Shown piece after piece: positions 1 through 64,000 of a stretch of DNA of 64,000 nt; positions within the stretch are counted from its first letter, which is position 1; the number at the start of each line of letters is the position of its first letter. This DNA is from Paenibacillus sp. HW567 (GTDB lineage Bacteria; Bacillota; Bacilli; Paenibacillales; Paenibacillaceae), in the NCBI RefSeq assembly GCF_000374185.1, contig NZ_KB910518.1, forward strand, positions 2,241,687 to 2,305,686, written 5' to 3'. Made by a program: the position numbers and the translations under genes. Under the pieces are notes generated by a model. That model did no database searches. It worked only from the letters and a program-made list of their open reading frames with translations, and was not told the origin of the DNA.

Positions 1-770
1 AAAGAACGGCTGTCGGTAAAGCCCGCCTGCATGGCGATCTCCAGCAGGGAGAAATCGGTGTAGACGAGCAGTTGATACACGTAGAACAGACGGACGCGCG
101 TCAGATGTTTTTTGAAGGTGGTCCCCATATATTCCTTGAACGTTCTGGACAGATGCTCCTTGGAGATGCCGTATTCCCGCGATACCGAGTCAAGCGTTAA
201 CTGCTCATTATAGTGATCGTCAATGTACTGGATAATCGTTTGGCAGCGGTCCCAGTATTTTTGTGATTTGACCGTCAGCGACGGTTTTTTTTCGATCATG
301 AAACTGAACATCAGAATGTATAAGATTTCGTAGAATACGCTGTTTAATTTTAGCTGATAGTAGGGCTGGGAGCTACGCTTTTTGAATAAGGGATGAATTT
401 CCTTGAATAAGGCTACGAGCTTGGCATATTCGGGCGAGCTGGTGTTTATGCTATAGGCATATTTTTCAATGTCCGGATTGGCTGCTTTCAGCAGTTCAAA
501 TGGAAAAATGATCGTTAAGGCATCGTAGGGCATCTCTTCGTTCACCTGGCAGCTATGCAGCACTCCGCTGTTGATCAGAATCATCTCATCCTCTGTGAAG
601 ATAGTTTTGTTGCCATCAATGTGGTATATACTCTCACCTTGAAGCATCAAGGTTAGTTCCAGGCTGCGGTGCCAATGTGCTTCGACTGAGGTGATTTTGT
701 TTTCGGAATGCAGGTAAATCCAGGCTAAAAAACCATCGGGAACCATAATATTCTCATGCACATAATTCAT
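1..770 (-). CDS. AraC family transcriptional regulator (C-terminus off window)
   Basis: Read on the minus strand from ATG at 770, preceded by a GGGGAGAAG ribosome binding site. The N-terminal half (about residues 1-150) is a cupin-like sensing domain of the type seen in sugar-responsive AraC proteins (WHRSLELTLMLQG, then GVLHSC). From about residue 165 there are two AraC helix-turn-helix units; the second (EIAMQAGFTDSRSF) is cut by the left edge, so roughly the last 30 residues are missing. It diverges from the sugar ABC transporter starting at 921, with 150 bp between the starts, which makes it the likely activator of that operon in response to a sugar or glucoside. The family is clear; the inducer is inferred from context only. 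Confidence 0.85.
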   Translation of the reverse strand, partial: MNYVHENIMVPDGFLAWIYLHSENKITSVEAHWHRSLELTLMLQGESIYHIDGNKTIFTEDEMILINSGVLHSCQVNEEMPYDALTIIFPFELLKAANPDIEKYAYSINTSSPEYAKLVALFKEIHPLFKKRSSQPYYQLKLNSVFYEILYILMFSFMIEKKPSLTVKSQKYWDRCQTIIQYIDDHYNEQLTLDSVSREYGISKEHLSRTFKEYMGTTFKKHLTRVRLFYVYQLLVYTDFSLLEIAMQAGFTDSRS

Positions 771-849
771 AGCTCTTCTCCCCTTGAAAAATATCAATTT
801 TCCGCTATAAATCAGCTAAAAAAAGCGAAGAATTATGAATCATATTTTA

Positions 850-855
850 TATAAT
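850..855 (+). promoter_or_regulatory. candidate -10 box for the sugar ABC operon
   Basis: TATAAT in the AT-rich 150-bp gap between the divergent AraC gene and the permease at 921. No good -35 hexamer is visible, which would fit an activator-dependent promoter. Confidence 0.35.
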
Positions 856-920
856 TAATAATAACAAGTAAAGTATATGTTAATAAACATTACATTTGAT
901 TGAAATGAAGGGATCTGAAC

Positions 921-1823
921 ATGGCGGACATGGATTTAAGGAAGAGGAAAAATTACAGCAAGCTGTGGGGCCATCTGCTGTTCCTGGGACCCTCCATCCT
1001 GATTTTTATCATTGTGGTGGTCATTCCCTTTGCAATCAGCCTGATCTATTCCTTCAGTAATTGGAACGGTATCTCCGGGGAGGTTCAATTTGTGGGGCTG
1101 GACAATTTCCGGGATATTTTCTCCGGGAAAGCCAGGTTTCTGGATTCGCTCTGGTTCACCTTGCGGATGACCGCAGTCTGTGTGTTGTTTATCAATCTGC
1201 TGGGTCTCGTTCTTGCCGTCGCCTTGACCTCCCGTATTCCGCTCCGCAGCCCGCTGCGGGCCGCTTATTATTTGCCGCAGACGATGGGCGGGCTTATTCT
1301 CGGCTTCATTTGGCAGTTCATCTTCGTGTCGGGTTTGCCGGTGATCGGCGAGAGGCTGAATCTGGACTTTCTTGCACAGCAATGGCTCGGGACAGAGAAC
1401 ACGGCTTTCGCAGCCCTGGTCATCGTCAATGTATGGCAGAATGCGGGGTATGTGATGGTCATTATGATTGCCGGCCTGGCCGGTATTTCCTCGGAGCTGC
1501 TGGAATCCGCTAAGGTGGAAGGCTCGGGTGCGCTTCATACCCTGCTCAGGATCAAGCTGCCCCTATGCATTCCGTATATTACCGTAGCTTTATTCTGGAC
1601 CTTGTCCAGCGCCCTGAAGATGTTCGAAATTAACCTGGCGCTGACCAAGGGCGGCCCGTACGGCTCGACCACCTCGATGACACTTAATATCTACACCGAT
1701 GCTTTTGCGAATAATAAATACGGGCTGGCTACAGCCGAAGCGCTGGTGTTCTTCGTCATTATCATGATGATCACTTCTGTTCAGATGTATCTCGGCAAGC
1801 GAAAGGAGAACCAGCTCTTATGA
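921..1823 (+). CDS. sugar ABC transporter permease (MalF/UgpA-like)
   Basis: A 300-residue inner-membrane permease of the binding-protein-dependent carbohydrate family CUT1. It has six predicted membrane segments, beginning near residue 20 (LLFLGPSILIFIIVVVIPF), and the cytoplasmic EAA loop near residues 192-215 (ESAKVEGSGALHTLLRIKLP), which contacts the ATPase. The start is ATG 921 with AAGGGAT upstream. It overlaps the next permease by 4 bp (ATGA). No ATPase is encoded here, so the system probably uses a shared MsmX/MsmK-type ATPase from elsewhere, as is usual for CUT1 systems in Firmicutes. The adjacent GH3 enzyme suggests a glucoside or short oligosaccharide as substrate. Confidence 0.92.
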   Translation: MADMDLRKRKNYSKLWGHLLFLGPSILIFIIVVVIPFAISLIYSFSNWNGISGEVQFVGLDNFRDIFSGKARFLDSLWFTLRMTAVCVLFINLLGLVLAVALTSRIPLRSPLRAAYYLPQTMGGLILGFIWQFIFVSGLPVIGERLNLDFLAQQWLGTENTAFAALVIVNVWQNAGYVMVIMIAGLAGISSELLESAKVEGSGALHTLLRIKLPLCIPYITVALFWTLSSALKMFEINLALTKGGPYGSTTSMTLNIYTDAFANNKYGLATAEALVFFVIIMMITSVQMYLGKRKENQLL

Positions 1824-2647
1824 AAAAGCTCCGCGTAGGTCTACTTGCCGGATTCATCCTTGCATTGGCCGGAGCAGTGCTCTTTATCGCTCCGCTGTGG
1901 ATTATGTTCATGAACTCCTTCAAGCCGCTTAGCGACATTCTCGCTGATCCGCTCCGGCTTCCGGCCACATGGAGCTTAGATAACTACCGGGAAGCCTGGC
2001 AGGTGCTTGATATCCCGGGAGTGGTGAGGAATACGGCAATCCTCTCCCTGGGGGCGGTCAGCGGCATCCTCCTGTTCGCCACAATGACAGCTTATTGGTC
2101 GGAGCGGCATCCTACAGTTATCTCCCGCATCTTCGGCTATCTGATTATGCTGTCGGTGCTTATCCCCTTCGCAACGATCATGCTCCCCCTGGTGAGGGTG
2201 ATGAAGTTCCTGCACCTCAACAATACCATCGGCGGAGCAGTGCTGGCTTATTGGGGAATTGGGTTTGCCTTTGCTTTCTTTTTAATCCGCAGCGGGGTGA
2301 AGACTCTTCCTTATGAGCTTGAGGAGGCTGCGCAAATTGACGGCTGTGGCAGGGTATACATCTTTTTCAGAATTGTGTTCCCGCTCCTTGGTCCGACGGT
2401 ATTTAGTGTGTTTATCATGGACATGTTCTGGGTCTGGAACGATTTTATGATTCCGCTGGTGCTGCTGAATAATGAGAAGCTCAGTACCGTTCAACTGGCG
2501 GTCAACCGCTTATTCGGAATGTATAACAGCCGTTGGGATGTGGCTCTGCCTGCTCTAACCATGAGCATGCTTCCAATAATTATTGTCTTTATTCTGTTCC
2601 AAAGAAAGATTGTCGGCGGCGTGTTGGCGGGTTCTGTAAAAGGTTAA
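1820..2647 (+). CDS. sugar ABC transporter permease (MalG/UgpE-like)
   Basis: The 275-residue second permease of the CUT1 importer. It is translationally coupled to the first permease through an ATGA overlap. Hydrophobic segments start at about residue 9, and the EAA loop lies near residues 165-185 (ELEEAAQIDGCGRVYIFFRI). The C-terminus (KIVGGVLAGSVKG) is the conserved end of MalG-like proteins. It would form a heterodimeric channel with the upstream permease and receive substrate from the lipoprotein at 2691. Confidence 0.92.
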   Translation: MKKLRVGLLAGFILALAGAVLFIAPLWIMFMNSFKPLSDILADPLRLPATWSLDNYREAWQVLDIPGVVRNTAILSLGAVSGILLFATMTAYWSERHPTVISRIFGYLIMLSVLIPFATIMLPLVRVMKFLHLNNTIGGAVLAYWGIGFAFAFFLIRSGVKTLPYELEEAAQIDGCGRVYIFFRIVFPLLGPTVFSVFIMDMFWVWNDFMIPLVLLNNEKLSTVQLAVNRLFGMYNSRWDVALPALTMSMLPIIIVFILFQRKIVGGVLAGSVKG

Positions 2648-2690
2648 GGGAATAAAAAAATGTACCAGGTACAAACCGGGAGGAACTGAA

Positions 2691-3983
2691 ATGATGGAGA
2701 GAAACCTAAAGGCAAGCACGGTTGTATCGGTATTTGTGGGAATGTCGGTGCTGCTCACAGCATGCGGCGGCGGGACGAAGGAAGCGCAAGGAAATACAGC
2801 GAAGGGTGCTTCCGCAAACAACGTCAAAACGATTCATATTTATCAAACGAAGATCGAGATTGACGAGGCTCTGAAAAAAACTGCTGCCGCCTATACAGCG
2901 CTTCATCCTGATGTTCAGTTTGTCATTGACTCTGTCAGCGACAATTACAGCACCGGGCTTAAGACGAAGCAGGCGAGCGGGGAAATGCCCGATATTTTTA
3001 CAGTTATGGGCAACCAGGATTTGAAGCTGTGGCAGTCCCAGCTTGAGGATTTGTCGGATCAGGCGTGGACCAAAGACATGATTGACCTCGCGAAGCAGGG
3101 GATTACCGGTGACGACGGTAAAGTGTACGGATGGCCGGTATCGGTTGAGGGGTACGGGTATGTGTATAACAAGAAGCTTTTTGATCAGGCCGGGATTTCC
3201 GAAGTGCCTACCACGCTTACAGCGCTAAAGGAAGATGCCCTGAAATTGAAGTCTGCCGGAATACAGCCGCTGATCGGTGCATATATGGACTGGTACCAGT
3301 CAGGAAACTTCCTTGTCAATATGGGAATTGCCCGCCAGCCGGACCCGCAGGCTTTTATCAAAGGCTTATATGACGGAACCTCCACATTTGTAGGCAATGA
3401 TATTTTCAAGCAGGTAGCCGAATTTATCAAATACGACTTCAGTCAGGGTAAGAACGGGCTCAGCACCAATTTCAACTCCCAGACCACTGCTCTGTTCGCC
3501 GGGCAAGCGGCTATGACCCTCGGCGGCAACTGGCTGCAGCCAAGCATCAGCGGGAACCCGGATCTCAGCATGGGACTGATGCCGCTGCCTGTCAATGACA
3601 ACCCGGAAGAGAACGACAAGCTGTATGTGGGCGTCACCGGTTACTGGGGAATCAGCAAGGATTCTGAAGTGAAGCAGGAGGCTAAGGATTTCCTGAACTG
3701 GCTCGCCACGACTCCGGAGGGACAAGCCCATGTCACCAAGGACATGCAGATGATTCCGGCGTTTAACAGCTTCTCTGCGGACGATACGGATATTGGAGCG
3801 CTGGGAGCGGATCTGTCCCGTTATGTGAAGGCAGGCAAAATCTATGGCTCCTTCAATTCGTATTACCCGGATGGCGTTGCCCAGGCTTTCGGTGAAGCTG
3901 TCCAGAAGCTTGTCGGCGGCAAGGTGGATACAGACGGCTTCCTGCAGGAGCTGCAGAACGAGTGGGACCGGCTGGCGAACTAA
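2691..3983 (+). CDS. sugar ABC transporter substrate-binding lipoprotein
   Basis: A 430-residue extracellular solute-binding protein, family 1. The signal peptide ends in a lipobox LTAC, with the lipidated cysteine at residue 25, so the protein is anchored to the outer face of the membrane. The mature part follows the two-lobed sugar-binding pattern (YGWPVSVEGYGYVYNKKLFDQAG near residues 147-170; GQAAMTLGGNW in the middle). The start at 2691 follows GGGAGG at 7-bp spacing. It is the third gene of the importer operon. Substrate specificity cannot be read from sequence alone. Confidence 0.92.
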   Translation: MMERNLKASTVVSVFVGMSVLLTACGGGTKEAQGNTAKGASANNVKTIHIYQTKIEIDEALKKTAAAYTALHPDVQFVIDSVSDNYSTGLKTKQASGEMPDIFTVMGNQDLKLWQSQLEDLSDQAWTKDMIDLAKQGITGDDGKVYGWPVSVEGYGYVYNKKLFDQAGISEVPTTLTALKEDALKLKSAGIQPLIGAYMDWYQSGNFLVNMGIARQPDPQAFIKGLYDGTSTFVGNDIFKQVAEFIKYDFSQGKNGLSTNFNSQTTALFAGQAAMTLGGNWLQPSISGNPDLSMGLMPLPVNDNPEENDKLYVGVTGYWGISKDSEVKQEAKDFLNWLATTPEGQAHVTKDMQMIPAFNSFSADDTDIGALGADLSRYVKAGKIYGSFNSYYPDGVAQAFGEAVQKLVGGKVDTDGFLQELQNEWDRLAN

Positions 3984-4013
3984 TACGATATTATAGCGGA
4001 GATGAGGGTAATC

Positions 4014-6353
4014 ATGGTCAACGATATAGATAAGCTTATCAGTCAAATGACCTTGCATGAGAAGGTCATGTTATGCACCGGAGACAACATGTGGAAGACG
4101 AAAGCCTATGAGCATCTGGGTATCCCATCCATTCTGATGAGCGACGGTTCAAGCGGTGTCCGTTTTCAAAAAAACTCCGATGTCAGCGGAGACATCTCCT
4201 TTTATGAATCCATCAGCGGGAGCTTCGATAGTGCGGAGGCGGTGGCAAATACCCATGAGGCAACCTGCTTTCCATCCAACTCTACTGTCTCTTGCTCATG
4301 GAACCCGGAGCTGGTCTATGAGATTGGTCAGGCGATTGCCAGAGAATGCCGGCGTCTCGGCATCCATCTGCTGCTGGGGCCGGGCATGAACATCCGCAGG
4401 CATCCCCTGACGGCCCGGAATTTTGAATATTACTCCGAAGATCCATGTCTGACGGGCGAGATCGCGGCAGCGATGGTGAAGGGCGTACAGGATGGCGGAG
4501 TAGGGGCATCTCCGAAGCATTTCGCCTGCCATAATTCGGATACGAAAAGAACCCGGGTGAATGTGACCGTAGAGGAGAGAGCGCTGCGGGAGATTTACTT
4601 GGCCGGCTTCGAACGCGTGGTCCGCAAAGCGCGTCCGGCTACCATAATGAGCGCGTACAATAAGATCAACGGGGTGCAGACCAGTGAGGACCCGGAGCTG
4701 CTGAACGGGATTCTGCGCGGAGAGTGGGGATTTGACGGCGTGGTGGTCAGCGATTGGGGGGCAGTTAAGGATGCTGCCGCCGCCACGCGGGCAGGGCTTG
4801 ATCTGCAGATGCCCTTGTCCTTAAGCTCATCAGCCTATCTGGAGAACGCTGTGCGGAATGGGGAGCTGGATGAAGAGCTGATTGACCTCAGAGTCAAGAA
4901 TATTGTGCAGCTAATCTTCAGATTGACAGAGAACTATGAACCGCTTGCGGAAGTGGATTTCACGGAGCATCACCGGCTTGCCCGCGCGGCAGCGGCGGAA
5001 TCCATCGTTCTGCTCAAGAATGAGCAGGGGGTGTTGCCGCTCGCACCGGGCAAGGCCAAGAAGCTCGCAGTCGTTGGACGGTTGGCTGCCGAGCCTTTGT
5101 ATCAGGGGACAGGCTGCGCCATCGTCAATGCCAAGGAGGTGGACATTCCTCTGGAGCACATCCGCAAGCTGTGCCCGGAGGGAATGGAGGTGCGGTATGC
5201 TCCCGGCTACCATGCGGACGGCAGCACCGATGCGGCACTGCTGGAAGAAGCTGATCTTCTCGCCCGTGAGGCGGATGTGGTTCTGGTCTTTGCCGGGGCG
5301 TTCCTGCCGGAGGAGAGCGACGATTACAACCGGAAGGACATGGACATTGAGCCGGGGCACGAACAGTTGATAGCTGCGATCTGTGCGGCTAATCCGAATA
5401 CGGTGCTGATTCTGGCTAACGGAGAATCGGTAATGATGCCCTGGGCCGATCAGGCAAAAGCTGTGCTTGAGACCTGGTTCAGCGGAGAGGGCATGGGGGA
5501 AGCGCTCGCCACAATTCTCTTCGGCCACGTGAATCCTTCCGGCAAGCTCTCTGCGACCATTCCAGAGAAATTGAGCGATACGCCAGCCTTTCTTAGCTTC
5601 CCCGGCAATCTGACTGAGCTGCATTACAGCGAAGGAATCTATGTCGGCTACCGTTATTACGATATGAAGGGGATCGCTCCCCGTTATCCGTTCGGCCACG
5701 GGCTCTCTTACACGCAATTTGCGTACAGCAACCTGACGCTGTCCGAACCGGAGGTCCATTTACCTTCAGTCCTTAAGCTTACTGTGGACATTACCAATAC
5801 CGGTGAGGTGTACGGCAAGGAGGTTGTTCAGCTCTATCTTGCCCAGCCTCATTCGAAGTTGCCCCGGCCGCCTCAGGAATTGAAAGGGTTCGCGAAGGTG
5901 GCTCTGCACCCGGGCGAGACCAAATCTGTGGAGTTCCTGCTGGAGGAACGGGATTTCGCCTGCTACAATCCCGAATGCGGGGAGTGGAGTGCGGCGAGCG
6001 GCAGCTATACCTTCCGCGTTGGAGCTTCCAGCCGCGACATTCGGCTTACGGCTGAGGTTCAGGTGAGCAATCCGGCGGAGCCGGTAGCGAAGTTCAGAAC
6101 CGACAGCGGGTTCCCGGAATTGCTACAGAACGAGACGGCCCGGCAGATTTTTTACCAATTTATGATCGAGAACGGGCTGGTTACTCCCGAGCAGGTGGAT
6201 AACAAGCTGGACGAGCTTCTGGCAGGCTCCTTCTGGGGCATCCTGTCCTTCATGGATATGCACTCAGCGGGTGTGATCACTTATGAGAAGATGAACGACG
6301 TAATTCAGCGGATCAATGCCCTGCTTGAGGAAGCCGCTCCCGGCAGGCAATAG
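4014..6353 (+). CDS. beta-glucosidase, glycoside hydrolase family 3
   Basis: A cytoplasmic GH3 enzyme (no signal peptide) of about 779 residues. I chose ATG 4014 over the in-frame ATG 4002 because GAGATGAGGG sits at proper spacing before 4014, while 4002 lies directly against its GGAG. The N-terminal TIM barrel carries the nucleophile motif VVVSDWGAV with Asp about residue 247. The central alpha/beta sandwich holds a candidate acid/base glutamate in LPEESDDYNR. A C-terminal FnIII-like domain follows (QLYLAQPHSKLPRPPQELKG). As the last gene of the importer operon, it would cleave imported beta-glucosides or beta-linked oligosaccharides. The exact linkage is not determined. Confidence 0.93.
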   Translation: MVNDIDKLISQMTLHEKVMLCTGDNMWKTKAYEHLGIPSILMSDGSSGVRFQKNSDVSGDISFYESISGSFDSAEAVANTHEATCFPSNSTVSCSWNPELVYEIGQAIARECRRLGIHLLLGPGMNIRRHPLTARNFEYYSEDPCLTGEIAAAMVKGVQDGGVGASPKHFACHNSDTKRTRVNVTVEERALREIYLAGFERVVRKARPATIMSAYNKINGVQTSEDPELLNGILRGEWGFDGVVVSDWGAVKDAAAATRAGLDLQMPLSLSSSAYLENAVRNGELDEELIDLRVKNIVQLIFRLTENYEPLAEVDFTEHHRLARAAAAESIVLLKNEQGVLPLAPGKAKKLAVVGRLAAEPLYQGTGCAIVNAKEVDIPLEHIRKLCPEGMEVRYAPGYHADGSTDAALLEEADLLAREADVVLVFAGAFLPEESDDYNRKDMDIEPGHEQLIAAICAANPNTVLILANGESVMMPWADQAKAVLETWFSGEGMGEALATILFGHVNPSGKLSATIPEKLSDTPAFLSFPGNLTELHYSEGIYVGYRYYDMKGIAPRYPFGHGLSYTQFAYSNLTLSEPEVHLPSVLKLTVDITNTGEVYGKEVVQLYLAQPHSKLPRPPQELKGFAKVALHPGETKSVEFLLEERDFACYNPECGEWSAASGSYTFRVGASSRDIRLTAEVQVSNPAEPVAKFRTDSGFPELLQNETARQIFYQFMIENGLVTPEQVDNKLDELLAGSFWGILSFMDMHSAGVITYEKMNDVIQRINALLEEAAPGRQ

Positions 6354-6377
6354 TGAACTTGTTGTAAGAAATGAAGG

Positions 6378-6424
6378 AAGGACCTCATTCCCGGGCGGAG
6401 CAACGGGTTTGAGGTCCTTTTTGT
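6378..6424 (+). terminator. rho-independent terminator after the GH3 gene
   Basis: Inverted repeat AAGGACCTCA / TGAGGTCCTT followed by TTTTGTCTTTG. It ends the ABC-glucosidase operon. Confidence 0.85.
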
Positions 6425-6438
6425 CTTTGTCCGAATGG

Positions 6439-6473
6439 GGCTGTCCGTGAGCCGATAGGTGGCTGGGACAGCC
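6439..6473. repeat. perfect hairpin downstream of the terminator
   Basis: GGCTGTCC / GGACAGCC arms enclose a second stem AGCC / GGCT, giving a nested hairpin with only a weak T-tract. It could be a back-up terminator or a processing site. Confidence 0.5.
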
Positions 6474-6602
6474 GTTTATCTATCTGCAAATCTATTGCGG
6501 CTTGCCAGGAAGAAACTTTAAGGCTTGGTTTCGCTGCCGAGCTTGGTGCCGTTGTAGTTGATGAAAGTAGTTGCAGAAGGAGGACTTCACTCTGGAATGT
6601 TC

Positions 6603-6948
6603 CTCCGGCAACGGCAGAACTGCCGTTGTTGGAGGCCGCGCGGCTGCTTTGCCCGGGAACAACGGTAAAACTGCCGTTGTTGAAGTACGGGCGGCCGATT
6701 TGCCCAGGAACAACGGCAGAACTGCCGTTGTTGGAGGCCGCGCGGCTGGTTTGCCCAGGAACAACGGCAGAACTGCCGTTGTTGGAGGCCGCGCGGCTGC
6801 TTTGCCCGGGAACAACGGTAAAACTGCCGTTGTTGGAGGCCCAGCGGCTGGTTTGCCCCGGAACAACGGTAAAACTGCCGTTGTTGGAGCCCAGCGGCTG
6901 GTTTGCCCGGGAACAACGGCAGAACTGCCGTTGTTGGAGTCCGCACAA
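6603..6948. repeat. seven tandem 51-bp palindromic repeats
   Basis: Seven copies of a unit whose core has 11-bp arms AACAACGGCAG and CTGCCGTTGTT around AA. The common right-arm start CTGCC falls at 6620, 6671, 6722, 6773, 6824, 6875 and 6925, a period of 51 bp except for one 50-bp step. Copies 2, 5 and 6 carry GGTAA in the left arm instead of GGCAG. The spacer has its own dyad (GCCGCGCGGC or CCAGCGGCTGG). The 50-bp unit breaks every reading frame, so this is not a repeat protein. It lies between the convergent 3' ends of the GH3 and guanine deaminase genes. Confidence 0.95.
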
Positions 6949-6981
6949 GCCGGGTTATCCCTAGCAACTCCTCCGCAATGA

Positions 6982-8337
6982 TTATGATTGCCGGGTGTGG
7001 ACCTTGTCGCCCTGGACCCAGACCTCCCGGATGTTCTCCGGGCGGCTGAGGTACATGATTTTCTGAAAGATACTATGCAGGGGCTCATCTCCATAGATGG
7101 GCAGCTTCGCAGACGGGATGACCGTGTCAATGATCTGGACGTCCCAGGCATACCCCTCGGCCAGACGGCCAATCGGCAGACTCAGGCTCTCGCCTCCGCC
7201 CGCTGTGGCCAGATAGAACGCCTCGTCGATTGTTAACCGCGACTGGGACACACCGCGTTCATTGGCCGGGAGCTCGGTATTCACGCCGTCCTCCAGCATC
7301 CGGGAGGAGATAACGGCTTGCCGGGCGTTGTCGAACAGGCTCGGCGAGAATCCGCCTGAGATATCCGAACCGAGGCCGATCTCAACACCCTTGTCCATCC
7401 AGCGGGCAATCGGGATAACGCTGTTCGCGAAGTAGGCGTTGGAGATTGGGCAGTGGCTAATCGCTGTCCCTGTCTTCGCAAACAGAGACACGTCCTCTTC
7501 GCTGAGGAAATTGCAATGCGCCATAACGGATTTGTCTCCGAGCAGTCCGAAGTCATGGAGTGCGAACGCATCATGCTTGCCGAACCTCTCCTTAACATGT
7601 CCATGAGCCCAATCGCTCTCGCTGCAATGGGACTGAATATGAACATCATACTTCGCGGCAAGCTCGCCCAGCCCCTTGAGCGCCCCGTCGGTGCAGCTTG
7701 GAATGAAGCGGGGAGTTACAACCGGGTATACTCCTTGCTTGACGGATGGTGCGAGCTGCTTGACGGCAAGAATGAATTGTTCGGTATCCTCCAGTGCCGT
7801 GGGGGTGTCCTGATCGCGGTAAGCGACCGGGTTCTGAGCCGGATCATCCATGACGACCTTGCCGACGAGGCCACGCTGGCCCTTTTTTGCACAAATCTCA
7901 GCCAGCAGCAGACTCGCTTCCTTGTGAATAGTAGCAAAATAAAGCACCGTGGTCGTGCCGTTTGCAAGCAGGGTGCCGACCATATCATTGTATATCTCCG
8001 CTGCAAAGTCTATATCCGCGAACCTGGATTCCAGTGGAAAGGTGTAGGTGTGCAGCCAATCGTACAGCGGGACATCAAGAGCGCCTCCGGCCTGCGCCCA
8101 TTGCGGCGCATGAACATGAAGGTCGATAAATCCCGGGAGCAAATATTGCCCCGGAGACAGGCGGTGAACGCGATTGGTGGTCAGGATATCGTCATAGCCA
8201 TCTTCCCCCGGAGCGGCCACCCGTTCAATGATGCCGTCTTCATTTATGCAAAACAGATGATCCTTAAGAATTTGCAGCTCCTTGGGAGTATGGCTTGTAA
8301 AAGCAGTTCCCTGAAACACATGTGCATAAGTCTTCAA
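6982..8337 (-). CDS. guaD: guanine deaminase (amidohydrolase family)
   Basis: A 451-residue metal-dependent amidohydrolase converting guanine to xanthine and ammonia. The metal-binding motif LPGFIDLHVHAPQ is near residues 68-80 and is the diagnostic guanine deaminase form (HVHAPQ). Further metal or substrate residues lie in HIQSHCSES, VMAHCNF and GLGSDISGG. The start at 8337 is a TTG with only a weak upstream site (GGTGAT), so the true start could differ slightly. It is transcribed alone, and its 3' end faces the tandem repeats. The activity is inferred from family. Confidence 0.9.
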   Translation of the reverse strand: MKTYAHVFQGTAFTSHTPKELQILKDHLFCINEDGIIERVAAPGEDGYDDILTTNRVHRLSPGQYLLPGFIDLHVHAPQWAQAGGALDVPLYDWLHTYTFPLESRFADIDFAAEIYNDMVGTLLANGTTTVLYFATIHKEASLLLAEICAKKGQRGLVGKVVMDDPAQNPVAYRDQDTPTALEDTEQFILAVKQLAPSVKQGVYPVVTPRFIPSCTDGALKGLGELAAKYDVHIQSHCSESDWAHGHVKERFGKHDAFALHDFGLLGDKSVMAHCNFLSEEDVSLFAKTGTAISHCPISNAYFANSVIPIARWMDKGVEIGLGSDISGGFSPSLFDNARQAVISSRMLEDGVNTELPANERGVSQSRLTIDEAFYLATAGGGESLSLPIGRLAEGYAWDVQIIDTVIPSAKLPIYGDEPLHSIFQKIMYLSRPENIREVWVQGDKVHTRQS

Positions 8338-8546
8338 CTCGTATCACCGCACCATTCTTTTTATTCAAATTATAAAAAATCACTAAAGTTAAGTCTATAT
8401 CGAAGGGCCTCCTGCCGCGGTGACATAGAGAGTTTTGTGCCCGGCGCTGATTTTTCTTTGTTATTGTTGCAAGTGAGCCTCCGCCAAAAAGACAGCTCTC
8501 GGCATGCATTACATGAACTAGTATAATATGGGAGAGGGGTGAGAGG

Positions 8547-9065
8547 ATGCTTGCAGCAATTGGAAGGGAAACCTTCTATTCTTTAAGTGATGAAAGACTA
8601 GGGTGGGCTTGCATGGAGCCGACCTTCATGCTGATCCGCGGGAAATCTCCCGCGCTAAAAGCGGCGGCGATCTCAGCACTCGGCGAGGGACAGAGGGCAC
8701 TTTGCATGTTCCGCATCATGTATGATCACAGCTATAAGTCAGCGGCGGAATATTACGCTTGGATCTCTTATCTGCTGGATCAGCCGGGTTATTGGAGCGG
8801 GGTGCTGGAGGGTGTGCGTTTTTTTGCAGACACTGCGATGTTGGAACTGCTGGAACAGACGCGGGAGAGACTGGCTGCGAGAAACGTCAGTTTGGGCGTG
8901 GGCTGGGGTGATGCGGGACTTATGGATATCGGGGCTGATGAAAAATTGCTGGAGATGGTTACCGGCTTGTACGTCCATTTTCAGCAGATTGCACCGCATA
9001 GCCTGAGTCTTATCGCTGATTATATCCGTGCCCACCCGGAAGAGTTTGTAGAAATTAGCGGTTAA
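8547..9065 (+). CDS. conserved-looking hypothetical protein
   Basis: A 172-residue cytoplasmic protein with a good ribosome binding site (GGGTGAGAGG) before ATG 8547. I do not recognise a domain. It is mostly helical by composition, with aromatic-rich segments (YYAWISYLLDQPGYWSG) and no signal peptide or membrane segment. It is divergent from guaD, with 209 bp between starts, and is followed by a separately initiated hydrolase. Codon use matches the core genes, so it is likely a real gene, but no function can be proposed. Confidence 0.7.
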   Translation: MLAAIGRETFYSLSDERLGWACMEPTFMLIRGKSPALKAAAISALGEGQRALCMFRIMYDHSYKSAAEYYAWISYLLDQPGYWSGVLEGVRFFADTAMLELLEQTRERLAARNVSLGVGWGDAGLMDIGADEKLLEMVTGLYVHFQQIAPHSLSLIADYIRAHPEEFVEISG

Positions 9066-9159
9066 ATTGCGGACAGTGATAAGTCGTAAGAAAGTGAAAG
9101 AACAGTATGGATTGATATCCGAAAATGGTTAAACATTACATAGAAAAGGGGTTTACTAA

Positions 9160-9966
9160 TTGACAGCTAATTCTTCTATCCGTATAGCCTATGGAGACCA
9201 CCCCTCACAATTCGGTGTATTGCGTATGCCGGATTTGTTAGGCCGATCTTGCCCTGTGGTTGTTACTATTCACGGGGGGTTTTGGAAATCAGAATATGGA
9301 CTTGAAGAACTTGACCCGCTTGACGAAGATTTGACACGTCGTGGTTACGCCACTTGGAATATTGAGTATCGCCGAGCCGGAGAAGATGGAGGAGGTTGGT
9401 CAGGGACATTTGATGATGTTATAGATGCTGTAAATCAGTTGTCTCAGCTTGAGGAACGCTTTCACCTGGACCTGTCTCGTGTGGTCATCCTGGGGCACTC
9501 AGCAGGTGGACATTTGGCTCTCTGGCTGGCCTCCCGAATTAACAAAGTCCAAACAGACGAGCTGGGTGATCCTCTGATTGTACCTATAAAGGGCGTAATA
9601 AGTTTAGCGGGAATTTCAGATTTGCGAGAAATGTGGAAAATCCATGCCGACAAGGGGATTTGCAGTCCCGTGGCATTATTTATTGGCGGAACACCTCAAG
9701 AAGTACCTGATCGTTATTGCTCGGCCTCACCGGTTGAATTGCTGCCCTTGGGCGTCGAGCAAATATTAATACACGGTGAGCTGGACCGCCATGTTCCAAT
9801 AGAATTGAGTAGTGAGTACCATCGTAGAGCTATCGGACTGGGTGATGAGGTTAGTTTGGTAGTTCTCCCGGAGGTTGAGCATTTTCAGATAATTAACCCG
9901 ACCTCATCCGCATGGATTTCAGTCACCGGTTCACTCGAAACTATTTTCAGTCCTAATAAATTATGA
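9160..9966 (+). CDS. alpha/beta hydrolase, BD-FAE/kynurenine formamidase-like
   Basis: A 268-residue serine hydrolase. It shows an oxyanion-hole motif HGGFW (about residues 38-42), the nucleophile elbow GHSAGG (serine near residue 110), an acid in HGELDRHVP and the final histidine in EVEHF, so a complete catalytic triad is present. The HGGxW plus GHSAGG pair is typical of small esterases and arylformamidases. The start is TTG 9160 after AAAAGGGG. Base composition is a little more AT-rich than in neighbours, which may indicate acquisition. The substrate is unknown. Confidence 0.85.
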   Translation: MTANSSIRIAYGDHPSQFGVLRMPDLLGRSCPVVVTIHGGFWKSEYGLEELDPLDEDLTRRGYATWNIEYRRAGEDGGGWSGTFDDVIDAVNQLSQLEERFHLDLSRVVILGHSAGGHLALWLASRINKVQTDELGDPLIVPIKGVISLAGISDLREMWKIHADKGICSPVALFIGGTPQEVPDRYCSASPVELLPLGVEQILIHGELDRHVPIELSSEYHRRAIGLGDEVSLVVLPEVEHFQIINPTSSAWISVTGSLETIFSPNKL

Positions 9967-10040
9967 ATTGAAAATCAAGTCAGAGTACTAGCGGGAATGA
10001 GCTCAACTAAATGCACCTGCAATCATGTCATTCGGGCTGA

Positions 10041-10086
10041 AAAAAAGGCTGCACCGTCCTTTGTTAAGGAGGGCACAGCCTTATTT
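10041..10086. terminator. bidirectional terminator between hydrolase and kduD
   Basis: Imperfect stem AAGGCTG...CAGCCTT flanked by AAAAAA on the left and TTATTT on the right. It can serve both the plus-strand hydrolase and, more strongly, the minus-strand kdu operon. Confidence 0.75.
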
Positions 10087-10120
10087 GCATGTGTAGGTCT
10101 AGGAGGAAGCTAGCCTTTTA

Positions 10121-10876
10121 TTATCTAGCCAACCATCCGCCATCCACATTGAGAATGTGGCCGTTCAGGTAGTCGGAAGCAGCGGATGCCAGGAATACAG
10201 CAGGTCCTTTAACATCTTCGGCAGTTCCCCAGCGTCCGGCAGGAATGCGGTCGAGGATGGAGTCGGAACGGTTCTGGTCGGCACGGATTGGTGCAGTGTT
10301 CTCAGTAGCCATGTAGCCTGGAGCGATGGCGTTGATGTTCAGACCGGAGCCAGCCCATTCATTGGCAAAAGCTTTGGTCAGACCCGCTACACCGTGCTTA
10401 CTCGCAGTGTATCCAGGTACGTTGATGCCGCCCTGGTAGGAGAGCATGGAGCAGATGTTGATGATTTTACCGTTTCCTCTTTCCAGGAAGTGGCGGCCGG
10501 CGATTTGCGACAACAGGAACACTGTGTTCAGGTTCAGGTTGATAACGTCGAACCAGTCTTTTTCGCTATGGTCTTTGGCTGGAGTGCGGCGGATCATGCC
10601 TGCGCAGTTCACGAGAATATCTACTTTGCCTGTGAAGGCAACCGCTTCGTCGAACATGCCTTGCAGCTTCGTGTGATCGCCCAGATCTCCAGCGATGCTC
10701 AGTGCTTTTACGCCAAAGGCCTCGGCAGCCGCTACCGTCTCAACACTTGGATTGAGGGAAGCGGAGATGACGTCTGCGCCTGCTTCTGCAAATGCAAGAG
10801 CGATCCCTTGTCCAAGACCTTGAGCAGCGCCCGTTACGATTGCTGTTTTACCTGCCAAACTGAATAAAGATGACAT
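10121..10876 (-). CDS. kduD: 2-dehydro-3-deoxy-D-gluconate 5-dehydrogenase (KduD)
   Basis: A 251-residue short-chain dehydrogenase. The cofactor glycine motif TGAAQGLGQG is near residues 16-25, NAG is at NCAGM, and the catalytic Ser-Tyr-Lys is in ICSMLSYQ and YTASKHG. In the pectin/uronate pathway KduD reduces 2,5-diketo-3-deoxygluconate to 2-keto-3-deoxygluconate. It is the last gene of the kduI-deoR-kduD operon, 16 bp after the regulator, with an AAAGGAGAG site. The placement with kduI supports the assignment within a very broad enzyme family. Confidence 0.9.
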   Translation of the reverse strand: MSSLFSLAGKTAIVTGAAQGLGQGIALAFAEAGADVISASLNPSVETVAAAEAFGVKALSIAGDLGDHTKLQGMFDEAVAFTGKVDILVNCAGMIRRTPAKDHSEKDWFDVINLNLNTVFLLSQIAGRHFLERGNGKIINICSMLSYQGGINVPGYTASKHGVAGLTKAFANEWAGSGLNINAIAPGYMATENTAPIRADQNRSDSILDRIPAGRWGTAEDVKGPAVFLASAASDYLNGHILNVDGGWLAR

Positions 10877-10892
10877 ATGATATTCTCTCCTT

Positions 10893-11663
10893 TTAATTGT
10901 TCATTTGAATTCCGCATTCGATATTTGCGCCTATACTCCGGAACTGCTCTACCGTCTCGGACGCAAGCCCGCTGTCGGTCAGCAGCACATCAACCTCCTG
11001 TAGTGAAGCGAACGTGCGCAGTGCAGTATGCCCGAATTTGTGGTGGTCAATGGCGGCGAATACGGTGCGGGCGGTGGATACCAGGGCTTGCTTGTATTCA
11101 ATGAAGTCACCGGTGTAAATCGACAGCCCATGTTCAATATGAACGGCTGTAGCCGACAGAAAAGCTTTCTCTATATTTAGCTTTTGGACATAGGAGACGG
11201 CTTCGGGACCGGCCAGCATATTGCGGACACGGTAACCCCCGGGAACGACGAGACGGATGTTGTCTCTCTGAACCAGCTCGCTGATGATGTACACATCGTT
11301 GGTGATGACCGTCAGCGGCATATTGTCCAGCCTCCGGGCAATTTCAAGCGTGGTGCTGCCGCCGTCCAGCGCAATGATGTCGTCCTTTGCGATATGGGCC
11401 AGCGCGAGCTGCGCAATCTCCGTTTTTTCATCGGAATATTTAACCAGCGGGTTCCTCAAGGGCAAAATACCGAACTGATCGCTTTGTGCCAGCACGGCTC
11501 CGCCGTGGACACGCATAATCAGCCCCTGCTCCTCCAGCTTGCTTAAGTCCTCACGGATTGTTTTTCCTGTCACCTGGAGCTTGTCGCTCAGCTCATTCAC
11601 CGTTACATCCTTCTGGTTGAGCATAACTTCCATAATCATCTCGTGCCGCCGTATCGGGTTCAT
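10893..11663 (-). CDS. DeoR family transcriptional regulator
   Basis: A 256-residue repressor. The N-terminal DeoR helix-turn-helix runs about residues 5-58 (VNELSDKLQVTGKTIREDL) and is followed by the DeoR C-terminal sensor domain (ALDGGSTTLEIARRL, GGYRVRNMLAGPEAV), which usually binds a phosphorylated sugar intermediate. It lies inside the kdu operon between kduI and kduD, so it is co-transcribed with the genes it probably controls. The effector, perhaps a 3-deoxy-uronate derivative, is inferred only. Confidence 0.88.
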   Translation of the reverse strand: MNPIRRHEMIMEVMLNQKDVTVNELSDKLQVTGKTIREDLSKLEEQGLIMRVHGGAVLAQSDQFGILPLRNPLVKYSDEKTEIAQLALAHIAKDDIIALDGGSTTLEIARRLDNMPLTVITNDVYIISELVQRDNIRLVVPGGYRVRNMLAGPEAVSYVQKLNIEKAFLSATAVHIEHGLSIYTGDFIEYKQALVSTARTVFAAIDHHKFGHTALRTFASLQEVDVLLTDSGLASETVEQFRSIGANIECGIQMNN

Positions 11664-11697
11664 CCGCCTGCCTCATCTTTCCGTAGTTGTTTTTGTT

Positions 11698-12531
11698 CTA
11701 TTGTAATTCCTTCATACCTACGGGGTCCATATCATCATAACGTTTGTTGTCTCCGGCCATACTCCAGATGAAGGTATAGTTGTGCGTACCCACACCGCTG
11801 TGGATGGACCAGCTTGGGGAAATAACCGCTTGCTCGTTGTGCATAACGATGTGGCGGGTTTCGGTAGGCTCGCCCATCAGGTGGAACACAATGGAATCGT
11901 CCGGCAGATCAAAGTAGAAGTAAGCTTCCATCCGGCGCGGGTGCGTATGGGAAGGCATTGTATTCCACATGCTGCCCGGTTTGAGCTGGGTCATCCCCAT
12001 CACGAGCTGCGCGCTTTGCACGCCATTCGCATGAATGAAGCGGTGAATGGTACGTTCGTTGGAGTTCTCCAGGCCGCCCATTGCGCCGGATTCGGACTCG
12101 GCCAACGTAGTCTTCGTAGTAGGGTAGGATTGATGTGCAGGAGCTGAGTTCAGGTAGAACTTCGCAGGCTTGGCGCTGTCCGCGCTTTTGAAAACAACAT
12201 CCTTGGCGCCTTGGCCTACGTACAGACACTCTTTGAAATCTATTTCATATTCTGTTCCGTCAACCACAACCGAGCCTTTGCCTCCGACATTGATAACACC
12301 CAGCTCGCGGCGTTCCAGGAAGTAAGTAACTCCAAGCTCTTTCAGGTCAGTGGTGAGCACGACGTCTTCTTTTACCGGATTGGCTCCGCCCACGATCATT
12401 CGGTCTTCATGAGTCAGGACAAGCTTCAATTCATCTGGAGCAAAAATGACGGGAATGTGGAACTCCTTGCGCAGACGTGCGGTGTCAAATTGCTTCACTT
12501 CATTAGGATGGGATGCGAAACGTCTTTCCAT
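11698..12531 (-). CDS. kduI: 5-dehydro-4-deoxy-D-glucuronate isomerase (KduI)
   Basis: About 277 residues. Start ATG 12531 has GAAGGAGATT upstream and gives the usual KduI N-terminus (MERRFASHPNEVKQFDT). The in-frame ATG at 12600 lacks a ribosome binding site. Cupin metal ligands are visible in MPSHTHPRRMEAYFYFD and in SIHSGVGTHNYTFIWSM. The enzyme isomerises the unsaturated uronate product of pectin or glycosaminoglycan lyases to 2,5-diketo-3-deoxygluconate, feeding KduD. A TATAAT-like -10 lies on the minus strand at 12652-12657. A weak cre-like sequence (12 of 14) at 12673-12686 could bring catabolite control. Confidence 0.95.
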   Translation of the reverse strand: MERRFASHPNEVKQFDTARLRKEFHIPVIFAPDELKLVLTHEDRMIVGGANPVKEDVVLTTDLKELGVTYFLERRELGVINVGGKGSVVVDGTEYEIDFKECLYVGQGAKDVVFKSADSAKPAKFYLNSAPAHQSYPTTKTTLAESESGAMGGLENSNERTIHRFIHANGVQSAQLVMGMTQLKPGSMWNTMPSHTHPRRMEAYFYFDLPDDSIVFHLMGEPTETRHIVMHNEQAVISPSWSIHSGVGTHNYTFIWSMAGDNKRYDDMDPVGMKELQ

Positions 12532-12709
12532 TGAATGTTCAATCTCCTTCGCAAACATATTTTTGTTCGTATAGGTACAATTTAATTCATATATGTTCAT
12601 TTGACAAGAGATAATCTTTTTTAGTGCGTTTATTTTAGTTTATTTATTGGGATTATACGTTGCTATATGAACCGAAAGCGTGCACAATAGAGGTGAAATG
12701 AGGATGAAT

Positions 12710-12725
12710 TTCCAGCATGCTGGAA
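12710..12725. promoter_or_regulatory. 16-bp perfect palindrome between kduI and the 12754 gene
   Basis: TTCCAGCATGCTGGAA is its own reverse complement. It ends 28 bp before the GTG start at 12754 and 12 bp before that gene's ribosome binding site. It could be an operator for the kdu DeoR protein or a hairpin in the leader. Confidence 0.5.
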
Positions 12726-12753
12726 TTCAATAAATGGTGGAGGGTGAACGAAA

Positions 12754-14433
12754 GTGGGGGAACAGAAGTCTGCGGTGAGTGCCTATCAGGCCCGCCACAA
12801 TGAAATCATCTATTATATAGCCGTTGAAGCCGAACGCCGTCCGCTGCTGGACAGCGGCCTGTGGTTCCACGATGATGTGCGCAATAATTTTTATTATGCT
12901 TCCTATCTGTTTGCGGCTGCTGTTGATCCGGATTTTGAGCCGCCTTTTGAGCGGGAGGCGGCCCGCCGCAAAGCAGAAGCAGTCTTGCTGGAAACCGTGC
13001 TGCTCCAGAATCGGGAGCCCGGCACGGAATTATACGGCCATTGGCCGCTGGGGCTGAATCCTGTGCCGCGCGAAGCCGCACCGCACGAGCTGCCAGTGGA
13101 GATCATGGGCAGCCTGATCGTCTGGTTCAACAAGCATTACGGAGGCCGGTGTAGTGCCGGACTGCGGATTGCTTTTCATACGGCTATCGGGCATATCTAC
13201 CGCAGCGGCTTCTTCCGCAAGCCGATGGTTTACTACGGGCATCATGAAGCCAAATATACGGCGGCCAAGCTGATCTTCGGTAACCTGTTCGATGACGAGG
13301 AGCTGCTTGCGGACGGGCGGCAGAGCCTGGAGAACACACTGGCTTACATCCGTGAAAAAGGGATGCCGGAGTACGGCAGCCTGCCGTGGTTCTGGCATTG
13401 GGTGCAGGCGTTCACCTGCGCTTGGGAACTGGAGGAGGACAGCGGTCTGAAAGCAACGCTTGCGGAAATGCTGGATTACCTGTGGAACGAGCGGGGACAG
13501 TGGTATCTTCAGGGCGCCTGGGCGGGAGCGCATTCCCGGGGCTGGCCGCATGATGTTCCATCGGACGCCAATGTGCTGCACGACTATGTGCAGTTTGGAG
13601 ATTTCCAGCTTCCTGAAGGCATGCCGCGCACCGAATATGCCGGATTTCTGTTCTATGAAGCCCCGGAGCGGGTGCGGTCTGCCGCATTGAACCGCCAGTC
13701 GCCGGTAGAAGTCACAAGGGTTACACAGAAGGTCGTTCCTGAAGCTTCAGAGACTCAACCGCTGCTTCATACCTATGCTTATATAACCGGGAGCTTTGCA
13801 GCAGGCGGCATCTGGGAGCGGGTTGAGGAATTCGACAATGAACAGCTCCGCTGGGCTTTTTCGTTGCCGGTATCTCCCGAGTATGCTGTGAACCGGCTGT
13901 ACTTTTTTCACCCCGGGGAAGGTTATCGGGAAGGCGATCCCCGCCATCAGAGCCGTTATATGGAGGTGCTTTACCACAAGAACACGATTCTTGCTTTATT
14001 CCCTGTACCTCAAGGGGAGAAGGATACAATCATTGGTGTGCTGCCTAAAGGGAAGTGGATTAAGCAGCCTTCCGCGTTGTTCGGCCATGTGGGCGGCGTT
14101 TATTTTGCAGTATACCTGTCGCATTCCTATGAACTGCTCGAACGCGGGGATTACCTGGAGGTCTCCGTGCAGGGGATGCCGGGAGGTGTCGCAGTTGAGG
14201 CGGTCAGTGTTAAGGAGGCTGCGGAGCGGGGAATCGTTGGCGGACTTGCAGCTTTTGCTGAGGAATGGGGGCAGCATGCCCCGTCCTTTGATGTTGGGGC
14301 TGAGTTGAGGGTTAACTACGGCACTATCAATGGACAACTACTGGAATTACATGCCGAGGGCGATGCTTCTACGCGAGCTTTGCTGAACGGCAGTCCGGTC
14401 TCCTTGGAGCATTATTCTGTTATTGGCGGATAA
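12754..14433 (+). CDS. uncharacterised 559-residue protein, divergent from the kdu operon
   Basis: I do not recognise the family. The start is GTG 12754 after GGAGGGTGA. There is no signal peptide or membrane segment, so it is cytoplasmic. The N-terminal 320 residues are helix- and Trp/Tyr/His-rich (LWFHDDVRNNFYYASYLF, YYGHHEAKYTAAKLIF, LPWFWHWVQAFTCAWE), as in (alpha/alpha)-barrel carbohydrate enzymes. The rest looks beta-rich, with a WERVEEFDNEQLRWAFSLP segment. That helical-plus-beta layout resembles polysaccharide lyases and heparinase-like proteins, but this is inference from composition. Its position back to back with kduI suggests it makes or processes an unsaturated or acidic oligosaccharide inside the cell. 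Confidence 0.75.
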   Translation: MGEQKSAVSAYQARHNEIIYYIAVEAERRPLLDSGLWFHDDVRNNFYYASYLFAAAVDPDFEPPFEREAARRKAEAVLLETVLLQNREPGTELYGHWPLGLNPVPREAAPHELPVEIMGSLIVWFNKHYGGRCSAGLRIAFHTAIGHIYRSGFFRKPMVYYGHHEAKYTAAKLIFGNLFDDEELLADGRQSLENTLAYIREKGMPEYGSLPWFWHWVQAFTCAWELEEDSGLKATLAEMLDYLWNERGQWYLQGAWAGAHSRGWPHDVPSDANVLHDYVQFGDFQLPEGMPRTEYAGFLFYEAPERVRSAALNRQSPVEVTRVTQKVVPEASETQPLLHTYAYITGSFAAGGIWERVEEFDNEQLRWAFSLPVSPEYAVNRLYFFHPGEGYREGDPRHQSRYMEVLYHKNTILALFPVPQGEKDTIIGVLPKGKWIKQPSALFGHVGGVYFAVYLSHSYELLERGDYLEVSVQGMPGGVAVEAVSVKEAAERGIVGGLAAFAEEWGQHAPSFDVGAELRVNYGTINGQLLELHAEGDASTRALLNGSPVSLEHYSVIGG

Positions 14434-14448
14434 TCGAGATTGAACAAG

Positions 14449-14487
14449 AACCCTCGTAGGCCAATATGCGCCTATGGGGGTTTTTTG
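14449..14487 (+). terminator. rho-independent terminator after the 559-residue gene
   Basis: Stem AACCCTCGTAGGC / GCCTATGGGGGTT with a short loop, followed by TTTTTTG. Confidence 0.85.
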
Positions 14488-14520
14488 TGCCGCCAAGTCT
14501 GAACTTGAGAAAAGGGGTTT

Positions 14521-14571
14521 ATGAATGTAACGCTCGGCATCAGCACGTACAACAAAACAGAATCAGCGTGA
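14521..14571 (+). CDS. possible 16-residue peptide at the edge of a phage remnant
   Basis: ATG 14521 is preceded by AAAAGGGG at good spacing and encodes MNVTLGISTYNKTESA before TGA, directly followed by a terminator-like hairpin. It might be a degraded relic of a small late phage gene. Coding status is uncertain. Confidence 0.25.
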   Translation: MNVTLGISTYNKTESA

Positions 14572-14574
14572 ACG

Positions 14575-14600
14575 AACGCCTAGAGGGGCGTTTTTTTTTG
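14575..14600 (+). terminator. terminator-like hairpin before the holin gene
   Basis: AACGCC TAGAG GGGCGTT followed by a run of T. It separates the small upstream reading frame from the lysis genes. Confidence 0.7.
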
Positions 14601-14774
14601 CCCTCTGATTGTGTTTTGCGGTCCGGGAACTACTTATTTTTAAGGGGGATTATCTGGAGCTTACAACGGGTGGTATTGATGATGTGCGGTTCGGCCTTAA
14701 AGACCAGGCGTAACGGTTTGATGCACAATCGGAGCGACGAGTGAAAAGAATATTTTTTGGGGGAGCTGATTTGA
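14600..14774. other. non-coding stretch upstream of holin, probably prophage debris
   Basis: No gene is supported here. One frame (about 14640-14710) reads FKGDYLELTTGGIDDVRF up to a stop after the alanine of GLKDQA and resembles the end of a real protein without a start, so it may be the tail of a lost phage gene. Confidence 0.35.
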
Positions 14775-15044
14775 ATGGAATGGAGTGCTGTAGCTAATTT
14801 TATTAAGCCGGAATTATTGATTGTGGTGGCTGTATGCTGGGTAATCGGATACGTCTTGAAGCAGACACCGCGAGTGCCGGACTGGACAATCGTTTATGCT
14901 GTTACTGTGGTTGCAATCATCGTTGTATGCATTATTCAGGGCTTTACGGCTGGCAGTATCCTGCAGGGCGTTCTGTGTGGAGCTGTGGCGGTCTACGGGA
15001 ATCAACTGGTTAAGCAGACAACCAAGAAAAGCGGTGAAGAGTAA
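14775..15044 (+). CDS. phage-type holin
   Basis: An 89-residue protein with two or three hydrophobic segments (LLIVVAVCWVIGYVL, TIVYAVTVVAIIVVCIIQGF, ILQGVLCGAVAVYG) and a short charged tail KQTTKKSGEE. This is the pattern of small Firmicute phage holins, which permeabilise the membrane so that the endolysin can reach the wall. The start ATG 14775 has GGGGGAG upstream. It sits 3 bp before the amidase, making a classical lysis pair, but no capsid or tail genes are nearby. Confidence 0.8.
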   Translation: MEWSAVANFIKPELLIVVAVCWVIGYVLKQTPRVPDWTIVYAVTVVAIIVVCIIQGFTAGSILQGVLCGAVAVYGNQLVKQTTKKSGEE

Positions 15045-15047
15045 GTA

Positions 15048-15755
15048 ATGCAGATCATCCAAAAAGGCAATCAACATACAAACAGCAGCAGCCGGGACGG
15101 TCATGCTCCGATTGCTATTGTAGACCATATTAGCGGCGGGACCATGGGGAGCATGGATGCCTGGTTCACATCGTCAGGCAATGAACAGAGCAGCGCTCAT
15201 TTTGGCGTATCCAAGACAGGCGAGATCCATCAGTATGTGCCGATTGACCGCATGGCCTGGGCGAACGGCCTGTCAGTCGCTTCAATCGCAAAGGCAACCG
15301 CGCCACTGATCAAAGAGCAGTCGCCCACGAATCCGAACAAGTATACAGTAAGTATCGAGCACGAAGGCACTGACGGCACGCTGACAGAGGCACAGTTCGC
15401 CGCCACGGTCTGGCTGCACAACTATATCAGCGCTGAAATTCAGCGGCTGTATGGCAAACCTATTACGCTTGACGAGAAACATGTCATCGGGCATTTTCAG
15501 GTTGATCCGGTACGCAAGCCTTATTGCCCAGGTCTCAAATTCCCGTGGAGCCGGTTATATGCGATTTTCAAATCGAAGGAGGTAGATGAAGTGAAGAAAG
15601 ACGTAATCGTATCGGTTAAAGTTAACGGCAAGAGGGTAGCCGATGGAGTGCTCGATGGTGGCGTTACTTATACCCCGGCACGAGCGGTAGCAGAGGCATT
15701 AGGGGCCACTGTGTTGTATGATGCTAAGACCAATACTGTTAATATCACCAAGTAA
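15048..15755 (+). CDS. N-acetylmuramoyl-L-alanine amidase (endolysin) with stalk-like C-terminal domain
   Basis: A 235-residue protein. Residues 1-175 form an Amidase_2 (PGRP-like) domain: zinc-binding histidines in IVDHISGG and HVIGHFQVD, with an AHFGVSKTGEIHQYVP core. It cleaves the amide bond between muramic acid and the stem peptide. From about residue 183 there is a copper amine oxidase-like/stalk domain (VNGKRVADGVLDGGVTYTPA ending in NTVNITK), common in Paenibacillus wall proteins and likely used for wall attachment. There is no signal peptide, consistent with holin-dependent release. It is probably a leftover of a prophage or phage-tail particle. Confidence 0.9.
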   Translation: MQIIQKGNQHTNSSSRDGHAPIAIVDHISGGTMGSMDAWFTSSGNEQSSAHFGVSKTGEIHQYVPIDRMAWANGLSVASIAKATAPLIKEQSPTNPNKYTVSIEHEGTDGTLTEAQFAATVWLHNYISAEIQRLYGKPITLDEKHVIGHFQVDPVRKPYCPGLKFPWSRLYAIFKSKEVDEVKKDVIVSVKVNGKRVADGVLDGGVTYTPARAVAEALGATVLYDAKTNTVNITK

Positions 15756-15762
15756 CGATTAT

Positions 15763-15791
15763 GCCCACTGGCTTCGGCTGGTGGGCTTTTT
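15763..15791 (+). terminator. rho-independent terminator after the endolysin
   Basis: GCCCACTGGC TTCG GCTGGTGGGC followed by TTTTTGAT. Confidence 0.85.
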
Positions 15792-15820
15792 GATATTCTC
15801 TTTGAATGAATCCGTTGTTA

Positions 15821-16120
15821 TTATCGTTTATACTCCGCTGGTCGATAGAAATTCACATCGCCTGGCTTCTCGTAGTATGCATCTAATTTCGGTACAATCT
15901 CTTTAAAATGGGAGGCTTGCATATGGTTATCCAGAGCTTCTTGACTCTCCCATTCTTCTATAATAGTAAGAATGTGAGGGACTTCCAAATCCTGAAATAA
16001 ACCATACTCAATGCAACCAGCATCCAGTGCTCTGGTTTTCGATACCATCTCATCCATTAATTCAATGTAGTTTGCGATCTGATCAGGCTTAACAAATTGT
16101 TTTGCTACAATTTTAATCAT
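15821..16120 (-). CDS. antibiotic biosynthesis monooxygenase-like (ABM/YgiN) protein
   Basis: A 99-residue single-domain dimeric alpha/beta protein of the ABM superfamily, with the typical signature AGCIEYGLFQDLEVPHILTI followed by EEWESQEALDNHMQASHF. Members act as cofactor-free quinol or polyketide monooxygenases. It is divergent from an HxlR regulator at 16274, a pairing often seen for redox- or quinone-responsive genes. The role here is therefore likely quinone or reactive-electrophile handling, but the substrate is unknown. Confidence 0.88.
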   Translation of the reverse strand: MIKIVAKQFVKPDQIANYIELMDEMVSKTRALDAGCIEYGLFQDLEVPHILTIIEEWESQEALDNHMQASHFKEIVPKLDAYYEKPGDVNFYRPAEYKR

Positions 16121-16244
16121 GTCTTCTTTATTCCTTTCCTTCTGTATTTATTCTCCTAATTATACTGCGGTTAACTGGGGCTTTACTTCTTTCTCGTAAC
16201 CAGCTAGGCTGAGTATAAAATTAAGAGAACAAATTAACAAGTAC

Positions 16245-16258
16245 GCACAAATTTGTGC
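16245..16258. promoter_or_regulatory. 14-bp palindromic operator candidate
   Basis: GCACAAATTTGTGC, a perfect palindrome ending 3 bp before the AAAGGAG site of the HxlR gene and lying between it and the divergent monooxygenase. This placement would let the regulator repress itself and possibly its neighbour. Confidence 0.55.
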
Positions 16259-16273
16259 CTTAAAGGAGTCATT

Positions 16274-16633
16274 ATGAAAAAAGAAGATGTGAGATCGTCA
16301 ACGATAGATGTTCCAACGAAGTGTACGCTCTCCCAAACATTGGATATCATTGGTGGGAAGTGGCGGTTACCCATTATTTGGGAACTCTCTGCTCGAGAGA
16401 GCATGCGTTACAACGAATTGAAAAGGCATATGAATGGAATTACAAATATAATGTTGACCAGAGCGCTTAGAGGTCTTGAGGAAAACGGTTTAGTCACAAG
16501 GAAAGAACATAGCCAGATACCGCCTTGTGTAGAATATTCTCTAACTGAAAGCAGCAAAAGACTACTCCCAGCCTTGAAGTATATTAACGAGTGGGGGATA
16601 AACTCTCTTTTAAACAGTGATTCTGAGAATTAA
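16274..16633 (+). CDS. HxlR family transcriptional regulator
   Basis: A 119-residue winged-helix protein. ATG 16274 follows AAAGGAG; the longer frame from 16253 lacks such a site. The signature CTLSQTLDIIGGKWRLPIIW is near residues 17-36, with the MRYNELKRHMNGITNIMLTRAL helix-turn-helix after it and the wing in EYSLTESSKRLLP. The cysteine at about residue 17 is in the position used by redox-sensing HxlR proteins such as YodB and HypR. It is divergent from the ABM monooxygenase and probably controls it. Confidence 0.88.
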   Translation: MKKEDVRSSTIDVPTKCTLSQTLDIIGGKWRLPIIWELSARESMRYNELKRHMNGITNIMLTRALRGLEENGLVTRKEHSQIPPCVEYSLTESSKRLLPALKYINEWGINSLLNSDSEN

Positions 16634-16720
16634 GAAAATTTACAAATAGTTGAAGCGAACGGGGAGGCAAATGTTCGTTCTTGTTTTCCATTAAATAAAT
16701 GATTTGTAAGGATAAAGATA

Positions 16721-16753
16721 CAGGAAAATTTTCCTTATCCTCATATACATAAT
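16721..16753. repeat. 33-bp duplicated sequence, copy A
   Basis: Matches 19129-19161 at 31 of 33 positions (starts CAGGAAAATTTT, ends TCATATACATAAT). Both copies are intergenic in the decayed region. The origin is unknown; each could be the end of a lost mobile element. Confidence 0.6.
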
Positions 16754-16786
16754 CTGAAATTAATTTTCAGGTAATTTTCTTCATAC

Positions 16787-17167
16787 ATTGTTAGTAGTAG
16801 CGGGATGTGATAATGTCAGTACTTCTTCTCCCAGATCGCCCAGCGCTTCTCGGCGCCGTGTGGAGCAGCAGGTCTACCGTGTGAACTTGTCCAGGTCTAC
16901 CTCCATGCGTCAGGAAGTAGCGTTCCGGGGCGGCGGGGACGATGTTCCCGATCCTGGCATTGAAGTGAGCCAAACCCAGAGACGAAGCAGGCCTATATTG
17001 CGCAAGCGCTTCGGAATGAATACTGTAATTCACATAGAAGCTGAGTTGGCCTTCTGTTGTGTAGAAATTCAGATCTTTTGTACGATAGCCCTGTGCGGAG
17101 AAAAAAGGTTTGAGTCCTGCTTGATGATTTGCTTGAACAATTCCTTCATATTTAACAGTTCATTCAT
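16787..17167 (-). pseudogene. frameshifted DUF4304-like gene
   Basis: ATG 17167 on the minus strand has an excellent GAAGGAGG site and reads MNELLNMKELFKQIIKQ before the frame fails. The next frame continues with GLKPFFSAQGYRTKDLNFYT and FYVNYSIHSEAL through HFNARIGNIVPAAPERYFL, which looks like a DUF4304-type protein. A third frame then picks up MEVDLDKF and, after a stop, EALGDLGEEVLTLSHP. At least two frameshifts and a stop break the gene. The overlapping plus-strand reading frame shows no protein-like features. Confidence 0.7.
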
Positions 17168-17308
17168 AGCAAGTAAATCCTCCTTCACCTGTGTTGATTA
17201 TAGACTGCATGTATAACATGTCGGCTGACAGCTAGAATTGTATATAAACCGGATCGCCTCAAATGACTTCATTCTGGGTAAATATAGGATAGGAGGCAGG
17301 AAAGGAGA

Positions 17309-18052
17309 ATGAAGGTAGTGATGAAGAATGTTAAGATTCTATTGCTTTTCTTTGGGTTTGCGGCTGTTATGGTGCTGCTGTTCGGATGGGGGCTGCCGGT
17401 AGTTTTTCAATTATTCCTACATAACGATTACTTAAGAAGTCTGTCTTTGCTCGTTGTGTTCAGTATTGTGGTGTTAGTCAAAAGGTTGAATTGGTCCACT
17501 TATTTGGTCTTTGCCGTCGCCATCTTCTCGTTCTTAGGCATGATGATTGACACTGCCGGGAACCCCGTAACCAACAAGCCGCTGGAATGGATGGTTTCAT
17601 CTATAGGTCAATTGCAACTGGAGCAGGATGTTAATAATTATGCGCCAGGTCAGTATGTCATCTCGGATAACCTCTCCATTCTGAAGCCGGACGGGGAGCG
17701 GGTCACGCTAAGTACCGTATGGTTGTACGTTTACCGGTGCGCACAGTATTTGGTGCTCTATTCCATGGTGGGCACCTTGCTTGCAGGGATTCGCGGACGG
17801 GTGCCCGAACCTTATCCTAAGCCGGTTCAGGAAGCAGAGGAGCCACCCACAGAGGAGATGAAGCAGAGGATCGCTGAGGAATTGAAGCGCCGGGAGGCAG
17901 CAAGCGCTACGCTGAGGGTTCTGCCTGAAGAGGTCCGGGAGCATGTCCGCCAGTTAAAAAAGGATGGACAGCTTATTCCCGCCATCAAGCTGGTGCGTCA
18001 GCATACGGATCTTCCCCTGGGAGAAGCCAAGCGGTATGTGGAAGAAATGTAG
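17309..18052 (+). CDS. membrane protein with C-terminal ribosomal L7/L12-like domain
   Basis: A 247-residue protein. There are hydrophobic segments at about residues 8-30, 42-58 and 62-82 and another around 140-160 (CAQYLVLYSMVGTLLAGI). A Glu/Lys-rich linker (about 170-205) follows, then a C-terminal segment EHVRQLKKDGQLIPAIKLVR with PLGEAKRYVEEM. That ending matches the L7/L12 C-terminal fold signature (K..AIK.VR....L.L.EAK..V). A site AGGAGG lies before ATG 17309; the in-frame ATG 17321 is an alternative start. The function is unknown. The appended domain may mediate protein-protein contacts on the cytoplasmic side. Confidence 0.78.
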   Translation: MKVVMKNVKILLLFFGFAAVMVLLFGWGLPVVFQLFLHNDYLRSLSLLVVFSIVVLVKRLNWSTYLVFAVAIFSFLGMMIDTAGNPVTNKPLEWMVSSIGQLQLEQDVNNYAPGQYVISDNLSILKPDGERVTLSTVWLYVYRCAQYLVLYSMVGTLLAGIRGRVPEPYPKPVQEAEEPPTEEMKQRIAEELKRREAASATLRVLPEEVREHVRQLKKDGQLIPAIKLVRQHTDLPLGEAKRYVEEM

Positions 18053-18167
18053 GGGGATACAGTGGTTTCGGTGGCCGCTTCACCCTCTCTGTAGGATTTT
18101 AGTTCTGATTATTTTGTTGGTTATTATCTTTAAAGCATTGATACTGTAATACATTCTAACCAATGGG

Positions 18168-18206
18168 AAAGCCCGTCACCTTAACTGGTCGGCGGGCCTT
18201 TTTTGT
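18168..18206 (+). terminator. rho-independent terminator
   Basis: GCCCG...CGGGC stem (AAAGCCCGTC / GGCGGGCC) followed by TTTTTTGTTTTT, ending the membrane-protein transcript. Confidence 0.8.
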
Positions 18207-18211
18207 TTTTA

Positions 18212-18662
18212 AAAATTAGTTGAAAAACCTGATGGGATTAGATTGGTGATTTCTGGTGGGCAATCTTGGGCTGCGGTAAATGAACTGACAATAGGAAATA
18301 CAAGAGCAGTACCTACTCCGACTGTAGCTCCAACTGCGTCACCTACCCCAGTATCTACAGTAGAACCTACGGCTACGCCTTCACCAACAGTAGCTCCCAC
18401 ACCAACGCCAGAGCAAACAACAGGAAACCGTGCGATCCTGGTTGTTACGATGAATACTGGTCTTGAAAAGGAATTTGACTTAAGCATGGAAGAAGTGAAT
18501 TCTTTCATTACTTGGTATGAGAATAAGCAGTCGGGTAATGGAACGGCATCCTACGCCATCAATAAGCATGCCAATAACCAAGGCCCGTTCAGCAGCCGCA
18601 AAGATTATGTGATCTTCAATAAAATACTTACATTCAGCGTGGACGAATATTCTGCGAAATAG
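18212..18662 (+). pseudogene. 5'-truncated surface protein fragment with Pro/Thr linker
   Basis: The open frame begins right after TAA at about 18209 and reads KLVEKPDGIRLVISGGQSWA without a start or ribosome binding site. The TTG at 18243 is not a credible start. A Thr/Pro/Ala-rich linker (VPTPTVAPTASPTPV and onward) then leads to a globular C-terminal domain (GNRAILVVTMNTGLEKEFDL, ending in TFSVDEYSAK). This is the arrangement of the C-terminal end of a secreted or surface protein. Together with the abrupt 5' boundary it indicates a remnant of a larger gene. Confidence 0.65.
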
Positions 18663-18759
18663 GATTTGTATGTATCTAAATGAAATATTATGATTACATC
18701 ATACGGTTAGACAGTCTACTGCCGAAGTGATAGGGCATTTTATTTGAGGGGGATCGTGC

Positions 18760-19053
18760 ATGTTTATTGTGAATTTGAGTTATCTGAAGCCGATAAGTGA
18801 GGTTGAGAATCATCTTGAAGAGCATGTCGAATTTTTGGAAAAGTATTACAAGTTAAATAAGTTTATATTCTCGGGAAGGAAGGTTCCCAGAACAGGTGGT
18901 GTAATTTTAGTTAATGCCACAAGTACAGAAGAAGTAGACCTTATTTTGAAGGAAGACCCGTTTTATCGAAATAAAATTGCCCAGTATGAAGTAACAGAAT
19001 TCATAATTACAAAGTATGATGACCGTTTCGCTGCCTTCCTGACGAAGGAGTGA
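18760..19053 (+). CDS. YciI-like (YCII-related) protein
   Basis: A 97-residue single-domain protein of the ferredoxin-like YCII fold: MFIVNLSYLKPISEVENHL, then HVEFLEKYYK, IFSGRKVPRTGG and the end segment DPFYRNKIAQYEVTEF. The conserved His and Asp of the family are present (EEHVEFL; KEDPF). Family members are small putative enzymes or stress proteins with poorly known function. The start ATG 18760 follows GAGGGGG. It is monocistronic with a terminator behind it. Confidence 0.85.
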   Translation: MFIVNLSYLKPISEVENHLEEHVEFLEKYYKLNKFIFSGRKVPRTGGVILVNATSTEEVDLILKEDPFYRNKIAQYEVTEFIITKYDDRFAAFLTKE

Positions 19054-19092
19054 TCACTTGAGGGCTACACACAAAGTATTGAAGAGTGATAC

Positions 19093-19124
19093 TACCCTGC
19101 CAGTAGCGGCGGGGTATTTCTTTG
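19093..19124 (+). terminator. terminator after the YciI-like gene
   Basis: TACCCTGCC AGTAGC GGCGGGGTA followed by TTTCTTTG. Confidence 0.7.
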
Positions 19125-19128
19125 TGTT

Positions 19129-19161
19129 CAGGAAAATTTTTCTTATCGTCATATACATAAT
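19129..19161. repeat. 33-bp duplicated sequence, copy B
   Basis: 31 of 33 identical to 16721-16753; lies directly behind the YciI terminator and upstream of the broken hydrolase. Confidence 0.6.
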
Positions 19162-19237
19162 GTTCCATAAATGATATTGTGACTCTACTGAGATTATAGC
19201 GGAACCAAGATTTTTTAATGGAGAGGACTTGTTCATT

Positions 19238-20076
19238 GTGAATTGGACACAGCAGATGGTTACTACAGCAAGGGGAAGCTTTGAACTCTATGTGAAGGGT
19301 AAAGGAGAGCCGTTATGTATTTCTCATATGTATGCAGAATTCAGCGACAGCGGGAATAACTTCGCAGAAGTTTTCGTTAAGCATAGACAAGTATTTTTAG
19401 TGAACCTGAAAAATTCAGGAAACTCATCAAGAGTAAAGCATCTCAGAGAACTCTCAATGAACGAAACGGTTGAAGATTTGGAAAGTATCCGAGAGGTCTT
19501 GGGCTTTGAACGGTGGGGATATGCTGGACATTCAACGGGAGGATTTCTTGGACTTAATTATGCTGTTCGGAACCCCAAATCCTTAGAATTGTTAATTCTT
19601 TCTGGAACGGCGGCATCGAATGATTTTTTGAAATCAGATAAATGCTTGTATAACTTCAAAGGAATGTACGGAAAGGATTACTTTAAAATTTTTATTACTT
19701 TAGCGCTCCCCCTCTTTCGAAAAAAGAAGCTGGCAGCTAATCGCAAATGGATAGAACTGTCTCTTTATCATCCTGAACGATTTGAAGCTTACTTTGGTGA
19801 TCATACCATACAGAAAACCAATATGAAGCGAATGAGGCATACATAAAAGATATGAAAGACTATGACCTTCGTCCGCAGCTCAACCAACTGCATATGCCGA
19901 TTCTTATACTCAGTGGAAAATATGATGTTCAGTGTCCCCATGAATTCTCCGAAGAAATGAGCGACTTATTACCTGGAGCAAGGTTCGTACCATTTTTGGA
20001 TAGCAATCACTTTCCATATATTGAGCAGAAAGCTGGTTTTATTAATTCAGTCGATGATTTTTTTAAGGAATTATAG
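19238..20076 (+). pseudogene. alpha/beta hydrolase, frameshifted
   Basis: The first part has the nucleophile elbow GHSTGG and a typical hydrolase core (VLGFERWGYAGHSTGGFLGL), but the frame ends at 19846 in an unnatural tail (KTNMKRMRHT). A second frame overlapping that tail reads QYEANEAYIKDMKDYDLRPQ and continues with MPILILSGKYDVQCP (acid) and DSNHFPYIEQ (histidine). Together the two frames rebuild one complete hydrolase of about 280 residues. A single frameshift lies near 19805-19825. The start is probably GTG 19238, after GGAGAGG; a TTG at 19229 is possible. It is either a genuine pseudogene or a sequencing error. Confidence 0.75.
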
Positions 20077-20124
20077 GCACTCGTTTCGTTCAAGAGAGAG
20101 TTGAATTTAGAACATACATAAAAT

Positions 20125-20163
20125 GACCCGCCGGCATATTAAGCCTGACGGGTTTGTTTTTGT
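20125..20163 (+). terminator. terminator after the broken hydrolase
   Basis: GACCCGCCGGC / GCCTGACGGGT imperfect stem followed by TTGTTTTTGTG. Confidence 0.7.
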
Positions 20164-20211
20164 GATTTTATCGGACGCTTGCTAAATTGGCCTTTGTTAT
20201 CATTAACATGG

Positions 20212-20430
20212 CTATTTTCTTTTTTTGCGTTTTTTTACACTTGAGACATAACACATTACATCTTTAACGCTGTATTCGCAAATGTGTTGAGGAATCGGCA
20301 CACAATGGTGCTGTCTTATGATTTCAATCGGGTGTATCACTTGAACGATCTGAGGGTGGTAATAGTTTTCGTATATTGTTTCTGGTGGATCAACAACAGT
20401 TTTGGTTGGACATGTTGGACAAAAGGACAT
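20212..20430 (-). CDS. CotD-like spore coat protein
   Basis: A 72-residue protein rich in His, Tyr, Pro and Cys: MSFCPTCPTKTVVDPPETIY, then NYYHPQIVQVIHPIEIIRQH, a Cys-containing C-terminal half and a basic tail KKRKKRK. The PTKTVV...YYHPQIVQVIHP pattern is that of the inner spore coat protein CotD family. ATG 20430 has GAGGAG upstream. It is the clearest sign in the window that the host forms endospores. It would be expressed late in the mother cell, but no sporulation promoter could be identified with confidence. Confidence 0.8.
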   Translation of the reverse strand: MSFCPTCPTKTVVDPPETIYENYYHPQIVQVIHPIEIIRQHHCVPIPQHICEYSVKDVMCYVSSVKKRKKRK

Positions 20431-20680
20431 TCCATTCAGCTCCTCTGTAGTGGGTTTGGGTTAATATATGCATGATGAAAGGGTCTGCTTGTTCTTTTGT
20501 CCATGTATGAAATTTTTGTTTCGTTCGTTTTCGTGACTATTTTGATCTAAGTTTCAAACCTCCCAATTAGGTACTCTATTATCCGGAAGTGTCTACTGGC
20601 GGTTTTTGTGTTTCATAGCACACCAGCGCACCAGCACCGGCTTCGGAACACAATGATTTTATCATCTAGCACCACATTGA
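20431..20680. other. 250-bp AT-rich intergenic stretch
   Basis: Between the divergent CotD-like gene and the small secreted reading frame. I see no gene, terminator or clear repeat in it. Confidence 0.5.
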
Positions 20681-20890
20681 TTGTCAGAGATATGGCTTTT
20701 ATTGATTTTAATTATGTCCTTAAGCTTCATCGGTTCTGCATCTGCCAGAGTCTATGTTCATGGTTACACTAAGAAGAATGGTACCTATGTTGCTCCGCAT
20801 TATCGGTCCGATCCAGATCGTAGCTTTTACAACAACTGGAGTACAAAAGGTAATACAAATCTATATCTGCCGATTTCCTTTCGGTCATAG
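20681..20890 (+). CDS. small putative secreted protein, possibly truncated
   Basis: Sixty-nine residues. A signal-peptide-like start (IWLLLILIMSLSFIGSASA) is followed by VYVHGYTKKNGTYVAPHYRS and a GNTN motif. The YxxKNGTYVxPHYRS...GNTN pattern matches the short surface repeat found at the ends of many Bacillales proteins, which normally continues with NPYTG. Here it runs into LYLPISFRS, suggesting a frameshift or truncation. The TTG start has no convincing ribosome binding site. Treat it as a possible remnant. Confidence 0.4.
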   Translation: MSEIWLLLILIMSLSFIGSASARVYVHGYTKKNGTYVAPHYRSDPDRSFYNNWSTKGNTNLYLPISFRS

Positions 20891-20938
20891 TCAGGTTATT
20901 ACGGGATAGCTTCAGTGCTGACCGCGTGTTTTGGCCAG

Positions 20939-20973
20939 TGCCGCTACAGGGATAACCTGTGCGGCTCTTTTTA
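20939..20973 (+). terminator. strong rho-independent terminator
   Basis: GCCGC T ACAGG / CCTGT GCGGC stem followed by TCTTTTTAA. Confidence 0.8.
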
Positions 20974-21084
20974 ACTAAGTAGCTTGTTTGATGCTGTGCA
21001 AAATGGTAAGCTCATGAGAGTCGTGCTCCTGATCTGCAGCATCAGAGCAACAATATAACATCTTTAACGTAATGGAGGAAAAGC

Positions 21085-21336
21085 GTGGCAAAAGCGAAGG
21101 TGGCTAAACGGCCGACAAGAGATGAATTTGTGCTGGAGGAAATTGGAAATCAATTAACGGAAGCCATGCAGGAGGCCTCCGAGATATTATTGACGGTATG
21201 GGGCAAAGAAGAGGAGGTGCGGGGGACCATTGTCGGTATGGACCCGCGGACCGGCAAGGTGCATGTAAGCTACAATGAGGAGCTGATCAAGGTTCCTTTT
21301 ATGGATATTATGGCTATCAATTATCCCAGAGATTGA
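21085..21336 (+). CDS. YolD-like family protein
   Basis: Eighty-three residues. GTG 21085 is preceded by AATGGAGGAAAAGC. The C-terminal half (VRGTIVGMDPRTGKVHVSYN followed by IKVPFMDIMAINYP) is the beta-rich YolD signature; the N-terminal helix is charged. In Bacillus such genes often sit next to a Y-family polymerase (YqjW/UvrX), but none is present here. It is 38 bp before ybaK and could be co-transcribed. The function is unknown. Confidence 0.8.
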   Translation: MAKAKVAKRPTRDEFVLEEIGNQLTEAMQEASEILLTVWGKEEEVRGTIVGMDPRTGKVHVSYNEELIKVPFMDIMAINYPRD

Positions 21337-21374
21337 AGGATGGAAGCCGAGGCCGCAGGAAAGGTCGATGAGCG

Positions 21375-21848
21375 ATGTCAATTCCCAAAACCAATGCAAT
21401 GCGAATTCTGGATACCCGGAATATTGCTTATGAGGTTCATCAGTACGACAACGAGGACGGTCAGATTCACGGGACGGCGGTAGCGGAGAAGGTTAATCTG
21501 GCCCCGGAAATGGTTTTCAAAACGCTGGTCGCGCACAGCGGTGCGAATCTGTATGTATTTGTAATCCCTGTTGCGGAAGAGCTGGATCTGAAAAAAGCCG
21601 CCAAAGCGGCGGGCGAGAAGAAGATCGAGATGCTTCCGGTAAAAGAGCTGCTGAAATGGACGGGCTACGTGCGCGGCGGCTGTTCACCGGTAGGGATGAA
21701 GAAGCTCTATCCGACCTTTATCGCCAGCAGCGCCGTGGAACTGGCAACGATCGCTGTCAGCGCCGGGAAAATCGGCATGCAGATGGAGCTTGAGCCGAAG
21801 CAGCTTGCCGAGGCTCTGGACGCCCGGTTCAGTGAATTAATTAAATAG
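21375..21848 (+). CDS. ybaK: Cys-tRNA(Pro)/Cys-tRNA(Cys) deacylase YbaK
   Basis: A 157-residue single-domain aminoacyl-tRNA editing enzyme. Family features: VFKTLVAHSGANLYVFVIPV with the catalytic lysine, KKAAKAAGEKKIEMLP, and the loop GYVRGGCSPVGMKK. It hydrolyses Cys mischarged on tRNA-Pro in the cytoplasm. The assignment rests on full-length similarity to the YbaK/EbsC pattern; specificity for Cys over other amino acids is family knowledge. Confidence 0.9.
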   Translation: MSIPKTNAMRILDTRNIAYEVHQYDNEDGQIHGTAVAEKVNLAPEMVFKTLVAHSGANLYVFVIPVAEELDLKKAAKAAGEKKIEMLPVKELLKWTGYVRGGCSPVGMKKLYPTFIASSAVELATIAVSAGKIGMQMELEPKQLAEALDARFSELIK

Positions 21849-21874
21849 TGGTAAGGTGAGTATACCTCCTGTAC

Positions 21875-21924
21875 AAAAAAAGCAGTGGCCGATGCAACCA
21901 AGCATCCGGCTCACTGCTTTTTTG
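21875..21924. terminator. bidirectional terminator between ybaK and ydcF-like gene
   Basis: AAAAAAGCAGTG...CACTGCTTTTTT with inner stem CCGATGC / GCATCCGG. Poly-A on one side and poly-T on the other serve both converging genes. Confidence 0.88.
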
Positions 21925-21948
21925 CTGCTTCGCTGCATCCCTGTCTGC

Positions 21949-22695
21949 TTAGAAATGGGCTGCCAACAGGCCCAAATATTCCTTAAGTGCTGTTCCGGTA
22001 TTGTTCACCGCTCCGGGAGAAGGCGAGAACTTGGCAGGGTACAGGGAGCCTCCCCGGCTCGCGGCATAATCCGTAGGATAGGCAAGCGGAGAAAGTCCGG
22101 CATTCTTGAACAGTACCATAGCACGCGGCATGTGAAAGCCTGAGGTGACCAGCACGGGCCGACTTAGCCCCTTAGCCTTCATGAGTGCCGCTGTATTTAC
22201 AGCATTCTGCTCGGTGTTGAGCGACTGGTTTTCGGTCAGAATGTCGCTCTCCGGTACCCCGAGGGCGATAAGCTGCCGTTTGGCGATATCCGCTTCATTG
22301 CCGGAGTCGGCAAATACCTGACCCCCGGAGAACAGGATGGGCCGTCCCGTCTGACGGTACAGCCGGACGGCGGTCAGCAGCCGGTTCGCCGCCGAACCAT
22401 ACAGATTACCCTCCCCGTCTATATCCGGCGTGCCGGAGGAGGCTCCTCCGCCCAGGACAACAATGACATCGCCCGCGGGTTTTTTGGGCTGATCATACTG
22501 CCGTTCCAGGCTGCCGATCAGCAGGTCGCCAATCAGAGGTGTCATAGAGAGGTAGAGCAGCAGAGTAACGCCAAGCAGCACCAGCGCCGGACGGCGGCGG
22601 CTCCGCCACAGCCAGACTGTAAGGCCGAGCAGCAGCACGACGAAGAGGCCCGGCGGCAGTACGAAGCTGTAGACAAATTTAATAATATAGATCAT
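21949..22695 (-). CDS. YdcF/ElyC-like DUF218 membrane protein
   Basis: About 248 residues. ATG 22695 follows GGGCGGGTG; GTG 22704 is an alternative start. Two N-terminal membrane segments (FVLPPGLFVVLLLGLTVWLW and ALVLLGVTLLLYLSM) are followed by the DUF218 domain: IVVLGGGASSGTPDIDG, LFSGGQVF, LTENQSLNTEQNAV, LVTSGFHMPRA. ElyC/SanA/YdcF proteins act in envelope polysaccharide metabolism. It is monocistronic and convergent with ybaK. Confidence 0.88.
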   Translation of the reverse strand: MIYIIKFVYSFVLPPGLFVVLLLGLTVWLWRSRRRPALVLLGVTLLLYLSMTPLIGDLLIGSLERQYDQPKKPAGDVIVVLGGGASSGTPDIDGEGNLYGSAANRLLTAVRLYRQTGRPILFSGGQVFADSGNEADIAKRQLIALGVPESDILTENQSLNTEQNAVNTAALMKAKGLSRPVLVTSGFHMPRAMVLFKNAGLSPLAYPTDYAASRGGSLYPAKFSPSPGAVNNTGTALKEYLGLLAAHF

Positions 22696-22859
22696 TTGAT
22701 TCACCCGCCCTTATGTATAAGTGCTGGTTGTATTGTAACATGATCCATCAAAGACTCCCAAGCAGCAGGCTATGCCTCTGCTATCGGAGTGGCTGGCGCA
22801 TTGCAGGCTTTCACCAAGGATGCCGGAATGTGGCGGTGTCAAAATTAATTGTGCCTGCA

Positions 22860-23171
22860 TTACAGCCATTTCATCGCCCAAGCCTCCACGTGGCATAGCG
22901 CCTCGCCCAGCTCCTGACCCTTGGTTGTTAATGAATATTCGGTCCTTACCGGCCGGTCAGGAATAACCTTGCGATTCAGCAAACCGCACTCTTCAAGCTC
23001 CTTCAGCCGTTCATTCAGCACACGTTTGCTTAAATCGGGAATGAAGGCGTGTAGCTCGCTGAAACGCTTCGGACCTTCCTTCAGCACGTGGATGATCAGG
23101 TTGACCCATTTCTTACCGATGATTTGATGGACATGCTCCACCTTGGCGAGCAGCTTGAAATCCTGTGACAT
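22860..23171 (-). CDS. HxlR family transcriptional regulator
   Basis: About 103 residues. ATG 23171 follows GAGGGGG and starts MSQDFKLL; the frame also opens further upstream without a site. Signature: IIGKKWVNLIIHVLKEGPKR, FSELHAFIPDLSKRVLNERL and the wing EYSLTTKGQEL. It lacks the N-terminal cysteine typical of redox-sensing HxlR proteins. It is divergent from zwf with 200 bp between starts, so regulation of zwf is possible but not shown. Confidence 0.88.
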   Translation of the reverse strand: MSQDFKLLAKVEHVHQIIGKKWVNLIIHVLKEGPKRFSELHAFIPDLSKRVLNERLKELEECGLLNRKVIPDRPVRTEYSLTTKGQELGEALCHVEAWAMKWL

Positions 23172-23371
23172 GTTTGTTCCCCCTCTCATTTAGTTATTAT
23201 AAATATCCCACTAACTATAACATAGTAAAAAGTTCGTGAAAATAAGTACTATTCGTAAATGTCAAAATGATGTTGACGAATGAGTTTTACAGTCGTATGA
23301 TGTGTGATATAAAGTTTGCGAGTAATAATAAGTAACCTAATAAATAAATGATAATTACGGGAGGAATGAAA

Positions 23372-24895
23372 GTGGAATCATCAACATTTGTACTTTTTGG
23401 CGCAACGGGGGATTTAGCCAAACGAAAAATCTATCCCGCTCTATATAATCTGTTCACAGACGGCAAGCTTTCCGGTCCACTCTCGGTCATCGGTCTGGGC
23501 AGAAGAACACTGACGAACGAAGCCTTCCAGGCAGGAGTGTTGGATTCGCTGCGTACCTTCTCACGGCGCACAGTAGAGGACTCGCCGGAGCTGCAGAGCT
23601 TTTTGCAGTCTTTTGAATACAGCATGCTGGATGTTGGACATCCCGAGGATTACCGGAAGCTGTTAGAACATGTGCTCCGCCGTGAAGAGCAGCTCCGGCT
23701 CCCGCAGAACCGGATGTTTTATCTATCGGTAGGACCGGAGTTTTTCGGCGAAATTGCCGCTAATATTAAAACAAGCGGACTAGGCGACACGGAGGGCTGG
23801 AAACGCCTGATCATCGAGAAGCCGTTCGGTACGGATTTGCAGTCGGCGCGGGTGCTGAATGACAGCCTGAGCGCTGCTTTTGCAGAAGAGGAGATTTTCC
23901 GCATCGACCATTTCCTGGGCAAACCGATGGTGCAGAACCTGGAAGTGCTGAAATATTCCAATCCTGTGCTGAGAGCGTTGTGGCAGAACCGTTATATCGC
24001 CAATGTGCAGATTACCGCCAGTGAGACGGTTGGTGTTGAGGAACGGGCAGGCTATTACGACAAAGCAGGCGCGTTGCGCGATATGTTCCAGAATCACATG
24101 CTTCAGCTTGTTATGATGATGGCGATGCAGTTGCCTAAAGGCAGCACGCCGGAAGATGTCCGCAGCAAGAAGCGGCATGTCATCCGTTCTGTCCGTCCGC
24201 TGCTTGTGGAGGATCTGGCGAAGAATGTGATCCGCGGGCAATATGCTGAAGGTGAAAGCAAAGGCCGCCCTGCCGCCGCCTACACTTCCGAGCCGGGGAT
24301 CGAGCTGTCTTCGCAGAACGAGACTTATATTGCCGCGCGTCTCTTAATTGATGATCCGATGTGGGATGAGGTGCCGTTCTATATCCGTACGGGGAAACGT
24401 ATGAAGGAGAAATCAACACGGATCGTAATTGAGTTCAAGGAACCGTTCAATGACCTGCATAACCTGAACAGACTGAATCTGGACCCGAACCTGCTGGTAA
24501 TTGAAATCGGCCCCGGCGAAGGCATCTCGCTCCAGCTCAATACTAAAAATCCGCGTCAGCACGGTGAGCTTGCGCCGGTCAGCATCAAGCATGATTCGGC
24601 AAATCCGGATTTGCCGGAGGCTTATGAGAACCTGATTTACGATGCGCTGCTGGGAGACGCCACTTTTTTTGCCCATTGGGACGAAGTCGAATTGTCATGG
24701 CAGTGGGTTCAGCCTATAATCGAAGCGACGAAGGATGGGAAGCTTCCGCTTCATCTCTATCCGGCGGGCTCGAATGGCCCGCAAGCGGCGGATGATCTGC
24801 TCGGAGATGCCCATTGGTGGCTGGATGAACCGGAAACCGATACGCTGGGCGCAGACGACACCACGGATGAAGCAATGATCCGGCCCGGGGCGTAA
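23372..24895 (+). CDS. zwf: glucose-6-phosphate dehydrogenase
   Basis: About 507 residues. I prefer GTG 23372, which has GGGAGG at 7-bp spacing; an ATG at 23366 would place it too close. The NAD(P)-binding motif FGATGDLAKRKIYPAL comes near the N-terminus and the active-site segment RIDHFLGKPMVQN in the middle. It oxidises glucose 6-phosphate to 6-phosphogluconolactone, the first step of the oxidative pentose phosphate pathway, making NADPH. The next gene is the 6-phosphogluconate dehydrogenase, 36 bp away, so they form a short operon. The C-terminal tail after DDLLGDAHWWLDEPE is a little longer than usual. Confidence 0.96.
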   Translation: MESSTFVLFGATGDLAKRKIYPALYNLFTDGKLSGPLSVIGLGRRTLTNEAFQAGVLDSLRTFSRRTVEDSPELQSFLQSFEYSMLDVGHPEDYRKLLEHVLRREEQLRLPQNRMFYLSVGPEFFGEIAANIKTSGLGDTEGWKRLIIEKPFGTDLQSARVLNDSLSAAFAEEEIFRIDHFLGKPMVQNLEVLKYSNPVLRALWQNRYIANVQITASETVGVEERAGYYDKAGALRDMFQNHMLQLVMMMAMQLPKGSTPEDVRSKKRHVIRSVRPLLVEDLAKNVIRGQYAEGESKGRPAAAYTSEPGIELSSQNETYIAARLLIDDPMWDEVPFYIRTGKRMKEKSTRIVIEFKEPFNDLHNLNRLNLDPNLLVIEIGPGEGISLQLNTKNPRQHGELAPVSIKHDSANPDLPEAYENLIYDALLGDATFFAHWDEVELSWQWVQPIIEATKDGKLPLHLYPAGSNGPQAADDLLGDAHWWLDEPETDTLGADDTTDEAMIRPGA

Positions 24896-24931
24896 CAGAA
24901 GAACTAATAATCACATTCGGAGGGGTTATCA

Positions 24932-25828
24932 ATGAAAGTTGGATTAATCGGACTAGGAAAAATGGGATTCAATCTCGGACAAAATCTGCTGGAGCACGGT
25001 CATGAGGTCGTGGCCTTTGACGTGAACAGCACTGCGGTAGCGGAGCTTGAAGCCAAAGGAGCAACGGGGGCAGAGAGCCTGACGGAGCTGGCTGCGAAGC
25101 TTGACGCTCCGCGAATCGCCTGGGTCATGGTTCCGCATACGTTTGTCGATTCCGTCATTGCCGAGCTGACACCGCTGCTGTCCAAGGGCGATATTATTAT
25201 CGAAGCCGGAAATTCCCACTACAAGGAGTCGATCCGACGCCATCAGGAGCTTGCGGAGCAGGGCATCTATTTCCTTGACGCCGGCACCTCCGGCGGGATG
25301 GAGGGCGCCCGGAACGGAGCCTGCTACATGGTCGGCGGCGATGAGGAGGCCTGGGCAATTGCCGAGCCGCTTTTCCGGGATACGTCTGTGGAGAACGGAT
25401 ATTTATTTGCCGGCAAGTCCGGCAGCGGACATTTCCTGAAGATGGTCCACAACGGAATTGAGTACGGGATGATGGCTGCCATTGGCGAAGGCTTTGAGGT
25501 GCTGGAGAAGAGCGGCTATGATTTTAATTTTGAAGAAGTGGCCCGGGTATGGAACAATGGCTCCGTCATCCGTTCTTGGCTGATGGAGCTGGTTGAACGT
25601 GCCTTTTCAAAGGATGCCAAGCTGGATGAAATCAAGGGAATTATGCATTCCTCCGGGGAAGGCAGATGGACGCTGGAGACCGCGTTCGACCTGCAGGCGG
25701 CTACGCCGGTTATTGCCATGTCGCTGCTGATGCGCTACCGGTCGCTGGAGACCGACACTTTTACCGGCAAGGTTGTTGCCGCCCTGCGCAATGAATTCGG
25801 CGGCCATGCCGTGGAAGCGAAGCAGTAA
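24932..25828 (+). CDS. gnd: 6-phosphogluconate dehydrogenase, short (NAD-type) form
   Basis: A 298-residue decarboxylating enzyme giving ribulose 5-phosphate. Rossmann motif GLIGLGKMGFNLGQNL at residues 4-19; substrate motif DAGTSGGMEGARNG; catalytic lysine region GSGHFLKMVHNGIEYGMM. The length and the lack of the long C-terminal helical domain place it with the short dimer/tetramer form, such as B. subtilis YqeC, generally NAD-preferring. GGAGGGG precedes ATG 24932. It is co-transcribed with zwf. Confidence 0.94.
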   Translation: MKVGLIGLGKMGFNLGQNLLEHGHEVVAFDVNSTAVAELEAKGATGAESLTELAAKLDAPRIAWVMVPHTFVDSVIAELTPLLSKGDIIIEAGNSHYKESIRRHQELAEQGIYFLDAGTSGGMEGARNGACYMVGGDEEAWAIAEPLFRDTSVENGYLFAGKSGSGHFLKMVHNGIEYGMMAAIGEGFEVLEKSGYDFNFEEVARVWNNGSVIRSWLMELVERAFSKDAKLDEIKGIMHSSGEGRWTLETAFDLQAATPVIAMSLLMRYRSLETDTFTGKVVAALRNEFGGHAVEAKQ

Positions 25829-25856
25829 GCTAAGTTAGCAGCACCGAGGCCCAAGA

Positions 25857-25904
25857 AGACCAGCATTTTCCGGCTTACGTTACGGAGATATGCTGGTTTT
25901 TTTG
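25857..25904 (+). terminator. terminator after zwf-gnd
   Basis: ACCAGCAT...ATGCTGGT arms followed by TTTTTTTGCG. Confidence 0.8.
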
Positions 25905-25989
25905 CGTGACTTGTAGGTATACCATGTATTTACAGAATTCTAGTAACATTTGTAACTGACGAGAATGCTAGAAATTGATAAATATAGTA

Positions 25990-26003
25990 TGAAAGCGTTT
26001 TTA
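25990..26003 (+). promoter_or_regulatory. cre-like catabolite operator
   Basis: TGAAAGCGTTTTTA fits the CcpA consensus TGWAANCGNTNWCA at 13 of 14 positions. It lies 23 bp before the start of the secreted FMN-binding-like gene, in a position expected to repress. Confidence 0.5.
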
Positions 26004-26026
26004 ATAACATCACTGGGGGTATGATT

Positions 26027-26578
26027 GTGAAAAATGTAACAAAATTAATGCTGGTAGCCGGTATTTCATTGGCGGTTGTGGGGATTGGCAATAGCGGTGC
26101 GCTGAATAATGTGTCTTCGGCAGCAAGTGCGCCTCTCAAAGTAGGACGGGTAGAAGCAGCGGCACATGGCAAGAAATGCTTCACGGTGGCAGTTGCGGCT
26201 GTTCAGAATGGAGTAATCGTTGCCGCTTCGCTGGATGATTATCAATTCCTGAGCTCAGATGTGGCAAAGGGCGTACCTAACTCCGACTCGGATTTCGGCC
26301 AGAATTACAAAGATCCCAAGATGGTGCTGGCTTCGAAGAAGGCCAATGCCAAATATTACAGCGAGCACATGAAAGAAGAAGCTAAATCGACGGTTTCTTA
26401 TGACAAGAACATGGCTGCCATTGAGAAATTTGCGACCGGCAAAACGATTAAATCGCTTGAAGCTACGCTCGCGAACAAGACCAAGGAGCAGATGGTTGAC
26501 GCTGTCAGCGGGGCTACACTTGTGGATACCCAGGGTTATCTGAGAGCGATTCTGGATGCTGCCAAGGCTGCAAAATAA
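26027..26578 (+). CDS. secreted FMN-binding-domain-like protein
   Basis: About 183 residues. GTG 26027 has GGGGG at 7 bp; the ATG at 26021 is too close to that site. An N-terminal signal peptide (LMLVAGISLAVVGIGN...SAASA) exports it. The body is Lys/Ala-rich, with a strand pattern TVAVAAVQNGVIVAASLDDY and the C-terminal motif DAVSGATLVDTQGYL. D-x-x-S-G-A-T is the site at which ApbE attaches FMN to threonine in RnfG/NqrC-type domains; the threonine is about residue 164. It could be an extracellular flavoprotein for electron transfer, but no partner redox gene is adjacent. The family match is inferred from the motif and layout. Confidence 0.7.
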   Translation: MKNVTKLMLVAGISLAVVGIGNSGALNNVSSAASAPLKVGRVEAAAHGKKCFTVAVAAVQNGVIVAASLDDYQFLSSDVAKGVPNSDSDFGQNYKDPKMVLASKKANAKYYSEHMKEEAKSTVSYDKNMAAIEKFATGKTIKSLEATLANKTKEQMVDAVSGATLVDTQGYLRAILDAAKAAK

Positions 26579-26607
26579 AGCTGTCTAATTCGATAAAGCG
26601 ACTACGG

Positions 26608-26645
26608 AACTCCTTTACGGCTATAGCTGTGGAGGAGTTTTTTGC
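26608..26645 (+). terminator. terminator after the FMN-binding-like gene
   Basis: AACTCCT...AGGAGTT stem followed by TTTTTTGCG. Confidence 0.8.
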
Positions 26646-26812
26646 GTGTCTTTGTATGGGCCGTTCGGATGGTAAGGGGTCTCAGCCTGAGGAACAGCCG
26701 ATCTGCCCTTGAGCCGTTCAGCCGTAATAATCCGTTCACCCTGAGTTCAAACTAATAAGGTAGAATAGGTAGATATAGGATGGGGAAATTTTAGGGGTTG
26801 GGGTGAACTGGC

Positions 26813-27496
26813 ATGGCGGTAGTTATGGTGGTGGATGATGAGTCGCATATCCGCGAGCTGGTGCGGCTTTTTCTGGAAGATGAGGGTATGGAAATTATTG
26901 AACAGGACAACGGTGCCGCGGGCTGGGCGTATTTTGAGAGCCATCCTGTTGACCTGATAATTATTGATATCATGATGCCTGGAATGGACGGATGGGAGCT
27001 GTGCCGGAAGGTGAGGGAGGCGGGAGACAAGCCGGTGCTGATGATTACAGCCAAAGGAGAGCCTGCCGATAAAATCAAAGGCTTTCGCCTGGGTACGGAC
27101 GATTATCTGGTGAAGCCGTTTGATCCGATGGAAATGGTACTGCGTGTCAAAGCGCTGCTGAAGCGTTACGGCATTTCTACTTCGCAGCTAATCAAGCTCG
27201 GCGCCATCACACTCGATAAAAAGAGCTATCAGGTTCTGTACAGCGACTCCGGCCAGTGGGCTGATCTGCCGCTGAAGGAATTTGAGCTGCTGTGCAAGCT
27301 GGCCAGCTATCCGGGACAGATTTTTACCCGCGATATGCTGATCCGTGAAATCTGGGGATATGAATATGATGGGGATGAACGCACCGTAGATACGCATATC
27401 AAGCGGCTGAGGGAACGTTTCCATAGCTACAGCGAGGATTTTCGCATTGTAACCCTGCGCGGGATGGGCTACCGGCTGGAGGTGCTTCGTGATTAA
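26813..27496 (+). CDS. OmpR/PhoB-type response regulator
   Basis: A 227-residue two-component regulator. Receiver domain (1-120): acidic pair D8-D9, phosphorylated Asp52 in IIDIMMPG, Lys101 in LVKPFDP. C-terminal winged-helix DNA-binding domain from about residue 130 (LPLKEFELLCKLASYPGQIF, DERTVDTHIKRLRER). The 3' end overlaps the kinase gene by 8 bp. It likely activates the downstream RND exporter in response to an envelope or toxic signal. Confidence 0.95.
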   Translation: MAVVMVVDDESHIRELVRLFLEDEGMEIIEQDNGAAGWAYFESHPVDLIIIDIMMPGMDGWELCRKVREAGDKPVLMITAKGEPADKIKGFRLGTDDYLVKPFDPMEMVLRVKALLKRYGISTSQLIKLGAITLDKKSYQVLYSDSGQWADLPLKEFELLCKLASYPGQIFTRDMLIREIWGYEYDGDERTVDTHIKRLRERFHSYSEDFRIVTLRGMGYRLEVLRD

Positions 27497-28859
27497 ATCC
27501 CTGTATGTCCGTGTGGTGTTTGCTTTTTTGGGCGCAGTTATTGTCAGTATTGTCATCGCCTCACTGGTAATCAACCGCCTCTTCATTGGAGAGATTAAAT
27601 CTGCAGTGCAGGAGAATATGATTGCCAGCGGTAAAACCATTATCACAGCGTATCAGGAAGCAGGCGGCGCCAATGTGGATGCCTTGATGAAAGGTATTAC
27701 CTCGCTTCCGCTGTATTCTGTCCGCATGTATGACAGTGAGGGAAGAGAGATTTATTCCAGCGGTGCAGCACCGGCGAAGCAAAAGGAGATTGAAGCGGAG
27801 CAATTAATGAATGTGCTGCAGGGAGGAGTGTACCGCAGTAAGATTCAGGAGAACCATTTAAGCATCGGCCTGCCTTTTAGCGTTGAAGGTTCACCGAGAG
27901 CCTTGTTCATTACACCTGAAATTTCCAAGATCATCAATATGATCGGCGGCTTTCTGAGGTCCCAGCTATTGTTCGTTCTGGGTCTGGGGAGTGTTCTCAT
28001 CCTGATCGCGGCCCGTTATATCGTGCGTCCGCTCCAGCAGCTTACCCGGGCGACCCGCAGAATGGCTAAAGGTGATTTCAATGTAAGCTTGCATACTAAA
28101 CGCAGCGATGAGATCGGTCAATTAACCCGGAGCTTCAATGTCATGGCCCGCGAGCTGGGTGAGCTTGAGGCGATCCGCAAGCAGTTCGTCTCCGATGTAT
28201 CCCATGAAATTCAGTCCCCGCTGACTTCAATCAAAGGCTTCACCCAGGCCTTAAAGCATAAGCAACTGGATGAGGCGAGCCGGATGCGGCTGCTGGATAT
28301 CATTGAGGAGGAGAGTGACCGGCTCTCCCGCTTGAGCGGAGATTTGCTGCAATTGTCGCTGCTGGAGTATGAGCATTTTCAACTGGAGCCCGTACGGTTC
28401 TCGCTGGATGAGCAGCTCCGAAAGACCGTCATTGCCCTGGAACCGCAGTGGTCTGCCAAAGCGATCCACATGGAGCTTCAGCTTGGACCTGTTGCTATTG
28501 TTGCCGATGAAGATAAGCTCAGCCAGGTCTGGAGCAACCTGCTCAGCAACAGCATCAAATTCACCGGACCAGGCGGTACGGTTGGCATATCGGCAGCCCA
28601 GAAGGGGAATGAGGTTCTGGTCAAGGTGACAGATAACGGCATTGGCATGCCGGGCGAAGAGCTGCTGCATATTTTCAAACCCTTCTATAAGCTGGATAAG
28701 GCGCGGGAGCGCAGAGCCGGCGGCAGCGGAATCGGACTTTCGATTGTTAAAAGAATCGCCGATTTGCATCATGCCCGGATTGAAGTCGAAAGCGAGCCGG
28801 GAGCGGGAACGACCATTTCTCTATGGCTGCCTCTAGTCTACGCTAAGCCCGAATTGTAA
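27489..28859 (+). CDS. membrane histidine kinase
   Basis: A 456-residue protein starting at GTG 27489 inside the response regulator gene. Transmembrane segment 1 at about 7-30, an extracellular sensor of about 125 residues, transmembrane segment 2 at about 158-178, HAMP (about 178-228). HisKA has His239 in the H-box SDVSHEIQSPLTSIKGF. The HATPase has N, G1 and G2 boxes (WSNLLSNSIKF, KVTDNGIGMPGE, GGSGIGLSIVKRI). The H-box has Gln-Ser where most kinases have Lys/Arg-Thr, a minor variant. It is cognate to the regulator at 26813. Confidence 0.95.
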   Translation: MIKSLYVRVVFAFLGAVIVSIVIASLVINRLFIGEIKSAVQENMIASGKTIITAYQEAGGANVDALMKGITSLPLYSVRMYDSEGREIYSSGAAPAKQKEIEAEQLMNVLQGGVYRSKIQENHLSIGLPFSVEGSPRALFITPEISKIINMIGGFLRSQLLFVLGLGSVLILIAARYIVRPLQQLTRATRRMAKGDFNVSLHTKRSDEIGQLTRSFNVMARELGELEAIRKQFVSDVSHEIQSPLTSIKGFTQALKHKQLDEASRMRLLDIIEEESDRLSRLSGDLLQLSLLEYEHFQLEPVRFSLDEQLRKTVIALEPQWSAKAIHMELQLGPVAIVADEDKLSQVWSNLLSNSIKFTGPGGTVGISAAQKGNEVLVKVTDNGIGMPGEELLHIFKPFYKLDKARERRAGGSGIGLSIVKRIADLHHARIEVESEPGAGTTISLWLPLVYAKPEL

Positions 28860-28860
28860 T

Positions 28861-28902
28861 CCCCAGTACACACTGGGTACAAATTCGGGTTTTATACTGG
28901 GG
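28861..28902 (+). promoter_or_regulatory. two mutually exclusive hairpins before the RND gene
   Basis: CCCAGT (28862-28867) can pair with ACTGGG (28872-28877), while the longer CCCCAGTA (28861-28868) can pair with TACTGGGG (28895-28902). Both use the same left arm. The segment lies right after the kinase stop codon and 25 bp before the RND start, so it may control how much exporter is made. Confidence 0.45.
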
Positions 28903-28926
28903 AGCACATAGAGGAGGGAGAAACCT

Positions 28927-31900
28927 ATGAGTTTCCTGAGTAAAATAAGTTTAAAAAATTCTGTGGCGGTCATGATTCTGTTCGTGCTTATCCTGGGCTA
29001 CGGCGCATTTTCTGCCACGCAAATTAAACAGCAGACCTTTCCCGACGTTGAATTCCCGGCTATATTCATCCAAGCCGTCAGTCCGGGGACCTCAACCGAA
29101 GAGATGGAGACGGAGATTACAGGGCCGATTGAAGACAGCCTGAAAAGCATCGCAGGCTACGATTCATTCACCAGCTCGTCCTCCGAGAATGCTGCGAGCA
29201 TCTCGATCCAGTTCCCGTTCGGCTCGGATATGGATAAGCAGTCGTCCGATATTGAGACCATGCTGGCAAAGCTGAATCTGCCGGACAATGCAAATGTTAC
29301 TGTTCACCGGCTGTCTGCCGGGGCGGCACCTATCTATGAGGCGGCGGTATTCTCCGCGAGCGATGACTCTGCCGGGCTGACCCGCAGGCTGCAGGATGAA
29401 ATCGTGCCGGCTATCCAAAAGCTGGCGGGTGTCAGCTCCGTCACCTTGAAGGGCGCACCTTCCCATGAGCTGCAGATTGTGGTGGATAAGGAGAAGGCCA
29501 GCAGCCTGGGGATCTCCCTCAGCAGCATCCAAAGCGCATTGCAGGGCATGAATTATGCACTCCCGCTTGGATCGGTCAACGAAAATGAGATCAACGTTCC
29601 AATCCGTCTTTCCGGTTCGGCGGCAACGCTGCAGCAAGTCAAGGATTTACCGCTCAGTCCGGCAGCGGGGGCGGGTATCGCTTCAGGCGGAGCCAGCGTA
29701 TCCGCAGCGGGCTTGCCGGGTATGGGCGCGTCAGCCGGCGGCGCTGCGAAGAGCGCAGGAGCTGCGGCTATGCAGCAGAATCCGTCCGCTGCTGCTCCTG
29801 CTATCAAGCTCTCGGACCTGGCGACGGTCACTGAGGTGTCCGAGGCTAAAGAGATCACCCGCTTCAACGGTGAAGCAAGCTATGTGCTTTCGGTGGTCAA
29901 GAATCAGGATGCCAATACGGCCGATGTGGCCGATGCGGTCCAGAGCCTGCTCGATTCCTATAGTAAGAATGTGGACATCCATGTGATTACGAACCAGGGC
30001 GACGAGATCAAAGAATCTGTGTCCTCGCTGATTCGTGAAGGGCTGTATGGCGCACTGTTCTGCATCATTATCATTTTCCTGTTTCTGCGGAATGTGCGTG
30101 CTACACTTATTTCTATTCTGTCTCTGCCGATTTCCATCTTTGCCACAATGGCAGTAATGAATCAACTTGGTTATACGCTGAATATCATGACCTTGGGCGG
30201 GATAGCCGTCTCCATCGGGCGGATTGTGGATGACAGTATTGTGGTCATTGAGAATATATTCAGATGGCGTCAGGAAAAAGGCAGCACCTTAAAAGGCAAA
30301 GAGCTGGTCTACAAAGCAACCAAAGAGGTAATCAGCCCGGTTTTCTCCTCAACGGTGGCTACGGTGGTAGTGTTTGCGCCTTTGGCTTTTGTCAGCGGCA
30401 TTATCGGCGAATTTTTCCGTCCGTTCTCACTGGCTGTTGTAATCTCCATCATCACCAGCTTGCTTGTAGCAGTTATGCTGATTCCTGTGCTGGGAGCCTC
30501 ATTCTTCAAGAACGTCAAGGAGCATAAGAGAGAGAGCCGTCTAGCAGGATTTTATAAAAAATTTATTGTGTCTGCCCTGAAGCGGAAGTGGCTTGTCTTG
30601 AGTCTCTCTATCGTGCTGCTGGCAGGTTCGCTCAGTACTATCCCGCTGCTCGGCGTGGCTTTTCTTCCGGCAGATTCCGTGCCTACGGCGTCCATACAGC
30701 TCGCACTTCCGGCTGGCAGCAGCATGGAGCAGAGCAATAAGGCCAGCCTGGAGGTGGAAAAATATATTCAGACACTTGAGAATGTGAAGAATGTGCAGGT
30801 GTCCATTGGCGGCTCATCAGGCAATCCGTTGATGTCTATGGGAAGCACGGCTAACCGGGCGACCATTGCTGTCCAATTCAACGATGGAACCGATATGAAC
30901 CAAGTTGTCGATAAAGCGAAAGCCGAGCTGCCTGCGCTGGTGTCGGCGAGCGTTACCGGAACAACCGTAGCTATCAAAGAAGGCGAGCAGCAGGGACTGC
31001 CATCCGGCAACAACATTGATGTGAGCCTGTATTCGAATAATGTTGAGGATCTGTCAAAGGCCTCCAAGCAGGTTGAAGACCTGATGAAGCGCAGCAGTGA
31101 TCTGAAGGACATCACCAATAATATGAATGAGGTGACTCCGAAATGGGAGCTGACGCTGAACCAGCAGGGAAAAGACGCCAAGGTTAGCCCATATGTCATT
31201 ATGCAGGCGGTGACAGAGCAGCTCAAGCCGGTGAATGCCGGGACATTCATGCTCGACAATAAAGAACAGTCGGTTGTATTGTCCTACCGCCAGCAAATCA
31301 CGTCACTCGACGAGCTGAAGCAGATCAAGATTGTCACTGCAGCAGGAATCAAAAACCTCAGCGAAGTGGCGGATGTTAACGTACAGGAAGCGTTAAGCAC
31401 AGTGAATCACAGCGACGGAAAGACCTATGCCCAGGTCAGCGGAACGGTCAAAGGAGAAGATACCGCTGCTGTTACCAAGACTGTCAAGGCAGATATTGCC
31501 GCTCTGACGCTTCCGGATAGTGTGGAGCTAAGCTATGGCGGGGGGCTTAAGATGATTACCGAGGGCTTCACCAATCTGGGTATTGCTATGGCTGTTGCAG
31601 TTGGCCTGGTATTCCTGGTGATGAGCGTTACTTTCGGCGGCGTGGTCACCCCGCTGATTATCCTGTCTTCTCTGGTATTTATTCCGGTTGGGGCGCTGGG
31701 TGCCTTGTTAATTACTGGGCAAGCCTTGTCGATGAGCGCAATGATCGGTATGCTGATGCTGGTGGGTATCGTCGTTACCAATGCTGTTGTACTGCTGGAC
31801 CGTGTGGAGAAGAACCGGAAGGCCGGGCAGCCTGTCCGTGAGGCTATCGTCGAAGCCAGCTCGACGCGTCTCAGACCGATTCTCATGACTGCGCTCGCCA

Positions 31901-32082
31901 CCATGCTCGCCCTGCTTCCGCTGGCCTTGTCCGGTTCATCCACGAGTCTGATCTCCGGAGGGTTGGCAGTTACAGTAATCGGCGGATTGTTCAGCTCTAC
32001 CCTGTTGACCCTGATTGTTGTGCCGGTCATCTATGAAATGGTCTGGAAGAACCGTAAGACAAAAGAGGTTGAGAATTTCTAA
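28927..32082 (+). CDS. RND family efflux permease (SwrC/YerP-like)
   Basis: A 1051-residue inner-membrane proton-driven exporter with the duplicated 6+6 membrane layout. First membrane segment near residue 12; the hallmark GGIAVSIGRIVDDSIVVIEN in TM4, with the Asp pair, near residues 425-445; second-half counterpart IGMLMLVGIVVTNAVVLLDR near 940-960. The first large periplasmic-type loop contains an Ala/Gly/Ser-rich insert (about residues 252-285) of low complexity. In Firmicutes such RND proteins export lipopeptides or drugs. No membrane fusion partner is adjacent. The start ATG 28927 follows GAGGAGGGAG. Confidence 0.93.
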   Translation: MSFLSKISLKNSVAVMILFVLILGYGAFSATQIKQQTFPDVEFPAIFIQAVSPGTSTEEMETEITGPIEDSLKSIAGYDSFTSSSSENAASISIQFPFGSDMDKQSSDIETMLAKLNLPDNANVTVHRLSAGAAPIYEAAVFSASDDSAGLTRRLQDEIVPAIQKLAGVSSVTLKGAPSHELQIVVDKEKASSLGISLSSIQSALQGMNYALPLGSVNENEINVPIRLSGSAATLQQVKDLPLSPAAGAGIASGGASVSAAGLPGMGASAGGAAKSAGAAAMQQNPSAAAPAIKLSDLATVTEVSEAKEITRFNGEASYVLSVVKNQDANTADVADAVQSLLDSYSKNVDIHVITNQGDEIKESVSSLIREGLYGALFCIIIIFLFLRNVRATLISILSLPISIFATMAVMNQLGYTLNIMTLGGIAVSIGRIVDDSIVVIENIFRWRQEKGSTLKGKELVYKATKEVISPVFSSTVATVVVFAPLAFVSGIIGEFFRPFSLAVVISIITSLLVAVMLIPVLGASFFKNVKEHKRESRLAGFYKKFIVSALKRKWLVLSLSIVLLAGSLSTIPLLGVAFLPADSVPTASIQLALPAGSSMEQSNKASLEVEKYIQTLENVKNVQVSIGGSSGNPLMSMGSTANRATIAVQFNDGTDMNQVVDKAKAELPALVSASVTGTTVAIKEGEQQGLPSGNNIDVSLYSNNVEDLSKASKQVEDLMKRSSDLKDITNNMNEVTPKWELTLNQQGKDAKVSPYVIMQAVTEQLKPVNAGTFMLDNKEQSVVLSYRQQITSLDELKQIKIVTAAGIKNLSEVADVNVQEALSTVNHSDGKTYAQVSGTVKGEDTAAVTKTVKADIAALTLPDSVELSYGGGLKMITEGFTNLGIAMAVAVGLVFLVMSVTFGGVVTPLIILSSLVFIPVGALGALLITGQALSMSAMIGMLMLVGIVVTNAVVLLDRVEKNRKAGQPVREAIVEASSTRLRPILMTALATMLALLPLALSGSSTSLISGGLAVTVIGGLFSSTLLTLIVVPVIYEMVWKNRKTKEVENF

Positions 32083-32111
32083 GAAAGGATGCTGAGGCAG
32101 GTGGGGATAGC

Positions 32112-32699
32112 ATGATTGCAGAATGGAAAGACCGGATTTATAGCATGCTGCCATTCGCTGCTTCTTTAACTGATACGATCATCGGGCAAATTCCGTGGCA
32201 TCAAGTGAATGCGCTGGCCGAACTGGGCGCAGGCACGGGTAAGCTGACGAAGCACCTTCAGGCTGCCAAACCGGATCATACCCAAGTGCTGCTGTTTGAG
32301 AAAAATCCGCTCAGAAGGAACAAGCTGAGAGTGAATTATCCCGGGTTTCTCTTTTTTCCTGATAGCCTGCGGCTTAAGCTGGCCTTGCACAACAGCGGCA
32401 TAAAGAAGCTGGATTGCATTGTGAGCGGTCTTCCGTTTGCCAGCTATACCCGGGTGATGCAGGTCCGGCTGATGGAGCAGATTGCAGCTTCACTCCGGGA
32501 CGGCGGGATATTTATCGCTTACCGCTATCCTCCCCATCTGGCATGGCTGATCCGTCAGGTCTTTCATCTGGAGCAGATCAAATTTGTTCCACTTCATTAT
32601 CCGCCTTCCTTGGTATATATTTGCCGGAAGAAGGCGGCAAACCGCCTTGGACCGCAGAGCGGTCTGCCCAGCTTCGCCGGGCATTCGCTAGACTATTGA
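32112..32699 (+). CDS. class I SAM-dependent methyltransferase, phospholipid methyltransferase-like
   Basis: A 195-residue cytoplasmic enzyme. The AdoMet motif I LAELGAGTGKLTKHL is near residues 36-50, an acidic motif II in LLFEKNP, and IVSGLPFASY corresponds to motif IV. The layout (short, motif IV xxGLPF) resembles PmtA or rRNA-adenine methyltransferase relatives acting on lipids. It follows the RND gene by 29 bp and shares its operon, so a role in modifying membrane lipids together with efflux is plausible but unproven. Confidence 0.8.
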   Translation: MIAEWKDRIYSMLPFAASLTDTIIGQIPWHQVNALAELGAGTGKLTKHLQAAKPDHTQVLLFEKNPLRRNKLRVNYPGFLFFPDSLRLKLALHNSGIKKLDCIVSGLPFASYTRVMQVRLMEQIAASLRDGGIFIAYRYPPHLAWLIRQVFHLEQIKFVPLHYPPSLVYICRKKAANRLGPQSGLPSFAGHSLDY

Positions 32700-32711
32700 A
32701 TCAAGTAATTG

Positions 32712-32764
32712 AAACAGCGACAGCAAAGGACGAATTAAAGTCCTAGCCTGCCGCTGTTTTTATT
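32712..32764 (+). terminator. terminator of the RR-HK-RND-methyltransferase operon
   Basis: AAACAGCG / CGCTGTTT outer stem with inner GGAC / GTCC and a T-rich end (TTTTTATT). Confidence 0.75.
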
Positions 32765-32978
32765 GAGTGTCTTCGCCGCTTCTGTACTCCAAAATATCAC
32801 CTGGCTGACAATCCAAAGTCTTACATATCGCTTCTAATGTTGACAAACGAACCGCTTTTGCTTTCCCGTTTTTCAGAATGGAAAGGTTCGCCATTGTAAT
32901 TCCAACCCTCTCCGAAAGCTCTGTTACGCTCATTTTTCGTTTTGCTAACATCACGTCAATATTAATAATAATTGCCAT
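32760..32978 (-). CDS. Cro/CI-type HTH regulator (YozG-like)
   Basis: About 72 residues, starting at ATG 32978 with GAGGTGA upstream; the frame is also open from a GTG at 32987. It is a single XRE helix-turn-helix: VMLAKRKMSVTELSERVGIT, NLSILKNGKAKAVRLSTLEA, ICKTLDCQPGDIL. This short type is regularly encoded right after a DUF2975 membrane protein, as here, where the two genes are separated by only a few bases. It probably represses its own operon. Confidence 0.88.
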   Translation of the reverse strand: MAIIINIDVMLAKRKMSVTELSERVGITMANLSILKNGKAKAVRLSTLEAICKTLDCQPGDILEYRSGEDTQ

Positions 32979-32988
32979 ATCCTTCACC

Positions 32989-33474
32989 TCAGACCGTTAA
33001 ATCATTTTCTGATTTTATGTTAATCGCTTCTTGTAGAAGCCGCTCGAGGATAGCAGCAAAAACGGCGATAACGAGCGAAGCAAAGATGATGATGAGTCCC
33101 ATTAATCCAATAGGAGGGTCAACCTTCTTCGCTATAAAATGAAAGAGCGGCAAACCTAATACATACAGACCACTGATTGTAATCGCACAGCATTTTATGT
33201 TCTTTAACGCCTTTACAGATAATTCCGAGAACGCTGTGTTCTCATCAACGTACCGTAAAAGATGGAAGGCCTGATAGAGAGCAAAGTAAAAAGGCACAGC
33301 CGCTCCATACATCACGATGAAAACGAGAAATTTCATTAAGGCAATATCTGGATACAAATTTGCTGCGAAATTCGCCATATGGGGCACTAAAAATATACAC
33401 AAAGCAAGCACTGCAATTCCAGCCAGAACAATAATTACCTTTAAGAAAGTGGTCGAATTTCGTTTAACATTCAT
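32989..33474 (-). CDS. DUF2975 membrane protein
   Basis: A 161-residue protein with four predicted membrane segments: VIIVLAGIAVLALCIFLVP, LMKFLVFIVMYGAAVPFYFA, a segment near residue 100 (ITISGLYVLGLPLFHFI), and LMGLIIIFASLVIAVFAAIL. The match to DUF2975 includes LRYVDENTAFSELSVKALKN between TM2 and TM3. It has a strong GGAGGAGGTG site before ATG 33474. It forms an operon with the XRE regulator. The function of this pair in bacteria is not established; the membrane protein may sequester or signal to the regulator. Confidence 0.88.
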   Translation of the reverse strand: MNVKRNSTTFLKVIIVLAGIAVLALCIFLVPHMANFAANLYPDIALMKFLVFIVMYGAAVPFYFALYQAFHLLRYVDENTAFSELSVKALKNIKCCAITISGLYVLGLPLFHFIAKKVDPPIGLMGLIIIFASLVIAVFAAILERLLQEAINIKSENDLTV

Positions 33475-33535
33475 TTACAACACCTCCTCCACTTATTTAA
33501 TGACAACATGATTTTAGCATATGATTTATCGTTTT

Positions 33536-33553
33536 ACAATAAACATATATTGT
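33536..33553. promoter_or_regulatory. inverted repeat upstream of the DUF2975-HTH operon
   Basis: ACAATA AACATA TATTGT, in a very AT-rich stretch 62 bp upstream of ATG 33474. Candidate operator for the XRE protein. Confidence 0.4.
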
Positions 33554-33691
33554 TTTTTAATATACTAATATTGTTATTTGAATATGTGATCTTCCGGACA
33601 AGATCAGGGATTCCCTGATGCTGCACTCTGTTGTACTATATATAAAGCTATACATTAAGCAGCTCCGGCAAATAGAAGAGGTGACAGCAGC

Positions 33692-34981
33692 ATGATCAGC
33701 TTACTGGATATATTGAAAAAAGAAATTGTACCGGCAGAGGGCTGCACGGAACCCATCGCCGTCGCTTATGCCGTCTCACTGGCGGCAGAGCTCCTTCAGG
33801 AGGAGATCACTGCAATCCATCTGCTGCTTAGCGGAAATATTATCAAGAATGCAATGGGGGTGGGCATTCCCGGAACCGGACAGACCGGTCTGCCCATTGC
33901 AGCCGCCTTGGGGGCGGTGGTTGGCCGCTCCCACAAGGAGCTGGAAATCTTGTCCGGCCTGTCGCCGGAAGAGATTGAGCAGGCGAGTGGGCTGCTTGAA
34001 CGCAAGCTGCTGGAGGTGGAGTTGAAGGATACAGCGGAGAAGCTGTATATCGAAGCCCGCATATCCAGCCGTAACCATACGGCTACAGCGATTATAGCCG
34101 GTGAGCATACCCGTGTGGAGTTCCTGGCCATCGACGGAGTGAGAATTGATCCCCCGAAGGTCAAGGCGGATTGCGCCAAGCCCGGACACTCGGAATCTGA
34201 AGCCTATGCCTGCTCGGTTGAGGCGATCTTCGAGTTCATTAGTACCACGCCATTTACCGATCTGAGCTTCCTGCTTGAGGGAGCCAGAATGAACAAAGCG
34301 ATCTCCGATGAGGGATTGCGGGGGGATTATGGTCTGCAGGTGGGCAAAAAAATGAGCCAGCAATCGGCAGTCAATCTGTTCGGCAACAATGTTGCGAATT
34401 CAATTATCGCGGCAACAGCCGCAGCCTCCGATGCCCGGATGGATGGGAGCCCAATGCCGGTTATGACGACAGCGGGCAGCGGAAATCAGGGCATTGCCTG
34501 CACACTGCCTGTTATTGCCCTGGCGGAGCTTCTGAAGAAGGACGAAGAGGCTTTGGCCCGCGCACTGGCGCTCAGCAATCTGATCACTGTGCACATCAAG
34601 CATTATATAGGCCGCTTATCGCCTTTGTGCGGCTCCGGTATTGCCGGCGGAGTAGGGGCGGGCAGCGGGATGATCTATCTTATGGGCGGCACACTGGAGC
34701 AGATCAAGCATGGCATACAAAATACGATTGCCTCCCTGTCGGGTATGATTTGCGACGGCGCCAAATCAACCTGCGCGCTGAAAATCTCCACCTCCACCAA
34801 TGCGGCGATTCAGGCGGCTACGCTGGCGATGAACAATCTGTCGCCTTCAACCAAAGACGGAGTTATCTTTGATGAGGTTGAAGACACCATCCGCAACATG
34901 GAGCGGCTGGTCCAGGAAGGTCTGGCTGAGACAGATACCGCTATCCTGAACATCATGCTCTCCAAAGGCGGCATTTTGTAA
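33692..34981 (+). CDS. UPF0597 / L-cysteine desulfidase-like Fe-S lyase
   Basis: A 429-residue protein of the serine dehydratase alpha/L-cysteine desulfidase (CyuA, UPF0597) group. Candidate iron-sulfur cysteines lie in AEGCTEP (residue 18), PLCGSG and MICDGAKSTC, with the family motifs GSGNQGI and GSGIAGGVGAGSGM. Members remove sulfide and ammonia from cysteine, or ammonia from serine-like substrates, using a 4Fe-4S cluster. It is cytoplasmic and monocistronic. ATG 33692 follows GAAGAGGTGA. The exact amino acid substrate is not resolved. Confidence 0.85.
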   Translation: MISLLDILKKEIVPAEGCTEPIAVAYAVSLAAELLQEEITAIHLLLSGNIIKNAMGVGIPGTGQTGLPIAAALGAVVGRSHKELEILSGLSPEEIEQASGLLERKLLEVELKDTAEKLYIEARISSRNHTATAIIAGEHTRVEFLAIDGVRIDPPKVKADCAKPGHSESEAYACSVEAIFEFISTTPFTDLSFLLEGARMNKAISDEGLRGDYGLQVGKKMSQQSAVNLFGNNVANSIIAATAAASDARMDGSPMPVMTTAGSGNQGIACTLPVIALAELLKKDEEALARALALSNLITVHIKHYIGRLSPLCGSGIAGGVGAGSGMIYLMGGTLEQIKHGIQNTIASLSGMICDGAKSTCALKISTSTNAAIQAATLAMNNLSPSTKDGVIFDEVEDTIRNMERLVQEGLAETDTAILNIMLSKGGIL

Positions 34982-34998
34982 CAGCATCCTCATAAAGA

Positions 34999-35046
34999 AG
35001 ACCGTCCGGTTCCCAAGTAAGATAAGGGGATCTGGCGGTCTTTTTG
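34999..35046 (+). terminator. terminator after the desulfidase-like gene
   Basis: AAGACCG...CGGTCTT stem followed by TTTTTG. Confidence 0.8.
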
Positions 35047-35081
35047 TTGGGGAGCTCAAACTCTGCATAACACCTGAGCCA

Positions 35082-35090
35082 TGCTATAAT
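35082..35090 (+). promoter_or_regulatory. orphan extended -10 promoter
   Basis: TGCTATAAT is a perfect extended -10, yet no gene follows on the plus strand; transcription would run into the structured stretch below. The same TGCTATAAT occurs upstream of miaB. Confidence 0.45.
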
Positions 35091-35099
35091 CTCTTTAAA

Positions 35100-35400
35100 A
35101 TTGGATCTCATACCCAATCTAATGTACTTTCTGCAGCAGATTGCCGCTAAATCCACGCCAAAAAAGGATCTGTTGCATTCTTTACAGCAGATTTTGCGCA
35201 AAAGGTCCATTAAGCCCCGAATCCCTAAAGTCTATCCTGAAATAACGATGTCCGAACAGAGGACATTGTTATGGAAGCCTCGAATTTGGCGAAGCCAAAT
35301 TGAGGGCCTTCTATGAAACAGCATCGTCTGAAGTGCCGCGAAAGGCGGCATGGGTGTCTAGCGCAGAAAGTGTAATCAGAAAGTGCAATCACTTTTGCAA
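35100..35400 (+). ncRNA. structured intergenic stretch, candidate non-coding RNA or repeat remnant
   Basis: No gene. It contains a loose duplication (TTTCTGCAGCAGATT near 35130, TTCTTTACAGCAGATT near 35180) and two neighbouring hairpins: ATGTCC GAACAGA GGACAT (about 35248-35266) and CTCGAATTTGGC GAA GCCAAATTGAG (about 35278-35304). It starts behind the extended -10 at 35082. It may be a dispersed Paenibacillus repeat rather than an RNA gene. Confidence 0.35.
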
Positions 35401-35414
35401 TCTACGTTCTACGT

Positions 35415-36179
35415 TTAATACAATACCTCAATGTTCTCTTCAGCGAGCCGTTTCAGCCAGATATCCGCAGGCTTGCGGTCCGTGATCAGCACATCAACTC
35501 TCCCCAGATCCGCCAGCTTCGTGAAGGCTGTTTTGTCAAATTTGGTATGATCGACAAGCAGGACAACCTTCTCCGCCTGGCGAAGCATATACTTTTTCAG
35601 CTCACATTCCGGCTCGTTGGAATCCGTGACTCCCCGCTCCAGATCAATGCCTTTGCAGCTTATAACGGCAGTGTCCACATTATAACGCTGAATGGTATCG
35701 TGTGCGACAGGCCCGACCAGGGACAGCGAACGGTGGCGCAGGGAACCGCCGGAGGAAATGATATTCATCCCGGAGCTCGCGAATTCATGCAGAATGTTAA
35801 TCGAATTCGTAATGACCGTCAGATTGTGCTTGCTCTCCAGCAGCTTCAGAAATTCAAATGAGGTCGAGCTGGGGTCCACCATCAGAGTATCTCCGTCATT
35901 AATCAGATCAAGCGCCTTCAGCGCGATGTTGCGTTTCATATCGGTATTAATAGCGCCCCGGGTCAAAAACGGCAGATCCTCGTTGGTATGCCTGTTGAGC
36001 ATCGCCCCGCCATAGGTGCGGCTCAAGATGCCGTCCTTCTCCAGCTTCTCCAAATCCCTGCGGATCGTTTCCTCGGTTACCTCGAATATCCGGCTTAGAT
36101 CGGAGACCAGCACCCGTTTGTCCTGGTGGACGAGATCAATAATTTTTTTGCGTCTTTCGGCTGCCAGCATGTTAATCAC
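35415..36179 (-). CDS. DeoR family transcriptional regulator, probable rhamnose repressor
   Basis: A 254-residue repressor. DeoR helix-turn-helix at about residues 6-58 (LVSDLSRIFEVTEETIRRDL), then the sugar-phosphate sensor domain (MVDPSSTSFEFLKLLESKHN, SGGSLRHRSLSLVGPVA, VLLVDHTKFDKTAFTKLADL). It diverges from the fucO-rhaBAD operon with 352 bp between starts. The likely effector is a rhamnose breakdown intermediate such as rhamnulose 1-phosphate, inferred from context. Candidate operators lie in the shared gap. Confidence 0.9.
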   Translation of the reverse strand: MINMLAAERRKKIIDLVHQDKRVLVSDLSRIFEVTEETIRRDLEKLEKDGILSRTYGGAMLNRHTNEDLPFLTRGAINTDMKRNIALKALDLINDGDTLMVDPSSTSFEFLKLLESKHNLTVITNSINILHEFASSGMNIISSGGSLRHRSLSLVGPVAHDTIQRYNVDTAVISCKGIDLERGVTDSNEPECELKKYMLRQAEKVVLLVDHTKFDKTAFTKLADLGRVDVLITDRKPADIWLKRLAEENIEVLY

Positions 36180-36238
36180 CTTTCCAGAAGCTATATTGCC
36201 TAACTATAGACCTGAATATCTGTGTTTTGCAACAAAAT

Positions 36239-36259
36239 AAACAGAAACAACATCTGTTT
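36239..36259. promoter_or_regulatory. AAACAG/CTGTTT inverted repeat near the DeoR start
   Basis: AAACAG, 9 bp, CTGTTT, 60-80 bp upstream of the DeoR gene start. Candidate DeoR binding site. Confidence 0.35.
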
Positions 36260-36323
36260 TTATTATTTTCTTCGCGAAACGGACATTAAACAAATGAAAA
36301 CAACATTATTATTATTTTAATTG

Positions 36324-36352
36324 TTGACAACACAGATTTATGGGGATACGAT
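36324..36352 (+). promoter_or_regulatory. sigma-A promoter of the rha operon
   Basis: -35 TTGACA (36324-36329), 17-bp spacer, -10 TACGAT (36347-36352), about 180 bp before fucO. A weak cre-like TGAAAGCGATACCT lies at about 36372, downstream of the start site. Confidence 0.6.
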
Positions 36353-36531
36353 GAGGATGTTAATTCATCCTTGAAAGCGATACCTTTTCGAGAGGCGCCA
36401 GCGCCGGCCGGTTGTGATTCCAAAGAGGCCAGCCTGAGGTGCCGCAGCCGGGAATTGCAGCTTCAAGCTTGCAGAGGAGCATTAACATGGCGTTGTCATA
36501 ACAACAAATTGCCTGGGAGGCTGGTCAATCA

Positions 36532-37683
36532 ATGAGTACTCATGTGTATTATGTACCGTCCATCAACATTATGGGCAAAGGCTGTCTGAAGGACATTGCT
36601 CCTTACATTCAAGAATTGAATTTGCAGAAAGCGCTTGTGGTCACAGACAAATTTTTGATCAAGAGCGGCATTGCCGGCAAGCTGCTGGCTGTACTGGATG
36701 AGGCGGGCATCTCTTATGTTGTGTATGATGAAGTGAAGCCAAACCCCACCTGTAAAAATGTCCATGACGGCGTGGAATTCCTGAATGCGAATGCATGCGA
36801 CTATCTGATCTCTATCGGTGGCGGGTCACCGCAGGATACGGCGAAGGCTATCGGCATTATCGCCACGAACGGCGGTCATATCAAGGAATATGAGGGTGTG
36901 CACCAATCCAACAACAAGTCTCTGCCGATCATCGCTGTCAATACAACCGCAGGCACCTCGGCGGAAGTGACGATCAACTATGTCATTACGGATGAAGAAC
37001 GCAAGGTAAAAATGGTTATGGTCGATAAAAACAGCCTGGCAACCATTTCGGTGAATGATCCCGAGCTGATGGTCGATAAACCGGCCGCGCTTACCGCAGC
37101 TACAGGAATGGATGCGCTGACCCATGCCATTGAAGCCCTGGTGACGCCAGGGGCGTATCCGGTAACGGATGCAACGGCGCTGGCTGCAGTGGAACTAATC
37201 TTCGGCAATCTGGCCCGGACGGTGAAGAACGGCCATGATATTGAAGCCCGGGAGCAAATGGTCTATGCCATCTTCCTCGGCGGCTTGGCTTTCAATAATG
37301 CCGGGCTCGGCTACGTGCATGCGATGGCGCATCAGCTTGGCGGGGTATATGACCTGCCGCACGGCGTGTGCAATGCGATGCTGCTGCCGTATGTGGAAGA
37401 GGAGAACGCCAAACATGTGCCGGAGAAATTCAGAAGCATTGCGAAGGCGATCGGCTTGCAGGTTGAAGGCAAAAGCAATAAGGAATGCGCCGATTTTGTC
37501 ATTGAATCCATCAAGGCGTTGTCCAAGGAAGTTGGCATTCCGTCCAAATTATCCGAGCTTGGCGTGAACGAGGTCGATCTTGACCTGCTCGCGGAGAACT
37601 CGATGAAGGACGCTTGCGCACCTGGCAATCCTTTTATACCTACTAAAGAAGAGGTTATTGCCTTGTTCCGTAAAATTCTTTAG
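36532..37683 (+). CDS. fucO: lactaldehyde reductase (iron-containing alcohol dehydrogenase)
   Basis: A 383-residue group III alcohol dehydrogenase. NAD motif GGGSPQDTAKAIG near residues 98-110; iron-binding histidines in GMDALTHAIEA, NAGLGYVHAMAHQLGG and YDLPHGVCNA. In this operon it would reduce the L-lactaldehyde released by RhaD to 1,2-propanediol, regenerating NAD. It is the first gene of the rhamnose operon, with GGGAGG upstream. The FucO assignment rests on family plus context. Confidence 0.9.
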   Translation: MSTHVYYVPSINIMGKGCLKDIAPYIQELNLQKALVVTDKFLIKSGIAGKLLAVLDEAGISYVVYDEVKPNPTCKNVHDGVEFLNANACDYLISIGGGSPQDTAKAIGIIATNGGHIKEYEGVHQSNNKSLPIIAVNTTAGTSAEVTINYVITDEERKVKMVMVDKNSLATISVNDPELMVDKPAALTAATGMDALTHAIEALVTPGAYPVTDATALAAVELIFGNLARTVKNGHDIEAREQMVYAIFLGGLAFNNAGLGYVHAMAHQLGGVYDLPHGVCNAMLLPYVEEENAKHVPEKFRSIAKAIGLQVEGKSNKECADFVIESIKALSKEVGIPSKLSELGVNEVDLDLLAENSMKDACAPGNPFIPTKEEVIALFRKIL

Positions 37684-37711
37684 AACAACCTTATAAGTAA
37701 GGAGAACTTCT

Positions 37712-39184
37712 ATGAACAAACACATCGCTGTCGATATCGGCGCCTCCAGCGGCCGGCTTGTAATGGGGACGCTCTCAGACGGGAAGCTTACCCTGGAGGA
37801 AATACACCGGTTCAGCAACGGGTTCACCGAGCGTGGGGGCTCCTGCTTCTGGGACATTGATTATTTGTTCGGACAGATTATCATTGGCCTTCAGACAGCC
37901 AAAGCGCGGGGCATCTCGGAATGTACGCTCGGTATAGATACATGGGCGGTGGATTATGTCCTTCTGGATGCAGAGGGGAACCGTATTCAGGAGGTGTATG
38001 CCTACCGTGACAGCCGCACGGATGGTGTGATGGAGGAAATGGCGCAATGGATTTCTCCTGCTGCGGTGTATGCGAAGACAGGTATCCAGCAATTATCCTT
38101 CAATACGTTATATCAACTGTATATCCATGACCGGGAAGAGCTGGCCAGAGCGGATCAAATTCTGCTGGTGCCCGATTATCTCTACTATAGATTAAGCGGC
38201 CGGAAGATCAACGAGGCCACCAACGCCTCAACTACGCAGCTCTTGAATTTGCAGACAGGCGAGTTCGATAAAGACCTGCTCTCCTTACTGCATTTGCGAA
38301 GAGAGCAGTTCGCAGCGCTGACAGCGCCGGGCGAGAGCCTGGGGCCTCTCATGGATTCCCTGGTCAAGCAATATGATCTGCCTCAATGCGAGCTGATATG
38401 TGCCGCTACGCATGACACGGCTTCTGCGGTGCTTGGTGTTCCGTTGCAGAGCGGCCGTTCCTCGGCTTATGTCAGCAGCGGTACCTGGTCACTGCTTGGC
38501 GTGGAGCTGACTCAGCCGATTAATAATCCGCAGGCGATGGCAGCCAATTACACCAATGAATGGGGTGCCTACGGCACTTACCGGTTCCTGAAAAATATAA
38601 TGGGACTGTGGCTCATCCAGGAGGTGCGCAGGCTGGACGGCGGACGTCACAGCTTCGCCGAACTGGCCCGCTTCGCCGGAGAAGCCGAAGGCTTCCGCAG
38701 TCTGATACCGTGCAACGCACCGCGTTTTCTCAACCCGGAGAACATGATTGAAGAAATCCGTGTTGCCTGTGCGGAGAGCGGAGAGCCGGTTCCGCAGACC
38801 CTTGGCGAGCTGGCGCTTTGTATTTTTGACAGTCTGGCCTTATCCTACCGCAGCTATCTCCAGGAGCTTGAAGCGCTCACGGGAACGGCGGTGGATGTGC
38901 TGCAGATTGTCGGTGGTGGAGCGAGCAATGAGCTGCTGTGCCAACTGGCAGCGGATGTCACCGGCAAAGAGGTGCTGGCCGGACCGGTTGAATCGACGGC
39001 GCTTGGCAACCTTGCCGTTCAGATGATTGAGTCGGGCCGAGTTGCCGGCATCGCTGAGGCGAGAGCGATCATCGGGAACTCCTTTCCGATAGTTGCCTAT
39101 ACACCGCGCCCCGTTCCACAGCTAGAGAAGCTGCTGGCCCGCTGGGATGCGCTCCATGCCCCGTTTACAGGGGGCCGTTTATAG
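37712..39184 (+). CDS. rhaB: rhamnulokinase
   Basis: A 490-residue FGGY-family sugar kinase phosphorylating L-rhamnulose at C1. ATP and sugar motifs: AVDIGASSGRLVMG (N-terminus), IDTWAVDYVLLD, CAATHDTASAVLGVP (catalytic Asp), YVSSGTWSLLGVEL, and the C-terminal adenosine segment VDVLQIVGGGASNELLCQLA. The start follows AAGGAGAACTTCT. It lies between fucO and rhaA. A tandem repeat separates it from rhaA. Confidence 0.95.
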   Translation: MNKHIAVDIGASSGRLVMGTLSDGKLTLEEIHRFSNGFTERGGSCFWDIDYLFGQIIIGLQTAKARGISECTLGIDTWAVDYVLLDAEGNRIQEVYAYRDSRTDGVMEEMAQWISPAAVYAKTGIQQLSFNTLYQLYIHDREELARADQILLVPDYLYYRLSGRKINEATNASTTQLLNLQTGEFDKDLLSLLHLRREQFAALTAPGESLGPLMDSLVKQYDLPQCELICAATHDTASAVLGVPLQSGRSSAYVSSGTWSLLGVELTQPINNPQAMAANYTNEWGAYGTYRFLKNIMGLWLIQEVRRLDGGRHSFAELARFAGEAEGFRSLIPCNAPRFLNPENMIEEIRVACAESGEPVPQTLGELALCIFDSLALSYRSYLQELEALTGTAVDVLQIVGGGASNELLCQLAADVTGKEVLAGPVESTALGNLAVQMIESGRVAGIAEARAIIGNSFPIVAYTPRPVPQLEKLLARWDALHAPFTGGRL

Positions 39185-39221
39185 GCCGTCCGGACGCTGT
39201 GGAGAAAAATTCACTGCTATC

Positions 39222-39376
39222 GCGGATGCTCACAAAACTAAGCGTATGCTTTCGAAGCGAGTTTTGATCGAAGTATATCGGTGAAGCAAATGCTCTCAAA
39301 ACTAAGCGTATGCTTTCGAAGCGAGTTTTGTACGAAGTAAACCAGTGGAGCGGATGCTCACAAAACTTTTAGGAGG
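39222..39376. repeat. 64-bp tandem repeats between rhaB and rhaA
   Basis: Two full units (39222-39285, 39286-39349) and a third partial unit (39350-39367) with an exact 64-bp period. Each full unit contains CAAAACT...AGTTTTG arms around GCTT TCG AAGC, so it can fold as a hairpin. The third copy is interrupted just before AGGAGG, the rhaA ribosome binding site. It lies within the operon, so it is transcribed. Confidence 0.92.
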
Positions 39377-39383
39377 TTGCAGC

Positions 39384-40640
39384 ATGGATCAGAGCATCAT
39401 TGACAGCTATAACGCAGCAAAAAAATTATACGCCGCCCACGGCATCAACGTGGATGAAGTGCTCGGCAAGCTGGCAGAAATCAAAATTTCACTGCATTGC
39501 TGGCAGGGAGATAACGTCAGAGGGTTTCTTTTCAAGGACAAAGAACTGAGCGGAGGAATCGCTGTAACCGGCAGCTATCCGGGACGTGCCGGAACGCCGG
39601 AGGAGCTGCGCCAGGACTTGGAGAAGGCGCTCGCGTTGATCCCGGGCAAACATAAGGTCAATCTTCATGCTATTTATGCCGATACGGACGAAAAGGTGGA
39701 TCTGGATGAGCTGGAGCCGCGTCACTTTGCACCTTGGGTCGAATGGGCGAAGGCTGAGGGGCTGGGCCTCGATTTCAATCCGACCTGCTTTTCCCATCCC
39801 AAAGCTGCTGACGGCTTCACCTTGAGCCATGCTGATGAAGAAATCCGCAGCTTCTGGATCAAGCATTGCAAGGCCTCGCGCCGTATCGCCGAGTATTTCG
39901 GCCGCGAGCTGGGCCAGCCCTGCGTGACGAATTTCTGGGTGCCGGACGGCTACAAGGATACTCCGGTGGACCGCCTGGCCCCGCGTATGCGGCTGAAGGA
40001 ATCGCTTGATGAAGTGTTCAGCGAGGAGATTGATCCGCAGTACAATATCGACGCCGTGGAGAGCAAGCTGTTCGGGATTGGTTCGGAGAGTTATGTTGTT
40101 GGCTCGCATGAGTTCTACATGGGTTATGGACTGACCCGGGGCAAAGCGGTTTGCCTCGATGCCGGACATTTCCATCCGACAGAAGTAATCTCGAACAAGC
40201 TGTCTTCGATTTTGATGTTCAGCGAGCAACTGCTCCTGCATGTAAGCAGACCGGTCCGCTGGGACAGCGATCATGTGGTTACGATGGACGATGAGCTGCT
40301 GGAGATTGCCCGCGAGCTGGTTCGCGGAGATTTGCTGGGACGCACGAATATCGGCCTGGACTTTTTTGACGGAAGCATCAATCACATCGCCGCTTGGGTC
40401 ATCGGGACGCGCAATACCATCAAGGCACTGCTGCGCGCTATGCTGGAGCCGGTAGCTGAGCTGAAGGCGATTGAACTTGCGGGAGACTACACTTCGCGTC
40501 TTGCTCTGGTAGAGGAATTCAAGTCCTATCCGTTAGGGGCGGTCTGGGATTACTACTGTGCTTCGCAGAATACGCCGGTGCGTGAAGAGTGGCTGGCTGA
40601 AGTGAAGAGCTATGAGCAGGAAGTTCTGTCTGCAAGATAA
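39384..40640 (+). CDS. rhaA: L-rhamnose isomerase
   Basis: A 418-residue enzyme converting L-rhamnose to L-rhamnulose. ATG 39384 sits after AGGAGGTTGC; the frame opens upstream from GTG 39345 inside the repeat and has no site. Family features: [13 protein letters not shown] (substrate/metal), [57 protein letters not shown], and [17 protein letters not shown] at the C-terminus. It is a Mn-dependent TIM barrel of the RhaA family. Confidence 0.96.
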
Positions 40641-40693
40641 GGGCTGCGGGAACGAACACACATTATGCGGTGCATATAAAGGAGAGAAAACAA

Positions 40694-41542
40694 ATGAGTA
40701 CATCCGTTATTGAATCCAAAGGCTATATTGCGGGCGTGGAAGCGCCTTTTATCCAGGAGATGTCCGAGATTACCCATCATATGTGGTCACTCGGGTGGGA
40801 TGAGATAAACGGCGGCAACATCAGCTATTTGCTGGACGAGGAGGAGGTAGCCAAATACATCAATATCCGCGAGCCTTTGCGCACCATTGACCTTACCTTC
40901 CCTGTGCGGGAGCTGGCGGGCAAATATTTTATCGTTACAGGATCAGGCAAATACTTCCGCAATGTGATCAAGGACCCTGAAGCCAACCTGGGTGTGCTGC
41001 GTGTCAGCGGCAACGGGGACAGCGTGGAGGTCCTTTGGGGGCTGCGCAACGGTGCGGTGCCGACGAGTGAGCTGGCTTCGCATTTTATGAGCCACATTGA
41101 GCGCCTGAAGGTTGATCCGTCACACCGTATCGTGCTTCACACTCATGCTACGAATGTTATCGCCATGACCTTCACCCATGAACTGGAGGAGCTGAAATTC
41201 ACCAAAACCCTGTGGGAAATGTGCACCGAATGTCTGGTCGTTTTCCCGGATGGAGTCGGCGTGATCCCCTGGATCGTTCCCGGCAGCAGTGAAATCGGGC
41301 GGGCTACTGCTGATAAAATGAAGGATTACCGCGTGGTGGTCTGGCCGCAGCATGGGATATTTGTTACCGGTGCGGCAATGGACGCGACCTTCGGACTCGT
41401 GGAAACGATTGAAAAAGCAGCGACTGTCTACAATCTGGTCGGCGGCAGAGAAATCAAGCAGAAGATTACGGACCGGCAGTTGGCTGATCTGGCTGCGGCC
41501 TTCCATGTAACGCCAAAGGCAGGTATTCTTACTTTAAAATAA
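40694..41542 (+). CDS. rhaD: rhamnulose-1-phosphate aldolase
   Basis: A 282-residue zinc class II aldolase cleaving rhamnulose 1-phosphate to dihydroxyacetone phosphate and L-lactaldehyde. Start ATG 40694 follows AAAGGAGAG. Motifs: [14 protein letters not shown], zinc histidines in [13 protein letters not shown] and [17 protein letters not shown]. Last gene of the rhamnose operon, 53 bp after rhaA and before a strong terminator. Confidence 0.94.
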
Positions 41543-41576
41543 TCATACCGGCTCAGGCCGCACTTTCACCGAATCA

Positions 41577-41609
41577 CAGCCGTCCCGCTTTGGGGCGGCT
41601 ATTTTTTTT
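41577..41609 (+). terminator. terminator of the rha operon
   Basis: AGCCGTCCC GCTT TGGGGCGGCT followed by ATTTTTTTT. Confidence 0.88.
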
Positions 41610-41754
41610 GAAGTGACGGAGGGGAAGTTTGGATACTTACGGAGCGGCAGCGTCCGCCTTTATGTTTGGATTTCTGCCGCAATCAGCGGTTCCAATCAGA
41701 GAAATCCAAACCTAACAGCGGCCGGAAGTCCAAACATTCCCCGCTTCAATTACC
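41610..41754. repeat. dispersed structured repeat, copy 1 (145 bp)
   Basis: Shares three blocks with 60526-60706: a left block with TTTGGATACTTACGGAGCGG, a central GCAATCAGCGGTTCCAAT-like block and a right block CGGCCGGAAGTCCAAAC.TTCCCCGC. Ends are imperfect inverted repeats (GGGGAAGTTTGGA against TCCAAACATTCCCC). It starts directly behind the rha terminator and ends just before the miaB -10. MITE-like non-autonomous element or a repeated structured RNA. Confidence 0.75.
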
Positions 41755-41778
41755 GGAACGGCCATTTTATGCTATAAT
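41750..41778 (+). promoter_or_regulatory. miaB promoter with extended -10
   Basis: TTACCG (41750-41755), 17-bp spacer, TATAAT (41773-41778) in the context TGCTATAAT. The -35 region overlaps the end of the repeat element, so the element may have brought part of the promoter. Confidence 0.55.
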
Positions 41779-41845
41779 TTCTACTTGAGCATAATCTAAC
41801 CGAGCTTGCAAAATGTGCAAAGCTTCATTATAAGGACGTGAAATA

Positions 41846-43453
41846 ATGACAATGGGGAATAACTCACCGGACTTAAAATCCGGCAAGGGTGGTTCGAAGG
41901 ATTACTCCAAATATTTTGATTTTTCCGATGCCAAGGTCATCAGTGAAGAAGAGGGCAAGATAACCTACCGGATTAAAGGCCGAACTGTTCAGATCAATTC
42001 GAATCCGGATTACAAAGAGGGCAAGCGCAGAGGCAAGCAGGATATCGCGGTAATTGATTTTGAGAATGATGAAACGAACGGAATTATGGAAGAGTTCAGG
42101 GAAATGAACCGCCACAAGCAGCATTATTACTCGATAGCGACCTACGGCTGTCAAATGAATGAGCATGATACCGAAACGATGAAAGGTCTTCTGGAGCAAA
42201 TGGGCTACCTGGGCACTGAGGACCGCAATTCGGCGGACATCATTCTGCTCAACACCTGCGCCATCCGCGAGAATGCCGAGGACAAAGTATTCGGGGAGCT
42301 GGGCCATCTCAAGAACCTAAAGCTGGAGAAGCCGGGCCTTTTGCTCGGGGTCTGCGGCTGCATGTCCCAGGAGGAGGGGGTGGTCAACCGGATCATGTCC
42401 AAGCACGGTTTTGTCGATATGATCTTCGGAACCCACAATATCCACCGTCTGCCGCAGCTCGTTAAGGAAGCATTTTTCAGCAAGGAGCTTGTCGTTGAGG
42501 TCTGGTCCAAGGAAGGCGATATTATTGAGAACCTGCCGAAGAAGCGGGAGGGGATGCGCGCCTGGGTCAACATCATGTACGGGTGTGACAAATTTTGTAC
42601 CTACTGCATAGTGCCGTTCACACGGGGTAAGGAGCGCAGCCGCCGTCCGGAGGATGTCATTGCCGAGATGCGGGAGCTGGCCCGCCAAGGCTTCAAGGAA
42701 GTGACCCTGCTGGGGCAGAATGTGAACGCATACGGCAAGGATTTTACGGATATTGACTATACATTCGGGGATTTGATGGACGACATGCGGAAGATTGATA
42801 TTCCCCGCATCCGCTTCATGACTTCGCATCCCCGCGATTTTGACGATAGATTAATTGAAGTGCTCGGCAAAGGCGGCAATCTCACGGAGCATATCCATCT
42901 GCCGGTGCAGTCGGGAAGCACAGCCGTTCTTAAGAAAATGAGCCGCAAATACACCCGCGAATCGTATCTGGAGCTTGTCCGCAAGATTAAGGCCAGCGTA
43001 CCGGATGCCGTACTGACCACCGATATCATTGTCGGCTTCCCCGGTGAAACCGAGGAGCAGTTCGAAGATACACTCTCGCTGGTGCGTGAAGTGGGCTACG
43101 ATATGGCATATACATTCATTTATTCCCCGCGTGAAGGGACGCCAGCCGCTTCGATGGAGGACAATGTGCCTCTTCAGGTTAAGAGCGAACGGCTGCAGCG
43201 CCTGAATGATTTGATTAAGGAGCAGAGCCGGGTCAGCAATGACCGGATGCTTGGAGAGATCGTCGAGGTTCTCGTAGAAGGAGAGAGCAAGAACAATTCG
43301 AATGTGCTCTCCGGCCGTTCCCGCGCGAATAAGCTGGTGCATTTCGAAGGACCGAAGGAGCTGATTGGCAGCTTTGTGCAGGTAAGAATTACGGATACCA
43401 AGACATGGTACATCAAAGGGGACTGCGTGGCGGAAGCCGCCGCTATTCTCTAA
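41846..43453 (+). CDS. miaB: tRNA-2-methylthio-N6-dimethylallyladenosine synthase
   Basis: A 535-residue radical-SAM methylthiotransferase acting on A37 of tRNAs. UPF0004 domain cysteines in [25 protein letters not shown] and GVCGCMSQE bind the auxiliary 4Fe-4S cluster; the radical-SAM motif [12 protein letters not shown] binds the second. A C-terminal TRAM domain ends the protein ([21 protein letters not shown]). A 90-residue N-terminal extension precedes the domain, as in Bacillus MiaB. AAGGACGTGA precedes ATG 41846. It is co-transcribed with ricA. Confidence 0.96.
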
Positions 43454-43472
43454 CGCATACAGGAAAGGGGCG

Positions 43473-43931
43473 ATGACAATGAGCCAGGATGAACCGCTAG
43501 TGAACGAATTCGGCATGCAGACTCACCATACCCGTGATTTGATCGTGCGCGAGGATATTATGGGCAAAGCAAAGGAGCTTGCATCACTCATTTCCACCAG
43601 CGAAGAGGTGAAGCATTTCCAGCAGGCTGAACAGAAGATACAGAACCATGAACGGGTACAGAGTCTGATTGCCACCATCAAGAAGAAGCAGAAGGAAATC
43701 GTCGCCTTCGAAAGCTTCAAGAATAAAGAGATGGTCGTGAGGATCGAGCATGAGATTGAAGTGCTGCAGGATGAGATCGACGGAATTCCGCTAGTTAATG
43801 AATTTCAGCAGAGCCAGAGCGATATCAACTATCTGCTGCAGCTCGTCATTTCTGTAATCAGAGACACCGTTTCGGAAAAAATCAATGTCGAAGCGGGCAC
43901 CGAAGCCCCTCCATCGACATGCGGCGATTAA
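43473..43931 (+). CDS. ricA: YlbF/YmcA family RicA regulator
   Basis: A 152-residue helical coiled protein of the YlbF/YmcA group: DIMGKAKELASLISTSEEVK, FQQAEQKIQNHERVQ, then IKKKQKEIVAFESFKNKEM. Placement straight after miaB is the B. subtilis ymcB-ymcA order, which favours RicA over YlbF. RicA, with RicF and RicT, binds 4Fe-4S clusters and guides RNase Y and phosphorelay functions in biofilm, competence and sporulation. A C-terminal Cys (near residue 150, PPSTCGD) suits a cluster ligand role. Confidence 0.88.
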   Translation: MTMSQDEPLVNEFGMQTHHTRDLIVREDIMGKAKELASLISTSEEVKHFQQAEQKIQNHERVQSLIATIKKKQKEIVAFESFKNKEMVVRIEHEIEVLQDEIDGIPLVNEFQQSQSDINYLLQLVISVIRDTVSEKINVEAGTEAPPSTCGD

Positions 43932-43945
43932 AGTAAAGGACTGGG

Positions 43946-43970
43946 GGCGGGTGCAAATCCGCCTCTTTCT
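43946..43970 (+). terminator. weak terminator after ricA
   Basis: GGCGG GTGCAAAT CCGCC followed by TCTTTCT; short stem. Confidence 0.45.
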
Positions 43971-44081
43971 ACTTCCTTAAGCACCATGCTGGAAGTTCAT
44001 AGTGTTGATTTTAGAACAGCAGGTTTGGTACATTAAAAGATACGAACAGCTAATTTAAGCTGCGGCAAAGGATGATCTATA

Positions 44082-44852
44082 GTGAGCGAGAACGAGGAAC
44101 AAACCTATAACGCCAAAAAGTACCGCACGCCGGATGGGGTTCCGGCCGATATTGTTATGTTTACCTTGACCAAACGCGAACGGAAGACTGTGACCAAAAC
44201 GCTTCCGCTGCGTGAACTCAAGGTTATGCTGATCAGACGCAAGAAATGGCCCTGCGCAGGCATGTGGGCGCTGCCGGGCGGTTTCTGCCAGGAGGATGAG
44301 TCCATATATGATGCCGCTACCCGGGAGCTGAAGGAAGAAACGGGCGTAGACGGCGGTCATCTGGAATACCTTGGTGTCTACAGCAAGCCTGGCCGCGATC
44401 CGCGCGGGTGGATAATCAGCCATGCTTTTTTCGCATTGGTTGAAGAGTGGATGCTGGAGCATAGACAAGCCTCCGACGATGCAGGAGAGGTGGGCCTGTT
44501 TACCGTGCAGGAAGCGCTTGAGGAGCTTGAGCTGGCTTTTGACCATCATGATATTATTACCGACGCCTACCTGCGGATTCAGCAGCAAATGCTGCAGACC
44601 ACGATTGCGCGGCAGTTTCTGCCGAGACATTTTACGCTCAGTGAGCTGTATCAGGTAATCCAGACGGTTGTGCCGGAATTCAAGGAGCCTAATTTTATCC
44701 GCAAAATCACTTCAACCCGCAGCCGGCAGGGGATATTGAAGGAAGTGCGGGACGAGGCGGGCAATCCGGTAAGCTCCAACCAGTATTCCCAGCGTCCGGC
44801 GCAGCTCTATATGTTCACAGACCATGAGCCTTTATTATCCATCTATACTTAG
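44082..44852 (+). CDS. Nudix hydrolase with C-terminal winged-helix domain (NrtR-like)
   Basis: A 256-residue protein. Residues 1-160 are a Nudix domain with an intact Nudix box, G67 through V89 (GGFCQEDESIYDAATRELKE followed by ETGV), so hydrolysis of an NDP-sugar such as ADP-ribose is expected. Residues about 170-245 form a winged helix (FLPRHFTLSELYQVIQTVVP, PNFIRKITSTRSRQGIL). This two-domain layout is that of NrtR regulators of NAD synthesis. It leads the pncA-pncB operon, which supports a role in NAD or ADP-ribose sensing. GTG 44082 follows AAGGATGA. Confidence 0.85.
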   Translation: MSENEEQTYNAKKYRTPDGVPADIVMFTLTKRERKTVTKTLPLRELKVMLIRRKKWPCAGMWALPGGFCQEDESIYDAATRELKEETGVDGGHLEYLGVYSKPGRDPRGWIISHAFFALVEEWMLEHRQASDDAGEVGLFTVQEALEELELAFDHHDIITDAYLRIQQQMLQTTIARQFLPRHFTLSELYQVIQTVVPEFKEPNFIRKITSTRSRQGILKEVRDEAGNPVSSNQYSQRPAQLYMFTDHEPLLSIYT

Positions 44853-44871
44853 ATCGGCAGGAGGTAACGCG

Positions 44872-45414
44872 ATGAGAGCATTGATCGTCATTGATTTTAC
44901 TAATGATTTTGTGGATGGCAGTCTGCCAGTGGGGCAGCCCGGTATTGATATAGCGCCGCGGGTCAGCGAGCTGACAGAAGCGTTTGTGGGCAGCGGCGAC
45001 TATGTGGTCATGGCGGTGGATCTGCACGAAACGAATGATCCGTATCATCCCGAAAGCAGCCTGTTTCCGCCGCATAATCTGCGGGGTACACGCGGGCGCG
45101 AGCTTTATGGAAGCCTGAATACTGTCTATGAGCAGAACCGGGAATCCATCTATTGGATGGACAAAACACGTTACAGCGCCTTCTCCGGCACTGATCTGGA
45201 GCTGAAGCTGCGTGAACGGGGAATTACCGAGCTGCACCTGATTGGGGTCTGCACCGATATATGCGTCCTGCATACGGCTGTGGATGCCTACAATAAGGGA
45301 TTCAGCCTTACCATACATGAGGACGCGGTAGCCAGCTTCAACCCGGACGGACATTCCTGGGCGCTGGGCCATTTCCGGGGCAGTCTCGGAGCGGGCGTAG
45401 TTTCGGGCGAATAA
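44872..45414 (+). CDS. pncA: nicotinamidase / isochorismatase family hydrolase
   Basis: A 180-residue protein; ATG 44872 follows AGGAGGT. Catalytic triad of the family: Asp8 (VIDFTNDF), Lys98 (MDKTRYSAF), Cys131 (GVCTDICV). Metal ligands in DLHETNDPYHP. It deamidates nicotinamide to nicotinate. The next gene, pncB, uses nicotinate, so the name rests on both motif and context. It is 19 bp after the Nudix gene and 27 bp before pncB. Confidence 0.9.
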   Translation: MRALIVIDFTNDFVDGSLPVGQPGIDIAPRVSELTEAFVGSGDYVVMAVDLHETNDPYHPESSLFPPHNLRGTRGRELYGSLNTVYEQNRESIYWMDKTRYSAFSGTDLELKLRERGITELHLIGVCTDICVLHTAVDAYNKGFSLTIHEDAVASFNPDGHSWALGHFRGSLGAGVVSGE

Positions 45415-45441
45415 CCAGCGAAGACATTAGGAGATGACGAC

Positions 45442-46893
45442 TTGAGGAGAGAACTTGCTCTACATACCGACAAATATCAGATTAATATGATGTATGCCCA
45501 CTGGATGAACGGTAGCCATAAGCGTAAGGCTGTGTTTGAAGCCTACATCCGCAAGCTTCCGTTCGGCAATGGCTTTGCCGTATTTGCGGGACTTGAGCGT
45601 ATCGTCCAGTATATCGGCGGGCTGCGTTTTACCGAAGAGGATGTCCGATACCTGTCGGAACAGGAAGAGAATTATGCGCCGGCATTTCTGGAGGAGCTGC
45701 TGCAGTTTCATTTCCAGGGCAGCATTCATTCGATGAAGGAGGGGGCGCTGGTATTTCCGGACGAGCCGCTAATCCGTGTTGAAGGCACCATTATGGAAGC
45801 CCAGCTCGTAGAGACTGCGATCCTGAACTTCATGAATTACCAGACCCTGATTGCCACCAAAGCTTCGCGGATCAAGCAGGTGGCCCCGAAGGATATTCTG
45901 CTGGAGTTCGGCACACGTCGCGCGCAGGAAGCGGATGCGGCGGTGTGGGGCGCCCGTGCGGCTTATGTGGGCGGCTTTCACGCTACTTCCAATATGCTGG
46001 CAGGCAAAATGTTCGGCATCCCCACAAAGGGCACACATGCCCATTCCTGGGTGCAGAGCTTTGCGAGCGAGCAGGAGGCCTTCGATGCCTATGCCAAGGT
46101 GATGCCGGATGGCGTTACGCTGCTGGTGGATACCTTCGATACGCTGCGCAGCGGTGTACCCCACGCGATCAACACCGCCAAGATGCTGGAAGCGGCAGGC
46201 AAACGGATGAACGCCATCCGTCTGGACAGCGGTGACCTGGCCTATCTGTCCATCCAGGCACGCAAAATGCTGGACGATGCGGGACTTGAGTATGTAAAGA
46301 TCGTTGCCTCCAATGATCTTGATGAGAATACGATTATGAACCTGAAATCACAGGGGGCGGCGATTGATACGTGGGGGGTAGGCACACAGCTTATCACAGC
46401 TTCGGATCAGCCTTCGCTTGGCGGGGTTTATAAGCTCGTAGAGATTGAATCGCCAACCGGAGAAATGGTGCCGACGATCAAGATTTCGTCCAACCCCGAG
46501 AAGGTATCCACCCCCGGCAAAAAGGATGTATTCCGCATTATCGGTCCCAAAGGCAAGGCGCTGGCTGATTACATCAGCTTCCCCGGAGAAGCAACGCCGA
46601 AGAGCGGCGCCCGCCTGAAGCTGTTCAATCCGCTGCATCCGTACATGCAGAAATATGTGGAGCGATACAAGGCCCTGTCCATGCTGGAGCCGATTTTCGT
46701 AAACGGCTTCCAGGTCTATACGCTGCCTGATCTGGATGAAATCCGCCGCTATCATCAGGAGCAGCTTGATTTATTCTGGCCGGAGTATTTGCGCAAGCTG
46801 AATCCTGAGGTGTACCGTGTGAATCTCAGCGAACAGGTATGGAACCGCAAGCAGCAGTTGATTGCGGAGCATATGATGCCTGACGAGGAATAA
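45442..46893 (+). CDS. pncB: nicotinate phosphoribosyltransferase
   Basis: A 483-residue enzyme making nicotinate mononucleotide from nicotinate and PRPP. TTG 45442 with AGGAG upstream; N-terminus LHTDKYQINMMYAHW is standard. Key segments: LEFGTRRAQEADAAVWGARA (substrate), FHATSNMLAGKMFGIPTKGT with the autophosphorylated His in THAHSWVQSF, IRLDSGDLAYLS, IVASNDLDENTI, IDTWGVGTQLITASDQPSLG. Last gene of the NAD salvage operon. Confidence 0.95.
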   Translation: MRRELALHTDKYQINMMYAHWMNGSHKRKAVFEAYIRKLPFGNGFAVFAGLERIVQYIGGLRFTEEDVRYLSEQEENYAPAFLEELLQFHFQGSIHSMKEGALVFPDEPLIRVEGTIMEAQLVETAILNFMNYQTLIATKASRIKQVAPKDILLEFGTRRAQEADAAVWGARAAYVGGFHATSNMLAGKMFGIPTKGTHAHSWVQSFASEQEAFDAYAKVMPDGVTLLVDTFDTLRSGVPHAINTAKMLEAAGKRMNAIRLDSGDLAYLSIQARKMLDDAGLEYVKIVASNDLDENTIMNLKSQGAAIDTWGVGTQLITASDQPSLGGVYKLVEIESPTGEMVPTIKISSNPEKVSTPGKKDVFRIIGPKGKALADYISFPGEATPKSGARLKLFNPLHPYMQKYVERYKALSMLEPIFVNGFQVYTLPDLDEIRRYHQEQLDLFWPEYLRKLNPEVYRVNLSEQVWNRKQQLIAEHMMPDEE

Positions 46894-46925
46894 CCTTCAT
46901 TTTGTAATATTGCCGATCAGAGACT

Positions 46926-46970
46926 AAGGTCGTCCCCGCACCGTTATGATGCGCAGGGGCGGCCTTTTTT
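46926..46970 (+). terminator. terminator of the NAD salvage operon
   Basis: AAGGTCGTCCCCGC...GCAGGGGCGGCCTT followed by TTTT. Confidence 0.85.
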
Positions 46971-47370
46971 GTCAGCTTGTTATTGGAAATTATGTTTGTT
47001 GCTGTATAGCGGTTCAAATGTGTGGAATGCGTATTCTTGCCTGTGATATTTATCATGATTTATGTGACAAATTTAACATCTTAAATTTTTATTTTATTGC
47101 TAAATAATAAGGTGACATTTTATCCATGTCTAACTTGGGAAACGTATTATACACATAAAATTCACATTTTGCTGTTTTTATGGCAGATTTCCTTCTATTA
47201 TGGTAACGCGGTGCTGTCGCATATAAAGAAATCAATTGAAATCTATAAATAATTGTGATTCCCCAAGTGTGGAAAATGCAAGATTTGTCACTTCCCGACC
47301 AGCGAAATCAAGTTACAATCGTTGAAAAAGTCATAAGGATGTTATTCTAGTTGACATTTAGAAAGGGGTT
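46971..47370. other. 400-bp AT-rich gap upstream of the ferredoxin oxidoreductase genes
   Basis: No gene is supported. Visible elements are a -10-like TACAAT at 47314-47319 and a TGTGACAAATTTAACA sequence at about 47061-47076 that is a half-match to redox-regulator (Fnr/Rex-type) dyads. Confidence 0.4.
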
Positions 47371-48387
47371 ATGTCGGTGGTACAATTACCAATTGTTAAC
47401 GAACTTGGATTCTTTGAGATTCGTCTGGAGTCCATAGGGGGCTTGGGGGCGAATCTGGCCGGTAAGATGCTCGCGGAAGCAGGTGTAGTCGGTGCGGGGC
47501 TGAACGGTGTCAGCTTCTCGTCTTACGGCTCAGAGAAAAAGGGGTCTGCCGTTAAGGCCCATATCCGTTTCTGTGATTTGGACACGCATATCCGCGATAC
47601 GTCGCCGGTTGAGCGTCCGCATGTCGTGGGAGTATTCCATGAGGCGCTGGCCAAAACTGTTAACGTTACAAGCGGCATTCATGAGCACAGTACGGTGTTA
47701 GTGAATTCGGCCAAGACGCCGGAGGAGCTGAAGGAGCTGCTCAAGATGAAGGCCGGAACCATTGCCGTGATTGACGCGACAAGCATTGCTCTGAAGGAGA
47801 AGAATCGGGTTAACATGGCGATGCTGGGCGCGCTGTTCCGGCTCTGTCCATTCCTTGATACCGAAACGATGAAGGGCGTTATTGAGAAATCCCTGGGCAA
47901 AAAATATCCGCAGGCGGTTCAGTCGGCAATTACAACGTTTGACCGCGGCTATAATGAAGTGAAATTCATGCAATTCGAATTGGCCGCAGGCGACAGCATG
48001 CCTGAATATGTCCGCTCTGACATTGGTCTCTTGGGATATGATACCCAGCCTATGGGCGGCACGATTACCAATCCCGGCGGCACGTTCTTGAAGAACCTGA
48101 GCATTTCCCGCTCCGGAATGATTCCGGCGTACGATAATGAAGCATGCATTAACTGCGCACAATGCGATACGGTATGTCCCGATCAGTGTTTTGTATGGGA
48201 AGAGCGTCTGGACCGCAAGGGCCGTTCGCAAATGTTCCTGCTGGGCATCGACTATCAATATTGCAAGGGCTGTCTGAAATGTATTGAGGCATGCCCGACC
48301 TCGGCACTGTCAAGCCAGCGTGAGACGGAGGGCTATGCGGACAGCCACACGGTGCATCACCAATTTGATCTAATCTCACAGCTCTAA
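47371..48387 (+). CDS. 2-oxoacid:ferredoxin oxidoreductase gamma-delta fusion
   Basis: A 338-residue protein. Residues 1 to about 200 form the gamma subunit fold (RLESIGGLGANLAGKMLAEA; FSSYGSEKKGSAVKAH). From about 255 there is a 2x4Fe-4S ferredoxin (delta) domain: CINCAQCDTVCPDQC and CKGCLKCIEACP, eight cluster cysteines. It carries electrons between the TPP centre of the partner protein and ferredoxin. ATG 47371 follows AAAGGGG; a GTG (residue 3) is an alternative start. It is 25 bp before the alpha-beta gene. Confidence 0.9.
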   Translation: MSVVQLPIVNELGFFEIRLESIGGLGANLAGKMLAEAGVVGAGLNGVSFSSYGSEKKGSAVKAHIRFCDLDTHIRDTSPVERPHVVGVFHEALAKTVNVTSGIHEHSTVLVNSAKTPEELKELLKMKAGTIAVIDATSIALKEKNRVNMAMLGALFRLCPFLDTETMKGVIEKSLGKKYPQAVQSAITTFDRGYNEVKFMQFELAAGDSMPEYVRSDIGLLGYDTQPMGGTITNPGGTFLKNLSISRSGMIPAYDNEACINCAQCDTVCPDQCFVWEERLDRKGRSQMFLLGIDYQYCKGCLKCIEACPTSALSSQRETEGYADSHTVHHQFDLISQL

Positions 48388-48412
48388 CATTTGGAAGAAA
48401 GGTGGATGAATA

Positions 48413-50719
48413 ATGGCTATTGACTATGAAAAAGAAGTAGGTTCCGCCAAAGTGGAGCAGAAATTCCTATATGAATCCGGCAATGAAATGGCTGCTTACG
48501 CCGCTCATCAGATCAATTATCATGTGATGGGTTATTTCCCGATCTCGCCATCGACGGAAGTCGCCCAGTACCTGGATACCATGAAAGCCAGCGGACAGCA
48601 CGATATCATGCTGGTTCCTTCCGACGGCGAGCACAGCTCTGCAGGGATCTGTTATGGAGCCTCGACAGCGGGCGGACGCGTATTTAATGCCACCAGCGCC
48701 CAAGGCTATATGTTTATGCTGGAGCAATTGCCTGTACAAGCAGGTACGCGCATGCCTATGGTCATGAATCTGGTCTGCCGCTCGATCTCGGGGCCATTGA
48801 ACATTCATGGTGATCACTCCGATTTGTATTTTGCGCTCAATACCGGCTGGCCAATTCTGATGTGTCGTGATCCGCAGTCTGTTTACGACATGAATCTGAT
48901 GGCACTGAAGCTGGCAGAACATGCAAAGGTACGTCTTCCGGTGATGGTTGCATCCGACGGCTACTTCACCTCCCACCAGAAGCGCCGTGTACAAACTTTT
49001 GTCCATCGCGAGGATGTGCATAAGTTCGTAGGCGAGCAGCCGCCGGTTGGTTTTACAGACACGCTGGACCGCAACAATCCGGTTACCGTTGGTCCTTACA
49101 TGAATGAGCCGGATTATATCAACAACCGCTACCAGCAGTCGGTCGCAATGTATAATGCCGGAGAAGTATTCGAAGAAATCGCGCAGGAATTTGCCGAGCT
49201 GACCGGCCGCCACTATCCGATGATTGAGCAGTACCGGATGGAGGATGCCGACGTTGCCGTCTTCCTGATGAACTCCGCCTCCGAGATCATTAAGGATGTT
49301 GTTGACCAGCTTCGTCTCCAAGGAGTCAAAGCCGGAGCAATCTCTCCGAATATGATTCGTCCATTCCCGCAGAAGCAAATCGCTGAAGCGCTGAAGAATG
49401 TCAAAGCCATTACCGTTGGCGACCGCGCAGATTCCGTTGGCGGACACGGCGGTAATATGGTTAATGAGATCAAAGCAGCGCTCTTCACATACGGCAACAC
49501 CACTACGAAGGTCATCAGCCGTATCTATGGACTTGGCGGCAAGGATTTCTATGCCGAAGACGGTCATCATTTCTTCCAGCTCGCTATGGATGCCGTTGTT
49601 GCAGACCGTGTGGAAATTCCGTTCGATTATTACGGCCACAATCCGGGCACACCGGAGAATGCGCCGAAACGTCTGCTGAAGCCGATGAATTTCGAAGCGC
49701 TCAAGACCGGCCTGATTACTGTGAAGCAAGACGAAGAGACCGGCAAGCTGAGTGTGAAGGTTCCGCCGGTCCGCAGTCTGATGAAGAAGCCGAGACGTTT
49801 ATCCCCGGGACATGGCGCATGTCCGGGCTGCGGAATATTCTCAGGTCTGGAGCTTTTCTTCAAAGGAATTGAAGGCGATATTGTTGCGCTCTACCATACT
49901 GGTTGTGCGATGGTAACGACTACAGGTTATCCGTATTCGGCGCATAAATCGACATTTATTCATAACCTTTTCCAGAACGGTGCAGCTACGCTATCAGGTG
50001 TTGTGGAAATGTTCTGGGAGCGTAAACGCCGGGGCGAGCTTGACGGGCTGGGTCTGAAGGAAGACTTCACCTTTGTAATGGTTACTGGTGACGGCGGTAT
50101 GGACATCGGTATGGGTCCGGCTATCGGTGCTGCGCTGCGCGGCCACAAAATGATCATTGTAGAGTACGATAACGAAGGGTACATGAATACTGGTGCACAG
50201 CAATCCTATTCCACTCCGCTCGGCCACCGTACTTCAACATCCAGCATTGGCAAAACGCAGCAGGGTAAGTTGACCCAGCATAAGGATACCGCGCAAATTA
50301 TGGCGGCTACCAATGTCCCTTATGTCTTCACTGGCTGCGAGGCTTACCCGCAGGATCTGTTGAAAAAAGCGGCCAAAGCACAGTGGTATGCACAGAACGA
50401 AGGTCTGGTCTACGGCAAGATTCTCATCGCTTGCCCGCTCAACTGGATGTCTGAGGACAAGGATGGTACGAACATCGTATCGCTGGCTGTAGAATCTTGC
50501 TTCTTCCCGCTCTATGAGGTAGAGCAAGGAATCACGAATATTACGTACAATCCGGAGGACAAGGACAAACGCGTCGAGGTTTCCGCCTGGCTGAAGACGA
50601 TGGGCAAAACCCGCCATCTGCTTAAGCCGGAGAACGAGCCGGCTCTGCATGCCTTCGAGAACGAGGTTCAGCGCCGCTGGAGCCGTCTCAAGGCTAAGCA
50701 CGAGCACCCGGATTTGTAA
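48413..50719 (+). CDS. 2-oxoacid:ferredoxin oxidoreductase alpha-beta fusion, pyruvate type
   Basis: A 768-residue protein. Alpha part (1 to about 430): GYFPISPSTEVAQYLD, ATSAQGYMFMLEQLPVQA, domain II near NSASEIIKDVV. Beta part (about 450-768): iron-sulfur cysteines in GHGACPGCG, HTGC and TGCEAYP, TPP motif GDGGMDIGMG...YDNEGYMNTGAQQS. The YMNTG form is typical of pyruvate oxidoreductases. It interconverts pyruvate, CoA and acetyl-CoA with reduced ferredoxin, oxygen-sensitive and used in anaerobic growth. Pyruvate is inferred from this motif rather than proven. Confidence 0.9.
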   Translation: MAIDYEKEVGSAKVEQKFLYESGNEMAAYAAHQINYHVMGYFPISPSTEVAQYLDTMKASGQHDIMLVPSDGEHSSAGICYGASTAGGRVFNATSAQGYMFMLEQLPVQAGTRMPMVMNLVCRSISGPLNIHGDHSDLYFALNTGWPILMCRDPQSVYDMNLMALKLAEHAKVRLPVMVASDGYFTSHQKRRVQTFVHREDVHKFVGEQPPVGFTDTLDRNNPVTVGPYMNEPDYINNRYQQSVAMYNAGEVFEEIAQEFAELTGRHYPMIEQYRMEDADVAVFLMNSASEIIKDVVDQLRLQGVKAGAISPNMIRPFPQKQIAEALKNVKAITVGDRADSVGGHGGNMVNEIKAALFTYGNTTTKVISRIYGLGGKDFYAEDGHHFFQLAMDAVVADRVEIPFDYYGHNPGTPENAPKRLLKPMNFEALKTGLITVKQDEETGKLSVKVPPVRSLMKKPRRLSPGHGACPGCGIFSGLELFFKGIEGDIVALYHTGCAMVTTTGYPYSAHKSTFIHNLFQNGAATLSGVVEMFWERKRRGELDGLGLKEDFTFVMVTGDGGMDIGMGPAIGAALRGHKMIIVEYDNEGYMNTGAQQSYSTPLGHRTSTSSIGKTQQGKLTQHKDTAQIMAATNVPYVFTGCEAYPQDLLKKAAKAQWYAQNEGLVYGKILIACPLNWMSEDKDGTNIVSLAVESCFFPLYEVEQGITNITYNPEDKDKRVEVSAWLKTMGKTRHLLKPENEPALHAFENEVQRRWSRLKAKHEHPDL

Positions 50720-50743
50720 GACTTATAGCATTTTATGAAGATA

Positions 50744-50777
50744 CGAGCCTGGCAGAGTATACTGCCGGGCTCTTTCT
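50744..50777 (+). terminator. terminator of the oxidoreductase operon
   Basis: GAGCCTGGCAG / CTGCCGGGCTC stem followed by TTTCTG. Confidence 0.8.
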
Positions 50778-50843
50778 GCAGGAAGGCAAGTGGGGATTAT
50801 TTTGCAGTACACTTTCGCAGATATTGCCGCAAACATTTACCAA

Positions 50844-50867
50844 AATACTTTTACAAAGTATTATAAT
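50844..50867. promoter_or_regulatory. operator overlapping the -10 box of the ROK gene
   Basis: AATACTTT TAC AAAGTATT is a perfect 8-bp inverted repeat (50844-50862) that ends in the TATAAT (-10) at 50862-50867, 20 bp before the start codon. Ideal position for autorepression by the ROK protein. Confidence 0.6.
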
Positions 50868-50884
50868 ATACGAGGTGATAGCGA

Positions 50885-51916
50885 ATGAAGAATATCGGCG
50901 GCAATGCCCTCGTAATTAAAGAAGTGAATATCAACCTGGTTCGGCGTATTCTGAAGGAACGCAAACAAGCAGCAACCAAACGGCAAATTGCCGAGGCAAC
51001 GGGACTCAGCGTCGTCACGGCCGGCACGGTGCTGGAGATTTTGGTTCATCAGAGTGAGGTGCTGGAGGCGGGGCTGGTTTCATCCAGCGGCGGCAGACCG
51101 GCCCAGCAGTACATATATAATGATGAGCATGCTTTGGCATTGATCTTGTTTCCTTTTGAAAAACAAGGCGGGATCAGTATTCGCAGTACGGTGGTTACAC
51201 TCTTTGGACGCTGTTTGCATGAAATGAATACGCCGGTTCAGAAGGTGGATTTATCCTGTTTTGAAGAGATTATTGATAAGCTGCTTAAGCAGTATCCTTC
51301 TATTCAGGCCATTGGGTTCGGATTGCCCGGCTCCGAGGCCGACGGCAGACTGGTGGTGTCGGACTATGATGCTCTCCGCGGCGTGCTGGTGGCAGAGCAT
51401 TTCAGGAAGCGCTACCAGAAGCGGATTATTATCGAAAATGATGTTAATGCCGCTGCAGTCGGTTATAACAGCAAGGGGACAGCAGAGGGAGAATCCTGTG
51501 CGGTGTATTTATACTTTCCGGACCGGTTTCCGCCCGGGGCCGGGGTTATCATCGACGGCAAACTTCATAAGGGAGGGAAGGGTTTGGCGGGGGAAGTAAC
51601 CTTTATTCCCCTGGGTATTCCCTGGGCCAGTGGTGAGTGGAAGACTTCGCCGGCCGGTCTGGTGGAGGCGATTTCCAGGCTGACAACGGCGGTTGCCAGT
51701 GTGCTGAACCCGGACGCAGTTGTCCTGTACGGAAGTTTTTTGCAGGAGGGCCATCTCAGGGAGATTGCGGAACGATGTGCGGCTTTGCTGCCGCCGGGTG
51801 CGGTTCCTGAGCTGCTGCTTAGCAGTGATTTTGCCGCTGATTATTTGACGGGGATGATTGTGTTAACCCTGCAGACGCTGGAGCCTGATCTTCACTTAAC
51901 CAAATCTGCGGAATAG
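50885..51916 (+). CDS. ROK family transcriptional regulator
   Basis: A 343-residue protein. N-terminal winged helix (about 12-65: RRILKERKQAATKRQIAEAT, GLSVVTAGTVLEILV). ROK domain after about 85 with GFGLPGSEADGR, the sugar-site IIIENDVNAAAVGYN, and GGKGLAGEVTFIP, where catalytic ROK kinases have GxxGxAGExGH and a zinc site. The zinc-binding Cys cluster is absent, so this is a regulator rather than a kinase. Start ATG 50885 follows GAGGTGA. No sugar gene is adjacent except DUF1349, so the ligand is unknown. Confidence 0.88.
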   Translation: MKNIGGNALVIKEVNINLVRRILKERKQAATKRQIAEATGLSVVTAGTVLEILVHQSEVLEAGLVSSSGGRPAQQYIYNDEHALALILFPFEKQGGISIRSTVVTLFGRCLHEMNTPVQKVDLSCFEEIIDKLLKQYPSIQAIGFGLPGSEADGRLVVSDYDALRGVLVAEHFRKRYQKRIIIENDVNAAAVGYNSKGTAEGESCAVYLYFPDRFPPGAGVIIDGKLHKGGKGLAGEVTFIPLGIPWASGEWKTSPAGLVEAISRLTTAVASVLNPDAVVLYGSFLQEGHLREIAERCAALLPPGAVPELLLSSDFAADYLTGMIVLTLQTLEPDLHLTKSAE

Positions 51917-51963
51917 ATGGGGAATAATGCTGTAATAAAAATACGAAAAGAAGAGGTGTCTAT

Positions 51964-52566
51964 ATGATCAAGACGGTGAATTGGCAGGATGGAAGTTGGA
52001 CTCATGAACCGGTCTCCTCGGAGGTTCAAGACGGAATGTTCGTTGTGGAAGCGGTGAAGGGCAGTGATTATTGGGAAAAAACGATGTACGGCTTCCAGCA
52101 TGACAACGGGCATGCGCTGCTGGCTTCATGGGAGGATAGTGAGGCGGTAGAAGTCAGCTTTTCGTTGCAGGGATTTACCGGGCTGTATGATCAAGCGGGA
52201 ATCATGCTGTGGCACAGCCCCACGGTGTGGATAAAAGCCGGTATTGAGCTGAATGACGGTGTGCCGCATATTGGCGCCGTTGTGACGGACATGTATTCCG
52301 ACTGGTCGCTGTCACCTGTGCCTGAATGGGACGGCGGGGTGGTAACAATCCGTGCATCACGCATGAATGATGCAGTTGTGATCCGTGCCCGGACAGACAA
52401 CCATCCTTGGCGCACAATCCGGGTGGCCCGTTTTCCGTATGAGGCCGGTAAGCAAGCAGGTCCTTTTCTCTGCGCTCCTACCAGAGCAGGGCTGCGGGTA
52501 AGCTTTACACGCTGGGTGAAGACGGCTCCTGATACGGACATTCATACAGATCCTCCGGGAGAATGA
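51964..52566 (+). CDS. DUF1349 family protein
   Basis: A 200-residue protein of the concanavalin-like DUF1349 family, with segments WEKTMYGFQHDNGHALLASW, FTGLYDQAGIMLWHSPTVWI, SPVPEWDGGVVTIRASRMND and WRTIRVARFPYEAGKQAGPF. Such proteins are thought to bind or act on carbohydrates. It is 47 bp after the ROK regulator in the same direction and may be its target. AAGAGGTG lies before ATG 51964. No signal peptide. Confidence 0.85.
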   Translation: MIKTVNWQDGSWTHEPVSSEVQDGMFVVEAVKGSDYWEKTMYGFQHDNGHALLASWEDSEAVEVSFSLQGFTGLYDQAGIMLWHSPTVWIKAGIELNDGVPHIGAVVTDMYSDWSLSPVPEWDGGVVTIRASRMNDAVVIRARTDNHPWRTIRVARFPYEAGKQAGPFLCAPTRAGLRVSFTRWVKTAPDTDIHTDPPGE

Positions 52567-52685
52567 ATAGCTTCTCTCCGATTTCAAGGAGCTTATCTTA
52601 TTTCAGCTTGTGTATATTTTTTGAACACTCTGACATCCTATTGCATACACGATCTATGCTTGAGTGGTAGATAAGGAGGGCAGGG

Positions 52686-52949
52686 ATGAAACGCTATATC
52701 GCAGGATTGCTTGCCTTTGCCGTAGCGTTGGCTGCTGGGCTGTCACTGACAGGCTGGGGCCAGGAGCAGACAGCTTTGACAAATGAGAAGTTCACAGAGG
52801 ATAACCAGGGCAATACAAGCTATCAGTATCTAATTAATAAAGACAATACTTCACTGGTCTACACCTCAATGGGCAAAGAGAAGGGGAAGTATTCAAAAAA
52901 GGTAAAAAATCTGTTCTCAGGACTGCTGGAACGGCTGGAGTCACGGTAA
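52686..52949 (+). CDS. small secreted protein, unknown
   Basis: Eighty-seven residues. A clear signal peptide (MKRYIAGLLAFAVALAAGLS, cleavage likely near TGWG) and a hydrophilic Lys/Ser/Thr-rich mature part (KEKGKYSKKVKNLFSGLLER). I do not recognise the family. ATG 52686 follows AAGGAGGGCAGGG, an excellent site, so translation is likely. It is followed by a terminator. Confidence 0.7.
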   Translation: MKRYIAGLLAFAVALAAGLSLTGWGQEQTALTNEKFTEDNQGNTSYQYLINKDNTSLVYTSMGKEKGKYSKKVKNLFSGLLERLESR

Positions 52950-53011
52950 CCCTGTAACCCTACTGGCTGCCTCAAGTGAAGCTTCAATAGGTGGATCACC
53001 CGACTGTACAA

Positions 53012-53046
53012 CAATCCCAAGCCGATTGGTTTGGGATTGTTTGTTA
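53012..53046 (+). terminator. terminator after the small secreted gene
   Basis: CAATCCCAAGCC GATT GGTTTGGGATTG, 12-base arms with one G-T pair, then TTTGTT. Also close to the end of the minus-strand ABC operon. Confidence 0.82.
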
Positions 53047-53047
53047 T

Positions 53048-53866
53048 CTAAAATAAAGTCCAATTGCCCTTCCTCCGGGCATGTTTTTCAGCACGGTAGA
53101 GCAGGTAACGCGTGCAGAAGGCAAGCAGGAGGCTGCCTGCAATGAGAGTGAACAGCGCCTGCCACCAGCCTGGACCGATGCTGTCATATAAGGCGCCGCG
53201 CACCAGAATCAGGCTGTAGGTCACCGGGAACAGCGCAGACAGTCCGGTTGCCCAGGCCGGGAAGACGGCAGGGGGAATGCGCACACCGCCGAACAGCTCC
53301 ATCGGAGTCTGAAAAATATAATACAAAAACGAGGACTCCCGCGAGAACAGAGATACCGCGCACAGCAGTGCTCCCCAAATGACCGCCGAGACCATGATCA
53401 GCAGCAGGGCCGGAATCAGGGCGGCCCAATTTACGGTGGAGGCATCAGAGACGAAGACAAAGGTCAGCAGCGAAAAGACGGCAAACATCCAGATTCCATG
53501 AAACAGGGAATACAGTGAGCGCCCGTAGAGAAAAGCTATCTTGGATGAGGGTGTCAGAAAGACGGCCTCTACCGTGCCAGCCTTGCGTTCCAGCTCGAAT
53601 TGCCAGGCCGCCTCAACGACGGTCCAGAAGAGCTGGAATACCAGATAGCCGCTCAGCAAAAACAAGGGAACGCGCTCATCGGGAATGATCCGCGAGAGCA
53701 CGGAGCCCGCCCCGCTGCGGTAGGGCTTCATGGTGAAGTAGGAGGTCAGGAAGCTGAAGGCGGGCCATAGCAGCAGCGAGAAGAACACCACTTTGCCTTT
53801 GGAGCGGTTACGGTGCTGCTTGGAGATCTCAGCAAGAAGGGCATGCCATACACCGCCGGGACTCAT
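53048..53866 (-). CDS. ABC-2 type exporter permease
   Basis: A 272-residue permease with six hydrophobic segments, the first near residue 27 (VVFFSLLLWPAFSFLTSYF). The ABC-2 signature region lies near residues 80-135 (ELERKAGTVEAVFLTPSSKI). It overlaps the ATPase gene by 4 bp and is the last gene of the four-gene operon. With the permease at 54913 it probably forms a heterodimeric channel. The substrate is unknown. Confidence 0.88.
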   Translation of the reverse strand: MSPGGVWHALLAEISKQHRNRSKGKVVFFSLLLWPAFSFLTSYFTMKPYRSGAGSVLSRIIPDERVPLFLLSGYLVFQLFWTVVEAAWQFELERKAGTVEAVFLTPSSKIAFLYGRSLYSLFHGIWMFAVFSLLTFVFVSDASTVNWAALIPALLLIMVSAVIWGALLCAVSLFSRESSFLYYIFQTPMELFGGVRIPPAVFPAWATGLSALFPVTYSLILVRGALYDSIGPGWWQALFTLIAGSLLLAFCTRYLLYRAEKHARRKGNWTLF

Positions 53867-54891
53867 GATGCCCTTCCTTCCGACAGCCGGATAATGGCAT
53901 CCTCCAGGTTCGGTTTATCGCAGGTGAAGCCATTAATACTTAGCCCATGTTGGGTGGCCCAGGGAAGCAGCTCCGTAATCAGTCTGTCGGCAGAGGTTGA
54001 CTGTACGGAGATACGGTAAGTCCCGCACTCTTGAAGCGCGGGATTACCCGCATTTCCGTCCATGCCCCTGACGACCGGTTCTGCCCTGTGTCCCAGCCGT
54101 TCGAGATGCTCCTTTAGCTGCGGGCGCAGGGCTTCATTCCAGCGGCTGACCTCCAGATGGGCAGTCTGCAGGCCGGCGACCTGCCGGACTATTGCTTCCG
54201 GCTTGTCGCACAGCAGCAACCGGCCGCGGTTCAGCACGTAGACCCGGTCGCATAATTCTTCGACCTCCTGCAGATAATGGCTGGTCAGCAGGATGCCTTT
54301 GCCCTGCTCTTTAGCCAGGCTCTGTATGGTGCTGCGAAGCTGTCTGGCAATCGGCGCATCCAGGCCAAGTGTCGGCTCATCCAGAAATAAATAGTGTGGA
54401 TCGTTAATCAGGCCGCGGGCAATTTGCAGGCGCTGCTTCATTCCTTTGGAATATTGCTCCACGGGCTGGTCTGCCGCTTCGGTGAGTCCCACTTCGTCTA
54501 GCAGCCGTGTGCTTTCCCTATGCAGCGCTTCCGCGCCAAGCCCATATAGGCTGCCAAAGTACTGCAGATTCTCCCGGCCTGTGAGCCGCCAATACAGCAT
54601 GCGTTCGCCCCCGGCGATCATATTGATTTTTTGCTGCACAGCACGCCGGTTGTCCGCCATAGGCATGCCGTCGATCTCGATGCTCCCTGATGTGGGGTCA
54701 AGCAGTGTGGACAGCATACGGATGGTTGTGGTTTTGCCGGCTCCGTTCAGACCCAGTAGACCTACTATCTCTCCTTTGGCGATGTTCAGCGTGAGTGATT
54801 GGACGGCGGTAACGGTTTTTAGCTCTGAACGGAATAGTCCAAGTCTGTTTTTGGTTGCGTAAATTTTGGTGACCTCATTCATTTCAATCAT
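53863..54891 (-). CDS. ABC-2 exporter ATP-binding protein
   Basis: A 342-residue ATPase. Walker A GLNGAGKTTT (near residue 48), Q-loop region, signature YSKGMKQRLQIARGL, Walker B LFLDEPTLGLDAP, switch His in LTSHYLQEV. The C-terminal 100 residues after the nucleotide-binding domain are a short regulatory extension typical of DrrA-like exporters. It is encoded between two permeases, with 4-bp overlap on one side and 21 bp on the other. Confidence 0.94.
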   Translation of the reverse strand: MIEMNEVTKIYATKNRLGLFRSELKTVTAVQSLTLNIAKGEIVGLLGLNGAGKTTTIRMLSTLLDPTSGSIEIDGMPMADNRRAVQQKINMIAGGERMLYWRLTGRENLQYFGSLYGLGAEALHRESTRLLDEVGLTEAADQPVEQYSKGMKQRLQIARGLINDPHYLFLDEPTLGLDAPIARQLRSTIQSLAKEQGKGILLTSHYLQEVEELCDRVYVLNRGRLLLCDKPEAIVRQVAGLQTAHLEVSRWNEALRPQLKEHLERLGHRAEPVVRGMDGNAGNPALQECGTYRISVQSTSADRLITELLPWATQHGLSINGFTCDKPNLEDAIIRLSEGRAS

Positions 54892-54912
54892 AAGTTTTCA
54901 GTCCTTTCGCCT

Positions 54913-55758
54913 TTAGAACCTCTCAAATAATCTTCGCTCTACAAGCCGTGTACAGCCTAATCCAACCGCTATGTATATCAGGGAGAGCAGCAGGGCAGGG
55001 ACAATATCGGGCAGCGAGATTGCTGCACCTGTCAACAGCGCACCCCGCAGGAGCTGCAGCGAGGAGGTTAGCGGGAAGATTTCGCCTGCCCCCTGCAGCC
55101 ATCCGGGCAAATACTGTCTGGGGAACTGAAAACCGCACAGCAGCGTGGTTACCGCAAATAACGTATTCTGGACAATGTACGTGTCTCTTGTGTACAGCAT
55201 GATGCTCCCCAGCACCAGCGCCATAGCGTAGCAGGAAAGAATGAACAGTAAGCCGCCTATAGCTGCTGACAGCAAGTTGGGTGCGGAGAGACGCATTCCG
55301 GCAAGCATCCCGAATAGGGTTACGGCGAGCAGCACCATTCCACTGCGGTAAAACTGTTGGAGAGCTGTGCCGAGAAAATATCCGTTCCGGCTGGAAGGAG
55401 CGAGCAGCAGCGCTTCAAGCGTGCCTTCCCGCCATTCGGTAATGAGCGCCCGGGATACGTTCATCATCATGCTGACACTGAACACATTCAGTGCACCGCC
55501 AATGATGGCATAAGCCAGATAATTGCTGCTTCCGGTATATAAGGCGAATCTGTCGTCCAGATCCCCTTGGATGAGATAGACATAGGAGAAATAGGAGACA
55601 AGGACCAGATACCCGCCTTCAATAATATGACCAAGGGTAAAAGCCCAGGGAAACGCCCGGAGATTCGCTCTCTGGTTCCTGGCTGCGGTCGCAAAAACAG
55701 TTTGCCACACGGCGGACAACTCCTTTTTTTTCAAAATTCTATAGCCTTCGGACTTCAT
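54913..55758 (-). CDS. ABC-2 type exporter permease
   Basis: A 281-residue permease with six hydrophobic segments. The conserved cytoplasmic segment is RALITEWREGTLEALLLAPS, comparable to the one in the other permease. It overlaps the regulator gene by 4 bp (stop and start interleaved), so the two are translationally coupled. The pair of dissimilar permeases with one ATPase is a common Firmicute exporter layout. Confidence 0.88.
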   Translation of the reverse strand: MKSEGYRILKKKELSAVWQTVFATAARNQRANLRAFPWAFTLGHIIEGGYLVLVSYFSYVYLIQGDLDDRFALYTGSSNYLAYAIIGGALNVFSVSMMMNVSRALITEWREGTLEALLLAPSSRNGYFLGTALQQFYRSGMVLLAVTLFGMLAGMRLSAPNLLSAAIGGLLFILSCYAMALVLGSIMLYTRDTYIVQNTLFAVTTLLCGFQFPRQYLPGWLQGAGEIFPLTSSLQLLRGALLTGAAISLPDIVPALLLSLIYIAVGLGCTRLVERRLFERF

Positions 55759-56795
55759 TGCTCAAGGTACTGCCGCTGTAGAACAATCAGACTGTCAAAG
55801 GCCTCTTTGCGGCTGGTGTAGAACAAGTAATTCCCCTTGCGCTCGGCGCTTGTCAGTCCGGCTTCATTCAGCAGCTTCAACTGTTTGGATACGGCCGCCT
55901 CCGAAATGCCCAGGATTGGGGCGAGCTGCTTCGTACAGTGCGGGCCTTGCCAGAGCAGCTTGAGAATACGCAAGCGTGTAGCGTCGCCAAGGGCTTTGAA
56001 CTGCCGCAGCAGATCCTCCGGCGGAGCCTCGCTGAAGGGCAGGTCAGGCATATCCACAGCGAGTGGCAGGAGCAGACTGTCCGTTGTCCAATCAATCAGC
56101 AGATGCGGAAAGATGAAGGTAGAGGGAAGCACATACACATGCCGCAAATCTTCATAGGCAAAATAGTACGTTTCCGCCTTCTGCGCAGTAAATTTCCCTT
56201 CGGAGGCACGAAGCCGGGGGTGGAGGGTATTCAGCGCTTTTTCCGCAGAACGGGAGACCTTTTCTTGAAATTGTGCGGCAGCGGTGTCGATCCATGGCAT
56301 TACATCATCCCATTCCTTGCGGAAATAATTCTGTTCATACGTCTCCAGGGTAGCGATCAGTTGCTTGCGGATGGAGACCAGGTGCAGCAGCAGATAAGCA
56401 CTGGCTTCATCCGGCCCGGAGTCAGATTGGAATTTTCCTCTCTCATACGCTTGCTGCCATTCCAGTATGGTCCCCAGTGAAGCCTTATTTCTCAGCAATA
56501 GATGAATGAGCTCGGCATCGGGTAATCCTTTGAGCAGACTGATTCCTTCGGTGCTGGTGAGCGGGGTGCCGCTATGGCCGGGATGCATGAGTCCCAACCA
56601 TTGGTCTGTCAAGCGGCCCAGAGTGCATATGTCCTCCAGCAAAGCAGCAGGCATTGCAGCCCTGATCTCTTTGGCCCATGCCAAGCGTTTCGGGTGATGC
56701 TCCGGCTGATAAAGGACATGCAGGCTGCACAGCAGCTCATGATAGGGACTGACGACTGTTTTAACGATTCTATGCAATTGTTCGAGTGAGCTCAT
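55755..56795 (-). CDS. ArsR-type winged-helix regulator with large N-terminal domain (DUF5937-like)
   Basis: A 346-residue protein. The last 90 residues are an ArsR helix-turn-helix (LRQFKALGDATRLRILKLLW, HCTKQLAPILGISEAAVSKQ, RKGNYLFYTSR), while the first 250 form a helical domain seen in ArsR proteins that control ABC exporters (DUF5937-like). The metal-binding ELCVC motif is absent, so it does not sense metals in the usual way. It leads the exporter operon. An inverted repeat lies 13 bp before its start. Confidence 0.85.
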   Translation of the reverse strand: MSSLEQLHRIVKTVVSPYHELLCSLHVLYQPEHHPKRLAWAKEIRAAMPAALLEDICTLGRLTDQWLGLMHPGHSGTPLTSTEGISLLKGLPDAELIHLLLRNKASLGTILEWQQAYERGKFQSDSGPDEASAYLLLHLVSIRKQLIATLETYEQNYFRKEWDDVMPWIDTAAAQFQEKVSRSAEKALNTLHPRLRASEGKFTAQKAETYYFAYEDLRHVYVLPSTFIFPHLLIDWTTDSLLLPLAVDMPDLPFSEAPPEDLLRQFKALGDATRLRILKLLWQGPHCTKQLAPILGISEAAVSKQLKLLNEAGLTSAERKGNYLFYTSRKEAFDSLIVLQRQYLEQ

Positions 56796-56808
56796 CTCGT
56801 TCCTTTCC

Positions 56809-56828
56809 GATTAACCGTTTGGTTAATC
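56809..56828. promoter_or_regulatory. ArsR-type operator before the exporter operon
   Basis: GATTAACCGTTTGGTTAATC: perfect 8-bp arms with 4-bp spacer, 13 bp upstream of ATG 56795. Expected autorepression site. Confidence 0.65.
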
Positions 56829-56908
56829 AAAAACCACTTTCGCGAAAAGTGTTCAATAGTATAAATAGAACGTCTCCCGTTGTCAATGAAATCCAATGTT
56901 CACAGCCA

Positions 56909-56968
56909 AAAAAGGCGAAAGCACCAGCAGCGCAGCATTCTTCGCACGTTTGGTTCTTTCGCCTTTAA
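56909..56968 (-). terminator. terminator after moaB
   Basis: GGCGAAAG...CTTTCGCC with AAAAAA on the plus strand, i.e. TTTTTT at the end of a minus-strand transcript. Confidence 0.75.
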
Positions 56969-56992
56969 CTGTTCTTATGCATCTCCAGCAGT

Positions 56993-57526
56993 TTAGGAGC
57001 GCTTATAAATCTCGCGCATGACATGCCGCAGCTCGGGAATGATCAGCCGCTCCATAGCGAGCTTAACCGCACCTGTGGAACCGGGCATGGAGAATACCGC
57101 CGTGCTGCCGATAGTCCCGGCAATGGCCCGGCTCAGGATTGCTGCGGAGCCGATGTCTTCAGTGAAGCTAAGCAGCCGAAATATCTCTCCGAAGCCCGGG
57201 AGTGTCTTATCCAGCAGGGAGGCCACCGCCTCATACGTGGTATCGCGGGGAGAGATTCCCGTTCCCCCGGTGAGAAGTACCGCTTCAATACCGGAATGAA
57301 CGGCGTTTTTATAGACCAGCTCGCGGATCGCTTCGTAATCGTCCTTGACGATGGCACTTCCGGCAACCTCATAGCCGGCTTCCTCAAGCATGCTTCTAAC
57401 CAGCGCGCCTCCAGCATCGGTTTCCGGTGTACGGGTGTCCGAGACTGTAATGATATAACAGGCCACACTTTGCGGAGCCTCGCGCCGGTGTTCTTCTACG
57501 GATGACAAGCGGACCAACCCCTTCAT
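56993..57526 (-). CDS. moaB: molybdenum cofactor biosynthesis protein MoaB
   Basis: A 177-residue MoaB/MogA-type enzyme. Signature LLTGGTGISPRDTTYEAV is near residues 84-101, with TVSDTRTPETDAGGALVRSM before it and VFSMPGSTGAVKLAMERLI after. It adenylates molybdopterin before metal insertion. No other moa/moe gene is near. It is divergent from the CobW GTPase. Confidence 0.9.
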   Translation of the reverse strand: MKGLVRLSSVEEHRREAPQSVACYIITVSDTRTPETDAGGALVRSMLEEAGYEVAGSAIVKDDYEAIRELVYKNAVHSGIEAVLLTGGTGISPRDTTYEAVASLLDKTLPGFGEIFRLLSFTEDIGSAAILSRAIAGTIGSTAVFSMPGSTGAVKLAMERLIIPELRHVMREIYKRS

Positions 57527-57654
57527 TATTGAATATCTCCTTCATGATAGGGGAAGGCTGCGGCAAAGACAAGCTTGCCGAAACCTTGCACCCGCACTGG
57601 AACTTGTAGTACACTCGCTACCATAACGGAATTTTGTGCAGGGAGAGATGAAGC

Positions 57655-58668
57655 ATGGAACAGGCTTTGCCGGTTTATATATTGTCAGGATTTCTCGGGA
57701 GCGGCAAAACAACTTTGCTGCAGCGCCTTTTGGACCACTGGAAAACTCAAGGGCTCAGACCGGCGGTAGTGATGAATGAGCTTGGTGAGGTGAACCTGGA
57801 CGGACTGCTGGTCGAGCAGTCGGTACCGATGGCCGAAATGCTCGGCGGCTGCATCTGCTGCTCCATCCGCGGTGATCTTAGCACCGAGCTGGCCACACTG
57901 GTTAAAAAGGAGTCCCCGGATGTTGTGGTTATTGAGGCGACTGGAGCAGCGAACCCGCTGGAGATTGTTGATGCAGTGACTGAAACCTCGCTGTATCAGC
58001 GAATTGAACTGAAGGGGCTGATCACAGTCGTTGACGCAGCCCATCTTCTGGAGCTGTACCGTTCCCAGCAGGGAGCGACCTACAGACTGATGCAGGAGCA
58101 GATCCGCTGTGCGTCGGTATTGATTCTGAACAAGACCGACAGGGTGACAGCGGAGGAAGCAGAAGACATCAAGGTGATTTTGCGCAAATGGAACGCTTTT
58201 GCCGAAATTCTGCCTGCGGTGCGCTGTGAGCTTGAGCCGTCGGAGCTGCTTGGTGGTCTGGGAGGCGTACATACTGAAGCCCGCTCGGAGGCTGAGGCAT
58301 TCCAGGAGGACGATGAACAGGAGGGTACTGGACATTCGGCACCTATAGCACATGATCATGTTATGGCGTATACCCACTATTTCAAGCGTCCGGTGAACAG
58401 CGAGGAATTTGAACAATTTGTCAAGGAGCTGCCGCGGGATATTTACCGGGCTAAAGGAATTGTCACCTTCAGCGACACTTCCAGCCGTTTTCTGTTCCAG
58501 TACGCATACCGGGAAGCAGATTTCATGAAAATCACCCCTCAGGGCGAGGTGCCGGATGTGGCTGTATTTATCGGCGAGCATTTTTCTTCCCGTGAGCTGC
58601 GCAGCAGTCTGCTGCGCCTGGAGGGACGGCTCCTGGCCCGCCCTGCTGCGGTCAAAAGAAGCCTGTAG
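57655..58668 (+). CDS. CobW/ZNG1-family GTP-binding metallochaperone
   Basis: A 337-residue G3E-class GTPase. Walker A GFLGSGKTTL (residues 11-20), metal motif GGCICC (CxCC, near residue 66), VIEATGAANPLEIVD, and GTP-specificity NKTD near residue 159. The C-terminal CobW_C domain (about 240-330) is preceded by an acidic, His-containing linker and HDHVMAYTHYF, likely additional metal ligands. Such proteins insert zinc or cobalt into target enzymes in the cytoplasm. ATG 57655 follows GGGAGAGATG. The client protein is unknown. Confidence 0.9.
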   Translation: MEQALPVYILSGFLGSGKTTLLQRLLDHWKTQGLRPAVVMNELGEVNLDGLLVEQSVPMAEMLGGCICCSIRGDLSTELATLVKKESPDVVVIEATGAANPLEIVDAVTETSLYQRIELKGLITVVDAAHLLELYRSQQGATYRLMQEQIRCASVLILNKTDRVTAEEAEDIKVILRKWNAFAEILPAVRCELEPSELLGGLGGVHTEARSEAEAFQEDDEQEGTGHSAPIAHDHVMAYTHYFKRPVNSEEFEQFVKELPRDIYRAKGIVTFSDTSSRFLFQYAYREADFMKITPQGEVPDVAVFIGEHFSSRELRSSLLRLEGRLLARPAAVKRSL

Positions 58669-58695
58669 CAAATAACGAAATTCCGCATACCAGAG

Positions 58696-58730
58696 TTCCG
58701 CAGCCTCAAGTGCTGCGGAATTCTTTTTTG
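58696..58730 (+). terminator. terminator after the CobW gene
   Basis: TTCCGCAGC CTCAAGT GCTGCGGAA followed by TTCTTTTTT. Confidence 0.88.
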
Positions 58731-58820
58731 TGCCTGCTCTAATCATTCTGTCAGGTTTAAGAGGAGATCGGGATCGCTTTGGCGAATTAAATATAAAGGA
58801 TCAACCTCAGGGGAGGATAC

Positions 58821-59762
58821 ATGAAACCTGAACATAAGAGCACTCCATTAATCGAACTTATCCGGGCTGTCAAGCTGTATGCAGGCCGTCCGGTTCTTAG
58901 TGAAATATCTTTGCTTGTGGAGCCCGGAACGGCTATGGCACTCATTGGACGCAATGGCTCCGGCAAAAGCACGCTGCTCTCTATCCTGGCCGGATTAATC
59001 GGGCTTTCCTCCGGAACAGCAGTGCGCAGCGAGCGCAAGCTAACGGTTGGCTATGCCCCTGAAGCTTTTCCGGGGCTGAAATTTTCGGCGGAGCAATATT
59101 TACGGAGTATGGGCAGGCTTGGCGGCCTGTCACCTGCGGAAGTGGAGATGCGAATGATAGCCTTGCTGCAAGCTTTTCACCTGACGGAGTTTCGCAGCCA
59201 ATCCATGACAGGCTTTTCCAAAGGGATGCTGCAAAAGGTGAATCTGATTCAAAGCTTGCTGACACGTCCGCAGTTATTGCTGTTGGATGAACCGCTCTCA
59301 GGCCTTGATCTTCCGGCACAACATACACTGATCAACCTGCTGCTTGAGCTGAAACGAAACGGGACCGCGATTGTGTTCTCCGTACATGAGCCGCAAATGG
59401 TGGAGGCATTGGCTGACAGTGTACATGTGCTGCAGGCTGGAAGGACCGTTAAGACCATTCAGGGCCATGAGAACCTGCGGATGACTCCCGCGACATACAT
59501 AGTGTATAAAGGTGTGTCCGATGAAGGGAGTGCGGCCATTTCATGCTTGTCCGGAATAATCTCCATACAGAGCGAGCTTAATCATGCTGCAGGAGAATGT
59601 ACCGGTGTGACTGTTAACGCATCTGCTTCGGATGAATGTCTCCGCCTAATCCTTGGTGCGGGTGGTTCAGTTGTATCAGTCGAACCCCGCGGCGGTTCAA
59701 GTGTAGGCGGACTGGAGCAATGGATGGACCCCAAGGCCGTAGAGGAGGGGACTATTGTATGA
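58821..59762 (+). CDS. ABC transporter ATP-binding protein
   Basis: A 313-residue ATPase. Walker A GRNGSGKSTL, signature GFSKGMLQKVN, Walker B LLLLDEPLSGLD, switch His in FSVHEPQ. The C-terminal 90 residues are a variable extension. ATG 58821 follows GGGGAGG. It overlaps the permease gene by 4 bp. It is likely an exporter, because no binding protein or CUT-type features are present. Confidence 0.9.
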   Translation: MKPEHKSTPLIELIRAVKLYAGRPVLSEISLLVEPGTAMALIGRNGSGKSTLLSILAGLIGLSSGTAVRSERKLTVGYAPEAFPGLKFSAEQYLRSMGRLGGLSPAEVEMRMIALLQAFHLTEFRSQSMTGFSKGMLQKVNLIQSLLTRPQLLLLDEPLSGLDLPAQHTLINLLLELKRNGTAIVFSVHEPQMVEALADSVHVLQAGRTVKTIQGHENLRMTPATYIVYKGVSDEGSAAISCLSGIISIQSELNHAAGECTGVTVNASASDECLRLILGAGGSVVSVEPRGGSSVGGLEQWMDPKAVEEGTIV

Positions 59763-60469
59763 GATCGCTGACCGCATATATGCTGCGCAGCTATACGGTT
59801 TCACAGCGTTACTTTGGTCCGGTTGCCTTTATTATTATTGCTGATCTGATCCTATATTCCTACAAACCCAATCCTGTGATGAATAGCTATGCAGCTACGG
59901 CTGTTATTCTTTTTATAGGTGCCGCCTGGATGGGCCTAAGCTTTCTGAATCATGAAATGCCGGTGCAGAGGCAGGTTGCCATCGTTCAATTAGGCAGCAA
60001 GCGCAAGTATAGTGTGGGGAGCATACTGGTTTTAGGTTATCTTGTTTTGGTGCTGGATCTCCTCATTGTGGCGTATCCAGTGCTGCTGGGCTATTTTGTT
60101 GAACCGGCAGGCGTGTACCGGATTATGCTGGCTTTTGCAGGACATGCGCTGCTCGGCTTTCTCGGTGCTGCCATTTCCTTATACCTGCAGGCTTCATGGG
60201 TATCCAGGAATAGCTATGCCGCCGGAATATTGCTTGCGGTTCTCATTCTCTCCGTCGGCGCGAACAAGCTGAGTCATCTGATTCCGGGTCCGTTTGTTCG
60301 TGTGCTGCTGCCGCCGGTTGCCCCCGTCATGAATGCTATGATGAACGCGGATAAGCTGCCTGTTTCAGCGCTGCTCGGTTCGTTTGCCCATGCCTTGGCG
60401 TACATAGCGGTGCTTATCGGATTTTATCTGTATCAATGCGGCCGCAAGGATGTGAACAAAAGCTATTAG
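59759..60469 (+). CDS. ABC transporter membrane protein
   Basis: A 236-residue protein with six hydrophobic segments (VAFIIIADLILYSY through IAVLIGFYLYQC). ATG 59759 overlaps the ATPase stop (ATGA), with GAGGAGGGG upstream. A longer frame from 59636 is not supported. It is the likely channel partner of the ATPase at 58821. The substrate is unknown. Confidence 0.8.
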   Translation: MRSLTAYMLRSYTVSQRYFGPVAFIIIADLILYSYKPNPVMNSYAATAVILFIGAAWMGLSFLNHEMPVQRQVAIVQLGSKRKYSVGSILVLGYLVLVLDLLIVAYPVLLGYFVEPAGVYRIMLAFAGHALLGFLGAAISLYLQASWVSRNSYAAGILLAVLILSVGANKLSHLIPGPFVRVLLPPVAPVMNAMMNADKLPVSALLGSFAHALAYIAVLIGFYLYQCGRKDVNKSY

Positions 60470-60525
60470 AGAGGAACATAAAAAATAAATATATCAGTTG
60501 AACTAAATAAAAATATAAAAGGGCA

Positions 60526-60706
60526 GAAGTGTCAGAGGGTGAAATTTGGATACTTACGGAGCGGTAGCGACCGCCTGAGAGCTTTCCGCAGGAAAGCTCG
60601 CCGTATGATTAGCTGTCTGCGGATTTCAACTGCGAATAGCGGTACAATTGAAGAACTCTGCAGACGGGCATCGGCCGGAAATCCAAACGTTCCCCGCAGT
60701 TTCGAC
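60526..60706. repeat. dispersed structured repeat, copy 2 (181 bp)
   Basis: Shares TTTGGATACTTACGGAGCGG, a central GCGGATTTCAACTGCGAATA-like block and CGGCCGGAAATCCAAACG.TTCCCCGC with 41610-41754. It contains an extra hairpin absent from copy 1: GAGCTTTCC GCA GGAAAGCTC (60579-60599), and a larger stem GTCTGC...GCAGAC (60614-60664). It has the same orientation relative to the gene downstream. MITE-like or RNA-like element. Confidence 0.75.
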
Positions 60707-60763
60707 CACTCCAGTATGATTATTTAAACTTCAACTTATATAGATATAGGAACGGGAGGAAAG

Positions 60764-61228
60764 ATGAAGGATACACACATACCGGAGAGTGAACAATCCA
60801 AAGAGCTATTTGCTTATTTCGGACTGGCAGTCTATTATTGTCAGGCTTTGGAGCAGCAATTGACCAACCTGCTGCTTCTTACGAAGCTGTCTCAGGGAGA
60901 AACGCCTACAGAAGCGGATCTTGCGGAACTGTATCAGCGCAAGCTTAGCAATTCACTCGGCCAGCTCATCAAAGAAATCCAGCATCATTTTCCCTTTTCG
61001 GAAGAGGAAACTAACCAATTGCAGGCGGTATGGAAGCAGCGCAATCATATTGTCCATGACTATTTCAAGGAGCGTATCCAGGAGACCTTCACGCCGGCCG
61101 GCAGAGCGCAGATGATCCGTGAGCTGAAGCGCTTCAAGAACAAAGCCCGCAGACTTGAGGTCAAGCTTCAGGGCTACTGCACGGAGATGTACAGCAAGCT
61201 GGGGCTTGAAGAAGAAAAGCTGATGTGA
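60764..61228 (+). CDS. HEPN-like helical protein
   Basis: A 154-residue all-helical protein with the motif KQRNHIVHDYF: Arg93, four residues, His98 (R-x4-H), the catalytic signature of HEPN ribonucleases. Lead helices: AYFGLAVYYCQALEQQLTNL, LGQLIKEIQHHFPFSEEETN. GGGAGGAAAG precedes ATG 60764. HEPN proteins are often toxins or antiviral RNases with a partner nucleotidyltransferase, but no partner is adjacent and the gene stands alone. The role is not established. Confidence 0.7.
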   Translation: MKDTHIPESEQSKELFAYFGLAVYYCQALEQQLTNLLLLTKLSQGETPTEADLAELYQRKLSNSLGQLIKEIQHHFPFSEEETNQLQAVWKQRNHIVHDYFKERIQETFTPAGRAQMIRELKRFKNKARRLEVKLQGYCTEMYSKLGLEEEKLM

Positions 61229-61275
61229 ACAATGCGATAGCGCCCTCTATCCCGGGGGTATCATTTTCGATAGTC

Positions 61276-61316
61276 AAAAAGGCAAAACCGGAGCTCATCC
61301 GGTTTTGCCTTTTTTG
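61276..61316. terminator. bidirectional terminator
   Basis: AAAAAGGCAAAACCGG / CCGGTTTTGCCTTTTT: serves the HEPN-like gene and the minus-strand AraC gene. Confidence 0.9.
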
Positions 61317-61324
61317 GTGTGTAT

Positions 61325-62230
61325 TTACAAAATTCTCGACAATTTGCGGTACTCGCGAGGCGGGATACCTTCTAGGCGGCGGAAGATGCGGCTGAAATAG
61401 TGGATATCTGGATACCCTGCCGCTTCGCCAACCTGCTCGATGGATAACTCAGTTTCCCGCAGCAGCCGTCTGGCTTCCCGGTGGCGGATGGTCTGAACGA
61501 ACTCACCGGGCGGCTTACCCGCAATTTGCCGGAACAGCTTGGCAGTATGGTCGATGCTCATATGCAGCTTCTCTGAGATGTTCTTATTGGTCCATGAGGC
61601 CCCGGGCGATGCTTCGATCAGGCTGATGATCCCGGCAATTTTACTGCTGTGCTCCGAATGAGCTGAGGACAGGGGCGAGGCGGGTGAACGCAGAAGGTAA
61701 GCCAGAATATTCAGCAGCAGAGCTCTGCAGACCATCTCATAGCCTGTCAGACGCATCGTGAATTCGTCCACCAACTGCTCCATCAATTGTATACATGGCA
61801 GCGGAGGTGTATAGATGGGACTCGCGGATAAAGGCGGCATACTCTCAGCACAGGCTTCCATAGCAAATTTGGTGCTCTGAACCGCCGATTCATTGACCAC
61901 CATATCCGCATCAGTCTGGATGTCCAATTCACCGAAGTAATCAAAATGGATACCCAGGAAGCGGGTAAAGGGTCCCGCGAGCGCCTCATTCTGGTGTAAC
62001 ACACCTGAAGGAAGCAGGATAAGCTGCCCTGCCTCCAGTATATGCCGCTGTCCAAGCATGGTTGTGGCTGCCGCGCCTTGGCATACAAAGAGCAGCTCGA
62101 AGTCGTATAGTCTTCGTTCCGGGAGCGCGCCGGGAGGCAACTGCTGAAACTGCGCATAATGGACACTGGGTGCCCACTCCTTGAAAGACACGGTTCGCTG
62201 CTGTGGATAGCTTGTCGCCGGTTTATTCAA
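61325..62230 (-). CDS. AraC family transcriptional regulator
   Basis: About 301 residues. I chose TTG 62230, which has AGGAGGGAG at good spacing, over the longer open frame to 62293. N-terminal cupin domain (LLPSGVLHQNEALAGPF), C-terminal pair of AraC helix-turn-helix units from about residue 200 (ISEKLHMSIDHTAKLFRQIA; SIEQVGEAAGYPDIHYFSRI). It diverges from the epimerase-oxidoreductase genes at 62421 and probably activates them. Confidence 0.9.
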   Translation of the reverse strand: MNKPATSYPQQRTVSFKEWAPSVHYAQFQQLPPGALPERRLYDFELLFVCQGAAATTMLGQRHILEAGQLILLPSGVLHQNEALAGPFTRFLGIHFDYFGELDIQTDADMVVNESAVQSTKFAMEACAESMPPLSASPIYTPPLPCIQLMEQLVDEFTMRLTGYEMVCRALLLNILAYLLRSPASPLSSAHSEHSSKIAGIISLIEASPGASWTNKNISEKLHMSIDHTAKLFRQIAGKPPGEFVQTIRHREARRLLRETELSIEQVGEAAGYPDIHYFSRIFRRLEGIPPREYRKLSRIL

Positions 62231-62420
62231 ATGGCTCCCTCCTGATCTGCAAAAGTAACAAATGATAATGAACGGAATCGTCCAACTAATCACTAGTTTT
62301 ACTAAATAAAATCAATCGAATAATCCTTATGATATATGTATTATCATATCAAATTCTTTACCAAGAAGCAGAACGGAATTAGCTAAAAAACAACTATTAC
62401 TCGAAGGAAGGGATCTGAAA

Positions 62421-63269
62421 GTGAAGAAAGGGATTAATATCTGGTCATTCAAGGAAGGGACTTCAATTGCTGCTAGTACTCGTCTTGCCAAGGAAGCGGG
62501 CTTTGAGGGAATAGAATTGTCCCTGAACGAGACAGGAGAGCTGGGGCTGACAACGACGGATCAGGAAATCCGCAGCATCCGTGAGCAACTGCAGGAGGCA
62601 GAACTCGAAATTGCCGGGCTGGCAACGGGGCTGTATTGGGCCTACCCCATGACTAGCGGTGATCTGTCTATCCGCACCAAAGCGGTCGATATATGCAAGA
62701 AGCAGTTGGAGCTTGCGGCAGCTCTCGGTGTGGATACCATTCTGGTGATTCCTGGCGCGGTAGGCGTGGATTTCATTCAAGGTGGTGAGGTTACAGATTA
62801 TGAGCATGCCTACGACCGGGCGCTGGAATCCATCGGACAGCTTGTGCCTTATGCGGAAAGTGCCGGAGTATCCATTGGAATTGAAAATGTGTGGAACAAA
62901 TTTCTGCTGTCTCCGCTGGAAATGCGCACTTTCATTGATGAACATGCCTCGGATTATGTCGGCTCCTACTTCGATGTCGGGAATGCGCTGCATAGCGGCT
63001 ACCCGGAGCAATGGATTCGCATTCTCGGACACCGGATCAAGAAGGTGCATTTCAAGGATTACCGCCGTCAGGCCGGGGGATTGCACGGCTTTGTTGACCT
63101 GCTGGCGGGTGATGTGAACTATCCGGCGGTGATTGAAGCGCTTGAGGCTATCGGTTACAGCAATTATGTTACCGCAGAGATGATCCCGCCTTACACCCAT
63201 CATGCCGGGCAAATAATCTTCAATACATCCAAAGCGATGGATGCGATACTTGGACGTTCCCCGCAATAA
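62421..63269 (+). CDS. sugar phosphate isomerase/epimerase (TIM barrel, UlaE/SgbU-like)
   Basis: A 282-residue xylose isomerase-like TIM barrel. Metal ligands in IENVWNKF, YFDVGNALHSG, VHFKDYRR and TAEMIPPY. UlaE and SgbU are L-xylulose 5-phosphate 3-epimerases with this layout, but members of the family act on many sugars. GTG 62421 follows AAGGAAGGGATCTGAAA. It is 41 bp from the oxidoreductase, forming an operon with it. The exact substrate is unresolved. Confidence 0.82.
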   Translation: MKKGINIWSFKEGTSIAASTRLAKEAGFEGIELSLNETGELGLTTTDQEIRSIREQLQEAELEIAGLATGLYWAYPMTSGDLSIRTKAVDICKKQLELAAALGVDTILVIPGAVGVDFIQGGEVTDYEHAYDRALESIGQLVPYAESAGVSIGIENVWNKFLLSPLEMRTFIDEHASDYVGSYFDVGNALHSGYPEQWIRILGHRIKKVHFKDYRRQAGGLHGFVDLLAGDVNYPAVIEALEAIGYSNYVTAEMIPPYTHHAGQIIFNTSKAMDAILGRSPQ

Positions 63270-63310
63270 CCTGTTATACAAATTGAAGAATAGTGTAGGA
63301 GGCTGATCTT

Positions 63311-64000
63311 ATGTTGAAGGTTGGGCTTATCGGCTTTGGTTTTATGGGCAGAATGCATTTTGACAACTATGTCCGTCTTGCGGCGGAAGGTGCACCGGTT
63401 GAACTGGTGGCCATCAGTGATTTATTGATAGAAGAGCTGAAAAACAAGTCGGCTTCAGGCAATATCTCCACCAGTCAGGAGGTATACGATCTGTCGTCTT
63501 ACCATCTCTACGAGAATATCTCGGATATGCTGGAGCATGAAGAGCTGGACATCGTGGATATCACCTTGCCTACCTACCTGCACGCGGATTTAGCCTGCTT
63601 CCTTTTGGAAAAAGGAATACATGTCTTATGTGAAAAGCCGGTTGCCGGCAATTCCGCTGACGGATGGCGGATGGCGGAGACTGCCGAGAAGAGCGGGAAA
63701 ACACTGATGATCGGCCAATGCCTGCGCTTCTGGCCTGCCTATGAGTATTTGAAAGCCTGTGTCGAAGATGGAAGGTATGGAGCCGTGACCTCAGGATATT
63801 TCTTCCGCGGCTCCGCAGCGCCCAAGGGCTGGTTCCTGGACGGCAGCTTGAGCGGGGGCTGTATTCTGGATATGCATATCCATGATGCAGATATGGTTCA
63901 CTGGCTCTTCGGCAAACCGGACAAGGTCTCGACGCTTGCCCGCAATGTTATTCCCGGAAGCGGCTATGATACAGTCTCTACCCATTATGTTTATCCGGAT
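63311..64000 (+). CDS. Gfo/Idh/MocA family oxidoreductase (C-terminus off window)
   Basis: The first 230 residues. Rossmann motif GLIGFGFMGRMHFDNYVRLA at residues 5-24, then HVLCEKPVAGNSADGW with the CEKP signature (catalytic Lys). GGCILDMHIHDADMVHWLFG matches the substrate-site DxxxHxxD region. It oxidises or reduces a sugar or inositol-type substrate using NAD(P). The right edge cuts the gene; the C-terminal domain is missing. Co-transcribed with the epimerase. TAGGAGGCTGATCTT precedes ATG 63311. Confidence 0.9.
   Translation, partial: MLKVGLIGFGFMGRMHFDNYVRLAAEGAPVELVAISDLLIEELKNKSASGNISTSQEVYDLSSYHLYENISDMLEHEELDIVDITLPTYLHADLACFLLEKGIHVLCEKPVAGNSADGWRMAETAEKSGKTLMIGQCLRFWPAYEYLKACVEDGRYGAVTSGYFFRGSAAPKGWFLDGSLSGGCILDMHIHDADMVHWLFGKPDKVSTLARNVIPGSGYDTVSTHYVYPD

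Follow-up and report, generated by a model that had tools for sequence, protein, structure and literature searches.

An unnamed protein family with a predicted toroid-lyase fold encoded beside kduI in Paenibacillus sp. HW567

What does the 559-residue protein encoded back to back with kduI in Paenibacillus sp. HW567 contribute to the breakdown of uronates? KduI and KduD lead to 2-keto-3-deoxygluconate, which enters central metabolism through a kinase and the KDPG aldolase, and a previous interpretation made from the DNA letters (the sequence-only reading) had suggested that the protein could be an intracellular oligo-uronide lyase or hydrolase, possibly of a new class, feeding KduI. We followed up this suggestion in the window, i.e., the whole stretch of 64,000 nucleotides that was analysed, and in related genomes.

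The target gene and its kdu neighbourhood

The target gene occupies positions 12754..14433 of the plus strand, from a GTG start at 12754 to a stop at 14433, and a GGAGGG stretch resembling a ribosome site ends 9 nt 5' of the start. In the comparison with its homologue L044, 66, 58, and 217 differences fall at codon positions 1, 2, and 3, respectively, over 558 codons, and the same pattern was found with the three other homologues compared, which argues that the target is a protein under selection. Both the coordinates and the codon pattern thus bear out a frame of 559 residues divergent from kduI, and the absence of a signal peptide also finds support, the N terminus not being hydrophobic (best 12-residue mean hydropathy 0.42 in the first 45 residues). 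A stem-loop resembling a terminator, with its T run, lies about 140 bp past the stop (14574..14593, plus strand), so that the target may be transcribed alone, although the scanned region has about as many such sites (7) as are expected in shuffles (5.7).

A scan of species genomes returned 114 relatives of the target, and 80 loci were kept. Matches at an E of ≤0.001 occur in 53 of 100 related genomes, 48 of which were taken to carry an orthologue, and in the class as a whole 19 of 398 sampled genomes match, all of them from the same family or order. The sequence-only reading could assign the protein to no family that it could name, and this was upheld across Pfam and NCBIfam (no match at E ≤10), PHROGs (no match at E ≤0.01), and the PDB sequences (chance level, best E 0.87). 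Equally, Pfam gave no meaningful match for 55 members of the target family (best chance match, E 0.024), none of the 55 matches the GH88/GH105 model PF07470 at E ≤1, and the target profile retrieved from the PDB sequences, at chance level, SAKe6BE-L2 (E 0.024) and two cyclophilin-type chains. No sequence match with the target was found among the solved PL33 and PL35 members (8r70 to 8r75, 8khv, and 8khw) by phmmer and profile search, while the same PDB sequence search does recover solved PL33 members for the PL33-like neighbour encoded at locus L209. The plasmid collection holds no match for the target, and the titles and abstract openings covered by our literature search include none concerning this gene.

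Upstream of the target and divergent from it lies kduI (5-dehydro-4-deoxy-D-glucuronate isomerase; 11698..12600, minus strand; NF002091, 444.3 bits against a cut-off of 250). Since the NF002091 match spans KduI residues 24 to 300, the gene probably starts near 12531, which would set the gap between kduI and the target at about 150 to 220 bp. On the same strand there follow a gene for a DeoR/GlpR-type regulator (10893..11663), which falls short of the cut-offs of several models for the DeoR family, and kduD (2-dehydro-3-deoxy-D-gluconate 5-dehydrogenase; 10121..10876; TIGR01832, 367.2 bits, cut-off 338.85). This arrangement, with kduI directly upstream and divergent, then deoR and kduD, is found in 32 of the 80 target loci, whereas 48 are devoid of kduI, including five in which the DeoR gene alone is kept at that place. 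In a second sample, the target lies within 3 kb of kduI in 37 of the 48 genomes with an orthologue.

As for co-occurrence, kduI is present in all 48 target-bearing genomes versus 34 of the 52 others (Fisher p 1.6e-6, shared ancestry ignored), and the target is absent from 34 of the 82 kduI genomes. From this count we dropped three weak kduI matches (G013, G024, and G033), four weak matches of the target (G083, G089, G090, and G093), and a gene remnant in G040, while G023 (truncated at a contig end) and G065 (with two matches in one open reading frame) were kept. Whether the gene always accompanies kduI had been proposed as a check, and the answer is negative, both by genome and by adjacency, so that a universal partner of kduI can be ruled out. 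On the 81-row tree, a quick tree with SH-aLRT support only, the states kdu, deoR, and other require two changes, and on a second, 67-row tree the kdu label requires four, the linkage with kduI being limited to one region of the tree. In G040 (L210, 8012-8332), kduI, deoR, and kduD are kept beside a frame of 106 codons that represents a fragment of the target (residues 391 to 465), which indicates that the target gene can be lost while the kdu genes stay. The main text of PMC12838403, a work on kdu clusters, does not contain the word "Paenibacillus".

A 10-bp-phased direct repeat, GTTYATTTNNGTTYATTT (12628..12645, plus strand), is common to the promoter regions and would be a natural candidate for the DeoR operator. 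Among the intergenic regions between kduI and the target or between deoR and the target, 37 of 38 reach a score of 14 or more out of 16 (expectation from dinucleotide shuffles, 0.15), a comparison that ignores relatedness and is partly circular because the pattern was derived from the same related sequences. The search of the whole genome is a separate check; it found the exact pattern once, at 12628-12645, and three more sites at one mismatch, with two matches for the reversed control. Furthermore, in five loci without kduI the target is still accompanied by both the DeoR gene and the repeat. Inside the kduI-target promoter region of Paenibacillus jilunlii, where the two open reading frames are 491 bp apart, repeats with another palindrome (AAGGGTA..TACCCTT) form an array (L031, 9413-9919).

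Predicted fold

The AlphaFold2 model of the target, built on a 55-sequence alignment (pLDDT 92.6, pTM 0.92), presents eleven helices in a toroid-like half (residues 10 to 312; 12781..13689, plus strand), followed by an antiparallel beta-sheet half (residues 318 to 544; 13705..14385, plus strand) with eighteen strands and two short helices, in agreement with the division into a helical and a beta-rich half that had been read from the sequence. HMM and structure-based searches had been proposed as a further check; the former named no family, and the latter placed the predicted fold in the polysaccharide lyase class. In particular, all 16 Foldseek matches of the model with the PDB at E ≤0.001 are toroid-class lyases or a related epimerase, comprising PL17, PL33, PL15, PL35, chondroitin AC, chondroitin ABC, and xanthan lyases (the last presumably PL8) together with human dermatan sulfate epimerase 1. 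The TM-scores are modest (0.21 to 0.48, query normalised) and the rmsd values high, so that the relation between the target and the lyases would be a distant one. Alignment with VIA-align gave Z values of 10 to 13 for the toroid-lyase class over about 400 to 470 residues, spanning both halves.

On the helical half alone, the toroids of other enzymes (endoglucanase CelA and drimenyl diphosphate synthase) also reach 10.9 to 11.8 in VIA-align; we take the structures 1kwf and 1cem to be GH8. For this reason, the beta half was predicted separately (pLDDT 91.2). Foldseek gave for it no match at E ≤0.001, the best being the PL17 structure 8bdd at 1.5e-3, and in VIA-align rows 1 to 31 consist entirely of toroid-class lyases, many of them variants of one enzyme, with Z falling from 10.3 to 8.6; next comes GH92 at Z 8.5, level with the lower-scoring lyases. 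The predicted models point to both halves belonging with the toroid-lyase class, the beta half more weakly, and hence to the two-domain lyase fold of an (alpha/alpha)n toroid and an antiparallel beta sheet. A library of viral structures yielded two matches at E ≤0.001, both lacking a named function (E 5.7e-6 and 3.4e-5). Of the new enzyme class that had been envisaged, therefore, what stands is a family unnamed in the libraries searched, while the fold is a known one, that of the toroid polysaccharide lyases.

The nearest known systems share this predicted architecture with the target and differ from it in sequence. The PL17 and PL15 oligo-alginate lyases (8bdd, 7bm6, 4nei, and 3a0o) have the same two-domain fold, and these families include exo-acting oligo-uronide lyases, according to PMC11921355; however, no sequence match connects them with the target, and they are 705 to 764 residues long against 559. 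The PL33 and PL35 glycosaminoglycan lyases are similar to it in fold and length (PL33 8r70, Foldseek E 9.5e-7; PL35 GAGase VII 8khw, VIA-align Z 13.0, rmsd 6.2, 414 residues aligned), and PL33-like genes are neighbours of the target in some loci.

Conserved residues and two sister families

Two sister families, B and C, came from weak matches in the first genome scan and were aligned with 23 (A2) and 9 (A3) sequences, respectively. In profile comparisons, family C is closer to the target (E 1.6e-26 over 406 columns; 496 columns in a second alignment) than family B (E 6.3e-15 over 342 columns; about 20 to 26% identity). Neither family is named by the libraries in the members scanned: none reaches a family cut-off in family B (five scanned with Pfam, two with NCBIfam) or among the nine sequences of family C (five with Pfam, six with NCBIfam), and against the PDB the family C profile has no match and the family B profile one chance match (E 0.88). 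In the plasmid collection, L120 of family C is unmatched and L127 of family B is matched by one Streptomyces replicon, with no annotated feature there.

Family C proteins (about 620 to 850 residues; L120 1494-3359 on the minus strand, L153, L154, L159, L162, L164, L172, and L175, among others) have Asn124-His125, Glu171, Tyr177, and Arg227 invariant in all nine sequences. PMC12088678 (PL35) and PMC11848413 (PL33) describe the catalytic set of these lyases as an Asn, a Tyr 53 to 54 residues further on (N192-Y246 in PL35 and N238-Y291 in PL33), and a His of the beta sheet. The Asn-to-Tyr spacing of family C is 53, equal to that of PL33 and near that of PL35, and by virtue of this spacing and of the invariant Asn-His and Tyr, its proteins appear to be good candidates for new lyases. 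Family B (L116, L127, and others) adjoins a GH88-Pfam gene in three of the four loci with a scanned neighbour (L127, L113, and L116) and an alpha-L-rhamnosidase gene in the fourth (L112). The window genome has one clear family B member, in L127, where the two genes lie on the minus strand at 1498-3288 and 3588-4628, the family B member just downstream of the GH88-Pfam gene.

The alignment of the target family itself comprises 67 rows, 65 of them different, with identities to the target as low as about 42%. Invariant in all of them are, in the helical half, H163, H164, K167, E206, Y207, W212, W214, H215, W216, Q218, R247, and R262, and, in the beta half, R356, E359, N362, E363, Q364, R366, W367, D395, R397, and H398. 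The latter, R356 apart, fall in the motifs EFDNEQxRW (residues 359 to 367; 13828..13854) and DPRH (residues 395 to 398; 13936..13947), both, like the helical motifs that follow, on the plus strand. Profile alignment sets His163-His164 (13240..13245) opposite the Asn-His pair of family C, Glu206 of the pair Glu206-Tyr207 (13369..13374) opposite the invariant Glu of families B and C, Trp212 of the motif Trp212-x-Trp214-His215-Trp216 (13387..13401) opposite the invariant Tyr of family C, and Arg262 (13537..13539) opposite the invariant Arg of both. Glu206 and Arg262 are thus common to the two sister families, and His164 is shared with family C; the other active-site residues fail to align with family B.

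The full Asn/Tyr/His set of the toroid lyases is therefore not present at the aligned positions of the target, which was aligned to the lyase residues through family C: Asn124 of family C corresponds to His163 and Tyr177 to Trp212 in all 67 rows, while His125 is kept as His164. By this route, the Asn/His and Tyr of PL17 and PL15 become His-His and Trp, and neither the Asn nor the Tyr of the PL33 and PL35 triad is retained. Near positions 212 to 215 the alignment may be out by one helical turn, in which case His215 and not Trp212 would stand at the place of the Tyr. The alignment with family B is ambiguous there, its invariant Tyr245 falling opposite Gln218, so that the replacement of Tyr by Trp rests on family C. 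The invariance across the 67 rows argues that the region has been maintained as a functional site in spite of the replacement of the lyase Asn and Tyr, and because both are replaced in every aligned member, the chemistry of the target is not readable from homology; the role as a uronide enzyme is for this reason held more firmly than the chemistry.

Genomic context, proposed role, and alternatives

Besides the kdu genes, other genes related to uronides occur in the flanks of the target, of up to 10 kb on either side. Of the 80 loci, 17 have a GH88-like gene there, two of them linked to kdu, a few of the matches being cut or weak, and a PL33-like gene is present in eight, one of them linked to kdu, and also in L209, L215, and L217, the last of which carries the same target protein as L092 and is thus not independent of it. 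Directly downstream of the target there is a KDPG aldolase gene in six loci, all of which also have kduI, and an AXE1-type acetyl esterase gene in 15; the GH88-like, AXE1, and aldolase figures are raw counts. In the branches without kduI, the target is often near PL33-like, GH88-like, or acetyl esterase genes. On the 67-row tree, the PL33 linkage requires five changes against a shuffled mean of 10.3, at least three of them forced by well-supported branches, and target and PL33-like gene lie within 15 kb of each other in four of 39 genomes (G047, G065, G081, and G086, assigned by reading of the search results), for which a rough chance estimate that ignores ancestry is 9e-5. The L209 stretch unites a PL33-like gene, a GH88-like gene, kduD-deoR, the target, a PfkB kinase gene, and a KDPG aldolase gene, with kduI at the usual place according to the genome search. 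Its PL33-like protein matches BT4410 (E 6.7e-38), and its GH88-like protein matches a solved unsaturated glucuronyl hydrolase (E 5.3e-76). The PL33-like proteins of Paenibacillaceae (L209 2613-4466, L085 19016-20896, and L092 990-2822, minus strand) are unnamed by NCBIfam, and the one of L209 is unnamed by Pfam as well.

Taken with the linkage to kduI and kduD, the toroid-lyase fold and the PL33-like and GH88-like neighbours support a part in the catabolism of oligo-uronides. We suggest, with a probability of roughly 0.5, that the target is a cytoplasmic toroid-scaffold enzyme acting on oligo-uronides, under the control of the DeoR-type regulator together with kduI and kduD, and likely feeding KduI through an elimination at C5. 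Oligosaccharides containing hexuronate would be imported and then processed in the cytoplasm by the target, alongside PL33-like and GH88-type enzymes where these are present; the target would cleave or prepare the oligo-uronide by beta-elimination, or a close variant of it, at C5 of the uronate; and the unsaturated uronate (4-deoxy-5-ketouronate) would then reach KduI. In the kdu-linked clade, the target, kduI, and kduD would be under the joint control of the adjacent regulator. Considered separately, a role in uronide catabolism seems likely, and the target probably feeds sugar acids into the kdu pathway, whereas for beta-elimination as its chemistry we would give slightly less than an even chance, the remainder going to hydrolysis, epimerisation, or another reaction. 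Thus, of the intracellular oligo-uronide enzyme that had been proposed, the cytoplasmic location and, by fold and linkage, the uronide role are supported, while the constant company of kduI is not.

Several observations weigh against this explanation, namely the lack of the lyase Asn and Tyr at the aligned positions in all 67 rows, the linkage to kduI in one tree region with many loci showing no evident uronate gene, the beta half with no Foldseek match at E ≤0.001 and with GH92 tied with the lower lyases, and the content of the window genome, where seven GH88-Pfam genes score above the cut-off and could supply KduI. Since one PL33-like gene beside a GH88-like gene is also present, at 1.62 Mb, the target would be one of several possible feeders of KduI and not the sole one.

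The missing Asn and Tyr would be expected of a glycoside hydrolase built on the toroid scaffold, releasing an unsaturated or saturated uronic acid, or a neighbouring sugar, from oligosaccharides by acid/base hydrolysis with conserved carboxylates. The candidates for these are D41, E116, E206, D267, D271, E294, E359, D361, E363, and D395, all of them invariant in the 67 rows except D361, conserved in 66, and the absence of a GH88-like gene from the flanks of 30 of the 32 kdu-linked loci would suit an enzyme that releases uronides. Yet lyases, with one epimerase, make up the whole set of 16 confident fold neighbours, and the genome has its seven GH88-Pfam genes elsewhere, so that we regard hydrolysis as rather unlikely. 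The one epimerase among those neighbours raises the question of a C5-epimerase of uronates that would turn oligosaccharides into substrates for other lyases or hydrolases. Human dermatan sulfate epimerase 1 (6hzn) ranks seventh in Foldseek (E 1.3e-6) and third in VIA-align (Z 11.9, rmsd 6.1, 453 residues aligned), again with no sequence match to the target. His164, through His125 of family C, would occupy the position of the His that acts as the base on L-iduronate in PL15 and PL21, as stated in PMC11848413; the same article reports that the epimerase is proposed to use Tyr261, whose presumed equivalent in the target is, by the indirect alignment, Trp212, and we consider epimerisation quite improbable.

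It could also be hypothesized that the target is not tied to uronates at all and has a different plant oligosaccharide, perhaps an acetylated one, as its substrate, the kdu neighbourhood being one local arrangement. The 48 loci without kduI nearby and the 15 with a downstream acetyl esterase gene speak for it, as does L214, where the target comes downstream of three genes whose products look secreted and have CBM96, CBM3, and beta-helix domains; other loci with no evident uronate gene place the target beside, for example, a methionine-type ABC importer or an alanine dehydrogenase, named by eye. The direct repeat shared with kduI makes this improbable in our view, as do the PL33-like and GH88-like genes that lie close to the target in branches lacking kduI.

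Returning to the oligo-uronide enzyme, it is tempting to go a step further and to propose, at somewhat worse than even odds, a new family of uronide enzymes in which a toroid without the lyase Asn and Tyr has a strictly conserved centre of His-His, Glu-Tyr, and Trp-x-Trp-His-Trp, carries out a different reaction (hydrolysis, epimerisation, or an unusual elimination), and is joined to KduI and KduD by its own DeoR operator. Fold class and pathway are familiar; what is new to Pfam, NCBIfam, PHROGs, the PDB, and the literature searched is the family with its active site. An enzyme family present in 48 of 100 related genomes is thus unnamed in the general libraries searched, as are its two sister families among the members scanned. 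Should it act on uronides, the catabolism of pectin- or glycosaminoglycan-type substrates in soil Gram-positive bacteria would gain a step, and the family would illustrate how far the active site of a toroid lyase can be rebuilt on the same scaffold.

Elsewhere in the window, in the gap separating an amidohydrolase gene from a GH3 gene, we could notice 6.6 copies of a 51-bp tandem repeat (6609-6944), the unit of which begins with the palindrome CAACGGCAGAACTGCCGTTG; the listed open reading frames that overlap it look like artefacts of the repeat.
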